Assembly (NCBI RefSeq): GCF_000150955.2
Contig: NC_011676.1
Span: 62,001-126,000, forward strand
DNA: 64,000 bases
Direction of reading: 5' to 3'
Source: Phaeodactylum tricornutum CCAP 1055/1
Lineage: Eukaryota > Bacillariophyta > Bacillariophyceae > Surirellales > Neidiaceae
Position 1 is the first letter of the stretch, and every line of letters starts with the position of its first letter. A program made the translations under genes and the position numbers. The notes below the pieces were generated by a model. The model made no database searches, was not told the DNA's origin, and saw only the letters and a program-made list of their open reading frames with translations. This document shows positions 1 through 64,000 of the stretch, in pieces.

Positions 1-2271
1 TGTACTACACTTAGCGCATAGGAGTAATTTGTAAGCGAGACACGGCTTATACCCGCCTTGTTGTCAGGTCGAAATCTTTTTTTTTAAATGCGCCCATTCC
101 TCGGTGGCTTCTCAGCGAGATTCTTATTCAAAGAATATGAATTTATGTTTACAGTTAAGCCTACCCTCTATTCCTTGCACTGACCGGTAAAAGTCTCAGG
201 CAGGTTAGGATCAAAGTTTCACATCGTCTGTGAATGGCAAATTCCCCCTAAGAGTACGAGACCCCTTTCGCCAACAATTTCTCCGGATGAAACAACGTCC
301 AAAAATGTGCTAACCATTTTCCCGTCTCTTGATCTTTTTGTGAGTTGTTGTTCGTGGCACCTTGAGGAACTCACGGTCAATCCTAGTCGCCCCAGTAGAC
401 ACAAAAGCCCCGTATGCTCGAATTGGATCTTGCTCGAAACGTGTCAGACACTCTAACGGTAAGCTAGATCTGTCGAGGATCTGTGTATGTATCATTTAGA
501 TTTTTTTGTGCGTGAATGAGAAGTAATTCAAATTGTAGTGGCGGAAGGTCAATATGGGCTTAGGAGGGTATTGTCCATTGGCTGCTTCATGGGTGACTGA
601 CGCATTCTGTCGGCCGAGGCTTAAGCAGGGAGGGCATGGCATGGCATATTGAATTACCTACACCTACGTGTATTTTGCCGAACGTTGTTCGGAACGGCTG
701 CAGTGGACTTGACAGTTAGCTGACGGCACTGTTCCTGAATTTTACAATTCGCAAACGGTCGTTTGTTTGTTGACATTGGTCAGCGAAAGCCAGCTGGATT
801 TGGGTCGTGGGTCGCCATCGACGTCGTCGTCGGCAACACACCCTGAAAAAGTAGAGTCGCTACGCTGTGGAAGAACAACTGGAGAACACTCTTTGCTAAA
901 CGGGACGTGGACCTTACCAGCACTGGGCCCATGGATCCCTCCCCTGAAGACACGGAAGCTAAAACAGTGGGATTGCGAGCAGCAGATCTTGTACTGTATG
1001 TACTTCCTGGAACAAAAGAAAGCGCCATGCACAGACTCGAGGCCAAAATAGCCCTGGTGTAGAAGAGAAAAGACGGTGCTTTTGTGCAAGGTTGCTAATG
1101 TGACGCCTTTGGCACCGCAGGTACTGGAATCCAGTCTCCTACCCCAATTGGTGTGGGCTTCGATACTTTCCGTCTGGGCAGTGGAGCTTCTCCTTCTATT
1201 GCGAGGCTGAAAGGACGACTTTTCCGGTTCGGGCGATGTTACTTCGTTGATCCAACGCAGCTGCTTGGTTGTTGTTGACTGCGGTTATAGTCAATCTCCG
1301 TTGGACAAGGTACCGACACAGTATATGTCTTCCAACAATCGGAAGCGCTTCCCAGGAGAATATTCTGTTTCGAGAAGTCGACTTGTCTGAGGAGGAGAAC
1401 GCCGCTGCCATTTCGTTGGTAGCGGGCAATATAAGACTTTTCCTTTGATTGTAAATGACGACAAAAACGCGCTACACTTAATGTGAGCTTACATTGCCCT
1501 GTTTTTCTATTTGGATATTGCACCGGGAGCTTACACGGGCTGTGGGAATCACCGGTAGGCCTCGAGAGAAGACGCGTGCCTTGTCTTGATTTTTAGTATC
1601 TCATGGGCAAAGCACCCCTATAGGATTTTTGGTGCACAATTTACAGTAAGCCCTACAAGATTATTTAAAGTTAACTGTAAGCTTGGACGAAAATGTCACG
1701 CTCTTATGCTCCTCACAGTCAGTTGGCGAGCTGAACAGCTTTTTAAAAAGAATGGACATTACTGTAAATTATACCTATTTTTACCAGTCCCAAGGAAACA
1801 AAACACGCATTAGTAGCCCTGACATCCCAGCAACATACTGCTGCCTCAAAGGCTCTTAAAGATGAAGAAGTAAGGATTTATGGTCCGTTGGACTGGTGTC
1901 CTACCAGAGATCTTTGTTTTGATAATGGGAAGGGACAGGTATGGAAGGTCGAATTGATTGCGAACATAAGTTGTGTCCGCTGGATTGCCTACTCTAAGTT
2001 ATGGCGCAGTGGGGACGGTCGGCAGACAGAGCACGCCAAAAAAATTGTATCTCCCAAGACTCGATCGCGATTTTTCGATGTTTCAAATGTATCTCGCAGT
2101 CTGCGAGGAAAGGGCAAATCGGTCCGCTCTCGTCACCAAACAACCCGTTCCTCTCTGGCAAATAGAAAGGTGATGCCCACTCCTGGATCGCCTACTATTG
2201 TGTAGCTGATAAAGAAGGAGAATTGTTTGTGGACAGCTGTCTGTTCATCTTGAGCAAGCATTGCAGGCTCG
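1..2271. other. Long stretch with no defensible gene
   Basis: Only short open frames are present, without recognisable domains. The best candidate is on the minus strand: a frame at about 1026-780 starting MALSFVPGS, with a possible GTAAGG donor near 920 and a TTTTTCAG acceptor near 850, but the product would be under 70 residues and unlike anything I know. The stretch carries several copies of an ACTGTAA/TTACAGT-type word (148-159, 1641-1650, 1671-1680, about 1758-1769). It may hold the promoter of the ubiquitin-like gene at 2272 and the 3' or 5' flank of a gene outside the window. Confidence 0.5.
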
Positions 2272-2808
2272 ATGCCGCCCCGTCAGCACCACCGTCAACG
2301 TGTTTCCAATACCCAGAATCTTCCGGCCGTACAGAAGGAGTTGCGCAAGCATGCACAAGAATCCGAAGCGTTGGCACGTACCGTCAAATACGAGCAGCTC
2401 AAGCGCAAGCGAAAACCCGTCGTGGTACGTAAGCAAAATTGCTTGTGAAGATCAGATTGGATTGCATTTCTGGAGAAATATAAATGTCTCCTTGAAACAA
2501 ACAAATGGATAGACCCGAAAACATTTCTCGAAGCAGTTCTCTCACTCATGTCACGTTTGTAAAAATGCAAAATACAACAGGTCCAAGTGCAGATATTGAC
2601 GGGTCGTCGTATCTCGTTAACGATAGATATCGACGATCGTGTGGCGGACGTCAAGGAGAAGATTCGCATCAAGGAAGGAATCGACCCGGATCAGCAATCG
2701 CTGCTTTTCAACGGAGTTATGTGGATGGATGCCGAGACGACGGTGCAGGACAATTTCATTCAAGGTGGCGATACCTTGTATTTGGTGTTACGTAATCGTG
2801 GGGGATAA
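2272..2808 (+). CDS. Ubiquitin-like protein with a basic N-terminal extension and free C-terminal Gly-Gly, two exons
   Basis: Exons 2272-2424 and 2581-2808, joined in phase 0 across a GTACGT...AACAG intron, give 126 residues. An in-frame TGA at 2251 leaves ATG 2272 as the first Met. Residues 1-51 are a charged, basic, helix-like extension (ends KRKRKPVV). Residues 52-126 are one ubiquitin fold: LTGRR..., VKEKIRIKEGI, DPDQQSLLFNG, and the tail VLRNRGG directly before the stop. The hydrophobic patch residues corresponding to ubiquitin Leu8, Ile44 (here Leu) and Val70 are kept. Arg at the position of ubiquitin Arg72 is kept, unlike NEDD8 (Ala72). The counterparts of Lys6, 11, 48 and 63 are lost, while Lys27, 29 and 33 remain. 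A GG end with no tail suggests a conjugatable modifier needing no C-terminal processing; that is inference. SF3A1 and FUBI-type proteins are alternatives, but the context is different. Confidence 0.8.
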
Positions 2809-2958
2809 CATTGAGTCCACTGTTCGAACGAGCCACAACGCTGCAACATGCCACATAGATTATCCATTACGCACGGGCTCTCTCCCTCACGAGGTATTTG
2901 TAAATAGTACTTCACCGGAAGAACACACTCTATTAATTACAAACGTATTTTAGGACGT

Positions 2959-3597
2959 TCAAATGTTTTCTTCTCCGGGCAACAGTTCCAGATCGCCCGA
3001 CCTTAGGTACTCCTCAACGTCGCTGTAAAGTAAATAATGCGTCGACCCCACAGTCAAAACCACGCTAACTCCAGATTCGAGAACAATGGGTCCACCATCA
3101 AACTTGTCCGCGTTTACGACTCGGACTTGTACCCGATCGGAAGGCTGCGGCGGAACAGTTTGACTGCGCAGATCCCACGATACTCCGGTGCTGGCTTGAA
3201 AGCTTTGCACGAGCTTCTCGTAGTCCCGCAAAAACTCAATTTCCGGTGGACACATGTTCTCCTCGGCTGCTTCTTGCGATTGCCAGTAATACAGTTGTTG
3301 GATGCGATCCAATCGCGTTTGGTGGTAAGCCAGCAAACAGCGCTTGTTCCGCTGAATTGCTGCACTCTGTAACAGAATCGAAGGCCGGACGGAGATTGGC
3401 GGTTTTCCGTCCGGTGAAAGTTCCCTTGTGGACTCAACTTGGTCATTCAAAGCCTGCACGTGCAAAGTAAGTTCTTGGAGTGCCGATTGCACGGACTTGT
3501 CGTTGTACGCTGGCAACGATACACCCTCCGTCAACCCGTTCCCCTCGGATCGTTTGAGCTCCATCAACAAGTCGCGTCCGTGCTGACCGTAATTCAT
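2959..3597 (-). CDS. PSF1: GINS complex subunit PSF1
   Basis: The product (212 residues; human PSF1 is 196) is a subunit of the GINS tetramer (SLD5-PSF1-PSF2-PSF3). In known eukaryotes GINS binds MCM2-7 and CDC45 to form the replicative CMG helicase in the nucleus. The N-terminus (MNYGQHGRDLLMELKR) matches the family start. The hallmark RNKRCLLAYHQTRLDRI lies at residues 83-99, followed by the helical segment EIEFLRDYEKLVQSF. The C-terminal B-domain (VQVRVVNADKF to the end) is present, so the protein looks full length. It is a single exon starting at ATG 3597. It is transcribed divergently from the secreted repeat protein at 4181. Confidence 0.93.
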   Translation of the reverse strand: MNYGQHGRDLLMELKRSEGNGLTEGVSLPAYNDKSVQSALQELTLHVQALNDQVESTRELSPDGKPPISVRPSILLQSAAIQRNKRCLLAYHQTRLDRIQQLYYWQSQEAAEENMCPPEIEFLRDYEKLVQSFQASTGVSWDLRSQTVPPQPSDRVQVRVVNADKFDGGPIVLESGVSVVLTVGSTHYLLYSDVEEYLRSGDLELLPGEENI

Positions 3598-4180
3598 GAC
3601 GCCAGATATTGGACGAAAGATTCGTATCTGTGAGGAGGGTGGGCTTTGGGACGAAGCACTTGGTTCTAGAACTGTCGGAGATGGTCCTCAGGAGGATTTT
3701 CTTACCGTTGGGTCCTTTCCCCATGGTGTCGTGCTACCCGCAGCCTCCTGTCGATTTTGGAGGGAAGTGCACGCCAGCCCGGATTGGGCTTCCAGCGCCA
3801 GTTTTGGAATAGGCCAAAAACGTCATTTTGATTTCAGGTACATACATACTTATTCAGGTCACGTAGACTGGCCGAATCCGGAAAACTAGCTATACCAATT
3901 TCACTGACAAGGACAAATATGTAACACAAACCATCAAGCATAAATAGAATTTTATGTATTTTGTTCGTTCAACGGAATGACCTCAGCAACACGTATATAA
4001 TATTCAAAGACAAATGACCATTTTTGTCCACAGGAAGGAGAATCAAAACTCGTGCACACGAGTCCATTTCAACATTCGGCTTTGCTTCATAAAATTAACA
4101 GTCTTGGTAGGCCGAAGTGACATCGCAAACCAGTACTTTTGGCTTGTGAGGACCGGATCGTCCACAGCGCCGCTATTATC
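3598..4180. promoter_or_regulatory. Divergent upstream region of PSF1 and the repeat protein
   Basis: 583 bp between two divergent starts. The open frames on both strands lack codon or domain support and look random. It presumably holds both promoters; I recognise no specific element. Confidence 0.4.
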
Positions 4181-5947
4181 ATGGAAGAATGTAATCGCAG
4201 TTGTCGTCATCCGCGCCCCAGGGGACCAAAAGTACGCGGTTTCGTTCGGTGCCATCAAATTGTCTTGCTCGTCGTTGTCTGCAGCGCGGCACTCGTAAAC
4301 GGACAAGGCGCAACCGACCCGAACTTCGCACTTTGGCAAGATTATAGTGTCAAAAATACTACGAGCCCTTTCGCTTTTCAAGTATTCACCAAACCGCAAG
4401 ATATTACGAATGGTGGGAACACCCCAAATAACCCTAACCCGTCATTGAATGCCACAGAAGAAGCAGGTATATTCGCAACCCGAAATTCCCCAGAGAACAA
4501 TACTGTTGCCAGCATAGGAATGGGAAGGGGAAAGGGTTCGAGTGGTGTAGACTCTACCGATACAAGTGCCAACACAAGCAACTACACAGGCAAGGGAAGT
4601 AGAGGTAAAGGTGGTAAATCGGACTCGAGTAGCAAAAGTTATAGTCTCAGCCCCGCTAGCGAAAAGTCAAGCAGCCATAGAAGTAAAAAAAAACGAAATC
4701 CAGATAGCATGAAGATGAAGAGCTCGAAAAGCAGCAAAGGCATCAACACCAACGTGCCAACCAAAACACCGTCACTCGTTCCAACGGGCTTTCCGACAAC
4801 GTCCGCTTTTCCCACCTTTGCCTTTAGCGAATCTTCGACAATTGCTCCAACTGTACCTCAGCCTACAGCTGTCCCATTCGTGAGCCCTAGTATTGCCCCA
4901 TTCGATGATTCCGAGGCGCCCAGCAGCTCCTCTCAGCAGACACAAGCGCCAACATCTCAAAACGCGTCACCTACAAGTTCTCCGGCACCGACGGTCACCG
5001 ATGAGTCGCCAACGGACGTGCCTTCTGCAGCACCAACTGACCCTGAGGGTTCGCCAACGGACGTGCCCTCCGCGACACCAACTGACCCTGCGGGTTCGCC
5101 AGCTGATGTGCCTTCTATGGAACCGACTGACCCTGAGGGTTCGCCAGCTGATGTGCCTTCTATGGAACCGACTGACCCTGAGGGTTCGCCAACGGATGGG
5201 CCTTCCGCGACACCGACTGACCCTGAGGGTTCGCCAACGGACGTGCCCTCCGCGACACCAACTGACCCTGAAGGTTCGCCAACGGACGTGCCATCTGCGG
5301 CACCGACAGGAGATCCTGCTACTCCAAGCAACCTACCATCTTCCAAAATCTCGGATCAACCCTCGTCCCTTCCCTCTGGAATAACATTGACTCCACCATC
5401 GAGCCCTCCATCTTTGATACTTTCCGGTGAGCCATCATTGTTGCCAACTGTCCTCCTTTCCCTTTTATCCTCAGCTATTCCGACATCTGTACCACCGGGA
5501 TTTCCGTCGAAGGAAACAAGCATCAATCCTACAGTCTCGATTGAGCCCAGTACAGAGCCCAGTAGAGGACCAAGCGTCAAGCCAACTATATCGAGTGCAC
5601 CAACCATTTCGGAACCTCCAAGTTTGTCACCGAGCGTTTCTAGTGCTCCCAGTTCTGTTCCTAGTGTTCAACCAAGCTTGAGACCGTCAAAATTGCCATC
5701 TATCGGTCCGTCTCACCTACCAAGCATCCAACCAAGTCAATCAGAGAACCCGAGTTCCGTTTCTAGCCGCCTACCATCTGATCAAGCATCAACGCAGCCA
5801 ACATCATCATCCTTACCTAGCGTGTTACCTAGTGTCTTGGCACCCTCGAGCTCTCTACCGGCAAACCCGGCGTCGGAGATAACTGGTACAGAACAAGAAA
5901 ACATATTCCTTCGCATGAAGCCTGGAAATGCGTTTCCCGAAGCTTAA
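4181..5947 (+). CDS. Secreted Ser/Thr/Pro-rich, lysine-clustered repeat protein (cell-wall or silica-matrix type)
   Basis: 588 residues from ATG 4181; the longer frame has only a TTG start. Residues about 20-40 form a signal peptide (HQIVLLVVVCSAALVNG). A Gly/Ser/Lys-rich stretch follows (GKGSRGKGGK, then KMKSSKSSKG), then tandem 15-residue units of the form SPTDVPSATPTDPEG, then irregular PS/PT repeats to the end. There is no C-terminal membrane segment, so it should be secreted. The composition matches mucin-like, heavily O-glycosylated wall or adhesion proteins. The KxKxxKxxK spacing recalls silaffin lysine clusters, where modified lysines act in silica formation; that link is inference. 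No catalytic domain is visible. Confidence 0.85.
   Translation: MEECNRSCRHPRPRGPKVRGFVRCHQIVLLVVVCSAALVNGQGATDPNFALWQDYSVKNTTSPFAFQVFTKPQDITNGGNTPNNPNPSLNATEEAGIFATRNSPENNTVASIGMGRGKGSSGVDSTDTSANTSNYTGKGSRGKGGKSDSSSKSYSLSPASEKSSSHRSKKKRNPDSMKMKSSKSSKGINTNVPTKTPSLVPTGFPTTSAFPTFAFSESSTIAPTVPQPTAVPFVSPSIAPFDDSEAPSSSSQQTQAPTSQNASPTSSPAPTVTDESPTDVPSAAPTDPEGSPTDVPSATPTDPAGSPADVPSMEPTDPEGSPADVPSMEPTDPEGSPTDGPSATPTDPEGSPTDVPSATPTDPEGSPTDVPSAAPTGDPATPSNLPSSKISDQPSSLPSGITLTPPSSPPSLILSGEPSLLPTVLLSLLSSAIPTSVPPGFPSKETSINPTVSIEPSTEPSRGPSVKPTISSAPTISEPPSLSPSVSSAPSSVPSVQPSLRPSKLPSIGPSHLPSIQPSQSENPSSVSSRLPSDQASTQPTSSSLPSVLPSVLAPSSSLPANPASEITGTEQENIFLRMKPGNAFPEA
5006..5309 (+). repeat. 45-bp coding tandem repeat, about 6.8 units
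   Basis: Units start at 5006, 5051, 5096, 5141, 5186, 5231 and 5276. Each encodes SP(T/A)D(V/G)PS(A/M)(A/T/E)PTDP(E/A)G. Units 3 and 4 (the ATMEPT-like pair) are nearly identical in DNA. This points to recent in-frame unit duplication, so copy number may vary between strains. Confidence 0.93.
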
Positions 5948-6790
5948 AAAGGTACCGAACGGGCTTCTGCCAAAAAACAACATTGCTTTTTTGAAACACG
6001 TAACATTCATGATGAGTGTAAAATTGTAGTTGTTCACAGTCAACACTGGAGGGAAGCGATAGCGACTGCAAGATATCTAACTGGCTCTTTAGTCGCCGTC
6101 AAGGTACCTACACTTGATGCCACCCTCAGAAAAATTTCTCTGCGTCATTCTCTGGCTACCAGCCAGAAAGAGGAGAGAAATAGAGCACAAAATGTAAACA
6201 TACGAAAATGAGCCTTGAGCCCATTTCATTTGCCGTCGTCCCTCCGGAATACGGCGTTCATTGACATTGAAATGTGGCATCGCTTCTAATTGTAAGATCC
6301 GAAATTGGTCGATTCCCAGACTTACGTGAATTTCTCTGACTGTCAAAGAAAACGAATTATATGGGTCGCTTCAAATTTTTTTCGTCTCAGGTGTTAAACA
6401 GAAAAAGTTTTGTTACGTGACAATTTCTCCTTACCTAGTCTTACTGAGAATGCGTCTCCAAGGAACCGAATTCCTTCTTACGTCTTCGTCTTCTTTACAA
6501 CAACAGTGCGAAGCGTCAAAGTATGTGTCAGCGAACATCGAAGACCAAAGGCAAATACCGTATTCGTTGAAGCGTGCCATTTCCATCGTCCACCAAACGC
6601 ACCAAGCCGAAGCTCACCGAAACGAATCACAAGGGGCGGGAATCGTAAACTATATTCGCACTTCATCGCGTCTGGACGTATTCCATCTGCGTACTGACTT
6701 CTTACGGCATCCGGAACGGTCACAAGAAAGAGTCCACACACGTTGCGAGGACCTTGTAATTTCGAAGTCACGTTGTAGCTCGCATCAAAT
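5948..6790. other. Intergenic region upstream of the bZIP gene
   Basis: 843 bp. A 166-residue open frame starting at 6417 runs into the bZIP gene in another frame. It has no domain and atypical composition, so I read this as non-coding 3' flank plus bZIP promoter. Confidence 0.4.
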
Positions 6791-7612
6791 ATGTTCCCGT
6801 CGTTTTCATCCGCGGTGTATCCGGTGTCATGGACTTGTCTCGCCCAGCATCCTATGCAACAAACATACCCCACTATTCCACAAGAAGTTACTGCGACTGT
6901 ACATCACAATCCGATAGCTCCAGAGAATGGAGGTTTTGGAATTCCTGCGGTCCGAGATCCATTACATCGGGGTTTTCCCTCAGCGTCACCTGCAGCAGCG
7001 GCTCCTGCCGTATTCGTCTATCCATTGTCTCCTCCCAAAGCATCATCATCCCAGGGTGCCCTAGTTGCATTACCAAAACGAAATTATTCCGCAAGAGAGC
7101 GTCAATGCCGACGAGACAGCAATCGCCGTTCGGCACAAGACAAACGTTCACGGCTGAAGTTTTTGCAACATAATTCGGTGCAGCGCATTGATGAACTGAC
7201 CAAGGCCAACAGCAAATTGCGGAAAGAAAATGGCCTCTTGGAAACGCGACTGGTACAAGCGCAACTCATTGACACATTTTTGCAAGGGGCGGCGTCTCGG
7301 GCAGTGCGAGGACTCGATGCGAATTTGGCGTTTTCACAGCTACAAGTGGAACTATTCAAAGTGGACATGGCGCGTGCGCTGCTTTTACAACAGCAAGAGC
7401 TTGCGTCAGAACAGCACAAGGATCCCTCCCTTGTGGGCTCCACATTATTCTGTGAAGAAACGACGACCACCAAGGGACAACAAAGTGTCTCAATACCTGT
7501 CCCTTTTCCTTGCAGCAACTTGGAAGGAAGAGAAACCGATCCGTGTCCTGCTCCTCCAGATATCAGGACCCCCGCAAGCCACCTAGAGATTGCGTCGACC
7601 ATGCCTAACTAG
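6791..7612 (+). CDS. bZIP transcription factor
   Basis: 273 residues, single exon, ATG 6791. The basic region RERQCRRDSNRRSAQDKRSR (about residues 102-121) contains the bZIP signature N-x7-R (NRRSAQDKR), which contacts DNA in this family. It is followed directly by a leucine-zipper heptad run (LKFLQ..., VQRIDEL, SKLRKENGLL, TRLVQAQLI). N-terminal residues 1-95 are Pro/Ala-rich and of low complexity, possibly an activation region. The C-terminus is Gln/Ser/Pro-rich. I see no PAS/LOV domain, so it is not an aureochrome. Target genes cannot be told from the sequence. Confidence 0.88.
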   Translation: MFPSFSSAVYPVSWTCLAQHPMQQTYPTIPQEVTATVHHNPIAPENGGFGIPAVRDPLHRGFPSASPAAAAPAVFVYPLSPPKASSSQGALVALPKRNYSARERQCRRDSNRRSAQDKRSRLKFLQHNSVQRIDELTKANSKLRKENGLLETRLVQAQLIDTFLQGAASRAVRGLDANLAFSQLQVELFKVDMARALLLQQQELASEQHKDPSLVGSTLFCEETTTTKGQQSVSIPVPFPCSNLEGRETDPCPAPPDIRTPASHLEIASTMPN

Positions 7613-7713
7613 AGAGGCACGAAACAAAATCTCTCATTCTACCAGACTCTTTCACCAAGCTAGATAAGAATAAAATTCCCTGTACGAATATCCCCGTGAT
7701 GCAATATGCCTTC

Positions 7714-9653
7714 TTAAATGGGGCGTCCGTCAATTTGGCGGGTGAATCCGTACGCTTCCACCAGACCAATTTGAAAGACGCTGTTGCGGCCAGTACCGTG
7801 CAGGGGTTCGTTCTCGAACCCGACGGCGGGCGAGGATTCTCCCACGGTCAAATCTTCATTGAGTCGTAGGCCGCAAGAGCCATCGGGATTGCCGCCCATG
7901 GAAATATAAGTACGCGTGCCAACCATAAACTGTTCCAAAAGGGCGGTTTCGTTGTTTTCAGAAAAGGTGTCCCCCGCATCGGCGGTCATTGGTATGGGAT
8001 GCCATGTCCAACATTCAGCGTCTGGCGATAAACGGAATAGAAAGCACTCGCCGTCTCCGTAAACACGGGGAGATGCCCGCCAAGCTTGTGAGGCGTACAT
8101 CCCAACGATAGTAGGGGTCCCGTTTGACGCCACGGAACCGTCCAAGACTTCACACAAAACGAAGGTGTGTTTCGACGTTTTCACGTGCGAGTAGAAGCGT
8201 TCAAGCGATCGACCGTGATAGTTGGTGGAGTACAGCAAATCCAGATTGGTCAATCTCATGGCCAGCGGCAGCCAGGTGGCCAGATATGTCCGGGCCTGGG
8301 TGGATTGGGCCAGTACCGGTTTGACCACTTCGCCGCCTTCGAGTATCACATTCCGTTGGACTAGGCCGACCGGTCGCGCGGCTGATTGCGGGTTCTCGTC
8401 GTCCATGCCGCCGTCTTCTATCAGCCGCTGCTCTTCGAGTTTAATGATGCGTCGCAGTACCTGGCGGGAAGGAAATCGCAATTGCTTACGGACGAGCCGT
8501 CCGTGGACACCGTAGGCCTTGCGGACAACAAAGTCAAAATTGAATCTCGGATCGTGTGCCCAAATCTTGAGGTGATCCCAAAACTCTACGTGGTTGCTTA
8601 TCGTGATAAGCTTTTCGGCCGCTTCCATTTTGTAAAGCACCATGAGGGCAACCCCGAATCGGAAGAGTACCTTGTGGCCTTCCAAGGTATACATGTCAAA
8701 GAGTCGTAGTACGAGATGCATGGGTAGAATGCCGATAAACATGTTTTGGAAAATGCACGTGAGATTTTCGGGATCGAGTAGTCCCCGGTCCTCGAGGTAT
8801 TCCGCAGTTTTCTCGTGCAATTTATGGACAATGTCACGAAAGGCCTTGCCAAAGGCCAAATGCTCGCGTCGGGTGGTGGGCATGTACCTCGAGGCGGATT
8901 GCGCCATTTCGCGGACCGTGCAAAAGGCGTAGGATTCCGCCATGTTGGTCAAGCATAAGTGCACCACGGTGGGTAAGAGAGGGGCGTATTCGAGACCGAG
9001 GATTTGTTCCAAGGCAATGAGTACCTTCCTGGCTGCAAGTGTTCCATTGACGGTGGTGTGGTTAATGTACACCGGATTCCGCGGATCTTGTCCGTACGTT
9101 GGTGCGTCCAAGGCCTCCCATACGTTGGGACGCTGGGTTCGGTCATCCGAGGGTGTGCAATTTTCCGACTGCTCGGCCACGATACGGGAGAGGAGAGTTT
9201 CGTACGCGTAATCCAAAGCCCGGGCTTTGGCCAAGGTACGGTATTCGTACCAGTAAGAGGGTTCTTGATGGGGATGTACGGCTTGCACCACGTTGGAGAG
9301 CCAAACGGCACAGCGGAGGACGGGTGGCACACCTCGTCGGACCAGCTATAGTTCGAGTAGTGCAAAAGCAATCACCAAAAGAATAAGGTTGTTTGTGTGT
9401 GTGTGAGAAACCGAGGCCTAGAGACGTAAATCGCATCGGTAGGTTGGTTACCTTGGGAATATGTGGAGATACGTACCCCTTTGAGTAAATTGATTGTTTC
9501 GGGTTGTCCTCTTGGTCCCTCTAGCAGCGGTGGTTTGTCATTCCAACCCGTGGGCACCCGTGCGTCAATTTCCACACCCCGCAGCGTATCTGTACTCTGT
9601 ATAAACATGTATTGGAGACCAACCCGGGGATCGTCCCTTTCCTTGGCGGACAT
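7714..9653 (-). CDS. TBC-TLDc domain protein (TBC1D24-like), two exons
   Basis: Exon 1 is 9653-9477 (59 codons, MSAKERDDPR...LLKG) and exon 2 is 9345-7714; the GTACGT...TATAG intron is 131 nt, phase 0. The join gives LLKG-LVRRGVPPVLR, a proper TBC entry motif, in a protein of about 602 residues. The TBC domain fills about residues 55-330 and resembles a Rab-GAP fold. Where active TBC domains carry the arginine (IxxDxxR) and glutamine (YxQ) fingers, this protein has NHTTVNGT and no YxQ that I can see. The C-terminal TLDc domain (about 385-600) contains RSLERFYSHV and GDGECFLFRL. The architecture matches TBC1D24/Skywalker, which acts in membrane trafficking and oxidative-stress resistance in animals. 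Confidence 0.87.
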
Positions 9654-10371
9654 GGTGAACGAGGGTCAGGGGAAGGCGGCACAAACTCCCCGTCAATTGC
9701 CGCGATCGTTTTCTGTTCGTTTTTCTAGACCTTGCGGTGTAGAACGTTACTTTTGGTTATCACTCTGTCGACTCTGTGGAATCGAGAGATTCGGCAGTGT
9801 AGATGGACAATGGGAACCGACACAGTGATGCGGCTCTGGGGCCCTTTTGTGCGGAACGGTTCGGTTGCTTTCCTCTTCATGGTCGTTTTGGGTTGTCAAT
9901 CCCGTAGGCATTGTGATTCGTGACGAGGCGTCCCACGAATCAGATTTTGGTCGTTCACTGGTCAATAGTACACTCACCCGTTTTTCAAAAGTTATTTACC
10001 GTTGGAAGATACGGGAGATTTTACAACACATCAAAATAATGCAAAATGGACGGAACGCTGCCCATTCGGAATGACGGACGGCGAGAACCAATCGAACGAC
10101 GGTCTACTAGGTCGGCTCCAACTGTCAAAGATCTTGCTTGCCCTGCTGCTCCTCTTTGAAAACGAGGAATCCGTTACGCAGTACCCAAATCTATCACTGT
10201 CAACAATCCACTCCCGCGTACGCATTCATTTTTGCTAAACACGCACGGCAACGTGGCTCCCAGCGATGAAACTGTGAAGACGCATCATCACGAAATCCGT
10301 TGACGTCTTCCTACACCGATATGGCGGTAATACTGGTTCTACTAGAGTGTCTGCTTACGCAGGAAAAAGTT
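9654..10371. other. Intergenic region
   Basis: 718 bp between the 5' end of the TBC-TLDc gene and the 3' end of the secreted Cys protein. Short frames only; nothing recognised. Confidence 0.4.
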
Positions 10372-11112
10372 CTACGAAAGTAGACCACGAGCAACTCCAC
10401 GGCAAGAATCGGGTGCATCGTGCGAGGCTGCCATTGCCTGTCGAACGGCATTTGGATCGGCAAACTGGCTTACTAGATCAGCGTGTGCCTCAATCAAATC
10501 CAAGGCGCAGGGGTCATCTAAGCCATCTTCCGTAAGCTTGATTTCACACCGAACTCCCTCGCGATCGTCTTCCATATCTGCCTCGTCGTATTCTCCAATT
10601 GGGTGGCAGGTGATGTGGAATCCGTTGTGGTGGACGTAGAATGCTTGAAATACAGGGTCCCATTTACGCACTCCGCGCGTCGCCATGCGCTCGCTCATTT
10701 GGTTGATATGATTCTCAAGCCAGTACGCTACATTGGCGTCTCTTGTGGTAGACCAGGTTTCGGCTTGGACCCCAACCTTGGCACCATCCTCATACAGATC
10801 CGTGACACTGCGGTTTAGGCCTCCGGCTTCCGACACATCCGCCAGACAGGGAATGTTGGCCATTCCGCGATTGCAAGGCGTGTGATTTACAGGTCCGTCC
10901 TCTCCGGAAGAAGATGGCACCAAACCTGGTCTCACATTGCCATCTTGGCCACTTGTGGAATTTTCAATGGCTTCGGGTCCATCGGCTGGGGATGCACTTT
11001 CGAAATGGCGGCGCAGTTTCTTTCGAAAATCTTTCGACAAGAACCCTCTCGCCCAAGACTCTTGGAGGGTCAAAGCACATAGACAACTAAGAAAAAGGAA
11101 AGCTATTTTCAT
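10372..11112 (-). CDS. Secreted cysteine-containing protein of unknown function
   Basis: 246 residues, single exon, ATG 11112. Residues 1-22 (MKIAFLFLSCLCALTLQESW) are a signal peptide. The mature part has six cysteines in short motifs (HTPC, IPC, ITC, VRC, DPC, DSC), consistent with three disulfides. It has three N-glycosylation sequons (NSTS, NHTP, NRSV), an acidic patch (EYDEADMEDDREG) and a basic stretch after the signal (RKKLRRHF). I do not recognise the family. Secretion is inferred from the signal peptide and the absence of other membrane segments. Confidence 0.8.
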   Translation of the reverse strand: MKIAFLFLSCLCALTLQESWARGFLSKDFRKKLRRHFESASPADGPEAIENSTSGQDGNVRPGLVPSSSGEDGPVNHTPCNRGMANIPCLADVSEAGGLNRSVTDLYEDGAKVGVQAETWSTTRDANVAYWLENHINQMSERMATRGVRKWDPVFQAFYVHHNGFHITCHPIGEYDEADMEDDREGVRCEIKLTEDGLDDPCALDLIEAHADLVSQFADPNAVRQAMAASHDAPDSCRGVARGLLS

Positions 11113-11747
11113 ATTTTGAAGATTGTGCTAGTTGAAAAGTGACGATGGCATTCTTTATGAGGATTCCGGAGATTTACCAAAGATAGAATAGCCTTTACCA
11201 TACTTACCATCGAAAAGACCCAAAGCAACGCGAAGCACCTCTTATTTCTCCGTATATGATCTAACCCTTCGCGTTCGGTCGTGCTTCTTTTTTTTTACAC
11301 ACTCACAAAACAATCGTGTTTGATTTGATTGACGAAAAGTGATTTCCTTACCGCAAGTTGTAGTATTTTACATTCGTTTCCGAGAGCTTATGGTTAGCTC
11401 GAAAAGGCTATTTGTGGTAGCCCTTCGATGTCGCAAATCCCGCGTTCATCGATTCGTGGGGAGACGACTGACAGTGAAAAATCGTTCGTATTTTCCCAGA
11501 GCGCAGACACCTATTTTACCAAAAGACAAGGTTTGCGACAATGGCGGTGACAAGAATTGGAACGTCTCTTGGTCAATCTACATAAACGCTTGTCGCAAGT
11601 TTTACTGCTCCGATCCATTGCCATCAAGACCGTTGCTCCCGATCATCTAGGCATTAACATCACGACGGCTCCCGAGTATCCAAGCAGCGACTTCACGACG
11701 ACTCATACACGACGACTAACACATACAGCAGACGGACCAGCGGCAAG
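11113..11747. promoter_or_regulatory. Divergent upstream region of the Cys protein and UBAC2-like genes
   Basis: 635 bp between divergent starts. Contains a T-rich run near 11288-11296. The open frame at 11339-11650 has no support. No known element identified. Confidence 0.35.
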
Positions 11748-12710
11748 ATGCCCTCGAACGATCCATTGTGGGCTGCCGCGTCGCCGAATCCGTCGACCTC
11801 TTCCTGGTTTGCGGGAGCGACGACGACAAAACTCCTCGTCATTCTTTCCGTGGTTGCGTACGGGACAATGCACACACAAAAGACGTTCCCCGCGTGGCAG
11901 TTTGATGCTCAACTGATTCGTGACGGACAATGGCACCGCTTATTCTCTTCCAAAGTTGCCTTTGGTACTCCGGGTACGGCACTCCTAGGCACGACGCTCG
12001 GCGTCCTATTCTCCCGACAGTTTGAACGTGAACTCGGTAGTAGGCGGTTCGTCTCGTTCGTTCTCTTTGTCCAAATTGTCGCCGTACTGTTGGAAGCGGG
12101 TTTGTTGGCCACCGCGTTTCCGTACCCTTGGCGGTACTCGGGACCCTACGCTCTTCTCGGCGCTGCCTTTCGCCTCTACCACGTCCATACACCCCGCCTA
12201 CATCCACGCTTTTTTGGAGTCCTCGGATTTTGGTGTTCCGAAAAGGCGGTCTACTATCTATGGATGCTGCAACTGACAGGGTCCGGCGGATACTCCACCG
12301 TTGGAGCTACGGCCACGGGATGGCTCGCCGCAGTTCTTTACACGCGTCTCGGTAGTACCAGCAGCAGTGGCATTGCCCATCTACCCACCGTTTTGGATAT
12401 TCCGGATTGGCTCGTGGCGTTATGGAAACCAATAGGAGATCGCGTCGGTGATGTTCCGCCGAGGTTGTTGGTTCCGCGCACGGCAGCGGCGGGGCGACCG
12501 GGCTTCGCGCCCGCACCCCATCCCATCTTTGGAGGGCAGCCGTTACCCCCGCCCGCTCCCACCGTACGTACTCCTGTCGTTGTTGAACCGGATCCAGCCG
12601 CCCGGGAACAACTTTTGCTCATGGGCTTTGACGCCGACGCCGTGGAGCAAGCCCTCCGGGAGACCCGGAACGACGTGAATCGAGCGGCGGATCGCCTACT
12701 CAACCAGTAA
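11748..12710 (+). CDS. UBAC2: UBAC2-like rhomboid/Derlin-fold membrane protein with C-terminal UBA domain
   Basis: 320 residues, single exon. The N-terminal 200 residues hold four to five hydrophobic segments (KLLVILSVVAYG; TPGTALLGTTLGVLF; FVSFVLFVQIVAVLLEAGLL; ALLGAAF; VGATATGWLAAVLY). The motif FERELGSRRFVSF matches the UBAC2 segment FERRYGSRKFASF. No rhomboid Ser-His dyad is evident, so it is an inactive rhomboid-like protein. A Pro-rich linker leads to a UBA domain at about 275-320 (REQLLLMGFDADAVEQALRETRNDVNRAA...), which binds ubiquitin. UBAC2 works at the endoplasmic reticulum in protein degradation. The N-terminus lacks a plastid presequence, so I favour host ER over the plastid periplastid ERAD. 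Confidence 0.88.
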   Translation: MPSNDPLWAAASPNPSTSSWFAGATTTKLLVILSVVAYGTMHTQKTFPAWQFDAQLIRDGQWHRLFSSKVAFGTPGTALLGTTLGVLFSRQFERELGSRRFVSFVLFVQIVAVLLEAGLLATAFPYPWRYSGPYALLGAAFRLYHVHTPRLHPRFFGVLGFWCSEKAVYYLWMLQLTGSGGYSTVGATATGWLAAVLYTRLGSTSSSGIAHLPTVLDIPDWLVALWKPIGDRVGDVPPRLLVPRTAAAGRPGFAPAPHPIFGGQPLPPPAPTVRTPVVVEPDPAAREQLLLMGFDADAVEQALRETRNDVNRAADRLLNQ

Positions 12711-12924
12711 ACGCCACTGTATCTAATATCCACTACTCCACCTTTACGACTACTCTAGCAAAGAACGCTACTATTGCTACTGCTGGTCTGGCTACATCGC
12801 TAGTTGGCTCGTTGTGCCGCACGGGATACATTGTACGATTTGATATTCCGCCGTTAGGATCAATCATCAAAATGCGTTAGTTGTTACCGGCAACAGATTT
12901 ACACTTTCCTTCACTAGAGTCGGT

Positions 12925-12941
12925 TGTGTGTGTGTGTGTGT
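12925..12941. repeat. GT dinucleotide microsatellite
   Basis: About eight GT units just beyond the 3' end of the phytoene desaturase gene. Confidence 0.9.
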
Positions 12942-12942
12942 A

Positions 12943-14817
12943 CTAGGCTTCCACGAATTGACTAGGATCAACGTCCCGAAGCAAGGCTTTGTTTTCCGTC
13001 CCGAGCACGGCGCCACCGCCAAAGGCAATCGCACCTTGTCCCTTGACTCCGGCCGGTGGACGCGCCACGTGCGTTTGCGCCTTTTGCACAATTTCATCCC
13101 GCACGGGTTTGTTGGCGAGTTCGGGTGCGGGTAGGTTGGCCGCCTTGCGGGCCAATACTTCGGCGGCGAGCTTGCCCCCGAGGACGGCGCCTTCCATGGA
13201 TCCCAGAAACTTTTGTGACGTCCAGTCCCCGGCCAGCGTGAAATTGTCAATTGGAGTGGTTTGACTCGGGCGGTACTTGTTGCGGCCGGGAATGGCGGCG
13301 TAGACCGAGCGGGGCACCTTGACCACGGCGTATTTGCGAAGTTTGGCCTCACCGTTGGGGCCCTGGTTCTTGGTGGCCGGCCAGGTGGGATCAGCGGCGA
13401 TTTCGGTGGGGAAGAGTCGGGCCAGTTCGCCCATGGTCGCGTCGATGATTTCTTCGTCCGTCTTGGCAATCCAATTCACGTTACCACCGGCGAGAGGACT
13501 GCACGGGGCAAAGACGAGCTCGAGCATGGAAGCGGATTCGTCGTAGTATTCCTTGCAGGTGACGCTCATGTCGGCGTAAACGGACAGCAGCGGCGAGCGG
13601 GAAAAGCACAAGTGATCGACGGCTTTGAGTTTGCGATCGAACCACATGTGGAGGTTAATGACGGGAATGCCTTCGAGTTCGTCGAATTGACGAAAGTAGG
13701 GCATTGTTTGCCACTTTTCGGGCAACATGCGTTTGACAATATCCACGGGCATGGCGGACACGTATTCGTCGGCAACGACCTTTTCTCCGGACCGCATCAG
13801 GAGGTAATCGACACTACCGTCTTCGCGGGTGACGATTTCTTGCACGGGGGAATTGAGGTTGACTTGACCGCCACGGGCTTGAATGTGTTCGACCATGGGT
13901 GCACAGAGCCGGTCGGGCTGATTGCCGTCGAGAAAGGCCATTTGGAGGCCGTTGTCTTCGTTCAAAAAGCGATTCATGGCGGTCAAAACGACCGTCATAC
14001 TCAATTTGTCGGGATCAATGAAATCGAGTGCCTTGGCCATGCTGATAAAGACTTCTTCGTTGATGCGTTCGGGCATCCCGTACTTGCGCATAAAGTCGAG
14101 GACGGAGAGTTCGTCCTGTTCGTCGATAAAGTCTTGTCCGCGTACGAGCATGGGCAGTAGCGGGGGAGCCGTCTGTATTTTCTCCGGCAAAGTGAGCATT
14201 TTCTGGTTCATGAGAATAGCGAGTCCGAAATTGAAGGGTGCGGGTATGCCGGGAATGAAATCAAAGGTTGTGAATTCTCCGGGTAGTTCCTGCATGGCAA
14301 AGATCATTTTGTGCACCTTCCACTGGAGACGATCGTGAATATCAAGTTCGGCAAAGAGATTCATCATATTCGGGTAGGCACCAAAGAAAATGTGTAGTCC
14401 GGTTTCGATCCAGTCTCCGTCGGCATCTTGCCAAGCGGAGACCTTGCCGCCGAGGACGTCCCGTGCTTCGTAGACGACGGGTTGGTGTCCGGCGTCGGCG
14501 AGGTACTTGGCACAGGCGAGACCGGACAAGCCACCGCCAATGATGGCTACCTTCTTGCGTGATTCTGGCGACGGTGCCTTGAGTGTCGTGGAGAAGGAGT
14601 GCGACAAATCACGATAAAAACGGTAATTGTCCGTATCTTCCAAATTGGGTTTGGGGAAATCCTTCATGACGAGTCGGGAAGCACCGTGGGGCACGGATAA
14701 GCGCGTGTGCGGGGCAAAGGCGTGGGTTGTTGTCATCGTTGTCGTCGTGAGGGTTGTGGTAATGGATGCGGACAGCAGCAGGAACCATGACGACCCTGTC
14801 TTATAGTGAAACATCAT
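12943..14817 (-). CDS. PDS: Phytoene desaturase, plastid
   Basis: 624 residues, single exon, ATG 14817. The enzyme desaturates 15-cis-phytoene to zeta-carotene in the plastid with FAD and plastoquinone, feeding carotenoid and fucoxanthin synthesis. Residues 12-31 form a signal peptide, followed by AFAP at 33-36. This is the diatom cleavage motif with Phe at +1 that routes proteins through four membranes. The FAD dinucleotide-binding loop [15 protein letters not shown] starts near residue 92. The C-terminal carotenoid-oxidase signature [20 protein letters not shown] is intact. The length fits plant and algal PDS plus the bipartite presequence. Inhibitor-sensitive Arg and Leu positions known in other PDS proteins were not assigned here. 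It is divergent from the PsbP-like gene. Confidence 0.96.
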
Positions 14818-15702
14818 CCCTTGATCGTGACTCCGGAGTTTAGATTATAGATGAACTGCAAGGTTTGTTGGCTGGTTGGACAAAGAAAGACCAACACAAC
14901 AACAACACAAACACGGGCAACGACACGAACGATACCAAATGGAATCAGAAGAACTGGCGTTGGCGATTTCGACTTTTGGATAGTTGCGAAAGAGGAGGAC
15001 AACAAACACCAAACGGTAGCGACAACAATGACTATTTGTGTATACGTGTGGGAGTGAATATCTAGTATACGTATGTAGGTATACTGACCAGTCAACGTGC
15101 CGAGAGACGAAAAGGATGGGCCCATTCCGTTCCGCAACCCCCAACAAACACCAACGCACTCACAGTCACCCCCATCGGTTCCCCGTCGTGTCACTATCAG
15201 AAGAGTCACCCACACACACAGTCACCCATCATCGCACGGTTCGATGCCAAACTCCCGTCACGGAAGGAAAAGAGTCAGTCGAACCGAAAACACACCCATC
15301 AACATTCAAGATTCCTTTCGTCTGTCTATACTAAGAGACAAAAAAGGAACTTCAAGAATACGGTATCTTGAAACGGTATACAGCAGATTAGGAAGCAACT
15401 ATCGGTCTGGCTGTGTACCGAACGTACGTCACAGCACCCGGACCCCATGTCCCTCGTCAACCCCTCTCTTGTATACCTAGATAGGGGTTCTCCAGGCCCT
15501 CGACCGTTTCCCAAACCATGGGCGACTCTTCCACAACATGCCATATATTCTTTGGGAGCTGAAACATTGCCGTTGGCCATTCGAACACCCCCAACTGCCT
15601 TGCCGACTTACCTACCCTACCTGTTGTAAATTCAATACGATACCGGCGCGGCGCTTGTGGACAGACGGATCTACAGTGTTTCTTTTGTGGATTCGGTAGA
15701 GC
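14818..15702. promoter_or_regulatory. Shared upstream region of PDS and PsbP-like genes
   Basis: 885 bp between the divergent starts of two plastid-protein genes. It is rich in CA/AC runs (CACACACACAG near 15211; CAACACAACAACAACACAAACACG near 14894). No coding support. A common light-responsive control is possible but not shown. Confidence 0.45.
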
Positions 15703-16611
15703 ATGAAGACTCGTTTTGTTGGCACGCACTTGTGGTGCTGGTGGTGGTATCTGACTCTGTATACGGGGAGCATGCACGGGAAAAATCCAGTGGGCGTCGT
15801 ACAGGCGTATATCGTCGCACCCGCAAGGGATTCGACTTGGATGAGATCGAGACGACGAACACTACGATCCAGAGCAAGGTCCTTCGGGCCGTGCCCCGGA
15901 CTTTTCGAGCGGTTCAATGCCGAGACGGACACGGAGTATGGCCCACACGGCAGTGACAGTCGGCCCGTACTCGTTACGCGACGAAACTTTCTACCTACCA
16001 GTCTCGGCATTTGGGGGGCGACGGTTTGGGCGACTCCCACGCTCGTCCGGGCCACTACAGACGACGACGGCGACAGTATCAACAACAACCCAATGTTGTA
16101 TACCAAACGCACCCCAAACTACGCGTACGAATTTCAACCACCTTCCAATTTCCAAGCCGGCAACAAGCCACTCAAAACACACTTGGACGAAGCCAACTTT
16201 GCGTCGTCGTCATCGTCCGCGGCGACGTACAAAAAGGGGTACCAGTTCGGTATCACCGTGGACCCCGTCCGTATCCAGTCACTCGCCGATTTTGGTACAC
16301 CCGAAGAGGTGGCGGCCAAGGTGGTCCTGGCCGAACTCAAACGTGACGGCGTCTTTGATGTTACCCTGATGCGGGATCCTGTGGCGACCGTAGCGCCCCG
16401 TACCAACCGCAGCAGCCAAGCATCCTCGTACTACCAACTGGATTATTTGAGCGTCGGGAAACGCGGTCCGAAACGCTTCGTGGCCAAATTTTACATTGCC
16501 GATCAAATGCTGTATGCACTCACGGCACAGTGTTTGGCGGACGACTACGAGACCGTACAAACGGAACTACTCGCCGCGGTGGACAGTTTTCGAATCGTCG
16601 ACAAGCAATAG
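15703..16611 (+). CDS. PsbP-domain protein of the thylakoid lumen (TAT substrate)
   Basis: 302 residues, single exon, ATG 15703. The targeting looks tripartite. Residues 1-36 are a signal peptide ending VVQA, then Tyr (an aromatic +1, allowed in diatom plastid import). A basic transit region follows. Then comes a twin-arginine lumenal signal, TRRNFLPTS at 92-100, with hydrophobic core GIWGATVWA and cleavage after VRA (115-117). The mature part is a PsbP fold: YEFQPPSNFQ, GYQFGITVDPVRIQSLADFGTPEEVAAKVV, YYQLDYLSVGKRG, LYALTAQCLADDYE, VDSFRI. Family members stabilise the oxygen-evolving complex or act as PSI/NDH assembly factors. The divergent sequence suggests a PPD-type paralog rather than PsbP itself. 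Confidence 0.88.
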   Translation: MKTRFVGTHLWCWWWYLTLYTGSMHGKNPVGVVQAYIVAPARDSTWMRSRRRTLRSRARSFGPCPGLFERFNAETDTEYGPHGSDSRPVLVTRRNFLPTSLGIWGATVWATPTLVRATTDDDGDSINNNPMLYTKRTPNYAYEFQPPSNFQAGNKPLKTHLDEANFASSSSSAATYKKGYQFGITVDPVRIQSLADFGTPEEVAAKVVLAELKRDGVFDVTLMRDPVATVAPRTNRSSQASSYYQLDYLSVGKRGPKRFVAKFYIADQMLYALTAQCLADDYETVQTELLAAVDSFRIVDKQ

Positions 16612-16792
16612 CTACAACGTTGTGCGTTGACTGTGCCGGACACGCCCGTGCCGAAAACCGGGATCTTACTCCAACCCAATTCAATCGAGAGTGCAGTTCC
16701 TCCTCCAGCGCGCGTGCACATACACACGTCTCGGCTACCAAAAACACTGCTAGACAAAAACGCAAGTAAATCATAATGAAACTAGTCCAAGG

Positions 16793-17338
16793 TTATACCA
16801 GTTCCACTTGGGCACCAATTTCTTCCAGTTTGGCCTTGAGTTCTTCCGCTAGTTCCGGCTTGAGATCCTTTTGTATGGTTTTCGGAGCACCTTCCACCAA
16901 TTCTTTGGCTTCTTTCAGTCCCAATCCGGCAATCGACCGAACTTCCTTGATCACTTTGATCTTGGCCTTGGCGTCGTATCCAACGAGTTTCAAATCAAAC
17001 ACGGTCTTGGCCGCCGGAGCGGCTTCCGGACTGACGGCGTTGCTCGCCGCCGCACCGCTGCCGCCGCGTTTCCCACCGAATCCACGGTAGTAGAATTCGT
17101 TTTCGTAAAAGGTCCGACCCAGAATCGTATTAATTTCGTGGCTGAGTTGAATCACGTCCTGTTTCGAACAATTCGCCGTGATGCTTTCGAACAGGGTCTG
17201 CGCTTGAGCCGAGGCGAATTCCGGAGTGGGTGAAGCCTTCGCCGGTGCGGACGACGACGACGACAACGACCGGACACACCGACCGACGCGCATCGGCCCT
17301 GACAATCGTCGGAACAGACTACGCGGGGTAGCTTGCAT
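16793..17338 (-). CDS. Mitochondrial ribosomal protein L7/L12, copy 1
   Basis: 181 residues from ATG 17338. The frame stays open upstream to 17605, but [20 protein letters not shown] is a classical mitochondrial presequence and the better start. Residues about 50-85 ([27 protein letters not shown]) correspond to the L12 dimerisation helices. A Gly/Ala/Ser-rich hinge follows, then the C-terminal factor-binding domain ([38 protein letters not shown]), about 70 residues and complete. L7/L12 forms the ribosomal stalk that recruits translation GTPases. It is one of three paralogs within 7.3 kb; its 3' end faces that of the PsbP-like gene. Confidence 0.9.
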
Positions 17339-18102
17339 GATTCTTCTACGATACGATGGAATCGATTCACTGGGAATGAACGAACGAACGAACGCACTAA
17401 ATGTTCTTCCCAGACGAAAACGTGAAGGACGCACTTGTTTACGTTTCACTCCAAACGATTCGCAGCATATGGGTTTGGACGCGCCTGTGGATTTAAGATT
17501 GGTTACCTCCGGGTGTATCCCATCGTGTCGACACCGCGTTTTCCTCCAGCTCGTCCGAATAGTTCCCCACACCCATTTTAGGAAACTCGAAATGCTACAT
17601 TCCATGAGAGATTCCCTGCCATCATTTTCGGAACGACTTCGAATGTTCGTAAAGGCCGGTCCCTCGAACTATCCGAGATATGCCCCCGAGCGTCTGAATT
17701 TTTGGAATATATGTAACCGTGCGTGACCACAATCGGAAACTTAAACCGAACGACGACTCGGAAGGAACCTGGGTTTGACCGGACTCTGGAAGAGAGACTC
17801 TCTACCACCGAGCTAAAGTAGAATGGAGTCGAGTCGTTATAAATGTCTCGGTCGGTTTCACAGTCAACCCAATGTTACAGTTGCATTGTAACCTCTCACT
17901 AGCTAGATCGAGCTCTTCGTTCCAGTATCCCGACACCAATCGTTCCCAAACGTGGTGACCAATAACTCCTAAAAGATACTTTCTCTGACATTAGCAATTA
18001 GTGAAGGGTCGACCCTCACGCACAGTGCGAAATTTGTGGCATCATTCCGACCGTTTCGGAGTATTTCGGTTGTTGGTTTGTTGAACTATCGTCATCATCG
18101 TC
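17339..18102. promoter_or_regulatory. Divergent upstream region of L7/L12 copy 1 and the first DUF5060 gene
   Basis: 764 bp. Between about 17764 and 17822 on the minus strand there is a tRNA-like A-box (TAGCTCGGTGGTAGAG), but no matching T-loop or acceptor stem. Otherwise no feature recognised. Confidence 0.4.
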
Positions 18103-20916
18103 ATGGTGCCACGGATTCCAATCATCTTGGTGTTCGCAGGGTGGCTGGGCGTGTTGTCGACCACTGCCCAACGCCTGACAAGCTTTACGCTCATCAACGC
18201 CCAAACCAATCAACCAATTGGACTCATTGAGGACAACGACCTCATTGATGTCCAAGCCGTGGGAGCGTCCGCCTTGAGTTTGCGCGCCAATATTAACAAC
18301 AACACAACCAGTGTTGGTTCGGTTCGATTCTTCATCAACGGCGAAACAAGCGCGGTAGAGAACGTAGTGCCGTACGCCTTGGGTGGGGATACGGACGGAA
18401 ACTACAACGCCGTCCCTGCCCTCGTGACGCCTGGATCGGTCATGGTGCGAGCCACACTCTGGAGTGGGCCGGACGGCACCGGAGATCAACTGCAATCGGT
18501 AACCCTCACATTGCAAGTGTTTGTTGCGGGTAACGCAGACGTGCCGACACTGTCGCCCAATACGGTAGCGGCATCCACCGGTGGCGACGTTGGAAGATAT
18601 CCCGCCAGTCCGGAAGGAACTGTGTCTGGTGTTCGGCAGGTGTGGCACAAGGTGACTCTGGGCTTTGTCGGACCAAATGCCAGCGAAACCGCCACTCCGA
18701 ATCCCTTTACCGATTATCGACTGGACGTTACGTTTACGAGTTTGGACTCGCCCCAGTCCTTTACGGTCCCGGGCTACTACGCCGCGGACGGAAACGCCGC
18801 CAATACCGGCGCGTCGTCTGGTGCCGTGTGGCTCGTACACTTTGCTCCCGACCTTGACGGGAACTGGGCCTGGGAAGCCAACTTTACCACCGGCACCCTC
18901 GTGGCCCAGTACGGAGACGGCAGCTCGGCCGGGTTTTTCGACGGGGCGTCCGGGAATTTCTCCGTCGCTACCAGTAACAAGAAAGGTCGAGACTTTCGTG
19001 CCCGAGGGCGACTCCAGTACGTCGGTGAGCATCATCTCAAATTCCCCAACGGCGAATGGTTCCTCAAGGCCGGCGCCGATAGTCCGGAAAACTTTTTGGC
19101 TTACGAGGATTTCGACAATACTCCCAATCAAGGGGGGAGGCGCAAGTCGTGGGCTCCCCACACGCAAGACTATACCGAGGGAGATCCCACTTGGGCCGGG
19201 GGTAAGGGGAAAGGAATGATTGGAGGTACGTACAGGGAGAAGATTGAAATGAAGCGGTACGGAGTTTACGTGGAACATGCGATACCTAACTCGTCCCGTT
19301 TGCTCCTCCGCCATCAAGCGCTCAATTACCTGGCGAACAAGGGTATGAACGCGTTTAGCTTTTTACCAATGAACATCGAAGGTGACGACAAAAACGTGTT
19401 TCCGTACGTTTCCGATGCCGCTGGGGAAGACCGAATGCGGATAGACGTTTCGAAAACGGCTCAGTGGGAGGTTGTATTTGAGCACGCGGATCATTTGGGG
19501 CTCTTTTTGCACTTCAAAACGCAAGAGACAGAGAACGATCGATTGTTGGACAACGGAAGCTTGGGCGACGAACGACGACTGTACTATCGCGAGCTCGTCG
19601 CGCGCTTTGGTCATCATCTTGCTTTGAACTGGAATTTGGGCGAGGAAAACAGAAATACGGATATGCAACGGAAAGCCTATACCGACTACTTCAAAGAAAT
19701 TGATCCCTACCAGCACCCAGTTGTCGTACACACATTTCCGCGACAAAAAGAAGCAATCTACGCTGATTTACTTGGCTACTCTACTTTTGACGGGGCCTCG
19801 TTGCAATCTAGTCCACAACTTGTGTTTAATGACACTCTCGAGTGGCGGACCCGATCAGCTGCGGCTGGTCGGAAATGGGTCGTGGCAAATGACGAGCAAG
19901 GAGATGCTCAGACCGGAGTTGCTCCAGATGACGTGGATCCGACTCACGACGGCATCCGAGAAAACGTGCTCTGGGGAAATCTCATGGCCGGTGGTGCCGG
20001 AGTAGAGTATTACTTCGGTTATCGATACGCCAACTCGGATTTGACCTGTGAAGACTGGCGCAGTCGCGATGCCATGTGGGATCTTTCACGATACGCACTC
20101 GAATTCTTCCAGAACAATACTATTGAATTCTGGAAAATGTCGAACGCCAATGATCGAGTCTCCAATGGATGGTGTCTAGCTCACGAGGACGGTACAATGA
20201 TGGTGGTATATTTGATTGACGGAGGGACCGCGTCTATCGATCTCGCAGGATCTACAGGCACAACCTATACCTCCAAATGGTTCAATCCTCGTACAGGAGG
20301 AGCTTTACAGGATGGTTCCGTGCGCAGTTTGAATGTTGGAGGTACCCAATCTCTAGGAAATGCTCCCGACGGTGCTCCCGGAGATTGGGTGGTACTGATA
20401 ACCCTGGACGCCGCCTTTGTTACCCCTGCTCCAGTCAATCAACCTACTTCAAGTCCGGTTGTATTTCCAACACAGAATTCTACACAGCCACCAGTGGTAA
20501 ACGCAAGCAGTGTGCCAACCGTAAGCCCCATCAGCGAATCTGTCCCATCCGCTGCTCCAGTCGCAGCACCTATCCGTGCCCCCACAACGGCTACCCCCAT
20601 ATTGGCGCCTACCAATCTCCCAACGGCATTGCCGTCATCAAGCGCTACAACGGTAAGTTCACATGAGGCAACAAGTGACAGACCCAGTGTTTACCGAGGT
20701 GATATACCCAGCGACGTCTCGAGCGCTCTTGTGAGCGACGGGGCGAACAATGTTCCTTGTTTTCTTTCCACGAAAAGCTTTAGCTTACCCACCGCCCTTT
20801 TATTTCCCAACTCTAAGCAGTCTCTCAGGCCAACTACACTGACATCCTCCGCTTTCTCCGCAACAAAAAAGCTCCACCCTATTTTTTACTTGGCAATGCT
20901 TTTCTTGTCTTGGTAA
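18103..20916 (+). CDS. Secreted DUF5060/DUF4038-type glycoside-hydrolase-like protein, copy 1
   Basis: Exons 18103-19225 and 19319-20916 (intron 93 nt, GTACGT...CAAG, phase 1). The intron is inferred because copy 3 has one at the same site; it is a multiple of three with no stop, so the unspliced frame reads through. Signal peptide at 1-22 (...LSTTAQ). Then an Ig-like domain (SFTLINAQTNQPI...), DUF5060 (about 165-300; PFTDYRLDVTF, VPGYYAADGNAAN), a TIM-barrel-like region (LQYVGEHHLKFPNGEWFLKAG; LALNWNLGEENR; WVVANDEQGD; ENVLWGNLMAGGAGVEY) and a collagen-binding-like beta domain (KWFNPRTGGALQDGSV). A Ser/Pro/Thr stalk and a short hydrophobic C-terminus suggest a GPI or membrane anchor. Related proteins are known from marine bacteria. 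This is the only copy of three that keeps NLGEEN, so it is the likeliest active enzyme. Its substrate, presumably a polysaccharide, is unknown. Confidence 0.83.
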   Translation: MVPRIPIILVFAGWLGVLSTTAQRLTSFTLINAQTNQPIGLIEDNDLIDVQAVGASALSLRANINNNTTSVGSVRFFINGETSAVENVVPYALGGDTDGNYNAVPALVTPGSVMVRATLWSGPDGTGDQLQSVTLTLQVFVAGNADVPTLSPNTVAASTGGDVGRYPASPEGTVSGVRQVWHKVTLGFVGPNASETATPNPFTDYRLDVTFTSLDSPQSFTVPGYYAADGNAANTGASSGAVWLVHFAPDLDGNWAWEANFTTGTLVAQYGDGSSAGFFDGASGNFSVATSNKKGRDFRARGRLQYVGEHHLKFPNGEWFLKAGADSPENFLAYEDFDNTPNQGGRRKSWAPHTQDYTEGDPTWAGGKGKGMIGGTYREKIEMKRYGVYVEHAIPNSSRLLLRHQALNYLANKGMNAFSFLPMNIEGDDKNVFPYVSDAAGEDRMRIDVSKTAQWEVVFEHADHLGLFLHFKTQETENDRLLDNGSLGDERRLYYRELVARFGHHLALNWNLGEENRNTDMQRKAYTDYFKEIDPYQHPVVVHTFPRQKEAIYADLLGYSTFDGASLQSSPQLVFNDTLEWRTRSAAAGRKWVVANDEQGDAQTGVAPDDVDPTHDGIRENVLWGNLMAGGAGVEYYFGYRYANSDLTCEDWRSRDAMWDLSRYALEFFQNNTIEFWKMSNANDRVSNGWCLAHEDGTMMVVYLIDGGTASIDLAGSTGTTYTSKWFNPRTGGALQDGSVRSLNVGGTQSLGNAPDGAPGDWVVLITLDAAFVTPAPVNQPTSSPVVFPTQNSTQPPVVNASSVPTVSPISESVPSAAPVAAPIRAPTTATPILAPTNLPTALPSSSATTVSSHEATSDRPSVYRGDIPSDVSSALVSDGANNVPCFLSTKSFSLPTALLFPNSKQSLRPTTLTSSAFSATKKLHPIFYLAMLFLSW

Positions 20917-21611
20917 GCGCAAGACTATGCGGAGTAGGGCTACAGTTGCGTGTGCCGCTCGAAGCTACAAAGCCACCTTGGCTGTGCCAAAGTCGGCAAG
21001 CGACTAATGTAGACCGGGTTCACAATGCTCGGCACGTATCTGCAATTTTTTTTATAAAAAACGATCAATCGCGCATAATCCACATCATCATAGGTTGCTT
21101 TATATTAATTCTCAGCAAGAACAAGGCCGGAGGGGAGCAGGCGCCTCCGACGTTGCGCTAGGGGTTTTGCATCGAACTAGTTTCATGGTGCACATTGGTG
21201 TCATACTTACGACCATACCGAGCTTCCCCGTATATATTTCCGTTACTTCTTTCCAATGGTGGAGGTATCTGTATTTCGCCTTGCTGCTGGAACCCTAGTT
21301 TCCTGCTTTGCGTCTCGTGTGTGACTTACAGTCAATAGTAAGCTCTTTTTTATTGTCCACTAATGGCACCAACTGCCACTACCACTCTAGAAGTTATAAA
21401 GTTTATGAAAAAAGAGCAAAGCTATTTTGATCCACCGGTAGTCCTTTCGTACGCACTACGATGAAGGGCGGGTTGTCCCTACAGCCGATCCCTCTATAAA
21501 TTTGGTCTTACTCTAGTTCCAGAGTGTTTTTTTAAGCAACCCTGCACAATCCACGTAATACCTACACGGTTCACCATGAAACTAGCTATGCTATAGTAGG
21601 CCGTTTACTCT
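20917..21611. other. Intergenic region between converging genes
   Basis: 695 bp, AT-rich in places, including a T run at 21048-21056. Contains a CTTACAGTCAAT word at 21324-21335. No coding support. Confidence 0.4.
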
Positions 21612-22259
21612 CTATACGAGTTCTACTTGGCCGCCAGCTGCTTCCAGTTTAGCCTTGAGTTCTTCCGCTTGTTCCGGTTTGAGATTCTTGAGAATGACTT
21701 TAGGCGCGCCTTCGACCATTTCCTTGGCTTCTTTGAGTCCCAGTTCAGCGAGAGACCGTACTTCCTTGATGACTTTAATTTTTGCCGACGCGTCGTAGCC
21801 GACGAGTTTGAGATCGAACGTGACGGGGGCGGCTTCGACGGGTGCCGCCGCGGGTCCTCCGGGACCCGCCAAGGATTGTCCGTCGATTCGAGCCTGCCGT
21901 ACGAGCAACTGCCGCTCCAACGCTTGACTCTGTTTGGGTGTGAGGACAATCCCCAATCGGCGGTTTATTTCGTCGTTGAGCGTGCCGAGTTCAAACAAAT
22001 CGAGCCAGAGGAGTTTGTGAAAAATGGCGTCGACGGTCGCGATTTGGGTAGCGTTGAGACGATGCGTCGTCCAGATAATTGGTCGAGGAGATGCGGTGGC
22101 ACTATTGGTACTGGTGTCACTATTGGCTTGTGCTGGAGTCGAGGCAACGGCGGTGGCAGCAGTGGACAAATTAGATCTCCCAGCCGACGTTTGGAGCCGG
22201 CGCCCACAACTTCTCACACGGAATCGTGGGGCAAGCGCTGTGGAGCATCGAGACAGCAT
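21612..22259 (-). CDS. Mitochondrial ribosomal protein L7/L12, copy 2
   Basis: 215 residues, single exon, ATG 22259. The first about 35 residues ([20 protein letters not shown]...) are rich in Arg, Ser and Ala without acids, a mitochondrial presequence. A longer N-terminal linker than in copy 1 leads to [22 protein letters not shown], an L12 dimerisation-type helix pair. A Gly/Pro/Ala hinge and the conserved C-terminal domain follow ([39 protein letters not shown]), ending GGQVELV. It is transcribed divergently from copy 3, 752 bp away. Three paralogs might form mixed stalk oligomers; that is inference. Confidence 0.9.
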
Positions 22260-23011
22260 TACAATACGTATGTGTGTGTGTGTATATATATGTATAAGTG
22301 TGTGTCAGGTGTCGAATGTGCAGTGGGAACAAAGAGACCGCCTCGCTAGAGGATAACAGTGACTACAACACTAGAGAAGTGCTACTTCGCTATACAGACA
22401 CACACGCCATGCCATGGTGGAATGGAATGGCCCGAGTAGTCGGCTCTCGCATTCGGACGCGTACGTACGGCGTCCGATTGCAAGAACCGTCGACCTGTTC
22501 CCGAGCCTTTCGGGTTCCATGCCACTTCAGAAAATAATAGAATTCCGTATTCTATTAGACAATCTGCCGACTTCCCCCGTTCGTACCGTGTCCACCACCG
22601 CACATTTTGCAGTGCTACTGAAACGCCCGCAACGCTACACCATCTCCGTCGCATCGGACCCCCTCGTGTTCTCAGCGTCCGTTGTCGTCGTCGTTTACAC
22701 TAGTAGTGATCCGGTGTGCGTGTGTGTGAAAGAAAGAGGCTGGAACTATTTCGTGTTGGTGTGTATTTGTCGATTCCTCTCGAAAGCGAGAGACACACAA
22801 GACAAAGATAGACGAATATCTATCAACCTTTGTATCCTTTTCGATCGAGACCCAAAAGACGGTGAACGGTTCCCAGCACTATTTAGCTAGTTTGTATTTT
22901 GGGAAAGAATTGAATTGACTGTGAACGCTCGGTTCCTTCCGCCTACATCTATTCGTACTTGTCCCTCTGTCCCATCCATAAACCGCAGAGGCGCATCAAT
23001 TCCTTGCCATC
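22260..23011. promoter_or_regulatory. Divergent upstream region shared by L7/L12 copies 2 and 3
   Basis: 752 bp between two paralogous starts. It includes a GT/TA-rich microsatellite at about 22269-22302. No coding support. Confidence 0.45.
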
Positions 23012-24049
23012 ATGTCCTCCTGTCGCTTACCCTTACGGACAGCCTTGCGGCAGCAACACACAGGACCAGCGCTACGCTTTCCCTGGCGCGCATGTACACT
23101 CATTGGCACACCACCCTGCACACCGACGGTACACCAGAGTGCCGTCCGCACGTTGGCTTCGACGACCCACACCGCACGTCCGTCCATGATGCGCGCTTCC
23201 CTCGGCGTTCCGCCGCGTGCTCGGGGACTTTTCCTTACATTCCCGTTACCCCGACCGACCTCGTGGCTCTCCCTGCACACGTCAACTGTACTGTATCAGG
23301 AAGGCGATAGTAATGGGATTAGTAACAGCAACAGCGACGCACCCAAAGACCCTGCGGCAGCCGTGGACACCCCCACCGAAACACCCGCCACGGAGGAATC
23401 GGTCCCTTCCACTCCCGCAGACGCGGCGACCAGTACGTACACGACACCGGAATTGACGGCGGATGCAGCGGCACACCGCCAAGGGTTGACGGATCCGGAC
23501 CGTCCGCACTGGCAAAATCCACTCCACCACGGCAATCCGGATAACGGAAAAATCTTTCCCGAAGATTTCGACACACCCGAGGCCTTCCACGCCGCCACCG
23601 TGCCGCTCCCACCCCTGGAATACGCCGACGGGACCCTGGCGACGCCCGAGTACCTCCGGGCCATGGCGGACGAAATTGTTCACCTTAACATGTTGGAAAT
23701 GAACGAACTAGTCAACAAAATCGCCGATCATTACGGGTTCGATGACACCATGCTCTCTCCCGATGACGGTGCAGACGATGGGGATGGGGCCCTGGATGGT
23801 CTCGGCGGCGCCGCCGCCGCTCCCGTGGAAGAAAAGAAAGTTTTTGATCTCAAACTTGTCAGTTACGACGACAAGGCCAAGATTAAAGTCATTAAGGAAG
23901 TACGATCCCTCGCTGGATTGGGACTCAAAGAAGCCAAGGAAATGGTCGAAGGTGCGCCCAAAGTCATTCTCAAGGACATCAAAAAGGAACTAGCGGAAGA
24001 ATGCAAGGCCAAGTTGGAAGAAATTGGTGCCGTTATGGAAATTGTGTAA
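23012..24049 (+). CDS. Mitochondrial ribosomal protein L7/L12, copy 3, with a long N-terminal extension
   Basis: 345 residues, single exon, ATG 23012; about twice the length of a bacterial L12. The N-terminus is basic and Ser/Thr/Pro-rich, with Arg-rich helices fitting mitochondrial import. An acidic/Pro-rich linker and an unusual conserved-looking block ([18 protein letters not shown]) come before a clear dimerisation domain ([21 protein letters not shown], about 233-253). A Gly/Ala hinge and the C-terminal domain follow ([38 protein letters not shown]). It has the most canonical L12 N-terminal domain of the three, so it may be the main stalk protein. The role of the extension is unknown. 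Confidence 0.9.
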
Positions 24050-25269
24050 CCGCACGCTAATGCCACCGACGAACGAATCATTCGGGGCCAATGGACACGC
24101 ATCGATTGTGTGTCCATTTCATCGTTCTCATAGGTTTAAATAACGAGCTCGGCCCCCCGTTGACTTAATTTTGTTACGCTCGTGTTGACTCGTTGCTCTG
24201 TACCATTGCTGATCGCTAGGCGGGATCACGTTGAGATGGGCCACGTAGTGAACCCTCGTTCCGATCCAATTGCTTTTGGACCCGACATAGTTCGACTGGA
24301 AAGTGCTGGGGAACAGCGAGCGATTCTCCATTCTTTGTCGCGAAAAATGACCAAAGGGTAGAACCTCTAATTCCTACCAAGGTGTGAGAGCTGCACTCAC
24401 CGATAAAAAATCGGAAGTTTAGTACTGCCGAGTAAAAACAACAACGATGATTCCAAGAGTTCGAAAGGGAAGTGGATCTTGGACGAGGGACAGCCTGGGG
24501 TTCGAGGTTCTGCTCGGTTAGCAGAGTCCCGCACGAAATCTTTGGCACTATGGGTAACCAAGAGTTTATAAAACACGGGTACCCTGGAGAGGATGGTTTA
24601 TTTTAGGTTAACTATAAGTGATTAGCATTTCCTAGCACACGCTTGAGTAGAGTGTCTGGTAGCCTATCCCGTAGACCGTAACCGATAGAAGTGACGGACG
24701 TTTCCCAGAGAGCTTTGCCATACCGTAATGTCTGACTGTGAACAGAGCGTGAACGGAGGAGGAAGGGATAAACACTCACTCGGCACGTTTGAGGCATAAG
24801 GTATGGTAGCACTCATTCCCTATCGATGTACGCCCTACTACCGATGGTCACGAACGCTGATGTTTATGTTCATGCAATATGCTTATCGTATTTTCGAAAG
24901 TACTAAAAACTCCTTAGTTGAAAGTGTGGTTTTGTCTCAAACGGTTATCAACAAATAACATTCCCACTTACAATTAGATAAAGTGAAAGTTGGTTACAAG
25001 CGAAAAAGAAGTCTTCCCTCATTTGTGTACAACGCTGGTCGCCGCTGCACCTTCACTTTTTGCGTTCCGTCAGAATGACCATTTTTTTCAATCCGGGACA
25101 GATTGCATTCACAGTTAATCGCCTAAATAATTCGTTTACAGTTAGCATTCCTGGAGCAAGCGCAAAAGGGTGTCGTTTCTTTCCATTGTCGATAGGAGTC
25201 CGGCAAAAAAACACACGATACACAGTGTGGTGAGGTAGCGCGCGACCTATCTATAAGGCAGTTTGCATC
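24050..25269. other. Long intergenic region upstream of the glycosyltransferase gene
   Basis: 1220 bp. No frame has domain or codon support. TTCACAGTTAAT (25108-25119) and TTTACAGTTAG (25135-25145) lie close together about 130 bp before the start codon and could be part of the promoter. Confidence 0.4.
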
Positions 25270-27784
25270 ATGAACAGAGGCGGTGCTCGTTTGTCTTTGT
25301 ATTGGTTTTGGGGAGCATGCCTGTGTTTGTGCAGTCTACGTTTGGTGGCGTGGGATGTTTCTTTTCTGCGCTTTTTGTCGCCAGTCACTCTCGCAGACTA
25401 TGAGTTCCCTGAAGCTGACCTCTATGTCGATCCGGTTATCCCCGTCAATCCCTATCCAAGCCCCGCACTAGCACCACTTTCAATACGAGGAAATACAAAC
25501 ACCCAAGCAGCCGAGCCCAAATCACAACAGGCCGCCGAATCGTCCCACAATCAATCCGAGTCTCGCAGTGACAATAACACTTTCCAGCAAACGAACATTA
25601 TTCCACAGGGTCGGCAGCTACGTTTCCCGTCCGTCTCCGATCGCTTGCTTCGGTACCTCGGGAATGACTGGTCCCTCGACCGAGGTCCGGAGGCTCCGGT
25701 GTGGCGGTATGCAAGGGTTGATCCCAATCTGGTGAAACTTTATCCTCCTTCGGAAAACCACGTTATCAAAGTCCCTACGAAACTGTCCCTGGACGCACCG
25801 TTCGTGGTCGACATGGTCGCCGCGCGGTGGCAATTGCGGGAGTTGGTCACCAACAGGAGTGTCGCCGCCACGCAACAATACTTTTTCAATGCCGTAAATT
25901 CCATTTTCTACGGAGTTGATTTGCAGGAATGGAAGTACAATCGAAACGCGGTGCCCATTTTCGCGAACATGGCGAGTCCGGACGCCATGGAAGTATCGTC
26001 CATAGTACGGTACCCGCAATGGACGTGGGCTCGACGGCGAGACACGAATGCAACCGAAAGCAATACAGCAACGGCCCACCGCGCCGGCACAGATAAAGTT
26101 GGCAACGAACCAACACCAACATCACCTCCACCGCAACCGATTCTGTGGAACCCCTTTTCCAGCCTTCGGCACCGCAAACAGATAATGGACAGTACCACTA
26201 ATACGGACGTGGATTGGCTGCAAAAGCAAAACGAGGCACTTCTCACGCAATCTTGCCTGTCCAAGCCGAAATGCCAATCAATTGCCACCCCTTTGTCAAT
26301 ACCCAGCAATATACCCCACCTCCTATTGACTGCCGCACCCCGGAAAGGATACCGCTCCAAAGTGCTGGTCCTTCTTCCCGCTCTCGATCGTGAGGAGCTT
26401 GTTCGGGCATTGCTTTCCCAGTCGGTTGTACTGATGCCCGTTCCTGTTACCACTTCCTGGTTGATGGAAGATCAACTGGAACCGTGGGTACACTACGTTC
26501 CCCTGGCAGCGGATTTATCCAATCTGGAAGGACAGATGAAGTGGGTATGGGCGAACGACCACGCCGCCCGCCGCATCGCCGAGCGAGCTACCGTCTGGAT
26601 TCACGACTTGTACTTTCATGAAAACGCAACCAAGGACAACGAGTATTTGCAGCGCGAGATCCTCCGCCGATACAAGGCCCTCTTTCAGCCACTCACCGTG
26701 TCTTCAGACTCTACTGTTGGCAACGATCCCATTGTGAAACCCCGAATGAGTGCGCCGACCATCTTTACCGCTGGAGGACAATCTGCCAGTGAGATTATTG
26801 CCGCATCTCGTCGTGTAAAGGCCGACCCGCAGTCTAACATCACCGGCAGTGCAACTTTGAAAACAGCCGTGTGCTACAAGACTCTGTTCGGTGCGGTAGA
26901 CCTGGAGCGTTTCACCCAGTGGGTCGCCTACAATCACCTCTTGGGCTTCGACCACGTCTTTGCGTGGTACCTTCCCGGGCTGCGTCACTACGATGGTTTT
27001 GATACGTTGGCGAATCTACCTTACGTTACGCTTCTCGAAAACAAAGACGATACCAATACTAACCGAAGAGAAACCCGGCTACGAAATTCTTCACGGTTCG
27101 GGTGATCAAAGAGCAGTGGAGCGGTTGTGCCTTCGTGAGACGGCCAAAGACTATGACTGGGTCATGTTTGCGGATGCCGACGAGTATTTGTGGTTCCACG
27201 AAAACATTGGTCTGAAAGAGTTTATTCACAGGTACGGTGGAAACAACACGTATTTGTCCTTTGGTAAGAAAATGTACACAAGGACCCACAGTGTGGATGA
27301 TCGCGACAGCGGATTCGGCTTGGACATGTACCCATTCAACGCTGGCCCGTTCTGCTCGGTACCGCCGGACACCAAAGGCAGCTCGTGGAGCGCACTACGA
27401 ACAAAATATTCTCTCAGTAATCCCGTGTGTCCCATGCATTTTGGCCGTTCCAAAGTCATTGTGCAACCCCGAGCACATGATCGTGTGGGCGTGCACGGCA
27501 CTCACTACCCTCGGTCCGACCGAAAGTCGATTCACTATTCCGTGCACGTAGCGCATTTCAAAGAATGGCCGAAACTGTTTGATGAGGTTGACACCCGATT
27601 ACAAGGCCGTATGAACTTCACCGTCTTTCGTAACGAAAGTCTCAGTATTCATGCTCTCGAGAATGGTCACCAATCCAATGCGGATGGTTCCTATACCATA
27701 TTCTACGACGACCGGTTACATGATTGGTTCGAGTTCGTGGCCAAGCGTGCCGACACATCGAATCTTGGAATGACGGAAAGATGA
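25270..27784 (+). CDS. Dual glycosyltransferase: CAP10/GT90-like domain fused to a GT92-like domain; frame discontinuity
   Basis: ATG 25270 opens a frame to 27105; the rest of the protein continues in the +1 frame to 27784 (together about 835 residues). An N-terminal signal anchor (about 8-45) predicts a Golgi or ER type II protein. Residues about 360-480 match the C-terminal part of CAP10/GT90 enzymes (KVLVLLPALDREELVRALLSQ, VVLMPVP, LEPWVHYVPLAADLSNLEGQ). From about 525 on there is a GT92-like (DUF23) domain: TAVCYKTLF, WVAYNHLLGFDHVFAWYLP, LPYVTLLEN, then in the second frame GDQRAVERLCL, VMFADADEYLWF (acidic metal-binding motif) and PMHFGRSK. The switch lies at about 27050-27075, between conserved motifs. 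I found no GT-AG intron there that restores the frame, so a one-base indel (assembly or real) is likely. Confidence 0.78.
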
Positions 27785-28213
27785 TGAGTTTGAATTGTTG
27801 CTTCGTCTACAAGTCTCTGTAAATATAATACTTTTTTTAATGGATACGGGTGTGTCTATAGGTATCTTTTGTGCTCCGTTCGTTGAGCTCTAGAGCTAGA
27901 CACCGTAAGTTCGAAAGCACCTATTGGTGTGGAACTACAGATTCCATTCCATAGTGTCAGACGTCATCTCGCCGTTCCTTGCATAAAAAGCGGGGTTAGG
28001 GTTGTCGGGTGGTATTCCGGAGGCATGTTTTTAGGGTGTCGTCGGTTTGGACCGAAGGATTTCATCGACGTGAGAGCAGCCGCAACAAGCCAAACTAACT
28101 GTAAACCCAAAATCTTGTTCGATTCTGGGCTTTCGTCAAGAAGCTTTTTCCGTTTCTCAAGCGCCAACCCACTTTCACATTCCCACGGTTGCAGAATGTT
28201 ATCTCGTTGCAAG
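27785..28213. other. Intergenic region
   Basis: 429 bp between the glycosyltransferase and the small mitochondrial protein gene. Contains TAACTGTAAA at 28096-28105. Nothing coding recognised. Confidence 0.4.
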
Positions 28214-28812
28214 ATGTGGCGATCCAGCGTCCACCGGATGTTGCAAGCGTCCACAACTTCCAGGAAACTTCCGTGTTGTGTATCTTCGCGGCGCCTCCTG
28301 AGCGGATCCATTACGGTACGTGTGTGCACTCGTTGGTGCATTGATTTCTGCTACGGTGATATTCAGAATTACGCAGTCTCACGAGCCTGCCTCTCACTCT
28401 GTGGTTCGTGATATACACTGTACGGTGGTGGTAGTATTCGGGTGGACAGGCTACGGAAGGGCAGGGCGGGTACTACGGGAGCGGAGGAGCCCGCGTACTT
28501 CCCCACGACAGCGCAACCGCGTCGGGTCGTTCGATGATGCTGGCACTGGCGCAGGACGTGGAAAAGATCCAGTCCGTCATGACGGAACTGGAAGTCCTGG
28601 AGAACTTGCTGCGTTCGGAAGAAGAAACCGCGCAGGGCTCCGTGACGGGCAAGTCGATCGAACTCAAAGCGAACATTAAGAAACTCATGACGGCCGCCGA
28701 CGTGCTCGAGTCGTTGAACCGACTGGAAGTCCAGGGTGAACCGGTGTGGGGCTTGTCGACGGAGGAACGGGAAATGATCGTAACGGCGCGGGAGAAAGTG
28801 AACGAGTGTTGA
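28214..28812 (+). CDS. Small predicted mitochondrial helical protein, two exons
   Basis: Exons 28214-28315 (34 codons) and 28450-28812, joined in phase 0 over a 134-nt intron with donor GTACGT and acceptor GGACAG, give 154 residues. Exon 1 is a typical mitochondrial presequence (MWRSSVHRMLQASTTSRK...SSRRLLSG), with no acidic residue in its 34 codons. Exon 2 begins Gly/Tyr-rich (ATEGQGGYYGSGGARV), then turns into a charged helical domain (MMLALAQDVEKIQSVMTELE, LKANIKKLMTAADVLESLNRLE) ending EMIVTAREKVNEC. I do not recognise the family. The model rests on the presequence and exact frame-preserving splice sites; a shorter product starting at 28534 is the alternative. Confidence 0.6.
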
Positions 28813-29073
28813 TTTACAAAAAGAAAGGGTACGCGAACGAACTTTGGATCCTTGTATTTATATATGGCGTGGGAGTGGGGTGACCGTGGGGTGTGGTTCG
28901 GACGGAACTCCGCCCCTTTGGGCGAGAGCCTACTACAACCGGTAGATTCGTTCGTCGGTTCCAACTCTATAAATTCCTCATGACTGGTATTACTAGAATT
29001 TATTGTTTGCAGGTTTGAAAGGATTCGTCTCTTGCCGTGAGTATTCGTTTCGTTTCTCGAGTGGTACTCTAGC

Positions 29074-29127
29074 GGTAGCCATGATTGTCTGTAGAGGTAG
29101 CCATGATTGAAAAGGTAGCCATGATTG
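29074..29127 (+). repeat. Three copies of GGTAGCCATGATTG
   Basis: Exact 14-bp units at 29074, 29096 and 29114, separated by 8 and 4 bases of related sequence. No coding or known regulatory meaning. Confidence 0.85.
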
Positions 29128-29322
29128 TCCGTAGCGGTAATTCAACTAGAGTAGAAAACTAGAGTAGAGAGTGTCATCGTCAGTAGCCGTGACTGTTGGA
29201 ATCACCGAACTGTCTGTCAAGCAACAGGAGGTAGATCTGTCCATCATCCTCTCTGCCCAGTATCTAGGGTAGGGGCTAGCAAGCGAGCGACTAGCTAGTG
29301 CGATGGTACCGGCTATTCACGC

Positions 29323-29352
29323 CTACTACTGCTACTACTACTACTACTACTA
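29323..29352. repeat. CTA trinucleotide microsatellite
   Basis: About ten CTA/ACT units, one interrupted by G. Similar runs occur at 29951-30017 and 50930-50952. Confidence 0.9.
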
Positions 29353-30173
29353 GAGTAACAGTGACCGTCACAGTAACAATTAGCTCTAATCGACTAGCCG
29401 TACTGTGTTGTTCGGGAATCACGACTGCAATCACGATCGTCGCCAACCCCAATGGCCCTTCGGGACTAGCCGTTTGCCTGTCAAGGATGACTCTTGACAA
29501 CCCCCTTTTTTCTCCCCCAGTTTCCCACAGCCAGCAAGGAGACACAGTGGTGGCTGTTTTAACTGTTAGTTCGTGACGACCGAGTGCGCGATACACGGTT
29601 CCGACACGACTCGCGGCGCCCAAACAATGTTGGGGGTAACGAGGTATACGTTTTCGTGCTCTCTACTCTCTCTAGAGAGAACTAGACTACTATAGCTAAT
29701 AGATTCACACAATACATTGCATGGCTACCGCAGAAAGGAACAAGGTGTCTCGTCTCGTAAATCACTTCGTCACTCGTATGCTAGCTACTCCCGTAATAAG
29801 ATCTCTCGAACGCTTTCTCCAATTCATTGATCCTTTTGCAATCATTCGTTGCAAACTCGTCAATTGACGGACGGTTACCCAACAACCAATACTGGCACGA
29901 ACGCACAAACAAACGAAGAGTGTAGCGTTGTGTCAAAGTCTCGCGTGTCTACAACTACTACTGTTACTACTACTACTACTACAACAAACACCTACTACTA
30001 CAACAACTACTACTACCAATTGCAACAAAATGGGACAGTCGACCCGTACTTCCCAGAACGACTCTTGGGTACCCCGGCATTTCCGGCACGTTTCTTCTAC
30101 CCAAACGGTCCCGACATGCCCGCACCACCGACAATTTGGAGTCCCTACCGTAGGCTTCCCGATTCACCGACGG

Positions 30174-32507
30174 ATGCTGGTGGCCCTACTGCTCGGGGTA
30201 CTGGGGACGGCGTCCGGGGATACCAACCCATTTTCGTACACCGCCAGTCGAGCAGGGACCGTCTCGGGAACCTTGCGTCAATGGGAAACCATTACGTTGG
30301 CTTTGCGGGGACCTCCCAACAGTAACAACGACAGTAGCGCATCGTCGAATCCGCGCATGGACAATCGACTGGACGTGACCTGGGCTCCCGAAGGATCGCG
30401 CAGTTCGCTCACCGTTCCGGGATATCTCGCGACCACAAGTACCAGCACCAGCTCCAATACCACGAACAATAGTACTACGACGAATCCTGAGACTGACGGG
30501 AGCGTTTGGTTGGTGCACGTCACGTTGGAATCGGCCGGAACCTGGCACTGGGAAGCCTCCTTTCGAACCGGTCCCAACGTGGCTATCCGGAGCATGGACA
30601 ACACCGACGCCAACATCGATACCGACACGGACACGAGCACCTCGGGCTGGGGGGACCGCATTACTGGATCGATCGTGGTGGCACAATCCGCACACGAGGA
30701 TGAATTTGCGTCGGAAAGTGCCCCTGGGGAGACCTTTTGGGAACTAGGGAAACTGGAATACGTCGGAGCACACCACGCTTTGTTTGCTCGGGGTCACGGA
30801 CGGTGGTTTCTGCAGTCCGGAGTCGACCTGGGCAGCACGCTGTTGCGTTGGTTGGACTACGGCACGGACGATTACCCCACCGAAAGCTCTACCACTACTA
30901 CTAGTCTCCCACCAGGCTCTGCGTGGCTAACACGTCACCAAGCCTCCTTCCCGATATCACACCACGCTCCGTCGTGGACTCACGAAATGGGGAATCAGGC
31001 CATGGGACTTCTCGAGTACCTCGCTCGACACGGGGTCAACGCCATTCGTCTGAACGTGTGGGACGATACGGACGCCTCGACATCCCACCAATTCCTCTTT
31101 GCGGCCGACCAGGACCCCAACAGTATCCGTGTCTCCCAACTCGCACGCTGGCAGGTGGCTCTGGAGTACGCGCAACGACTAGGCCTCGCACTACAGATTC
31201 AATTGCACGGCAGCGACGGTCCGGAAAACGAATCACCAGACGTTACTACTGAACAACGACGCAAGCTCTACTACCGTGAACTCGTGGCCCGTTACGGACA
31301 TCATCTAGCCTTGTCGTGGCATTTGGGTCCCGCCGGACCCACGTCGGAATCGCGAGCGAACGATTTGCGTTCCATCGATGCGTACCAGCACACAATTGTG
31401 GTGGATTCCACCACGACGGAACGAGACTTCCCTACTCACAATTTACTGGGAGTCGATACCGTGGACAGCGTAGTCGTGCCGACACCGACCCGCAGTCTCG
31501 CTCTCACCAACACGGTAGTCCGGGATGTGACGACGTGGCGGGACTTGTCGCGAGCCCGCAAGCACCACTGGATCGTTCACACCCAACACGCGTACACTCC
31601 CAGTGCATCGTTGCCACCGCAAGTGCGGCTCCGGGACGACGATGAATACGTGCAAAATATTCGCCGAAACGTCGTATGGGGCAATCTCCTGGCCGGTGGA
31701 GCGGGAGTGGAATACGGTCTGCGCGAGGCGATTGCGAGCAATGGTGCCGACACGCTCGTGGACCTGGAGCGTATATGGCTGTACACCCGATTGGCGTTGG
31801 ATTTCTTGCAAAACTTAACCCCGCGGATCCCGTTCTGGTACATGGTGAACGAAAATTTTCGCGTCACGTCGTCGACTGCGGGGGCGCTGTGTTTGGCGCA
31901 GCCCCGAGGCGACGTGATGGTTTTGTATTTCCCCAAGGGAGGCACGGCACGAGTGCATTTGCCCAAGGGTGACGACGGGACGTCGTACACAATTCAGTGG
32001 TACGACCCTCGTGTCGGCGGTGAGCTCCAAACGGGTAGTATCGCGAGTGTGCAAACCGTAGCGTCGACCAAGGTGTCTCTTGGAACGGCACCCAGTGTAC
32101 CGCATCAGGACTGGGTGGTCTTGTTGCGTAGAGTAGTCGCACCGATCCCCGTCACTCCAAAGACCAGGAATGGACCACGGCCGTGGTGGGGTGTAGGCAT
32201 GACGCTGGGGACAGCGTTGGTGTTGCTACTGACTGGTGTGTTTGTACTCTACCGGTATTACGGTCCATCGGGACGACAACGACGAGGACGGTGGAATACC
32301 GATGCCTGGTACGCCCCACGATCGGGACGGGGTCGTGTATCGGCACTGTCCCGACGACGGGGCACCACCACCCGTTCCAACACCAGCGGTAGTAACAGCA
32401 GTGCGAACGTGAACGTGAGTGCGCATACGTTCGTCCCACGCACGTACGATTCCCATCTCCGCCAAGGTCCACCGGGAAGAGCCGGCCACGGCCATTCCCT
32501 CGTGTAA
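30174..32507 (+). CDS. DUF5060/glycoside-hydrolase-like protein, copy 2, type I membrane form
   Basis: 777 residues from ATG 30174, chosen because MLVALLLGVLGTASG is a clean signal peptide; ATG 30030 would add 48 residues ahead of it. No N-terminal Ig-like domain. DUF5060 region (TASRAGTVSGTLRQWETITLAL, MDNRLDVTW, VPGYLATT, GTWHWEASFRTG), then a barrel-like region (KLEYVGAHHALFARGHGRWFLQSG, LLEYLARHGVNAIRLN, NVVWGNLLAGGAGVEY) and a beta domain (QWYDPRVGGELQTGSI). Where copy 1 has NLGEEN and NDEQG, this copy has HLGPAG and TQHAY, so the candidate acidic residues are gone. Near the C-terminus lies one transmembrane helix (VGMTLGTALVLLLTGVFVLY), then a basic Arg/Ser tail. It has no intron at the site used by copies 1 and 3. 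Likely a non-catalytic surface protein. Confidence 0.8.
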   Translation: MLVALLLGVLGTASGDTNPFSYTASRAGTVSGTLRQWETITLALRGPPNSNNDSSASSNPRMDNRLDVTWAPEGSRSSLTVPGYLATTSTSTSSNTTNNSTTTNPETDGSVWLVHVTLESAGTWHWEASFRTGPNVAIRSMDNTDANIDTDTDTSTSGWGDRITGSIVVAQSAHEDEFASESAPGETFWELGKLEYVGAHHALFARGHGRWFLQSGVDLGSTLLRWLDYGTDDYPTESSTTTTSLPPGSAWLTRHQASFPISHHAPSWTHEMGNQAMGLLEYLARHGVNAIRLNVWDDTDASTSHQFLFAADQDPNSIRVSQLARWQVALEYAQRLGLALQIQLHGSDGPENESPDVTTEQRRKLYYRELVARYGHHLALSWHLGPAGPTSESRANDLRSIDAYQHTIVVDSTTTERDFPTHNLLGVDTVDSVVVPTPTRSLALTNTVVRDVTTWRDLSRARKHHWIVHTQHAYTPSASLPPQVRLRDDDEYVQNIRRNVVWGNLLAGGAGVEYGLREAIASNGADTLVDLERIWLYTRLALDFLQNLTPRIPFWYMVNENFRVTSSTAGALCLAQPRGDVMVLYFPKGGTARVHLPKGDDGTSYTIQWYDPRVGGELQTGSIASVQTVASTKVSLGTAPSVPHQDWVVLLRRVVAPIPVTPKTRNGPRPWWGVGMTLGTALVLLLTGVFVLYRYYGPSGRQRRGRWNTDAWYAPRSGRGRVSALSRRRGTTTRSNTSGSNSSANVNVSAHTFVPRTYDSHLRQGPPGRAGHGHSLV

Positions 32508-33298
32508 CGGACGCAAGGTGGGTGCTGGGGAACGGGGACACTGTGGGGCTAGTGGTTATAAGAGTGGTTGTGGTTGTTAGGGTCGTTGTTACAAGAATCA
32601 ATAAACGAAAAAAGACTAACCGTATGTAGAGATAGATACTGGAGTTTTGACTAGATTCCCACCTTTGGTCCAGAGGTAGTGTTACAGTTTGCCACGGTTG
32701 CTTCCCGCCAAGGTAGATCCCCTTCTCGGTGCCTGTACTGCGGTAACTCTAGAATTGTGGGCGTCCATGCTCCTACTAGAGGGGAGATATGGACCTATAT
32801 TTATATAGATATACATAAAACGGTGCCGTCAATATTCTAGAGGGCATGGGATGGTCGCAAACGCCGGGGGAGCTATTTCCTTGTCACTCGGGAACACCAA
32901 AATGTCAACGGGAGTCACGCGCGGTGACCAAGCCACCGGGATTTCTCTGCCAGCCGTACTGCGGTACCGTACCGTACAATACGTTATGCGTTGTTCGTTG
33001 TTCCCTAGTGGCCATCCCACAATTCCATCCGGACTCTCCCTTGGGTTGGTCGTTTGACAAACCTACCAAAACACCACTCTAGCCCGACCTTGTTACCCAA
33101 CATCTACTCACGGTCCGAGTCTATCCGAGTGATTCGTCGTCGTGGATATCGGTGAGAAAACGAGACGCCCAGAGACTTTTTGAAGAGGCAACGATTTCGC
33201 TTCCTACCCGACACCATGATAGTACTGCGTGATTCACACCCCGACGGGTCGAAGGATCCGTATTGCAACGACTACACTCGCAACAGGCACGGGTATGG
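32508..33298. other. Intergenic region between DUF5060 copies 2 and 3
   Basis: 791 bp. Contains an AT-rich element (TATATTTATATAGATATACATA, 32793-32815) and a short upstream frame (ATG 33216 to a TAG overlapping the copy 3 start), which could act as an upstream ORF. Confidence 0.4.
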
Positions 33299-36267
33299 AT
33301 GCTGCTAGTGAGCTTGTTGTGTGCGAGTCTCGTCGTCCCCGCACAAAGTCAGAGTGCCCGCATTACGGGCTTTTCCTTGCTGAACGCGGACACCCATCAA
33401 GTGATTCAACCATTACGCAACGGAGACGACATTGATTTGTTCCGCGCCGGAACGACGTTGCTCTCGATTCGTGCGGAAGTGTCCGGATCACTCGAGGGAG
33501 GTTCCGTCCAGATGATCCTGAATGGACGAGTGCGCAACGTGGACGTCAGTCCTCCGTACAGTCTCGGAGGCGACAACAACAACAACAACAACACAACGCA
33601 CAATACGAGAGTATCCCGGAATTGGCCCAGTGGGGTGGACATTCCGTACAGGCTCGTATTATGGAATTCCCGGACGGCACCGGAAACGTGCAAGACTCCC
33701 GTTCGATTGGCTTTGCCATCCGCAATTCGGATCCCAACGCTCCCACGGCGGCACCCGTCACACCCGAACCTACGACCCCTTGGACCGGCGAAAGTATCTC
33801 CCCCAGCACTGGTGACGGAGATGACTTTGCCACGGCGGCGCCTACGGCTTCCAACGTGCAGACTCCTCCCACCACACCCACGTCGACGGTGGCCTCGCCT
33901 TTTCCTACGGCTCCACCCGTCCCCGTACGGCCACTCGAACCAACCGACGTACACGCCTATCCCGCCAGTGTTCGGGGAACACTCTCCGGTACCTTGGAAC
34001 CGTGGAGTAAGCTTACCTTGTGTTTCCTAGCCACTACTACTGATGACACCAGCGCGACCGCAACGACAACCTCCGCATTCACCCACGAACGCAACGAAAC
34101 CGTCAATCCCTTTACGGACATTCGCCTCGACGTCACCTTTACCGCGCTCGAAGAACCCGTGGAACTCGTCGTTCCGGGATACTACGCGGCCGATGGCCAC
34201 GCCGCCCATACACACGCTACCGCCGGGGCCGTCTGGTGCGTACACGCCACCCTGCCCTCGGAAGGCTCCTGGATGTGGCGCGCCAACTTTTGGCACGGTG
34301 CCAACGTCGCACTCTTTGACGTCAACCACGGAGGCGTCGTCAAAACACCGCTCTTTCCCGTACACGGGTCCACCGGACAATTCATCCTCACGCCAACCAC
34401 CGCCAACGGCGACGACGAAGACGACCTGGCCACGGGCCGGGCTGTTACCAACGCCACGACACCGCGGCGGACGCGGGGACGACTCCAGTACGTGGGAGAA
34501 CACGCGTACAAGTACCCCAGTGGCAACGATTGGTGGTTGAGTTTCGGTGCCGCGAGTCCGTCCAACGGTCTCGCGTACGATCGCTTCGACGGAACCACCA
34601 ATGCCGGGGAACGCCGCAAATCCTGGACACCCCACGCTGACGATTACGTATCCGGCAATCCGACCTGGGCCGGTGGACAAGGCCGAGAACTCGTGGGTGG
34701 TACGTGCGTGTGTGTGTGTACATGTCGAACCCCCCAAAGTGATGGTTGTTGTAGTGGTAGTGTTTGGTGTGAAGGTTGTGTTTGTGATTGTATAAATGTG
34801 TATACTGACGCTGTCGATTGTTCTCGTTTTCGTTCGTCTTCCATCTTTGTTACAGCACTCAACTACTTGGCGAGTCAGAGTTTGAATCTCGTGACATTTT
34901 CGACCTTGACCTTGGGTGGACCGGACGGTAACGTTTTCCCGTTTGTGTCACCGCAACCATCGGATCGATTCCGTATGGACGTTTCCAAACTGGCGCAATG
35001 GGAAGTAGTGTTCCAGCATGCCGATGAACTCGGGTTGCTGCTGAATTTGCGACTCGAGTCCGAGTCCGCAGCGGACGTCCTGGATGGGAAAGCTGGCGTC
35101 TTGGGACTTCGACGACGCTTGTACTATCGTGAAATGATTGCTCGATTTGGTCATCATCTTTCCCTGATTTGGAATTTGGGCACCGCAACAGCTACGGCTA
35201 GCTTCAGTACCGCAAACCAGCAATCGCTGACCAACTACATTCGGAGTGTGGACCCGTACGAACATCCTGTGGTTTTACAGACGCCATCGAACCAGCAAGC
35301 CGAAGTTTACGAAGCCTTGTTGTCGAGTTCGAATGTAGCCGTGGAAGGAACCTCGCTAGCTTCCGATCTATACGATACGTTCAACGATACGCTGATCTGG
35401 AGATCGTTGTCCGCCGAACAAGGTCACAAATGGGTCGTCACCAGTGAATATCAAGGTTCGCAAGGCGCAACCGCGGATAGGGATGATCCCACGCACGATG
35501 AATTCCGCGTTGAAGTCCTGTGGGGTAATCTTTTAGCGGGTGGTACCGGAGTTGCGTACCATTTTGGTGACGAAAGGGGCGACAGCAGCGGGTGTTCCGA
35601 CTTGGCCTGTCAAGACTGGCGCAGTCGGGAGGCTTTATGGGGTCAATCACGCTATGCTCTGGAATTCTTTCGTGAAAACAGTATCCCGTTTTGGAACATG
35701 GGCAATTCGAACGAGCGCTGCACGGACGGCAATCGATGCTTTTCTAACGACGAATTTGTTGTGGTGCAGGTCCTACGAACCGACACACCCAGTCTCGTCG
35801 ACTTGACGACGCCGTCTCCCGTCGTCGCAACGTACAGCTTAAAGTGGTTTGACCCACTCCTCGGCGGACCCCTCCAGGATGGCAGTGTTGCCTCCGTGTT
35901 TTCCGGTCCTGCACAGGATCTTGGCACTCCACCAACTTCAACTGGCCAGGAGTGGATTGCTTTGCTCACACGCAACCGGTTGCCACCCACGACAGCCCCA
36001 ACAATTTCGTTGGCCCCAACACAAAGTCCTCTTCTGGTTGTGGTGCCTCCGACCCACGCACCTCACGTACCAGGGACACCCACTGGTACACCCATAGAGA
36101 TGCCCTCGTTCAGAGAGTCTGATTTCCTTTCCAGAACCATTGAACCGACCTCTGGACCCCCTAGTGAAGGCGTGTCGAGTGCCGTGGCTCCTACGGCGAA
36201 TATCAGTGCCGTTATTCAATGGATTCTTTTATTCTTGATCTTGGGGCTGGTACGAGTGAACCCATAA
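33299..36267 (+). CDS. DUF5060/glycoside-hydrolase-like protein, copy 3; intron and frame discontinuity
   Basis: ATG 33299 begins a signal peptide (MLLVSLLCASLVVPAQSQ) and an Ig-like domain parallel to copy 1 (ARITGFSLLNADTHQVI...PYSLGGD). Near 33610-33620 homology passes to another frame (PELAQWGGHSVQ aligns with copy 1 PALVTPGSVMVR), which runs to 36267. Either a small indel, or a 41-nt GT-AG intron at 33612-33652, would explain it; I favour the indel. A real intron at 34700-34855 (156 nt, GTACGT...TTACAG, phase 1) sits exactly where copy 1 has its intron. DUF5060, barrel-like and beta domains follow as in copy 1, but NLGEEN is replaced by NLGTAT. A Pro/Thr stalk and hydrophobic C-terminus (VIQWILLFLILGLV) suggest membrane or GPI anchoring. 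Confidence 0.75.
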
Positions 36268-36593
36268 TGTCGACACAACCCAAACGCCAAAATATTCGTG
36301 TGCCCTCTCACCAATGGAGTGAACCTTTATTTACGTAGACTATTAATAGATAAAGAAGATTCAGTGTCCTAACGAATCAGGCAATAGTAGAATGCCGAGG
36401 CTACAAGGAGCTGCACCACGTAGCCAATGCAATTGCCGACCACTCTTTCGTTCGCGAGGGAAATTCGTTCCAGGATCTCGCCCCTCCAACCCGTTTCGAC
36501 AATATGGGATAGACGATCCTCGAGAGCTGTTCTGCATGCTTCCTTACATGTTCGGAAGAAAATGAGTGCACTTCCCTTGGATAGCCTTGCCGG
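36268..36593. other. Short region between converging genes
   Basis: 326 bp of 3' flanks of DUF5060 copy 3 and the methyltransferase. Nothing recognised. Confidence 0.4.
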
Positions 36594-37450
36594 TCAAATG
36601 CTCGTGCGCACAAAAACAAAAACGCCTTCGGACATCTCCGGAGTCGTCCATTCAAAGCCGTACTCGGTAGCCTTCCTCAGTACTAAATCGATCGAAACGT
36701 TCCGGCGAGCGTAGGATAGTAAGAAGGTTCCAGCGGGTCGGAGAAGTAAGTCGACGGTTGTCCACAAGGGATCCAGGATCTGTTCCACGTAAATAATATC
36801 GGAACCGACAATGGTGTCGAATGAACCGTACGAGGTTTGAAAGGACTCTAGCTTTTCGCCCCAAACCAATTGTCGACATGATACGTGTCTACCACAATCA
36901 GTGTCGGCTCCATTCCTTTGCACATTTTCTCGTAGATTTGATAACGTATCCGTGTCGCCATCCGTCAAAGATGTGCGCGCTGCTCCTAAGTGGTGCACCA
37001 AGAGCCCCACCAAGCCCAAGCCAGAACCCAGCTGTGGAGCAAAAGCAAATTGGCGCTGAGAACAAAGAATTAGCTACGAGATTCACACTCCATCAAGCTT
37101 CTTGCTGTCCGTACCTCCAAAACATCCTTAGTCGCTACCCACTCTGGATGTTTAACAAGGTATTCACAGAGTAGCTCGGACGCGCGCCATAACGTCAAAC
37201 CAGTCGAATTCAGCGTTTGCCCCAATTCTGCCTTGTGTCCCGTGAGTTCTATAGCAATATGTTTCCCTTCAAGTGTATCCCAGTCAAACCGAAACGACTC
37301 CAATGGATCCGGGTCGGCAAATAAATCCCCTACGGCGGGAATGTCTTCCTCATCGGCCTCTCGGGTGTTCTCGCCTTCCTGCTGTTGCAACCATTTGGAT
37401 TCGATCCATTGAACCTCCAGCTCCTCGGTTTGTGGCTTCGGTGATGCCAT
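36594..37450 (-). CDS. METTL21-family (Methyltransf_16) protein-lysine methyltransferase, two exons
   Basis: Exon 1 is 37450-37115 (112 codons) and exon 2 is 37031-36594; the 83-nt intron has GTACGG...CCACAG borders, phase 0. The join recreates the SAM-binding motif I: KDVLE-LGSGLGLVGLL. Other family marks are the entry helix TGLTLWRASELLCEYL, the acidic strand TSLTDGDTDTLSNLRENVQRN, and post-motif GSFDTIVGSDIIYVEQILDPLW. The product is about 257 residues, in the family range. Members methylate lysines of elongation factors, chaperones or calmodulin in the cytosol, using S-adenosylmethionine. Which substrate applies here cannot be read from the sequence. Confidence 0.88.
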
Positions 37451-37920
37451 GTCTGCAAACCCGAAAGCCAGCGAAGCGTTTATTGCTTGAACCGAATCTC
37501 TGTCTCTTGGTTTTCAAGGCAGTTCCAACTCGGCTCGACGTTGGCAATCTGGCCTATGGGTAGATGACGGGAGGTTATTCATCGGACTATGAACGAGGAT
37601 CCGTGATATTAGTCTTCGTGCTGATTTTTGAAAAGTCTGCCGACGGGTGGGGGTCAGACTAACTATACGATCAACTATCGACTATCGAGGATGTGGAATA
37701 CTTGACAATCTCCATTGCGAGCATCTCAGATTATTTCTGATTGACGAAACGACACTGGTGAACACAATTATTTCTCAAGTATCCTATGACAGAAACGTGT
37801 CGAGTTTTTGTACCAGCGGTTGAAATACTTCACGGCTCTATGTTTTGCCCATGATTTTGCCACAGCTACAAGGCGCGAATCCCCCATGTCGCCTTGCACT
37901 TTGTCCCTGAACGTACAACC
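37451..37920. other. Intergenic region
   Basis: 470 bp between the 5' end of the methyltransferase and the 3' end of a secreted protein. No coding support. Confidence 0.4.
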
Positions 37921-38448
37921 CTAAGGAGAGTGATTGATGGCTCCCTCTTCAATACTGGATCTATTTCCGAAGTAAGAGTGAAACATGTATTCCTCCTTCG
38001 GAGGAGTTTGACCAAGATCGGGAGCATCCAATTCGTCTTGCTTTTCGATTGTGGGTGCAGCCGTCTGAGGAGTGTTGGTAGCGCCTTCTTCCCCGAAACT
38101 GGATCGATCAGCATAGGGAGAGGCGAAAGTGCCACTGTATTTTGCTTTGGAGCGACCATCATAAGGAGAATTGAAACTGCCTCGGTACATTCTATTGGGT
38201 TTGTCTTCTCCCTCGCCGGTCCCCTTGCTATTGGTAGGCTGCTGCGCTATTTCTGGACTCGCAAAGTAAAGGTCCCGACGGTTTTCCACGGCTGGGGTAT
38301 TCTTCGGCGCAGTCAAGGTTCTGCGGAGACTGTGCGTCTCATCGGGGGACCGGGGGGCACCACGAAGGGGTACTGTATCAGAGTCCAGCGCCAGCACTGT
38401 AGACGCTGGCCATAGTGCGGCCACGTACGCGACGGAAGTGACTTTCAT
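37921..38448 (-). CDS. Small secreted protein with degenerate S-F-x-S-P-Y repeats
   Basis: 175 residues from ATG 38448. The open frame extends upstream to 38631, but MKVTSVAYVAALWPASTVLA is a signal peptide and marks the likely start. The mature protein is hydrophilic and contains imperfect repeats YRGSFNSPYDGRS, YSGTFASPYADRSS and MFHSYFGNRSS, i.e. an aromatic/Gly-Ser-Phe-x-Ser-Pro-Tyr unit about 16 residues long. It has no cysteines and no membrane segment after the signal. Family unknown. The neighbour at 39667 begins with a similar signal peptide on the same strand. Confidence 0.68.
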   Translation of the reverse strand: MKVTSVAYVAALWPASTVLALDSDTVPLRGAPRSPDETHSLRRTLTAPKNTPAVENRRDLYFASPEIAQQPTNSKGTGEGEDKPNRMYRGSFNSPYDGRSKAKYSGTFASPYADRSSFGEEGATNTPQTAAPTIEKQDELDAPDLGQTPPKEEYMFHSYFGNRSSIEEGAINHSP

Positions 38449-39454
38449 TTTGTTTCGAGTCGGGGCGAGGCAAACTCGAATGGAGAATGCATGAGATAAA
38501 TGGAGATCCAATGCGAGAGCCCGCTCGTAAAAGCAAGTCGTGTGAGGTGCCTCGTCTATCAGAACGACAAGAGCAGGGGATTTTTTGCATTCCGTGGTCG
38601 ACAAGAAAGTCGGGACAAAAGGGTCCTTCATTGGAAAATGACCGTGATGTCACACAAATTAAGCTAAGCCTATTTGATTGTCCTTCTATTTCGAACTTTC
38701 ATATGTGAGGTGGGAAAACAGGAGACATTGTGATACTTTCCAATTCGTGGACGCCAGGGTGGGATAAGTAGACCAAATATCCGAATTTGTCAAAAAATTT
38801 GGCAAAAAAGTGATCACATATAGTAGAAAATCCGGCGATAGCGGGAAGCAATTTTTTTTGGCAGGACTCTCTAGCTAGAGAGAGGACCGATCCTTTGAAT
38901 CCTCCAACGATATCAAGTTGACCGTGACGTGCTACTGGTCTAACAGTGTAACGTCCAATAACCGAGCGACTTATATTAGCATGGACAGCTCAAAGCCGGA
39001 CCTCGACGGATGCTGGAAAGCAGAGTCTCCGTACTCGTCACTTGCATTAGCGGCGTGATCCACTCCTTGATTGCACACCATCGAATGCTACTAGCTAGTG
39101 CTGGCTATAGTACAAGAGTAACAGTCAACCGTGCAGAACTGTTGCGAACGCCTACCGAAAACATGGCAAAAGCAGCATAACGCCGAAGCGATGAAAGCGA
39201 ACCAATAGAGAATTCCTAAAGGTACTCCTAGTTTTCGAAAATAATTGGTTTTATACTACAACGAAAAAGAATTATCGTATTTCTTGTGAAGCGCACTCAT
39301 CCATTTTACTGTCGGAATAGACAGCACCCAGAGATACATACGCAATCCGATTCTATTCTGTCACTGCCTTGGTCTCTCGAGAAAGAGCTGCAGCCATTTT
39401 CCTTTTCGACACGGATGGTGGCGACCTCCCCGACAATGGCCTGGTCTTTCTTGA
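38449..39454. other. Intergenic region
   Basis: About 1 kb. Contains a perfect palindrome CTCTCTAGCTAGAGAG (about 38869-38884). No gene recognised. Confidence 0.4.
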
Positions 39455-39667
39455 TTAAAAATGTTGCAGCAAATCTCGATTCGCGATATCGTGCTGCAAT
39501 TGTGCGAGGAAGTAGTCCGAGGCGAGGATTTCTGGTGCCAGTGCCGCCTGGGTACGCTGTGCGGGCTGCTGTACACCACCGCGCACCCCGGCCGCTTCGA
39601 CTACCGGAGCCAATCGGACGGTCATTTGCCACACGGCGGCGAACATTGTTAGAATAGAAACTTTCAT
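39455..39667 (-). CDS. Possible very small secreted peptide
   Basis: 70 residues from ATG 39667: a signal-peptide-like start (MKVSILTMFAAVWQMTVR), then a Gln/Ala-rich segment ending LAQLQHDIANRDLLQHF. Its start resembles that of the protein at 38448 (MKVTSVAYVAALWP). The frame is short and could be chance or the first exon of a longer gene. No family recognised. Confidence 0.35.
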   Translation of the reverse strand: MKVSILTMFAAVWQMTVRLAPVVEAAGVRGGVQQPAQRTQAALAPEILASDYFLAQLQHDIANRDLLQHF

Positions 39668-40742
39668 TGGTGTTTAGCGCTTGTTTGGACGAGTCAGAAG
39701 GAGGCGCCCCTCGACGAGTAGTGCAATGAGCTTGGATGTGCCAATCAATGAGATCGTCGGAGACCCCCAATTCATCGACGTGCCGTTTGCGGAGTTGTGT
39801 CTATAGTTAGTACCGGGGTGAAGAAGTTTTTGGCAGTCCCAAAACCCTGAGTACGGAATCGTAGCCTCTTCGAAATTCCTTGGTCGACAAATAAAGCTAG
39901 TAGGAAACATGTGGCGTTATGTGCAACGGGACAACCATAACTATTGCGGTTGCAGCCGTATTTTGAATACTTAACGTTTTATAATTTTTGTTTGGAAATG
40001 AGTGGGATGTCTTCTGCGTATATATTGTGAATTGCCGTTGAGGACTGCTGTTGGGGACGGAGATCGAATTGTTAGCCGGTTCCGGCCTTTTTTGGCCACG
40101 GGAAGACTGTTCGAATGGAACGTATTTTTTGGTCTGTTCGAAACGTCGCGACTAACTTAGCGCTTCGGTCGGGATCGGGGCGTTTGCCGCACTTTCCGGG
40201 TACTATGGGTCTGCGCTGGTTTCCGCGCGCGAAGAAATTCGGCGTGACATCATCACCTTTTGGTTGATGTGCAAATCCCTCTTCCGTCTACTACTAGCTA
40301 GAGCTAGTAGTAGTAGTGGTTGCTTGCTGCGGTGCCCTCTCACGGTCCGTGCCGGTATGCTAGTGGTAGCTCTACTAAAGCTAGAATTAACGTAGATAGT
40401 GTATCTCACTGTGTCAGTTCTCGTTAGTGAGATATCGTGATGTCAATGTTGGTCGTTTCGGTTGCTTCCAATCCGTGACCTTCTTCCGGATCGTTTTTCG
40501 AACACCATCGTACAAATCCAGGCAACAGTGTCAGCGATAGTAAGAGTGATACTCTACGGGTCTTTGGTTAGGTTGTTTGTTGTGTGTGGTGCCTTGCGGT
40601 GGCTGCGCGCATTGGATCGGGAAACTTTTGGTTTCTTTTTTTTTGTTGTTTCCGAGCGAGATCGATTGGTTCGTTGCTTCTTTTGCTCGATTGAAAGGCA
40701 GACTGTCAACCTCATCCATACAAACAATCCCCGACCTTGACA
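39668..40742. other. Intergenic region upstream of the TPR protein
   Basis: About 1.1 kb without coding support. Holds the 26-bp inverted repeat at 40288-40313. The 5' flank of the next gene has a T-rich tract at about 40635-40649. Confidence 0.4.
40288..40313. repeat. Perfect inverted repeat, 12-bp arms
   Basis: CTACTACTAGCT, a two-base spacer, and its exact reverse complement. It could fold as a hairpin in RNA or DNA. It lies in intergenic DNA about 430 bp before the TPR gene. Confidence 0.85.
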
Positions 40743-43076
40743 ATGCGGTCTATTCGAACGAGACTGACGTTCGAGGGACGTCCTTCGTGTCAGTGGACCA
40801 AAGTCAAGTTCGGGACACTGCTGCTCGTGAGCTTGCTCTGGGACGGACTCGTCTCCCTCACACGTACTTTTCACAATGGCAGTATTTCTACTACTACGAA
40901 CCACCGTTTGCCGCTTCTCGTCCAGGCCTATGTCTCCGTACCACTCAAGCCGCGCACGCGGCGGGACGAGGCCTTTCCGTCATCCACCACCACGCCACCG
41001 CCACGTATCCCGTGCAGCCTTTCCGCGCAACCGAATCCGCGAGAAGCCGAAATTCGACGAAAAATTGCTCAATTGCGACGTCAGGGCAAACTCCGGAAGC
41101 AACAACAACCGTCGGAATGGGATCTCGATGACGACCTGGATGGTGATGGAAATACTTCGACCGAGAACGAAACAGCCCCACAAACTTCTCCCCGAGACAC
41201 GTATGCTACAAAAGTGCGAGACCGACTAGGGCCCACCAAGTCGAAACTTTTGGGATTTGTTGACGACAATGAGAGCGCGTCAGATTCGAAATCGGATGAA
41301 CTTACAGTTAGTTCGTCCTCATCATCATCAAGCACATCCGGGCGAGTGCAAATAGGCACGTTGGAACCCTCGCAATTCGATGACGAGCGGTCTTCGTCCG
41401 AAAAATACCAGAGAGCAAACATGGAAAGTACTCAGTCTCCCAACTGGATCGACCCGTCATTATTTGACGAGGACGAAGACACGCAGTATGAAGCCGATCA
41501 AGATGAAGAGTCTTTGATTGACTTGGTAGCAGAAAAAATGATGGAACAACAACTTCGTGAAAAATCGGAAAAGGACCGAGCGTTGATGGAAGAGACACGC
41601 GCAAGGTTGCAAGCCTTGGAGTTGGAACGACGAGTCGAAACGGCCGAGCCTCCCCTCAGTAGCACTTCTGTGACTCAATTAACATCCGGCGTTGGCGGAT
41701 CCTGGGATAGGAACGAAACTGCCGCCACACAAGATGTGTATCAGCCCAAGATGGGCTCCTGGGGCGCCTTTCCGAGACCGCGAGATATCTCCAAGGCCTA
41801 CGGTGGTGGTAGACGGATAGGACCGGGGTTCAGCAACGAACAGGCACGCGTGGAATCGACCGCTGCAACGAGGGAACGGTTACAGCGGTACCGTGAAAAA
41901 GTGGGTATCGAAGTCGAATCGGAAAAATTGCACGCCGATGAAATCGCCGAAGCCCTGCGCATCGGGTCACTTGCAATGGAAAGAGGCATTTACTCCACGG
42001 CGGTCTCGGCACTGGAGAAAGTAACAAGGTACTGTTCAAGCAACAGCAAAGTGGGGAGCAAAGTCTTTCTGGAACTGGCCATGGCGTACGAGGCTGTCGG
42101 GCGAACGGAAGAAGCCATCGCCGTGTACACTACCCTGTCAAAGTGCCGTATGGAAGATATCAAGCACAACGCGAAACGATTACTGTATGGATTGGAGGCC
42201 ATGCAATTTATGCAAAAAAATGTCAAAAGCTCGGAATTTTCTCGCAAGCGAGCCAAAAATGTGTTTGTGGATACTACCGGACTAGCCAACATTGCGGAAG
42301 CGTTCGACGATAAATACAACATGGCCTATTTGGACCTCGAAAAGGGGAACTACTACAAGAAGCTTACCGAAGCCGTCGTTCGATCCCCTCGTGAAGCACG
42401 ACAAATTTTGTTGAAGGCCGTGGGAGCCGGGGAAGTCCCCCGGCTCCGGATTGTGCAAGCGTTGCGATCTTTGGCTCGGCAGTTTGACGACTTGCTTCAG
42501 GCGGAGATTGAAAGCAGTACGATTCAAGAGCCTGTCGCTATTATGGATGGGAAGCCCATTTTGAAGCGACGAGTAGAGGAAAAGGGCGATGTTAAGACTA
42601 TGATTGCAGGCATGGACGACTTCCTTTTAGGTACACCCGAACAAATGATGACAAACATTGATGGGGAATGGCGATTGCAGCTTCTGGCGGATAAACAAGG
42701 AGATGGCGTGAAATTTTTCAACAACACTGTTTCGTGGCAACAAGTTGACATTAAAAAAATGAGCTTCCGAGCCTCAAGCTCCGCAGGGCTTGTCACAATT
42801 CAACAAGCTGGTGAAGTTTCTTTCAACGAGAAGAGACGTGTGCTACGGCGCACTTCCGTACAGGTCTCAGGCGGCGGCGTCTTCACTGGACTTTTTGGCG
42901 GCATGAATACCGGTGCCCCTGCGGCGGTGTCGCTGCCCCGTCAAATAATAACTGTGGACTCCACTCTTCTTATAACGCGAGGTGTGCCTTCAAAACTTGG
43001 TCGGGGTAAGGATGACGAAAGGGATTACTTTGCTGTATGGAGGCGAGTGGAGTCAGGCACATTCTCTAGACCATGA
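40743..43076 (+). CDS. Probable plastid-targeted TPR protein with a C-terminal PAP/fibrillin-like domain
   Basis: 777 residues, single exon, ATG 40743 (the TTG two codons earlier is ignored). An N-terminal hydrophobic segment (KFGTLLLVSLLW), then Ser/Thr-rich sequence and LLVQAYVSVP, fit a diatom bipartite plastid presequence, though not the strict AFAP form. Residues about 75-330 are charged, disordered and partly coiled coil (EKMMEQQLREKSEKDRALMEE...). Residues about 395-480 resemble TPR helices (AEALRIGSLAMERGIYSTAVSALEKV; VFLELAMAYEAVGRTEEAIAVY). The C-terminus (IDGEWRLQLLADKQGDGVKFF, VSWQQVDI, GLVTIQQAGEVSF) resembles the lipid-binding beta-barrel of plastid PAP/fibrillin proteins. Plants have a similar chloroplast TPR protein, recalled from memory. 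Function unknown. Confidence 0.75.
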   Translation: MRSIRTRLTFEGRPSCQWTKVKFGTLLLVSLLWDGLVSLTRTFHNGSISTTTNHRLPLLVQAYVSVPLKPRTRRDEAFPSSTTTPPPRIPCSLSAQPNPREAEIRRKIAQLRRQGKLRKQQQPSEWDLDDDLDGDGNTSTENETAPQTSPRDTYATKVRDRLGPTKSKLLGFVDDNESASDSKSDELTVSSSSSSSSTSGRVQIGTLEPSQFDDERSSSEKYQRANMESTQSPNWIDPSLFDEDEDTQYEADQDEESLIDLVAEKMMEQQLREKSEKDRALMEETRARLQALELERRVETAEPPLSSTSVTQLTSGVGGSWDRNETAATQDVYQPKMGSWGAFPRPRDISKAYGGGRRIGPGFSNEQARVESTAATRERLQRYREKVGIEVESEKLHADEIAEALRIGSLAMERGIYSTAVSALEKVTRYCSSNSKVGSKVFLELAMAYEAVGRTEEAIAVYTTLSKCRMEDIKHNAKRLLYGLEAMQFMQKNVKSSEFSRKRAKNVFVDTTGLANIAEAFDDKYNMAYLDLEKGNYYKKLTEAVVRSPREARQILLKAVGAGEVPRLRIVQALRSLARQFDDLLQAEIESSTIQEPVAIMDGKPILKRRVEEKGDVKTMIAGMDDFLLGTPEQMMTNIDGEWRLQLLADKQGDGVKFFNNTVSWQQVDIKKMSFRASSSAGLVTIQQAGEVSFNEKRRVLRRTSVQVSGGGVFTGLFGGMNTGAPAAVSLPRQIITVDSTLLITRGVPSKLGRGKDDERDYFAVWRRVESGTFSRP

Positions 43077-44888
43077 TAAGGATATTGTAGTATTTACGCT
43101 TGTTGACAAAATAAAAACACATTCTTTTAAACTAGAAATAGCAAATAGGGCTACGAAATTTACCCCACACATTTGTTACAGATGACGAGCGTTTGTTGCA
43201 GAAGCGCATTAGGAAAGGTTCACTGCTATCTTGTGTAACGACTGACTAACTGTGAGACAGAGTGCTTTGAATCTGAGTAGCCAACTCTGAAAAAAGAATT
43301 TAGCGCTTTATCCTTTTTCTGGCAGTCGGTCTGTTCACATTTAATCCAATTCTGCGGAGACCTTTTTGGACGTTCGTTTCGTTACTGTTTACTTTCGAAC
43401 ACCAAGACCTGCGTGCGCATGCTCTAGAAAGGTTTTCATTTTTGCTGTCCTTCATGAGAGGCGTTTAAGAATAAGTGAACTGAGACAAATCAAAAGAGCT
43501 GCAGTCAGTGCGAACCACTCCGCGCCGCGGGGGATTTTCAATGGAGCGACTGCTTTGTATCGACCGAGAGCTGTCGGCGGAGAATGTCAGCAGATTTCGG
43601 CGACTTTGGAGACTGAAGCTGCTATTCGAGCGTGATCCGGACAAAAGTCGTCGCGACGATTGCTGCTGCTCACGCCATGATAGCATCGTGGAGGATCGAT
43701 TTTTAGGACCCGTGGATGTGGTGTTTCGAACGTCTGTGTAAGTGCACATGTTGATTCTGATCTTTGTGATGAGTAGATTGTGAGTGAAATGTGCAGATTT
43801 CGCAGAAAAAGGCGGACTTTCTCGCGAAGGGTCATTTCATCGAAGTAAGTCTCAAGCTCAATCCGGTATCGAAGGCATTTTAAACCTCCGTGGGATTGAT
43901 GGACATATTCTGAATCCGAAAATTTGCTAGGGCTTATGAGATCCGAAAAACGATGATTCAACACCTTGTTTAACGAGTGTTTGAAGTTTGAATAAATAGA
44001 ACAAATTGCAACGTCTGCGAGGATGACTCAAAAAGCCACAAGAATCACGAGTATCCATCTCGTCAACTATCAGCTAACGAGATTAATTGATATATCGACT
44101 AACCTGTAAAACATGCTCCTTCAGTTAGAATATAGAGAGTTGCTTACTAGTATCTGTGACTTTGAGAAGCAGTTCTATCGACGTCTCCCGAAATTCATGG
44201 TTTAGATTCCTTCACTGTCAATGTCTTTCAAATGTAAATGACGGAAAACTGAAGTGGACGGAACTCATAGTCAAAGATTCTCGATCGTGACAAAGTTGAT
44301 ACATTTCTCATATAGACACAGTTGTAGTTTGGCCTAATTATAACATGAAATAAGAGCGAAAGAGAGGCGCAGCCACACCTTTTGATTGCCTCGTCTAAAT
44401 TCATTGTCTTACTGTTAGCCAGGGTACAGAATGCTAGACACTTCCGATAACGACAGTGTAGAATCTTTAGTATTTCTCTTTCGAGCCGCGTATACCTTAG
44501 CGAGGCTTTGGCAGTGTAAAACTTGCTAGCTCGCGTAGTGACCCTAGCAGTCTCCCAGTGATGGAAACCTCTACGCATCTCAACATTAACGTGAGTAACA
44601 ATCCAAAGCATGTCTGCAGGGATAAAAATCCTTCGAATCCTTTAGGTAACAAAAATCGTAGCCGAAATCCTGAGGCGAGCAGCTATGGATATGAAGTCCA
44701 TTTAGCAGGGAGCTTTTACTTGACTATGAGCAGAAATAGAAAAAGACTGTTCTTCACTGTTAATTGCCGCACGTTTCCACCAAATAGCAGAGCCAGACAC
44801 AATTCGCTCCTAGATGTTGTTGACTCGCAGCTGCGACCATCATTTAAAAAGATACAGTTTTCTTGGGACTTAGATATGGCGTAAGATC
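43077..44888. other. Intergenic region with one weak gene candidate
   Basis: About 1.8 kb. Apart from the candidate at 43541 no frame has support. It contains TCTTACTGTTAG (about 44408) and CTTCACTGTTAAT (about 44753). Confidence 0.4.
43541..43844 (+). CDS. Weak candidate: short spliced gene, 5' part only
   Basis: ATG 43541 opens 65 codons (MERLLCIDRELSAENVSRF...) ending at a GTGTAAGT donor zone (43736-43743). A possible second exon at 43806-43844 reads KKADFLAKGHFIE and is followed by a GTAAGT donor. The splice sites are good, but the protein resembles nothing I know and no terminal exon could be fixed. Treat as a hint only. Confidence 0.22.
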
Positions 44889-47532
44889 TTAATCCACCTT
44901 TGACGAAGCTGCGCAATACCCGTGCGACATTGGAGCTTGCTCCGACAAAATGGTCGAAGAAAAGATTTTGAGAGCTTTTCGAAGAGAATTTATAACCTCA
45001 TCCTCGGCTTCAGGTTCGTAAGTCGGTAAAAGCTCCCTTCTCGATTCTTTTTCGTCGTGCTCGCCGTCTAGCTTCACTTTGGTATATTTGAATCGAGTTC
45101 CAGGTGCGGATGGCCAGCCTCTCAGAAGATTGTGTAGCGGACGTAGTTCCGATTGAATGGCTTCTATAGTGCTACTGCCATCATCGTTTGGCAGCATTTT
45201 CTGGAGAAAGAGTCGTTGGAGCAATGGTCTGTTGCGCAAATGCTCGATAAGTCGAACAAACTCGTGCACAATACTCTTTTGACAGTCGAAAGTATCCGTG
45301 GCTTGATTCAAAATCGCACTTTCTCGGTCCGTTTGCAGTCTTTGACTCTTCCATAGTACCAGCACCTCTTCCACTTGGCGGCACAGCGACTGCAGCAAAA
45401 GCCACGAATTTTTTTGACACGTCTCCGTACTGGGTGCGGGTATGACTGCATCGGACACTGAGGTCTTTGTTTTCCACTGTACACGGTTGACCGACTCATG
45501 CTCGGCCAGTTGCAAACCCACAAGATTCCACAACAGCAAATCCACGATCGGCACCGTCGGAATATAATCGTTATCGTCCCGGAAATGGGTAACGGCGCCG
45601 GGAAATCCTGGAAACCGCCACGCATACTTTCCCAAAAGCGAGGGGGACGCCACACACAATTCCCTTAAGCAACTTTCTAGAGCCGAAAGTGTCTTGCTCA
45701 AATCGAAATGGTCCGATTCTTCGGTCACCGCCAATGCGGAGCGATGACCCCGACAGGACGTGGAAAACCGTTGCCACCATTTGAGCCATTGGGAAAAGAG
45801 TCCCGAGTTGAGTACCGTTTGTGCTTGGGTTTTCGTCATGACGGCGAGATCAGCGTTGACGCTCGTACCGTGTAGTAGCGAATGTGCCAGGGCGTGGCCA
45901 ATTGGTAGCAACGTCCACATCAGAGTAGCGGCTGTTACGTCGTCGCCCTTCGAGGTCATAGCTGCCGTTTCGAGACAATGCGCGAGGTCGTCGCAGCATT
46001 CCAGGATACACGGTTGTAGCTTGGTAGAGATGGTGTGGGAAGCGGAGGTAGCGTATGTAGCCTGGTAGGCGCTGGTCCGGGATGCCTGCTCGAGGAGGTG
46101 TGTAGAAAAGGCGGACAAGGCTGACAGCCCGACCCAGGTGGCAACCTCGACTCCGGAAGTGGTTGTGTTGGTGGAAGTGGCCTTTGTCGAGAGTTCCTTG
46201 TCCCGCGCTAGTGCCGTATCCATGTGCAAGAGGGTTTGGAGTAGTTGTAAATAGGATGGTACGAGACTGGTATCACCGTAGGACAAGCGGTCGAGTACGG
46301 CATCGCGAAAGACGTGGAGCGGTCGCAGACCGAGCCGCTGCCAAGCAGCTGGAGAGATGGCGTTGTGGTTGATCGAAAAGACTCCCGCATTGTCGTGGGC
46401 AGTGGATGGCACCAATAATAGTGTCAACACGAGTTGGGTCAAACCATCTGCTATTTTGTGCTGTTGCCATTGCTCCTTTCGTAGACGGGATATGCAATGA
46501 TAATGGAAATGGGAAAGTAAAGAGTGGACGGCCAATGCCACATCGTCCCCCGTCGTCCCGGTGGATATCGTGGACAACTGATGCGGATCCACGGTGTACC
46601 AGGCTGCGTCGTCATCTAAGGCCCGTAGGGTCTTGGCGTAATCATACCCCGAGTCAAAATCGTAATCCGACGGGTCCGATTGGGCGGCCCACACTTCGTG
46701 AGTGGAATTGTCCACGTTATTATTGTTGTTGGCACTGTCGGGTTCACTGCCATGGTCAACAGAGGAGACGGCGAGATCGTCGCGAGTGTGGACGGCTTCG
46801 TGGGAGAACGATTCGACAATCGAGCACTTGCCTTGCCCATCTTGTGTGGCAACGTGCGGTAGTGGCGGTATTGGGCCGAGACCTTCGTCGGGTTTCGTCG
46901 GTGCGTCGGACATGGGAATCGGTACGGGATGGGAAGGAAAACTACCCAACCAAGCGGCAGCCTGGTCAATATTTGGCTCCAATATCGCCAAGAGCGGTAT
47001 CCGAGCCAAGCAGGTCCACGCAAGGAGACTGTACATCGACGCGTCGGCCAACGTCTGCTCCGAAGGCGTCGATGCCGACCACAACAGCGATGTTTCTTCG
47101 ACCACAGCATCGACAATCGATTCCTGGTGCGTTGGTGACGGTGACCGATGCCTTGGCGACAGTTGATCTCTCCTTCACACCGTTATTCTCTACACGATTG
47201 GTCACGTGCAGTACGCCTTGGACGAGACGGGGAGAGATCCGTAATTGTACGGATGAGTGTGATCGAGGCGCAGAAGCGAGTAGCGCTTGCACCAGTAACG
47301 TACAACCCCGTTGCGTTAAACCGTGCGGTTGATCCATACATAATTCCGTGTAGGTTTGGAGGACGACGTCTTCCGATGACGGCAATGACGATGACGTTTG
47401 TTCCGCAACGCGCAGAGCCTCGGCGAGGGCCGACGCGTACCCGTGAGGCAACGACGACGACGAGGCACGGTCGTCGTTGGCGGGACGCGTCACGGCGGCT
47501 GCCGATGCCGACGATTCCCTGTGCTGCTCCAT
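44889..47532 (-). CDS. Large helical protein of unknown function, probably two exons
   Basis: ATG 47532 (MEQHRESSASAAAV...) opens a frame that carries about 110 sensible residues (ALAEALRVAEQ, LTQRGCTLLVQALLASAP, LVQGVLHV). A second frame then runs from the acceptor CGCACCAG (just before about 47126) to 44889 (QESIVDAVVEETSLLW...). Donors GTAGAG or GTGAAG, about 55-70 nt upstream, restore the frame; an indel is the alternative. The protein, about 850 residues, is mostly helical with leucine-rich pairs like an ARM/HEAT solenoid, but no named domain is recognisable. A Ser/Asp/Asn-rich acidic insert lies near the N-terminal third (VDHGSEPDSANNNNNVDNS). No targeting signal is seen, so it is probably cytosolic or nuclear. 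Confidence 0.6.
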
Positions 47533-47781
47533 AAGAACTCCAACGGTAGGTACGATACGGCGAGGCAATGGGACGAGGGGTGCGTTGGCGAGTTACAGTT
47601 ATTTGTGACAACCTCGCCGATCATGGTGTGTCGTTCTCGAACTGAGGACCGCAAAGGATCGGTCGACTCGAGTGAATCACGATTTCCCAGGATTCCCGGC
47701 CAGCCACGATGTGTAAAACTATGGGCCGTCCTCTTTTCCTACTCTAGCTAGCTCTGGAGACTCTAGGTAGTGATGCATAAC

Positions 47782-47807
47782 TTCTACTCTCTACACGAAG
47801 AGTAGAA
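47782..47807. repeat. Hairpin-forming inverted repeat beyond the XPR1-like gene
   Basis: TTCTACTCT and its reverse complement AGAGTAGAA around an 8-base loop, just 3' of the stop codon of the XPR1-like gene (minus strand). It may form a hairpin in the 3' UTR. Confidence 0.6.
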
Positions 47808-47829
47808 ACGAACAACATATTCAGATCTA

Positions 47830-50769
47830 CTATAGATCTCTATCGGTCATACTACGTTCGACTCGTTCCGTGGCGTGCTGCGCGGCCACAACACTCACCA
47901 CACAGGCCGCCACCACCAACAAGGTCACCACCGTCACTTCAATCAGGACCGAAAAGCCACGGTGTTCCTTTTCCTTGTGTCCGTGCGTGTGTCCGGTCGT
48001 AAAGTGCAACGGAACGAACCCGACGCGGCGGAAACCGGCGGTATTGCTGCGGTGTTCATTTTCCAGCCGCAAGAATCCCCAAATTGTGCGTCGAAACAGC
48101 TCCAACAACATGGACACCGCCGTCAGGTACTGGGGCAAGGCAAAACTGGCACCGGACTGTGGCGGAACCAAAGTCAAGACCCACGCAAACCGAAGGACCA
48201 AGTCAACAGCAATAATCAGATAGTACATTCCTCGTTTCGGATACATGAGACGGGGTCCCAAAAACTTGTGCTTGCGCCGTCCGAGACCCCAATCCATGTA
48301 CACATCCCAAAAGAATGAGTATAAGGAAGAAGACACAAAGGTGAAGGTCCAGAAATACTGAAAGACGGAGGCTTCCAGCTGATTGCGCATATACAATGGA
48401 TGAAAGGCCCCAAAGAGCGTCACCGTCTGGGACAAGGCGTACTTGAAGGCGTTGGCCAAATGCGGAAAACGGTCACCGGAGTCTGCGTAACGTCGCAGGC
48501 ACTGATTGAAGCGGAACCACAATGGCAAGAGCGTCAGCAGGGGAATCAAGATATGCGCGTACCACGTTGTTTTCGCCCATTTGTGTTTGGTGGATTTGCT
48601 CGAGTCCTCCGAAATCAACCAGTCCCCGGACGCAAAGAAGAAAAAAGTCCACGCTAAATCTTGAAACACCTTGACCATCGAGGTGAAGATATCTCCCACG
48701 TATCCATGGTAAAAGCTGGGGGATACTGCCGGCGATGTGACAACACACCAAATGGAGCGCCACATCGGTAGTCGAGTCTGCAACGGAAAGATGAGGCGGT
48801 AGATAGTGTACAGGACTACCAACAACGGAAAAATTCCAGCCGGAAAGGATCCCGGAATGTCGTGCGCACCGGCCTTGTAGTACAGCAACATGCCCACACA
48901 AAACACAAGAGTGTTGTCGACCGCTTCGTTGAAAATTCCCAGCGGACTGTCGACTATTTGCGGGTTAAAATCAAAGAGGTAGATGTAGTTGATACGGTAG
49001 CGCGACCACACCCAGGTGCTGATTCCCCAAAACCACTGTAGGGTCAACAGCCCACCGCAGGCTCGAAAGACGGGAAAGGCGGTACGTCCGCCAATCGTGG
49101 AGCGCCCTTCCGATATCATGCCCCAAATGCAGTCCCAGCAGACCCACAGGCCGAGAACGGAACACATGCCCATTCGGTACCCCAAGCGCAACTGGGACCA
49201 ATCCATTTCCAGACCGTCGCCTCTCTTGGGCAACATTTGGGCGCGGGCCTCGCTCACGTTCCGATCACAAAACCAATTGGCGTACAACGTTTCCATACGG
49301 GTCGTCAGTAGTTCCACCGCTTGACCTTCGTTACAAACGTGCTTGGGGGCCACAAACTTGTGGAATCGTTTCTTGCGTTCCGGTATGGTCTTGTCGTGCT
49401 TCTTGACAATTTTGACGAACCCGGTATAATTCATAATGGCAAAATTGTGCAGTAGCTTGGCCGTTCGGTACATATCAATGAGGGCCCGTTGGATGGATTC
49501 GACTTCCCGTATTTTCTTGGCTTTGGGTTCGTCGCGGGATTGACTGTAGCCTTCTTCGTCCATATCGTCGTGTTCCGCGGCCGTAAGTATGGGCAAGGCG
49601 GATTCGCTGATCCGGCGGCGGTGTGTTTGTTGCGAGTCGGAAAAACGGGTTGGTGCCGGGGACCCGTCGGTGATTGAACCGCCGTGCGGATGGAGATTCT
49701 GCTGGATTTTCCGAGCAAAGCCCTTGGCCGCTTCCATGGCGACAGCAGTGGACGATTTGCGACGCTGTCTGGAGACCAGCGGTGTCTCCAATCGGTCGTT
49801 GTTCGGTCCGTGTTGGGGAAGTTCCTCGTCCAAACTGGGAGTCCCCACGGGTGCCGGCGGTAACGTACCGGCCTGTCGCGACTGGGCCACACTTTCTCGC
49901 AAAAACGCGAGTCGGGCTTCGAGTTCTTGTAGTTTTTCGTCGTAAAAGCGGTTGACGACGTTGCGGTTGTGCCGAAGCTGCTGATCAAAGTCGTCGGCTT
50001 GAGCGTCCATATCCTTGAGGGCGTCGCGTAGTTGACGTTCGTAGGAGCGGTTGAAGTAGTCCGTCACGCCCGAAGCGGCTTTTTCGAAAGCGCGCGTGAT
50101 CATACTCGAACCGGACTCGGAACGACGCAGTGATGAAGATTGTTGTATTGGTGGTGGTTGTAGTAGTTGATTTGGTGTTGTCGGTAGAGAAGGAGGTGGT
50201 TCGGGCCCATGCTGTTGCGAGGGAGCGTCTGTATCGGTGTCACCAACGGTATTATTTGTGGATCCGTAGGACGCACCGGCTGGGGTAAATGGTGGTTGGT
50301 GGTCTACACTCACAGAAAGTGGAGACGGTGGAGGTGGCGGTATGGAAGCATCGGGTTTGCGTTGAGACGGCGAGAGCAACTGGGACTGTTCATCCACGGA
50401 ATCGGCGTTGCTTTCGGCAATACTCGCGAGCGCGTCGTTCCGAAGGGATGCGGTGCCTGTGGTGGTGGTGGATGGTTTGGTGGCAGTCGTCGTCGTCGAT
50501 GGTGGTGGTGCGGTGGTGGTATTGTTGTGATTGTCGTAGGATTCGGTGGCGAGTAGATTATCGCGCGAGGCGTAGGGTGTCCGCACCCCCTGTCGGTAGG
50601 CTCGTTCCATGGCGTACGCGTCGGCCGGTTTGCGTGCGGCGAGTTCATTGTACCGATCACGAATGGCTTGGTGTCGTTTCAGAATGGCCTTGAGTTTTTC
50701 GTAGGCAATGTAATAGTCACTCCAATCCGCCACCTTGTTGTCTTCGAGCTTTAAACCGAATTCAACCAT
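47830..50769 (-). CDS. XPR1: SPX-EXS phosphate exporter/sensor (XPR1/PHO1 family)
   Basis: 979 residues, single exon, ATG 50769. The N-terminal SPX domain starts MVEFGLKLEDNKVADWSDYYIAYEKLKAIL. It is split by a disordered Thr/Ser/Pro/Gln-rich insert of some 170 residues and resumes at AFEKAASGVTDYFNRSYERQL, ending with the inositol-pyrophosphate-binding basic helix (YTGFVKIVKKHDK, about 445-457). The EXS membrane domain follows (about 510-920) with many hydrophobic segments and the family motifs RACGGLLTLQWFWGISTWVW and YLFDFNPQ. XPR1 and PHO1 export inorganic phosphate when inositol pyrophosphates signal sufficiency. It is divergent from MSTO1. Confidence 0.92.
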   Translation of the reverse strand: MVEFGLKLEDNKVADWSDYYIAYEKLKAILKRHQAIRDRYNELAARKPADAYAMERAYRQGVRTPYASRDNLLATESYDNHNNTTTAPPPSTTTTATKPSTTTTGTASLRNDALASIAESNADSVDEQSQLLSPSQRKPDASIPPPPPSPLSVSVDHQPPFTPAGASYGSTNNTVGDTDTDAPSQQHGPEPPPSLPTTPNQLLQPPPIQQSSSLRRSESGSSMITRAFEKAASGVTDYFNRSYERQLRDALKDMDAQADDFDQQLRHNRNVVNRFYDEKLQELEARLAFLRESVAQSRQAGTLPPAPVGTPSLDEELPQHGPNNDRLETPLVSRQRRKSSTAVAMEAAKGFARKIQQNLHPHGGSITDGSPAPTRFSDSQQTHRRRISESALPILTAAEHDDMDEEGYSQSRDEPKAKKIREVESIQRALIDMYRTAKLLHNFAIMNYTGFVKIVKKHDKTIPERKKRFHKFVAPKHVCNEGQAVELLTTRMETLYANWFCDRNVSEARAQMLPKRGDGLEMDWSQLRLGYRMGMCSVLGLWVCWDCIWGMISEGRSTIGGRTAFPVFRACGGLLTLQWFWGISTWVWSRYRINYIYLFDFNPQIVDSPLGIFNEAVDNTLVFCVGMLLYYKAGAHDIPGSFPAGIFPLLVVLYTIYRLIFPLQTRLPMWRSIWCVVTSPAVSPSFYHGYVGDIFTSMVKVFQDLAWTFFFFASGDWLISEDSSKSTKHKWAKTTWYAHILIPLLTLLPLWFRFNQCLRRYADSGDRFPHLANAFKYALSQTVTLFGAFHPLYMRNQLEASVFQYFWTFTFVSSSLYSFFWDVYMDWGLGRRKHKFLGPRLMYPKRGMYYLIIAVDLVLRFAWVLTLVPPQSGASFALPQYLTAVSMLLELFRRTIWGFLRLENEHRSNTAGFRRVGFVPLHFTTGHTHGHKEKEHRGFSVLIEVTVVTLLVVAACVVSVVAAQHATERVERSMTDRDL

Positions 50770-51956
50770 GCCTCGTGAACCTCGTTACGATAATGTTCGA
50801 TACGTTGTTAGCCACACGTTTGCAAGCAACGGAATGGTTTTGGAATGTGAGTACAGTACGGTACCACGTCCAACGAATCGTCAGAGGGTCCGAATCAGGA
50901 GTTCGCCGTTGACCGGTGGGTGATGCTTGTACTACTACTACTACTACTACTAGGAAAGTGATGGGTGCACGTCAAGTCAGTCCGGACAGTGAATCTGACG
51001 ATACGACAGACAACAGACTGACAGATTGACTGGCATACATGCCTGCCCAAAGGCTTGGGGATACAGAAAGATACGTGGTCGAATGAATGGAACTGTGAGG
51101 AAAACCATTTGCACAGTCCGTCTCGTTCTCGATGGGATATGCTGCTTGACGCTTTTTCTCTCGTTACAGAATCCAGTCACCAAACCTACCGACCTCCCTC
51201 CCCTAGCTTTTACGGTAAGAATGGTTCGGTAGGTATGGTAGCCAGTACCTTGCTATCCGTTACGTTTCGTTGCTTCACGTTACCTTCGGGTACGATTGTT
51301 CCTTCGTACCGGTTGGGGACGGCAACGAAATTGCGTCGTTGGGGGAACCGGTATAGAAAACTAGGGGTAGGTTTGACTGTGGCTAGAGGTAGATCATGTG
51401 ACCGTCACAATCAGTCCGTCATTCCGTTGGTTCGATTCCGAAGGGGTTGCTGTAGAGACCATGGACAGACGCCCAGTCGTCCGGAGCCTCTTGCCAACAC
51501 CGATCAATCCGTGGATCCTCTTTTTGGCACCGAGTTGTCACACAGTCACTACCATTCGTTGCGTGTGTGTGTGAATGGGTCCAACAAAGATCCCGATCCT
51601 TTCCCCACCCACCCACAGTAACTCACAGTCAGTGGTTGTCCGGTGGTGGTTTGGTGCAATTCCCAAGGTCGTTCAACGGTATATTTGACGTTTCACGGAC
51701 CCCAAAAAGTACAATCTGCCTGGTGGAGAGCTCGTCGGTCGAACTGGCGATCCCCAACAAACTTGAACCCAGCATGAATCTACGGTGAATTCTCGTTTGT
51801 TATTGTTGTTGTTGTCGTCTACATCGACGTCGTCGGAACAGCCCCATTTGTTTATCTACCGTACTACCTTTTGTCTGTAGAGTGAACGTTGGTTACGGTC
51901 GACTCGTCCTGCAGTTCTTCCAATCGCCACAACACTACCACAATAACAACAACAAC
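50770..51956. promoter_or_regulatory. Divergent upstream region of XPR1-like and Misato genes
   Basis: 1187 bp. Holds an ACT microsatellite (50930-50952). A tRNA-like B-box (GGTTCGATTCC, 51429-51439) lacks pairing arms. No coding support. Confidence 0.4.
50930..50952. repeat. ACT trinucleotide microsatellite
   Basis: About seven and a half ACT units in the upstream region of the XPR1-like gene. Confidence 0.9.
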
Positions 51957-54287
51957 ATGAACGGGTCGTCGTCACGGGAAGTCCTGCACGTCAGCATTGG
52001 TCCCGAAGCCAATCACGTCACGGCACACTTGCTCAACCTCTACGGATTGTCCGTCACACCCTCCTTCGACAACGTCCACGGCGCCTTGTGCGATCCGCGG
52101 ATCACTCACGACGTTTGGGACCGTCTCTACGTCCCACGAGTCGTCTTGGTGGACACTCCCGACTCTCGACTTTCACGACGCAACCCTACTTCTGCCACAC
52201 CGTTACCTCACGTTCCCGTCGGATCCCACGACACGGTCGCACCGTTCGTACAGCCCACGTCGGTACCAATCCCCATCCCCGACCCTGCCTGGACAGCCTT
52301 GCACGACACGGCGCAATTCTTGGTGCAGAGTCCCTATTCGCGCTACCGAGTCCGACCCGTGCCACACTCCGGTGCGTCCCACCATCGTTCGGACCACCGT
52401 CGTGACAACCGCAGTGGAGGTGACCGTGTCCGCCACTACGCCAACGCACGACACGTCGACTGGGATGATTGGCACGACGACGAAGCCGACGAAGAACTAG
52501 ACGAGGAACAACGTGCCAATGAACGTACCCGACAACAAGCGTGTGAACAACGGGAACGGCAAAGTTGGCAACAGCAGACGCTAGCGCCGGCCCAAGAACA
52601 ATTGGAATCGTTTTGGAAGTCCGTACCGGCCGACAAGGCGGCCTTGATTTCCACGTTACCGCAACACCAAACTGCCGACGCCAGAATACCCACCAAAACC
52701 ACCGCCACGCAGGCCGATGCTCTGCCAGTGTCGCCTATATGCCCCGACGCCGTTGCCAACTCTCGTGACGAGACTACCAACGCTACTATGATGCCTACGC
52801 CGACTCTTTCTTGGAGGGATTACTGGATGCCACCCTACCACCCCCAATCGTGTCTCGCCCTCCCCGTCTCGCACCAGTCCAACATTGTCAGCGACTGGGA
52901 TTCCTACATTGCCGGAAGCAGCCAGTCCAACGCTTCCCCGTTGCAAAGCTGGAAAGACGACGTCTTGTGGGAACGCATTCGTCGGCAACTGGAAGCGTGT
53001 GAAAGCGTTCAGGGGGTTGTACTCGCGACCACCGATCGAGGTCTTTATGCAGGGTTGAGTTCGGGCCTGCTCGAAACCTTTCAAGAAGAATGCGCCACGG
53101 CGAGACGACTCGTACTCGCTTTGGAACACGAGCCCTCCTTGCATCATTCCTACTCGGACGAGGATCACCAATCCACCAAGTCCTCGTGGCAAGTCCAACA
53201 GGTGGAACGACTACGGTCACGAGTCGAAAAGGGACTCTTTTATCACGATATGGGTCAAAATGCCGATGTCGTGTTGCCGTTGCGAATCCCCACTACCGAC
53301 GAGACCTGTTTCGCCAATTCTAACGGAACAAATTCCAGCGACGGCGTATTTGCTGGCGCGGCGCGGATGGCGGCCGCCTTGGAAACAGCCCTGCTGGGCT
53401 TTCGCGTAGCCAAGTCCACGACACCATCGCGTTCGCGTATTGGCTTGAATTCATCCTATTACTACGGCGCTCTCGCGTCGGATTCACCATTTGGTACCAC
53501 ACCCCAATTATCCATGTCCGAATTTCTGTCCACTTTACGGCCCAGCAGTCGACACTCTGTTCTGGAACTGGATACGGTTCTGCCCAACACCAACGTTACT
53601 CACGAATTCTTGTGGCAGTCGTTGCTGGAAGGAACCACCGTCGAACGAGATCACCGCATGCGCCAACGGGGTATCACCAGTTTGAGTGGTGTACGACGAC
53701 CGCGCGATGTCGATCCCGGGGCCTGGATGTTGGACGCCGCTCCCGACATGGGCAAAGATGGCTTGTTGTCCTCTTTGTCACTCGCTGCGACCACGCCGAA
53801 CATTACGGATCGATCCCTGCACCACCATTTCTCGCTTTCGACGTCGATGCGGACGCACCCACCCACTTCGGCATCGCAAGCTGACTACATTAACTGCACA
53901 ATGCAAGGCATGGGCATCCGGTTCCGCCCGGAGCAGTCAACGGCAATGATCGTGACCCAAACTTTGGGGACTTTGACGGCTGACGGCTACGGTGCCGGAT
54001 CGTACTGGCCGGCGGTTTGGGGATCGCCGAGTTGTCCGGTGTTATCGGTGGTCGGTAACACGAGTCGTTCCTTCGCCACCTTACAAGATACGGCGCAGTC
54101 CTTTCAACAGGCACTGGCACCGCGATCCAGAGGGTACTACAATCGTGACGTAACCAACGGTGTCTTGCCCGAGCCCGAAGATTGCGAAGACGCGTTGGCG
54201 TCTTGCCTTGATCTAGCCGACGTATACCGCCCGCCGGAAGGGAGTGGTTTGGTTCCGGACGAAGATTTGGATTCCGGCATGTCGTAG
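51957..54287 (+). CDS. MSTO1: Misato homolog (tubulin/myosin-like mitochondrial distribution protein)
   Basis: 776 residues from ATG 51957; the frame is open from a GTG at 51882, but the Asn-rich lead is unlikely to be protein. The start SSSREVLHVSIGPEANHVTAHLLNL is the Misato segment II, resembling the tubulin N-terminus. It is followed by the DPRITHDVWDRLYVPRVVLVD strand. The middle has an acidic insert (DDEADEELDEEQRANER). The tubulin-like part includes WDSYIAGSSQ, VQGVVLATTDRGLYAGLSSGLLETFQEE, RSRIGLNSSYYYGALASDSP and GNTSRSFATLQDTAQSF. Misato/DML1 proteins govern mitochondrial distribution, morphology and inheritance in animals and yeast. Confidence 0.88.
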   Translation: MNGSSSREVLHVSIGPEANHVTAHLLNLYGLSVTPSFDNVHGALCDPRITHDVWDRLYVPRVVLVDTPDSRLSRRNPTSATPLPHVPVGSHDTVAPFVQPTSVPIPIPDPAWTALHDTAQFLVQSPYSRYRVRPVPHSGASHHRSDHRRDNRSGGDRVRHYANARHVDWDDWHDDEADEELDEEQRANERTRQQACEQRERQSWQQQTLAPAQEQLESFWKSVPADKAALISTLPQHQTADARIPTKTTATQADALPVSPICPDAVANSRDETTNATMMPTPTLSWRDYWMPPYHPQSCLALPVSHQSNIVSDWDSYIAGSSQSNASPLQSWKDDVLWERIRRQLEACESVQGVVLATTDRGLYAGLSSGLLETFQEECATARRLVLALEHEPSLHHSYSDEDHQSTKSSWQVQQVERLRSRVEKGLFYHDMGQNADVVLPLRIPTTDETCFANSNGTNSSDGVFAGAARMAAALETALLGFRVAKSTTPSRSRIGLNSSYYYGALASDSPFGTTPQLSMSEFLSTLRPSSRHSVLELDTVLPNTNVTHEFLWQSLLEGTTVERDHRMRQRGITSLSGVRRPRDVDPGAWMLDAAPDMGKDGLLSSLSLAATTPNITDRSLHHHFSLSTSMRTHPPTSASQADYINCTMQGMGIRFRPEQSTAMIVTQTLGTLTADGYGAGSYWPAVWGSPSCPVLSVVGNTSRSFATLQDTAQSFQQALAPRSRGYYNRDVTNGVLPEPEDCEDALASCLDLADVYRPPEGSGLVPDEDLDSGMS

Positions 54288-54951
54288 TAGGCTACTGGTG
54301 CTTGGCAAACTTGAGGTACGTGCGGTCCGAGAGAAACGGTGTTGTTTACCGGATCTGGTTTGGAGATTACCGACGACGAACGCACAAGCTCAATCCCGAG
54401 GAAGATAGTTCCGTCGGGCGGTCAGAGATCCGTTCCGGATCATGCTGATTCGACGTAAAAGTGTACAAAAAATAAAATTCAGAGGGATTGGCTTGTGTGC
54501 GCATGGGTGTTCCTGAAAGGCCTACCTGGACGGTGGAGTTTTCGAGTGTTGGTCCACATGATGATTTACAATTCTAAACTACATTCTCTGAGAAGCAACA
54601 TTCTTTGAAGAGATTCATGAAGTCGGATGGACAATGCACGGCCTGCAACCTGTTCTCGCGAGACTCTTGTTTCGGAATCGTCATTATCTGACACTCCTTC
54701 CTCTTCCTTCTCTTGGGGCAGCAGCATCGATCGTTGAGTACGGTGTAGCAATGATAGGCAAGCCATGGCTTTGGTAAATGCCCTTATCTTTGCGCTTTTG
54801 GGTACGTTGGTGGGCAGAAAGCCTGGTTCTGGGATCGATGGGTACACGTGGGGGTGTGCAACCGAGACGAGATTGAAGTAAGCAAAGAGTTGTAATAGTA
54901 AAATCAGCTTGATAGATTAGAATAGCTGCTCGCCCAAAGGCACGGTGTGAC
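54288..54951. other. Region between converging genes
   Basis: 664 bp. A 93-codon open frame on the minus strand (54847-54566) starts with GTG and has an acidic Glu-rich run but no recognised domain. Probably 3' flanks. Confidence 0.4.
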
Positions 54952-55428
54952 TTAAACACCCGAGCGTTTGTCCACGACAATAAAGTGGTTGCCAAATTGG
55001 GTTTGCACGGGTCCCACAACCTCTCCCAACTTGGTTTCCGGATCAAAGATAACGGCGTCAAACTCCTTCACCATGGTCCCGGGATAGAATGATCCCAGTG
55101 ATCCTCCTTGCGAGGCACTCGGACAAGTCGAAAACTGCTGGGCAACTTTTGCGAACGAGTCCTTGGCCAATTCACCACGGATCTTCTCGATGTCGTCCGG
55201 ATTCTTGACGAGTATGTGGCGTGCCGTGGCTTTGGTGCGATCGGACTCCTTGGCGTAGGCTTCGTTGGAAAATGCGCCACCGAGCGCCTTTTCGAACCAA
55301 TTCATGGATAACTCCGTTGACGAGCGATCGCCTCGGACCGATGGTACGATCGTGGGACCAGCCGAGAACGCCATTGTCGGGTAGGACTGGACGAAGGCAA
55401 AGGCAAGAAACAGGGCATCAGGCATCAT
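54952..55428 (-). CDS. Parvulin-type peptidyl-prolyl isomerase, probably plastid
   Basis: 158 residues, single exon, ATG 55428. Residues 1-19 are a signal peptide and the site TMA-FSAGP puts Phe at +1, the diatom plastid import rule, so plastid location is likely. The parvulin domain covers about 65-155: TARHILVKNPDDIEKIRGEL, FAKVAQQFSTCPSASQGGSLGSF, GTMVKEFDAVIFD, GPVQTQFGNHFIVVDKR. It speeds cis-trans isomerisation of prolyl bonds in folding proteins. The catalytic His (ARHILV), the Cys in FSTCPS and the second His (GNHFI) are present. Small single-domain parvulins of this kind occur in chloroplasts of plants. Confidence 0.88.
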   Translation of the reverse strand: MMPDALFLAFAFVQSYPTMAFSAGPTIVPSVRGDRSSTELSMNWFEKALGGAFSNEAYAKESDRTKATARHILVKNPDDIEKIRGELAKDSFAKVAQQFSTCPSASQGGSLGSFYPGTMVKEFDAVIFDPETKLGEVVGPVQTQFGNHFIVVDKRSGV

Positions 55429-55868
55429 GGCTAGTAAGATCAGAATAGCGCTGTCTTCTCTACCAAGGAGTGGTCCGGATCGAGAACGGGTGCTCTTTTA
55501 CGGTAATCTAGCCGGGTTTCTAATTCTCTGCTAGTAGAATTAGACGCAAAGAGGGTCTGTTTTCGAGGTGATCGGCCAGGACCATTTTCGATCCTGGCCT
55601 CGTCCATTCCGCTGATAACCGACATGGGTTAACTAACTGTAAGGTAAGAAAAAGGTCCAAACGTATCTGCAGCCCAATTAAGAAAACCTACCCTAAACTT
55701 TGTATGGCAAAGTCCACATGAACGTATTCCCAGTCTTTTCAAAGCAGGAGTGAAGAGAGACTAGATAACAATAAATGAGTTGTGTTAGGTATCTAATGTA
55801 TGATACCACGAATTGGGAACTCACGAAGGACGGAAATTGCCTCTCTTTTAGAATTGATAACGAACACT
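55429..55868. other. Intergenic region
   Basis: 440 bp between the 5' end of the parvulin gene and the 3' end of the sulfotransferase-like gene. Contains TAACTGTAAG at 55634-55643. A 61-codon frame on the minus strand (55625-55440) has no support. Confidence 0.4.
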
Positions 55869-57519
55869 TCACCGAAGGATGTCCATTGTGCCGTTTGGTC
55901 CACCACGTTTGGACAATGGATTTAGGGTTGCATGCGAATAATGTAGCGCAGCCAAGAAATCGGCCGGGAATCGCTTTTGGGCATACTCGTGATCTTCAAC
56001 GAGCATTCCTCGAAAGCGACCCTGACTAGACCCATACTTGACAAGTGCCGTGACAAAATCGGAAGGATTTCCGTGCTTCTTGGGCTTTTCGAGCAAATAG
56101 CGAAACTTGCGAGCGATTGGAATCCCAACGCATTCCGTCAAAGCCTTCAATACCTTCTCGGCGTGGTATATCGTATCCTCAAAACGAACAAAAACTCTCG
56201 GAAAAGTGGCGTTGATATATTCTTCGTGAAAGGTCGACCAGAGATCTGCCAATGTATCGTAATAGTCCGTAAACGCAAAACCGGTTTGACGAGCCGAGAG
56301 TGCTACTTGAAATGGCTTCGTGAAATTTCCGAATATCTCTTTTTCCTTGTCCGCGATAGCCAAATTTGGACAATGGTACGGAGATCTCTGCCATCTGGCA
56401 TCATACGGTGCTTTGCACTATCGAAAGAGAGAAGCGCAAATAAGAACTCTCTCAAATCAGAGCCAAAGGACGAGAAACAATTTCCATTCCTTCGCCTAGC
56501 TAGCTTACCATTGCGGCCAACCATCGATACGGATCTCGAACAATGACAACAGGCATCACGTTGAGAGGATCATCCGGAAGAAAGCGATTGGAAAAGCGAT
56601 ACCGGGGTGGCATGTGTTTACCCCATGGAACTGATGGTCCCGGATCTCCCCAGTCGTTTTCGATACTTTTCCGACCCTCCACATTCATTACGATTGTCTT
56701 CCATAAAGCATTGGTCCCTGAATTGTACAAGCCAGCAATTCGTAGTCCGTTCAGGCGTTTCGTTCTGGGATCATTGGTGTTGACGGACCGCCGATACTCC
56801 GCACACGTCTCCAAGCCTAATATAATCGGTTCTTCTCCGTAAAGCGATGCGACTTCATGCCAAAGCGGAAGGTACTTACAGCGAGCTTTAATGTCACCCG
56901 CGCTCAGACCAGCAGCCGAAAGAATCTCGAGCAATCTTCTCTTACCTCGACATTGTGGTAGTTTCAGCAAGACTTCCCAAGAAAGAGAACTAAGGAATGC
57001 TTTGTCGCCCACGTCCACGTCGTATGGTCTAGGTTTGCCCCTTGTGAGTGGAGCATTGTCTTTTGTCGAGTTTGTCCCTTTGGGGTAATGTTGTGACGAG
57101 GGCGGTGGACCCGGTTCAATTGTTGTTGCATTCCCGAGATTTGTGCTTGACACTTCGTCGCTGCGGATAGCGACAAGCGAATTTGTTCTTAGCGTTTCCC
57201 TCTCCACGATTTGGGGACGTTCGGAAGAGGTTCTCTCCTTCTCCGTCAAGTGGTTGCTAAAATGAACCGAGACGTTGTTAGCTAAGTTCTGCTGAACCGT
57301 AAAAGTATGAAGCATCTTCTCCTCCTTTATCTTGTCCACCAATAGACGCTTTTTTTCTGTGGCAATGGCGTCTTCTAGTTTTCGAGCGTCGGTCAGAAGT
57401 GGAATAAAAAGCTTGGCCACCGCCAAAATGTACAAAACACAAGAAAGTATGGCAATGCTTTTCCCATAGCGAACATTCTTCACGCTTCTTGTTTGGAGAG
57501 TACTGCCCGGCTGCTCCAT
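55869..57519 (-). CDS. Type II membrane sulfotransferase-like protein, two exons
   Basis: Exon 1 is 57519-56509 (337 codons) and exon 2 is 56417-55869; the 91-nt intron (GTAAGC...GATAG) is phase 0. The join reads RDPYRWLAAM-CKAPYDARWQR, which restores a sulfotransferase motif. The product is 519 residues. A single membrane anchor at 21-42 (SIAILSCVLYILAVAKLFIPLL) predicts a Golgi enzyme with a lumenal catalytic part. A coiled-coil and disordered stem follows to about 170. The PAPS 5'-phosphosulfate loop appears as GLYNSGTNAL (about 260-270) and the 3'-phosphate site as VVIVRDPYRWL (about 323-333). Such algal enzymes may sulfate cell-surface polysaccharides; the acceptor is unknown. Confidence 0.83.
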
Positions 57520-58366
57520 ATTATAACAATAGTGGGGCTGGATGGGTCTGTTGTACAGATTCAGTCAACACAGCGATAACATAAGAGACCGCCTCTAGAG
57601 GTATATGCTAACTGACGATGAAGTGCGTTCTCTCCAAGTCGAAATACATTCGAAAGTAATGCCCTCATAAAACATCGGCATGCTTTCTGTGTCAAGCTAC
57701 AATATTTAGGTATTTACGGTGTCGGAACCTTCGACGCACTTAGATGAGAGGGCATTGAGCCTGATATTATTTATTCAAATTCTTCAACTTATATAGTACA
57801 TCCCGAAGCTTGTTTCATTTCAAATCAGTAGGCCGACCAGGTGATATGAACGACCTAAGTTCGGGTTATAAAGCATTTCGCGACGTCATAACATATTTCG
57901 CAAAAGGGCAAGAGGCTCATCTTGTGGTGCCTTACTGCCTGTTAGTTTGTTGGGTCACAGCTACTAGCTGTCAGCGTTGTTGTTTGCCTACTAGTCTGTT
58001 ATACGCGGGAATGATAAACGATTGGATGAAACATGACGGAAAAGGACAGCGTAAAGCTTATCACCTCGTCCACAATTGACTCCGTTTACGAAACGAAAAG
58101 CGTGTGCGCCATTGGCAATTCCCGAATAAATGACTAACAATGATATGGGCGACATTGCGGAAATAGATTTAGAGCCGTCCAATTGGAGGGCACATGCGCT
58201 TGGCGTAATGTGACGGTGAACTAATATAAGCAATGAGCGTAGCAGTCGGTTTTGCGACTACAAACGAATCGACTCTTTAGTCATATACGCAATCTAAACA
58301 CTGCTCACGATACACATCATGCCGAGTGCCTAGTACTATGGTTACGTCTTTGCCTTGTGTTTGGGC
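57520..58366. other. Intergenic region
   Basis: 847 bp between two genes on the minus strand: the 5' end of the sulfotransferase-like gene and the 3' end of PDHB. Short frames only, no recognised feature. Confidence 0.4.
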
Positions 58367-59599
58367 TCATGCCGCTATACGTCGGTAGGTCGTTCGTTCA
58401 ACGGCGGCCACAACGTCTTCCAACTGGGGTAGGGCCGCATTTTCCAGGACCGTTGCGTAGGGCATCGGTACGTCGGCACCCGTGACGCGTTCCATGGGCG
58501 CGTCCAAATAGTTAAAGGCGTCCGTTTCCATCAAAATTGCGGCAATTTCGGACGAAATACCGCACTGGGGCCATCCCTGCTCGAGGCATATCACGCGGCC
58601 CGTCTTTTTGGCCGATTGGAGGATGGTGTCGCGATCCAGAGGCCGCAAACTTCGTAGATTGATGACTTCCACGGATACGCCTTTTTCTTTCATGGCGGCG
58701 GATGCTTCAATGGCCAATCCTACCGTCTTGCTGAAGGAGATAATGGTCGCGTCCGAGCCCTCCACTTCGATCTTGGCCTTGTCCAGGGGCAGGACGAAAT
58801 CGGCCGACTGCGCTTCGTCGGACATTGGGAAGGCCACTCCGTACATGAGTTCGTGTTCGAGGATCATGACGGGGTTCGGATCCCGGATGGCTGCTTTGAT
58901 GAGACCCTTGGCGTCTTCGGAGGAGTAGGGCGCTACGACCTTGAGTCCAGGAATGGAGGAGTACCAGGCGGCAAAACACTGGGAGTGTTGGGCCGCCGTG
59001 CCGGCGGAAAAGCCGTTGGGCCCGCGAAAGACAATGGGACAGGCGAGGTCACCACCACTCATGTAGAACTGCTTCGCGGCGGAATTGACAACCTGATCGA
59101 TGGCCTGCATGGAGAAGTTGATGGTCATGAATTCCACAATGGGTCGTAGATTCTTGTAGGCGGCGCCGACGGCGAGTCCGGTAAAGCCCATTTCCGTAAT
59201 CGGCGTATCAATGACACGCTTGTCACCGTACTTTTCGTACAGTCCCTTGGTAACCTTGTAGGCTCCTTGGTACTGGGCGACTTCTTCGCCGATAATGAAG
59301 ACGGACTCGTCGCGGGCCATTTCTTCGTCAATGCCCGCGTTGATGGCTTCGCGGATCGTCATGTCGATCGTTGCGAACGCCCGGCGCTAGAGAGAGACAG
59401 AGCAAACAGTAGCAAAAAATAAAAAGAGCCAGGGATAATGGTGAGATTAATCAGAGTCGACACGACACGTATGGAATCCAGCGTCGATGACTACGAGAAC
59501 AATTCACTGCCCTCCCTACCGCGGTGTGCAACGTACCGAAACGGGCGCCCCGCTCCGGCTCGCGATCGTCGTCGTCGAGTGTCTCAGAAACGACAACAT
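58367..59599 (-). CDS. PDHB: Pyruvate dehydrogenase E1 beta subunit, mitochondrial, two exons
   Basis: Exon 2 (59386-58367) carries the enzyme. A 63-nt first exon (59599-59537) encodes [20 protein letters not shown], a mitochondrial presequence, and ends at a GTACGT donor; the intron (150 nt) ends CTCTCTAG, phase 0, giving ...[17 protein letters not shown]. Total 360 residues, normal for PDHB. With E1-alpha it decarboxylates pyruvate using thiamine diphosphate. Family motifs: [90 protein letters not shown]. The sequence matches mitochondrial rather than plastid E1-beta. The 5' exon was found by splice logic. Confidence 0.93.
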
Positions 59600-60408
59600 G
59601 GTCCAGAATGGAGGTGGCTTTGTTCGTGAGAATGAAAACAAGAGAGCAGTAGTGTTGATAGTGCCTACTAGAGTCCGCCACCACAAGCACTAGCAACAGC
59701 AAAAAGTATGGTAGGACTAGAGTCTGACGGAGAGCTACCAATAAGTCCAACAAAGAGAGAAAGAAAGAGAGAGATGAGCGTATTTGCCGGTGGAATTATC
59801 GATCGACCGACGGAGCGAGCAAGCGAATTAACAGTAAGTAACAGTACATTTCACTACCAATATCCATTCTTTGGCGTTTTTCCGGTCGACGGGGACGGAG
59901 AGACGTCGAGAGAACGACGGGGCGACCACGAAGCCGAAGAAGGGAAGGATCTTTTTTGTTTTCCGCTGCCGGCGGAGGAAACGGCACCTCCGTACCGCTA
60001 CATACGTGTCTCATGACATATCTCGATGACTATCCCGCGACATAGGTAACTCGTTTATAGTCATTGTCGGACAGCAAAGTCGCCATCCCTTCGTCTGTCC
60101 ATCCGACACCCATCTTTCTCTGGTCCGGCGAAACGGTGACGTTCCCTTGTCTCGGGTTCCTTCCGTACCACGTGGTAGTCGCAGTTGCTACGACAGCTGG
60201 ACGAACAAGAATTCGACCGGCGGGACCGAACGGAGCGAAAGTGGAGTCACACCTGTGCAAAGGTGAAGGTAACTGTGAACAACACTACCATTATCAAACT
60301 CCTGTATGAACTATGCCGTGGCCACACACACACCCCACTTCACGTAGACACCATACACCATGTAGAATAAGAATAATTACAAGTACAACAACCCGCACAC
60401 TACAGATA
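59600..60408. other. Intergenic region
   Basis: 809 bp upstream of PDHB and downstream of the LURP-like gene. Includes AGAGAGAAAGAAAGAGAGAG (59754-59773) and TTAACAGTAAGTAACAG (59828-59844). No coding support. Confidence 0.4.
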
Positions 60409-61383
60409 TTATCGCTGACGCCGTCGACACGTTTCTTGCAGCAGAATGGAGAGCGCCAGCACCAAGGCGGGATCGACTCCGGGAGGAATTACGACGCGGG
60501 TGCGGGGACGACCGTGATCGGAGGTTTCCGGTAACACTTGTCCCACCACGACGCCGTTGGCACCAACGAGCTGCATGGAGGCACTGGCTCGCGCCGGTTG
60601 GGCCTGCCAAATGGGCTGCGTCAAGTCGTATTCGGACCCGTTCCAAGCGTAGACCGTCCGGGGCTCTTCCCGGTCCAGACTCGATTCGCTCGTCACGACT
60701 CGAAACCAGGGATACCACTCCCGTTCGTGTTCCTTCAAACTGGACGTATCCCAAAACGTAAGTGGCGTGGTACCCAGAATATCAAAGACTCGTTTCGAAT
60801 CCTGCTTGATGAGTACTACGGGCTCTTTTTGCGCGTTGTGCAACAAAAAGTCCACGGCGGACGCTAGACGCCGACGGGGAATCCGCAACGCGTGCAGAAG
60901 GCTCCTGCCGGTGGCGTTGGATTGGACGAGAACCGTATTTTTGATCCGTTGCAGTTTCAGAACCGACACTTCGGAGGTTTCGTAGAGTGGTACGAATCCT
61001 TCCGCTAGTAGTCGACCTCGGACGCAGTGGGGTAAATCGCGGACCACACTCGAAAGTTGCGCGAGTGATTCAAAGCCCTGCGGAAGCGGCACGTCCGCCA
61101 CGTTCTGGACAGCAACGGCTGCCAAGGGTGAGGTCAAGAGACCCCCAGTAGGACCGTGTGTGTCTTGAAAATCGAGACTCACGGTGGAAGACTCGGACAG
61201 CTCGTCCGGCAACTTGAAAGCTCGATTACTTTCGTACACGGGCATACGGGGAAAGTGGGTACGCGTTGTACTAGACGTAGTGGAAGACGCACTCGACAGC
61301 GAACTCGTCGTGGTAATCAGAGTGGAAGCCTTGTTGGAATTGGAAGGCAGCGATGGATTGACTGTGACGGCAGTCTTCATCAT
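60409..61383 (-). CDS. LURP-one/phospholipid-scramblase-like (Tubby C-fold) protein, tentative
   Basis: 324 residues from ATG 61383; the GTG two codons earlier is ignored. Residues 1-50 are Ser/Thr-rich and low in acids, possibly an organelle presequence or simply disordered. Residues about 150-325 have the rhythm of a Tubby-like beta-barrel with a closing hydrophobic helix: LKLQRIKNTVLVQSNATGRSLL, FLLHNAQKEPVVLIKQDSK, WYPWFRVVTSES, QLVGANGVVVGQVL, GVDPALVLALSILLQE. Scramblases and LURP proteins end in just such a helix. The domain call is by pattern and uncertain; a function in membranes or stress is only possible. Confidence 0.6.
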   Translation of the reverse strand: MMKTAVTVNPSLPSNSNKASTLITTTSSLSSASSTTSSTTRTHFPRMPVYESNRAFKLPDELSESSTVSLDFQDTHGPTGGLLTSPLAAVAVQNVADVPLPQGFESLAQLSSVVRDLPHCVRGRLLAEGFVPLYETSEVSVLKLQRIKNTVLVQSNATGRSLLHALRIPRRRLASAVDFLLHNAQKEPVVLIKQDSKRVFDILGTTPLTFWDTSSLKEHEREWYPWFRVVTSESSLDREEPRTVYAWNGSEYDLTQPIWQAQPARASASMQLVGANGVVVGQVLPETSDHGRPRTRVVIPPGVDPALVLALSILLQETCRRRQR

Positions 61384-63087
61384 GGACACAGGCAGTGAAC
61401 GTCAACGACGAATTTTTCGGTGGCTTTCCTATTGCTATTGTGAACTGTATGATAGCCGCGAGTTGAAGACCTGACAGAGCACAGCGTTGCGAGTAGTAGA
61501 GCGCACTGTACACGTCAACACTTCAACGGCGAAACCAGTACCAAGAGCTACGTCGCGGTATCGCGTCTCGGGCAACGTCGACCTCGTCCAAATATATACC
61601 GTTGGTAGTGGTTTCAACCTGGAGAAGACGGTTCTCGGCAATCGTCAGCTTTCGTTGTTCTCTCCCGGGACTTGTTACTTATTATCGTTGGAAGCCACAT
61701 ATCAACTGCTGACGTTGTCTGGTCTGAAATATTTAAAGGAATAGGACAGCAAGTCGTGCATGACTTATTTTTGCGCCCCCATTAAGTAAATGGGAGATCC
61801 TGACATCGAAATTCCGTTCTCCGATCCAATCAGCCAACGCAAAAGTCAACCGCTCCTTTCTCGTTTTCTCCGCCAACGGCAAATTGACAGATTGGGAACG
61901 GCGCGTGTGTCGGCATGCACAACCACACGTGCTCACCTTCGGACCCTATCGATGACGACACGATCTCCGCATTCGAGAAAATGTCGACCCACACGGACCA
62001 CCAAATCCGTTTCGGCCTCTCCGGATTTCTGCGGCTTTCTTCCAACGGAGAATCGGTGCACGGAAGTATGCCCTCCCCGCCCTACTGCGTTTACGAACAC
62101 TCGGATATTCCGTATTCGCACAGACGCCGATTCCAGTTCCAATGCACTATTCGGTCGTGCTTTCGCTGCGCGCCTCTCTAGAAAAGCATTCGTTCTCGGA
62201 GAGGAGTGAGACGGCCGTGGCGGCAATTTTATTTGTGGCGAACGTACGGCGGCCAGCATGCGAACCGTTTTTGTTAGTGGCGCACCAATTCGATGTGTTT
62301 GGATGATTTTGTTTACTGTTAACCAAGATCCAGGAAGCTAGCAAGTATACATGCGTATCTGAATTACAGCCTCCTGACTGTGAGTCTCGCTCCGCACCGG
62401 AATCTCCCTATGCTAGAGTCAATGATGTGCTAGCAAATCTGATCGAGAAGCGCTCCGAATGCCCAGGACTTGGACGAGCGAACTGGGAAATTTTGGCGTT
62501 GGCCCTTGGTGGACTATTTTTGGTTCCCGCTTGACTCCAGTCGTGATTCGATCGGAAGGCTTCCTGGATTCTTTGGACGAGCACGCCGGAACCGGTAAGA
62601 CGATCCCAGAACGTATCTCACGGTACCGCTTTCTGCTGGGTGTAAAGATAAGTAAGTTCCGTACCCAGTTTTTGAAAACGTTTTCTGTCGCACAAGGGTG
62701 GCGCGCCCTCGGTTTTTTGGTTTACGAGATGAGCAGAGCTCTATAGCAGCAGGCTTGCTTCACGATCACGGTGCGATTGGGTTTTTGTCATGGCCTCCTG
62801 CTATATGAGTTGTGGCTGGGACCCTGCATGTTCTCTAGCTAAAACATAGAAAATAGAGCCATGCCCGACCAGAAATACTCTTCTCTCCTTAATCCCGTTG
62901 ACGCCGATCACTACGGCCACATTGATCTCATCTGGGGCTACTATAGTGACTTATTATCGGGAGATCCGCACATCAATTAGTTCATGTCGAATGTGTAGTG
63001 TAAACAAAATGAGCGGCTTTAATTATATATATTTGTACAAGGACTAGATACTAATGTACTTTTTCTTACACTCAATGGCACATGCGG
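61384..63087. other. Intergenic region with a weak gene candidate
   Basis: 1.7 kb. Apart from the candidate at 61915 no gene is supported. Contains TTACTGTTAACC (62312-62323). Confidence 0.4.
61915..62534 (+). CDS. Weak candidate: spliced gene ending in a hydrophobic tail
   Basis: A frame from ATG 61915 (MHNHTCSPSDPIDDDTISAF...) is open for 88 codons. A second stretch, 62370-62534, follows an ATTACAG acceptor and reads PPDCESRSAPESPYARVNDV and on to WEILALALGGLFLVPA before a stop, like a tail-anchored protein end. I cannot fix the donor (GTGCAC or GTTTAC in phase 0 are possible). A minus-strand frame, 62259-61933 (108 residues), competes for the same DNA. Confidence 0.25.
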
Positions 63088-64000
63088 TTAGAAATGGTAT
63101 TGCACCAATTTGTTGCGGCCCCAATACGTTTCATCTTGGGAGGGAAACTGATGATGCTGATAAGGTTCTGCCGTGGAGGTCACTTCAAACCCTTCCATGG
63201 ACGAGCTGGAAGAGACAGTCAAGGCCATCAAGCTTCTATCCAACAAACTGCAAGTGTCTGAGGAGTACGAAGCATTCAAAAGATCTGGAGGCAAGCTGAG
63301 CCGTATACTGTCGGGAGAGCAACTGGCTTTGGCGAGGCCCCAAGAGGAGGACATCGATGTGATAGCAGTTGAAGTGTGGTCAATAGCCCAAGCCGACTCC
63401 GCAACCGCAATCGGAGACTCCGGCGAATCCAACAATAAAGATAATTTAATGGAATTGATCGTACCGTGTAACATACCACAGACTTCTCGTGAAGTCAATC
63501 GTTCAGGCAACAACGGTGTCCAGGCTTGCGTTAGTAAGCCTTGAAGCTGCAAAGGCCACGACCGATTGATGGGAGGTCGTTCGCCTTCTATACAAACCCG
63601 CTGTTTGTGATCTTCAAGCGAATATGTAGGATATGGTTTCGAGGTATTCAACATTTCCCATACTACCATACTCCAACCGTAGACATCCGCCTTGCAGTTG
63701 TACTTGCCTTCGTTCGCAACTTCCGGTGCCATGTACCGGCGGGTGCCGACTCCCGACATGCTAAAGACTTCGTAAACGTCCGCAAAACAAGTAAGATCGG
63801 GCGAGGGCAGCTCGCGACACAGACCAAAGTCAAATAGCTTCAGGGTACCATCTGACGTGAATCCAATGTTTTGGGGTTTCAAGTCCCGGAATACAATCCT
63901 TCGTTCATGCAAATATTCCAAAGCCGAGGCGAGCTGAAGAGCCAACTCGGCTTTGTACAGAACGTCTGCATCTCTGGTTTGCCAACTCTGAACCCGTCTA
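63088..64000 (-). CDS. Protein kinase, N-terminal part beyond the window
   Basis: About 303 residues are visible; the frame is open to the last base of the window, so the start lies outside. The visible part begins just before the catalytic loop: ELALQLASALEYLHERRIVFRDLKPQN, then the metal-binding KLFDFGLCREL, the activation segment GVGTRRYMAPEV, DVYGWSMVVWEML, and a shortened end of the C-lobe (SWPLQLQGLLTQAW). All catalytic residues in view are intact, so it should be an active Ser/Thr kinase; the HRD histidine is Phe (FRD). A Ser-rich, probably disordered tail of about 120 residues follows. Subfamily (TKL/MAPKKK-like by feel) is not certain. Confidence 0.9.
   Translation of the reverse strand, partial: RRVQSWQTRDADVLYKAELALQLASALEYLHERRIVFRDLKPQNIGFTSDGTLKLFDFGLCRELPSPDLTCFADVYEVFSMSGVGTRRYMAPEVANEGKYNCKADVYGWSMVVWEMLNTSKPYPTYSLEDHKQRVCIEGERPPINRSWPLQLQGLLTQAWTPLLPERLTSREVCGMLHGTINSIKLSLLLDSPESPIAVAESAWAIDHTSTAITSMSSSWGLAKASCSPDSIRLSLPPDLLNASYSSDTCSLLDRSLMALTVSSSSSMEGFEVTSTAEPYQHHQFPSQDETYWGRNKLVQYHF

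Follow-up and report, generated by a model that had tools for sequence, protein, structure and literature searches.

The stalk proteins P1/P2 of the eukaryotic cytosolic ribosome are paralogues that have diverged but keep a factor-binding end in common, and their family is unrelated to L12. In plants, mitochondrial L12 is encoded by several paralogues, with four in potato and three bL12m genes listed for Arabidopsis in passages of a review (PMC6953067), which also state that a mitoribosome carries each of its proteins as a single polypeptide, so paralogues define separate pools. In the human mitoribosome, six bL12m N-terminal domains were resolved according to an excerpt of PMC7438116. Mitochondrial ribosomal proteins appear as a co-expressed group, with L12 not among them, in an excerpt of PMC7596299, and the L12 of an excerpt of PMC5139114 is a cytosolic one. 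The open-licence PMC literature yielded nothing on the mitochondrial ribosomal protein L12 of Phaeodactylum tricornutum, and nothing relevant on DUF5060 or on glycoside hydrolase (GH) pseudoenzymes of diatoms. The DUF5060/apiosidase-like relatives found here belong to Bacteroidota, Planctomycetota and Verrucomicrobiota.

Within the window (the whole stretch of 64,000 nucleotides of P. tricornutum DNA that was analysed), a sequence-only reading had placed three mitochondrial L7/L12 genes and three DUF5060/GH-like genes, and all six loci were confirmed (Table 1). Their order and strands are L12-1(-) GH-1(+) L12-2(-) L12-3(+) GH-2(+) GH-3(+). L12-1 and GH-1 are indeed divergent neighbours, 764 bp apart, as are L12-2 and L12-3, with a gap of 752 bp, and the three L12 copies all lie inside 7.3 kb. 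Searched in six frames, the complete assembly (27,450,724 bases, 88 contigs) gave three matches to PF00542, the L7/L12 C-terminal domain, all in the window, and the same held for PF16586 (DUF5060; three of three), so that every assembly match of both families falls within one 20-kb stretch. The GH-1 protein matched the assembly six times, five of these matches falling on GH-1 and on parts of GH-2 and GH-3; the sixth, on contig C15 (E 0.002), involved query residues 783-853 in the tail beyond the enzyme domains and was taken as chance. The glycosyltransferase gene between L12-3 and GH-2 belongs to neither family and had no relatives in a plasmid search. The locus resembles the plant L12 paralogues in that a single mitochondrial stalk protein is encoded by several nuclear genes, and the earlier description of mitochondrial L12 as normally single-copy was too strong in view of the plant paralogues in the passages of PMC6953067. 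It differs in that the diatom copies are packed so closely; divergence of the N-terminal parts far beyond that of the C-terminal domain is known here for the diatom copies alone.

Table 1. Genes and probable introns of the locus, in window coordinates.
Feature	Position	Strand	Description
L12-1	16793-17338	-	Mitochondrial-type L7/L12, 181 aa; PF00542 85 bits, TIGR00855 85.1
GH-1	18103-20916	+	N-terminal region shared with some bacteria, DUF5060, barrel enzyme domain, Collagen_bind_2, Pro/Thr-rich tail
Probable intron of GH-1	19226-19318	+	93 nt, phase 1, GT...AG, no in-frame stop
L12-2	21612-22259	-	Mitochondrial-type L7/L12, 215 aa; PF00542 80.8 bits, TIGR00855 71.7
L12-3	23012-24049	+	Mitochondrial-type L7/L12, long N-terminal extension, 345 aa; PF00542 80.7 bits, TIGR00855 87.0
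Glycosyltransferase gene	25270-27784	+	GT90-like part, then GT92
GH-2	30174-32507	+	DUF5060, apiosidase-like domain, Collagen_bind_2, hydrophobic segment (by eye), tail
GH-3	33299-36267	+	N-terminal region, DUF5060, enzyme-like domain, hydrophobic C-terminus (by eye)
Probable intron of GH-3	34700-34855	+	156 nt, phase 1

All three L12 proteins carry the PF00542 domain well above its cut-off of 25.9 bits (80.7-85 bits), and L12-1 and L12-3, though not L12-2, exceed the cut-off of the whole-protein model TIGR00855 (84.4). The N-domain was matched weakly in L12-3, by PF16320 at 16.5 bits (E 0.0068, under the cut-off of 25) and by a bacterial profile at 12.1 bits, a score equalled or exceeded by none of 300 shuffles; the N-terminal parts of L12-1 and L12-2 matched no N-domain profile, the bacterial one included. 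Against solved structures, whole L12-1 aligned over residues 13-178 with mitochondrial L12 of pig, its N-terminal part alone aligned with no L12, and L12-2 aligned over its C-terminal part. A low-confidence model of L12-2 (mean pLDDT 53, C-terminal part mostly below 70) contains two N-terminal helices, at 70-85 and 91-102 (pLDDT 68-75), and a fold search with this weak model returned nothing at E 0.001. The first 40 residues of the L12 proteins hold 5-7 Arg and 0-1 acidic residues, and from such Arg-rich, acid-poor N-termini we infer that the proteins are mitochondrial. PF00466 (L10) had three matches in the assembly, by inspection P0-like, plastid-type L10 and MRT4-like; no mitochondrial L10 partner was recognised among these three, and it may be too diverged.

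The GH genes share with bacterial DUF5060/apiosidase-like GHs the same domains and the fold of the enzyme part, and differ in being eukaryotic, in the probable intron of two of them and in the loss of motif glutamates from two copies. The DUF5060 scores of GH-1 and GH-3 in a protein search (66 and 37 bits) exceed the cut-off of PF16586 (27.2 bits), with GH-2 just under it at 25.4, and in the genome search all three were above (71.5, 40.6 and 30 bits). If spliced, GH-1 would encode 906 aa; its probable intron is absent from the bacterial homologue, and the GH-1 model has pLDDT below 50 at residues 220-247. The probable introns of GH-1 and GH-3 occupy the same phase-1 position, and the insert common to these two genes is absent from GH-2. 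The reading frame of GH-3 changes at or near an AAC run at 33575-33592, so that its locus stood but its extent as a single open frame did not, the probable intron being a further interruption. The enzyme domain has a barrel fold, with 4n0r, the GH140 BT_1012 (5msy) and the GH5 mannanase ManDH5 as solved relatives by fold; searched by sequence, GH-1 had no match among solved structures at E 0.01. Two acidic motifs of catalytic type, EE and DE, are present in 79 of 79 bacterial rows and also in GH-1, in whose model EE follows strand 353-356 and DE closes strand 438-444. At these sites GH-2 has PA and QH, with the glutamates gone from both, and GH-3 has TA and EY, where the motif glutamates are gone though D to E remains acidic. 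GH-2 and GH-3, lacking the glutamates at both sites, are therefore probably pseudoenzymes, as judged from sequence.

In a tree with 55 bacterial rows, GH-1, GH-2 and GH-3 group as one clade (98/98), GH-2 and GH-3 being long branches (4.14 and 1.4) of odd composition. The C-terminal domains of the L12 copies form a single clade (100/100) in a tree with 10 L12s from bacteria or viral contigs; this tree does not settle the branching order inside the triplet. The expectation that each family's copies cluster with one another thus held against bacterial (GH) and bacterial or viral-contig (L12) samples, the diatom copies being the only eukaryotic sequences in either tree; the duplications may have preceded the diatoms, or there may have been separate transfers from related donors outside the sample. 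The single GH clade suggests that a single gene was acquired and probably then duplicated locally. The bacterial GH set comprised the best 80 of 401 loci ranked by likeness to GH-1, and closer relatives of GH-2 or GH-3 may therefore be missing from it; among these 80, the best bacterial match of GH-2 was 32% (37-38% to GH-1) and that of GH-3 42% (49% to GH-1). In viral contigs, neither GH-1 alone nor the GH alignment had relatives, and L12-1 alone likewise had none; the L12 alignment found 15 loci with an L12-type domain. Together with six plasmid records, these gave a candidate pool of 22 ORF hits in 21 loci, of which 10 ORFs entered the L12 tree and the N-domain profile and 12 were left out, namely L110 (the same as L108, a row in use), two ORFs of L111 and nine not resembling a whole L12. 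The two L111 ORFs are arguably whole but diverged L12-like proteins.

We consider it likely that two independent local gene-family expansions adjoin here. One bacterial-type DUF5060/apiosidase-like GH gene would have entered the lineage, gained an intron and duplicated in place, and one mitochondrial L12 gene would have undergone two rounds of in-place duplication, the interleaving reflecting the order in which insertions and inversions took place within a small region, with no need of a shared function. Old, separate origins, with copies that arrived independently and became adjacent by chance, would agree with the saturated GH divergence and the strongly different L12 N-terminal parts; they are very improbable given the single clades against bacteria in both families, the phase-1 intron site common to GH-1 and GH-3, and the confinement of all matches to one 20-kb stretch. 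The sequence-only reading had instead proposed one segmental duplication joining both families. In one version of this idea, an ancestral divergent pair L12(-)/GH(+) would have been duplicated to give L12-1/GH-1 and L12-x/GH-x, after which L12-x would have been copied inverted (L12-2/L12-3) and GH-x in tandem (GH-2/GH-3). The order and orientation of the six genes fit this course, as does the best GH tree, which joins GH-2 with GH-3 (97/96; 97/91 in a second analysis), but the AU test leaves the GH order undecided, rejecting neither GH-1+GH-3 (p-AU 0.12) nor GH-1+GH-2 (0.10), and the intron site joins GH-1 with GH-3, though GH-2 may have lost its intron. Between L12-2 and L12-3 the synonymous difference is lowest (0.43, against 0.53-0.55 for the other pairs) and identical codons are most numerous (38/53), yet this pair has the fewest identical residues (53/68). 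The 240 nt that precede the C-terminal domains of this pair are also alike (score 29, above 200 of 200 shuffles, where 41 and 22 of 200 shuffles scored as high in the other two pairs). For pairs 1-2, 1-3 and 2-3, the scores of the 300 nt downstream were reached by 18, 178 and 177 of 200 shuffles and those of the 600 nt upstream by 182, 12 and 0; the upstream likeness of L12-2/L12-3 was discarded, as the two stretches compared overlap on opposite strands and contain a palindrome. The supposed two units lack intergenic similarity: the DNA around L12-1/GH-1 gave three chance-level alignments of 17-22 bp (E 0.64) with that around the other copies, a comparison whose power as a test of linked duplication is limited by saturation. 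Synonymous differences are also unlike, being saturated among the GHs (0.70-0.78) and less so among the L12 C-terminal domains (0.43-0.55). The segmental origin and its later steps were thus not supported and appear unlikely, although a common age could be hidden by saturation, codon bias or gene conversion, so that linked duplication may still hold.

The L12 C-terminal domains are near-constant, with 53-57 of 68 residues identical (78-84%), and the N-terminal parts are near-unalignable between copies. This pattern would fit old copies whose C-terminal domain alone is homogenised by gene conversion, as would the identical codons at shared residues, which exceed the random-codon expectation in all three pairs (32 versus 22.8, 35 versus 23.4 and 38 versus 22.2). 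However, six of six run-length tests for conversion tracts were non-significant (p 0.06-0.91), and purifying selection with the codon bias of a ribosomal gene explains the same pattern, which leaves conversion improbable. Under independent in-place duplication, the C-terminal domain, which would recruit elongation factors, would have stayed nearly constant and the N-terminal part, which would dimerise and dock on uL10m, would have diverged. The three L12 proteins would then probably be combined within a stalk or used in alternative stalks. The likeness to P1/P2 would hold if the L12 stalk were made of diverged paralogues, heteromeric assembly being a proposal here. The rule of one polypeptide per ribosome, as worded in the passages of PMC6953067, counts against a mixed L12 stalk, and we regard as doubtful the further idea that the proteins are not interchangeable, each N-terminal domain fitting its own position among the dimers bound to mitochondrial uL10m in a position-specific hetero-stalk encoded by one cluster. 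Among the GHs, GH-1 would have remained a secreted, probably surface-held enzyme predicted to act on polysaccharide; GH-2 and GH-3, having lost the catalytic glutamates and diverged fast, would now probably be glycan binders or wall or adhesion proteins.

If all three L12 copies are used, this laboratory diatom would allow mitoribosome heterogeneity to be tested in a case where the anchor of L12 and its factor-recruiting end evolve at very different rates. Neither triplet depends on the other, and linked duplication should not be pursued further unless backed by diatom synteny. The GH triplet is a compact example in which, of the copies of a bacterial-type enzyme gene, one stayed enzyme-like and two became probable pseudoenzymes.

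All six genes of the sequence-only reading, namely three mitochondrial-type L7/L12 genes (L12-1 to L12-3) and three DUF5060/apiosidase-like glycoside hydrolase-type genes (GH-1 to GH-3), are present where it placed them, in the order L12-1(-), GH-1(+), L12-2(-), L12-3(+), a glycosyltransferase gene(+), GH-2(+) and GH-3(+). Searches of the whole assembly (27,450,724 bases, 88 contigs) found three DUF5060 domains, all at this locus, and three L7/L12 C-terminal domains, again all here, although an L12 is expected in the plastid genome and lies beyond these searches if the assembly is without the plastid. The glycosyltransferase gene (25270-27784) joins a GT90-like part to a following GT92 domain; its reading frame changes near 26990-27105, which points to a likely intron or sequencing error there. 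The gap between the divergent L12-2 and L12-3 contains a palindrome of about 49 bp (22441-22489) that matches its reverse complement at 84%.

The L12 C-terminal domains share 57 (1-2), 56 (1-3) and 53 (2-3) of 68 residues. In a tree with 10 L12s from bacteria or viral contigs they grouped as a single clade (100/100), without recovering an order among the three copies. Whole bacterial-type L7/L12 genes are carried by four viral-collection contigs (L098, L099, L100 and L108). When the DNA of 14.0-38.0 kb was compared with itself, the L12 copies matched one another no further than about 10 nt past the domain plus stop codon, and some matches stopped short of it. Identical codons are in excess among the copies, which could hint at gene conversion; tract tests gave conversion no support. 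The N-terminal part of L12-3 was weakly recognized by N-domain profiles, and profile searches with those of L12-1 and L12-2 gave no match; pig mitochondrial L12 aligns with the whole of L12-1 (residues 13-178). L12-2 scores below the cut-off of a whole-protein L12 model, and its weak structural model has helices at 70-85 and 91-102. By eye, an 18-residue stretch of L12 pattern is seen in all three copies. It is therefore likely that all three genes encode functional L12. Six bL12m N-terminal domains are resolved on the human mitoribosome (PMC7438116), and the stalk can therefore in principle hold several paralogues. Arabidopsis has three mitochondrial L12 genes and potato four paralogues with differing ribosome association (PMC6953067); that review expects separate ribosome pools from paralogues rather than mixed ribosomes. 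Mitochondrial L10 was not recognized among the three Ribosomal_L10 family matches of the whole assembly; by eye, these are P0-like, plastid-type L10 and MRT4-like.

Probable introns of the GH genes and the Catenovulum locus
Feature	Position	Strand	Description
GH-1 in-frame insert, probable intron	19226-19318	+	93 nt, GTACGT...AAG borders, phase 1
GH-3 insert, probable intron	34700-34855	+	156 nt, GTACGT...CAG borders
Catenovulum locus L016	6559-9623, 16981-18630, 22901-24343		DUF5060 homologue among sulfatase/arylsulfatase genes and a sodium:solute symporter

The GH-1 and GH-3 inserts are identical in aligned position and phase, and a Catenovulum homologue is continuous across the site. The GH-1 structural model is good elsewhere, with pLDDT below 50 over most of the insert (residues 220-247). 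Both inserts are stop-free and of a length divisible by three, which is why the sequence-only reading saw an unbroken frame and why intron retention would preserve it. GH-2 lacks both the insert and the N-terminal region. The reading frame of GH-3 shifts in or close to a run of AAC repeats (33575-33592), just past which, by eye, alignment of the second frame with GH-1 starts; this may be an allele, a short intron or an assembly error.

The only tblastn match in the plasmid collection was the Catenovulum gene (42% identical), which lies within 12 kb of four sulfatase/arylsulfatase genes and the symporter, likely a locus for sulfated polysaccharide. A bacterial and archaeal genome scan gave 401 loci, of which the 80 ranking best against GH-1 were kept, so that nearer kin of GH-2 or GH-3 may be absent. 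Among these, the bacterial match with the highest identity to GH-1 was 58% identical over 599 columns, above its identity to GH-3 (49%) and GH-2 (37%). The GH-1 N-terminal region occurs in 17 of 81 bacterial loci, some of which end early, and the GH-1 architecture, up to the tail, is therefore found in bacteria. The three GHs formed one clade of their own in a tree with 55 of 79 usable bacterial rows (98/98) and in one with 23 rows (100/98), with end branches of 0.29 (GH-1), 1.4 (GH-3) and 4.14 (GH-2). The best tree pairs GH-2 with GH-3 (97/96 and 97/91, respectively), and the AU test did not reject GH-1+GH-3 (p-AU 0.12) or GH-1+GH-2 (p-AU 0.10); the shared intron site does not settle the order, since GH-2 may have lost its intron. 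Within this prokaryotic comparison set, a bacterial source would be the simplest reading.

In a linked-duplication model, an L12(-)/GH(+) pair would have been duplicated as a unit, with further duplications after that, linking both families. Gene order is compatible with such a pair, and the predicted closeness of L12-2 and L12-3 agrees with silent sites and with the DNA just 5' of the domain, alike beyond chance in this pair only (0/200 shuffles as high). However, the intergenic DNA shows no similarity between the supposed units, synonymous sites are saturated between the GHs (0.78, 0.77, 0.70) and less so between the L12s (0.55, 0.53, 0.43), and neither family's tree resolves the branching order. 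Independent local duplication of each family would suffice, as tandem duplicates (4594) and genes of putative bacterial origin (1741) abound in the diatom Seminavis robusta (PMC7335047).

The locus is two adjoining local families, real, well bounded and mostly ordinary. Worth following are the contrast, within the L12 proteins, of one constant end with one that has diverged and, absent from the sequence-only reading, the loss of the catalytic EE/DE-type glutamates from two of the three GHs, GH-2 and GH-3.
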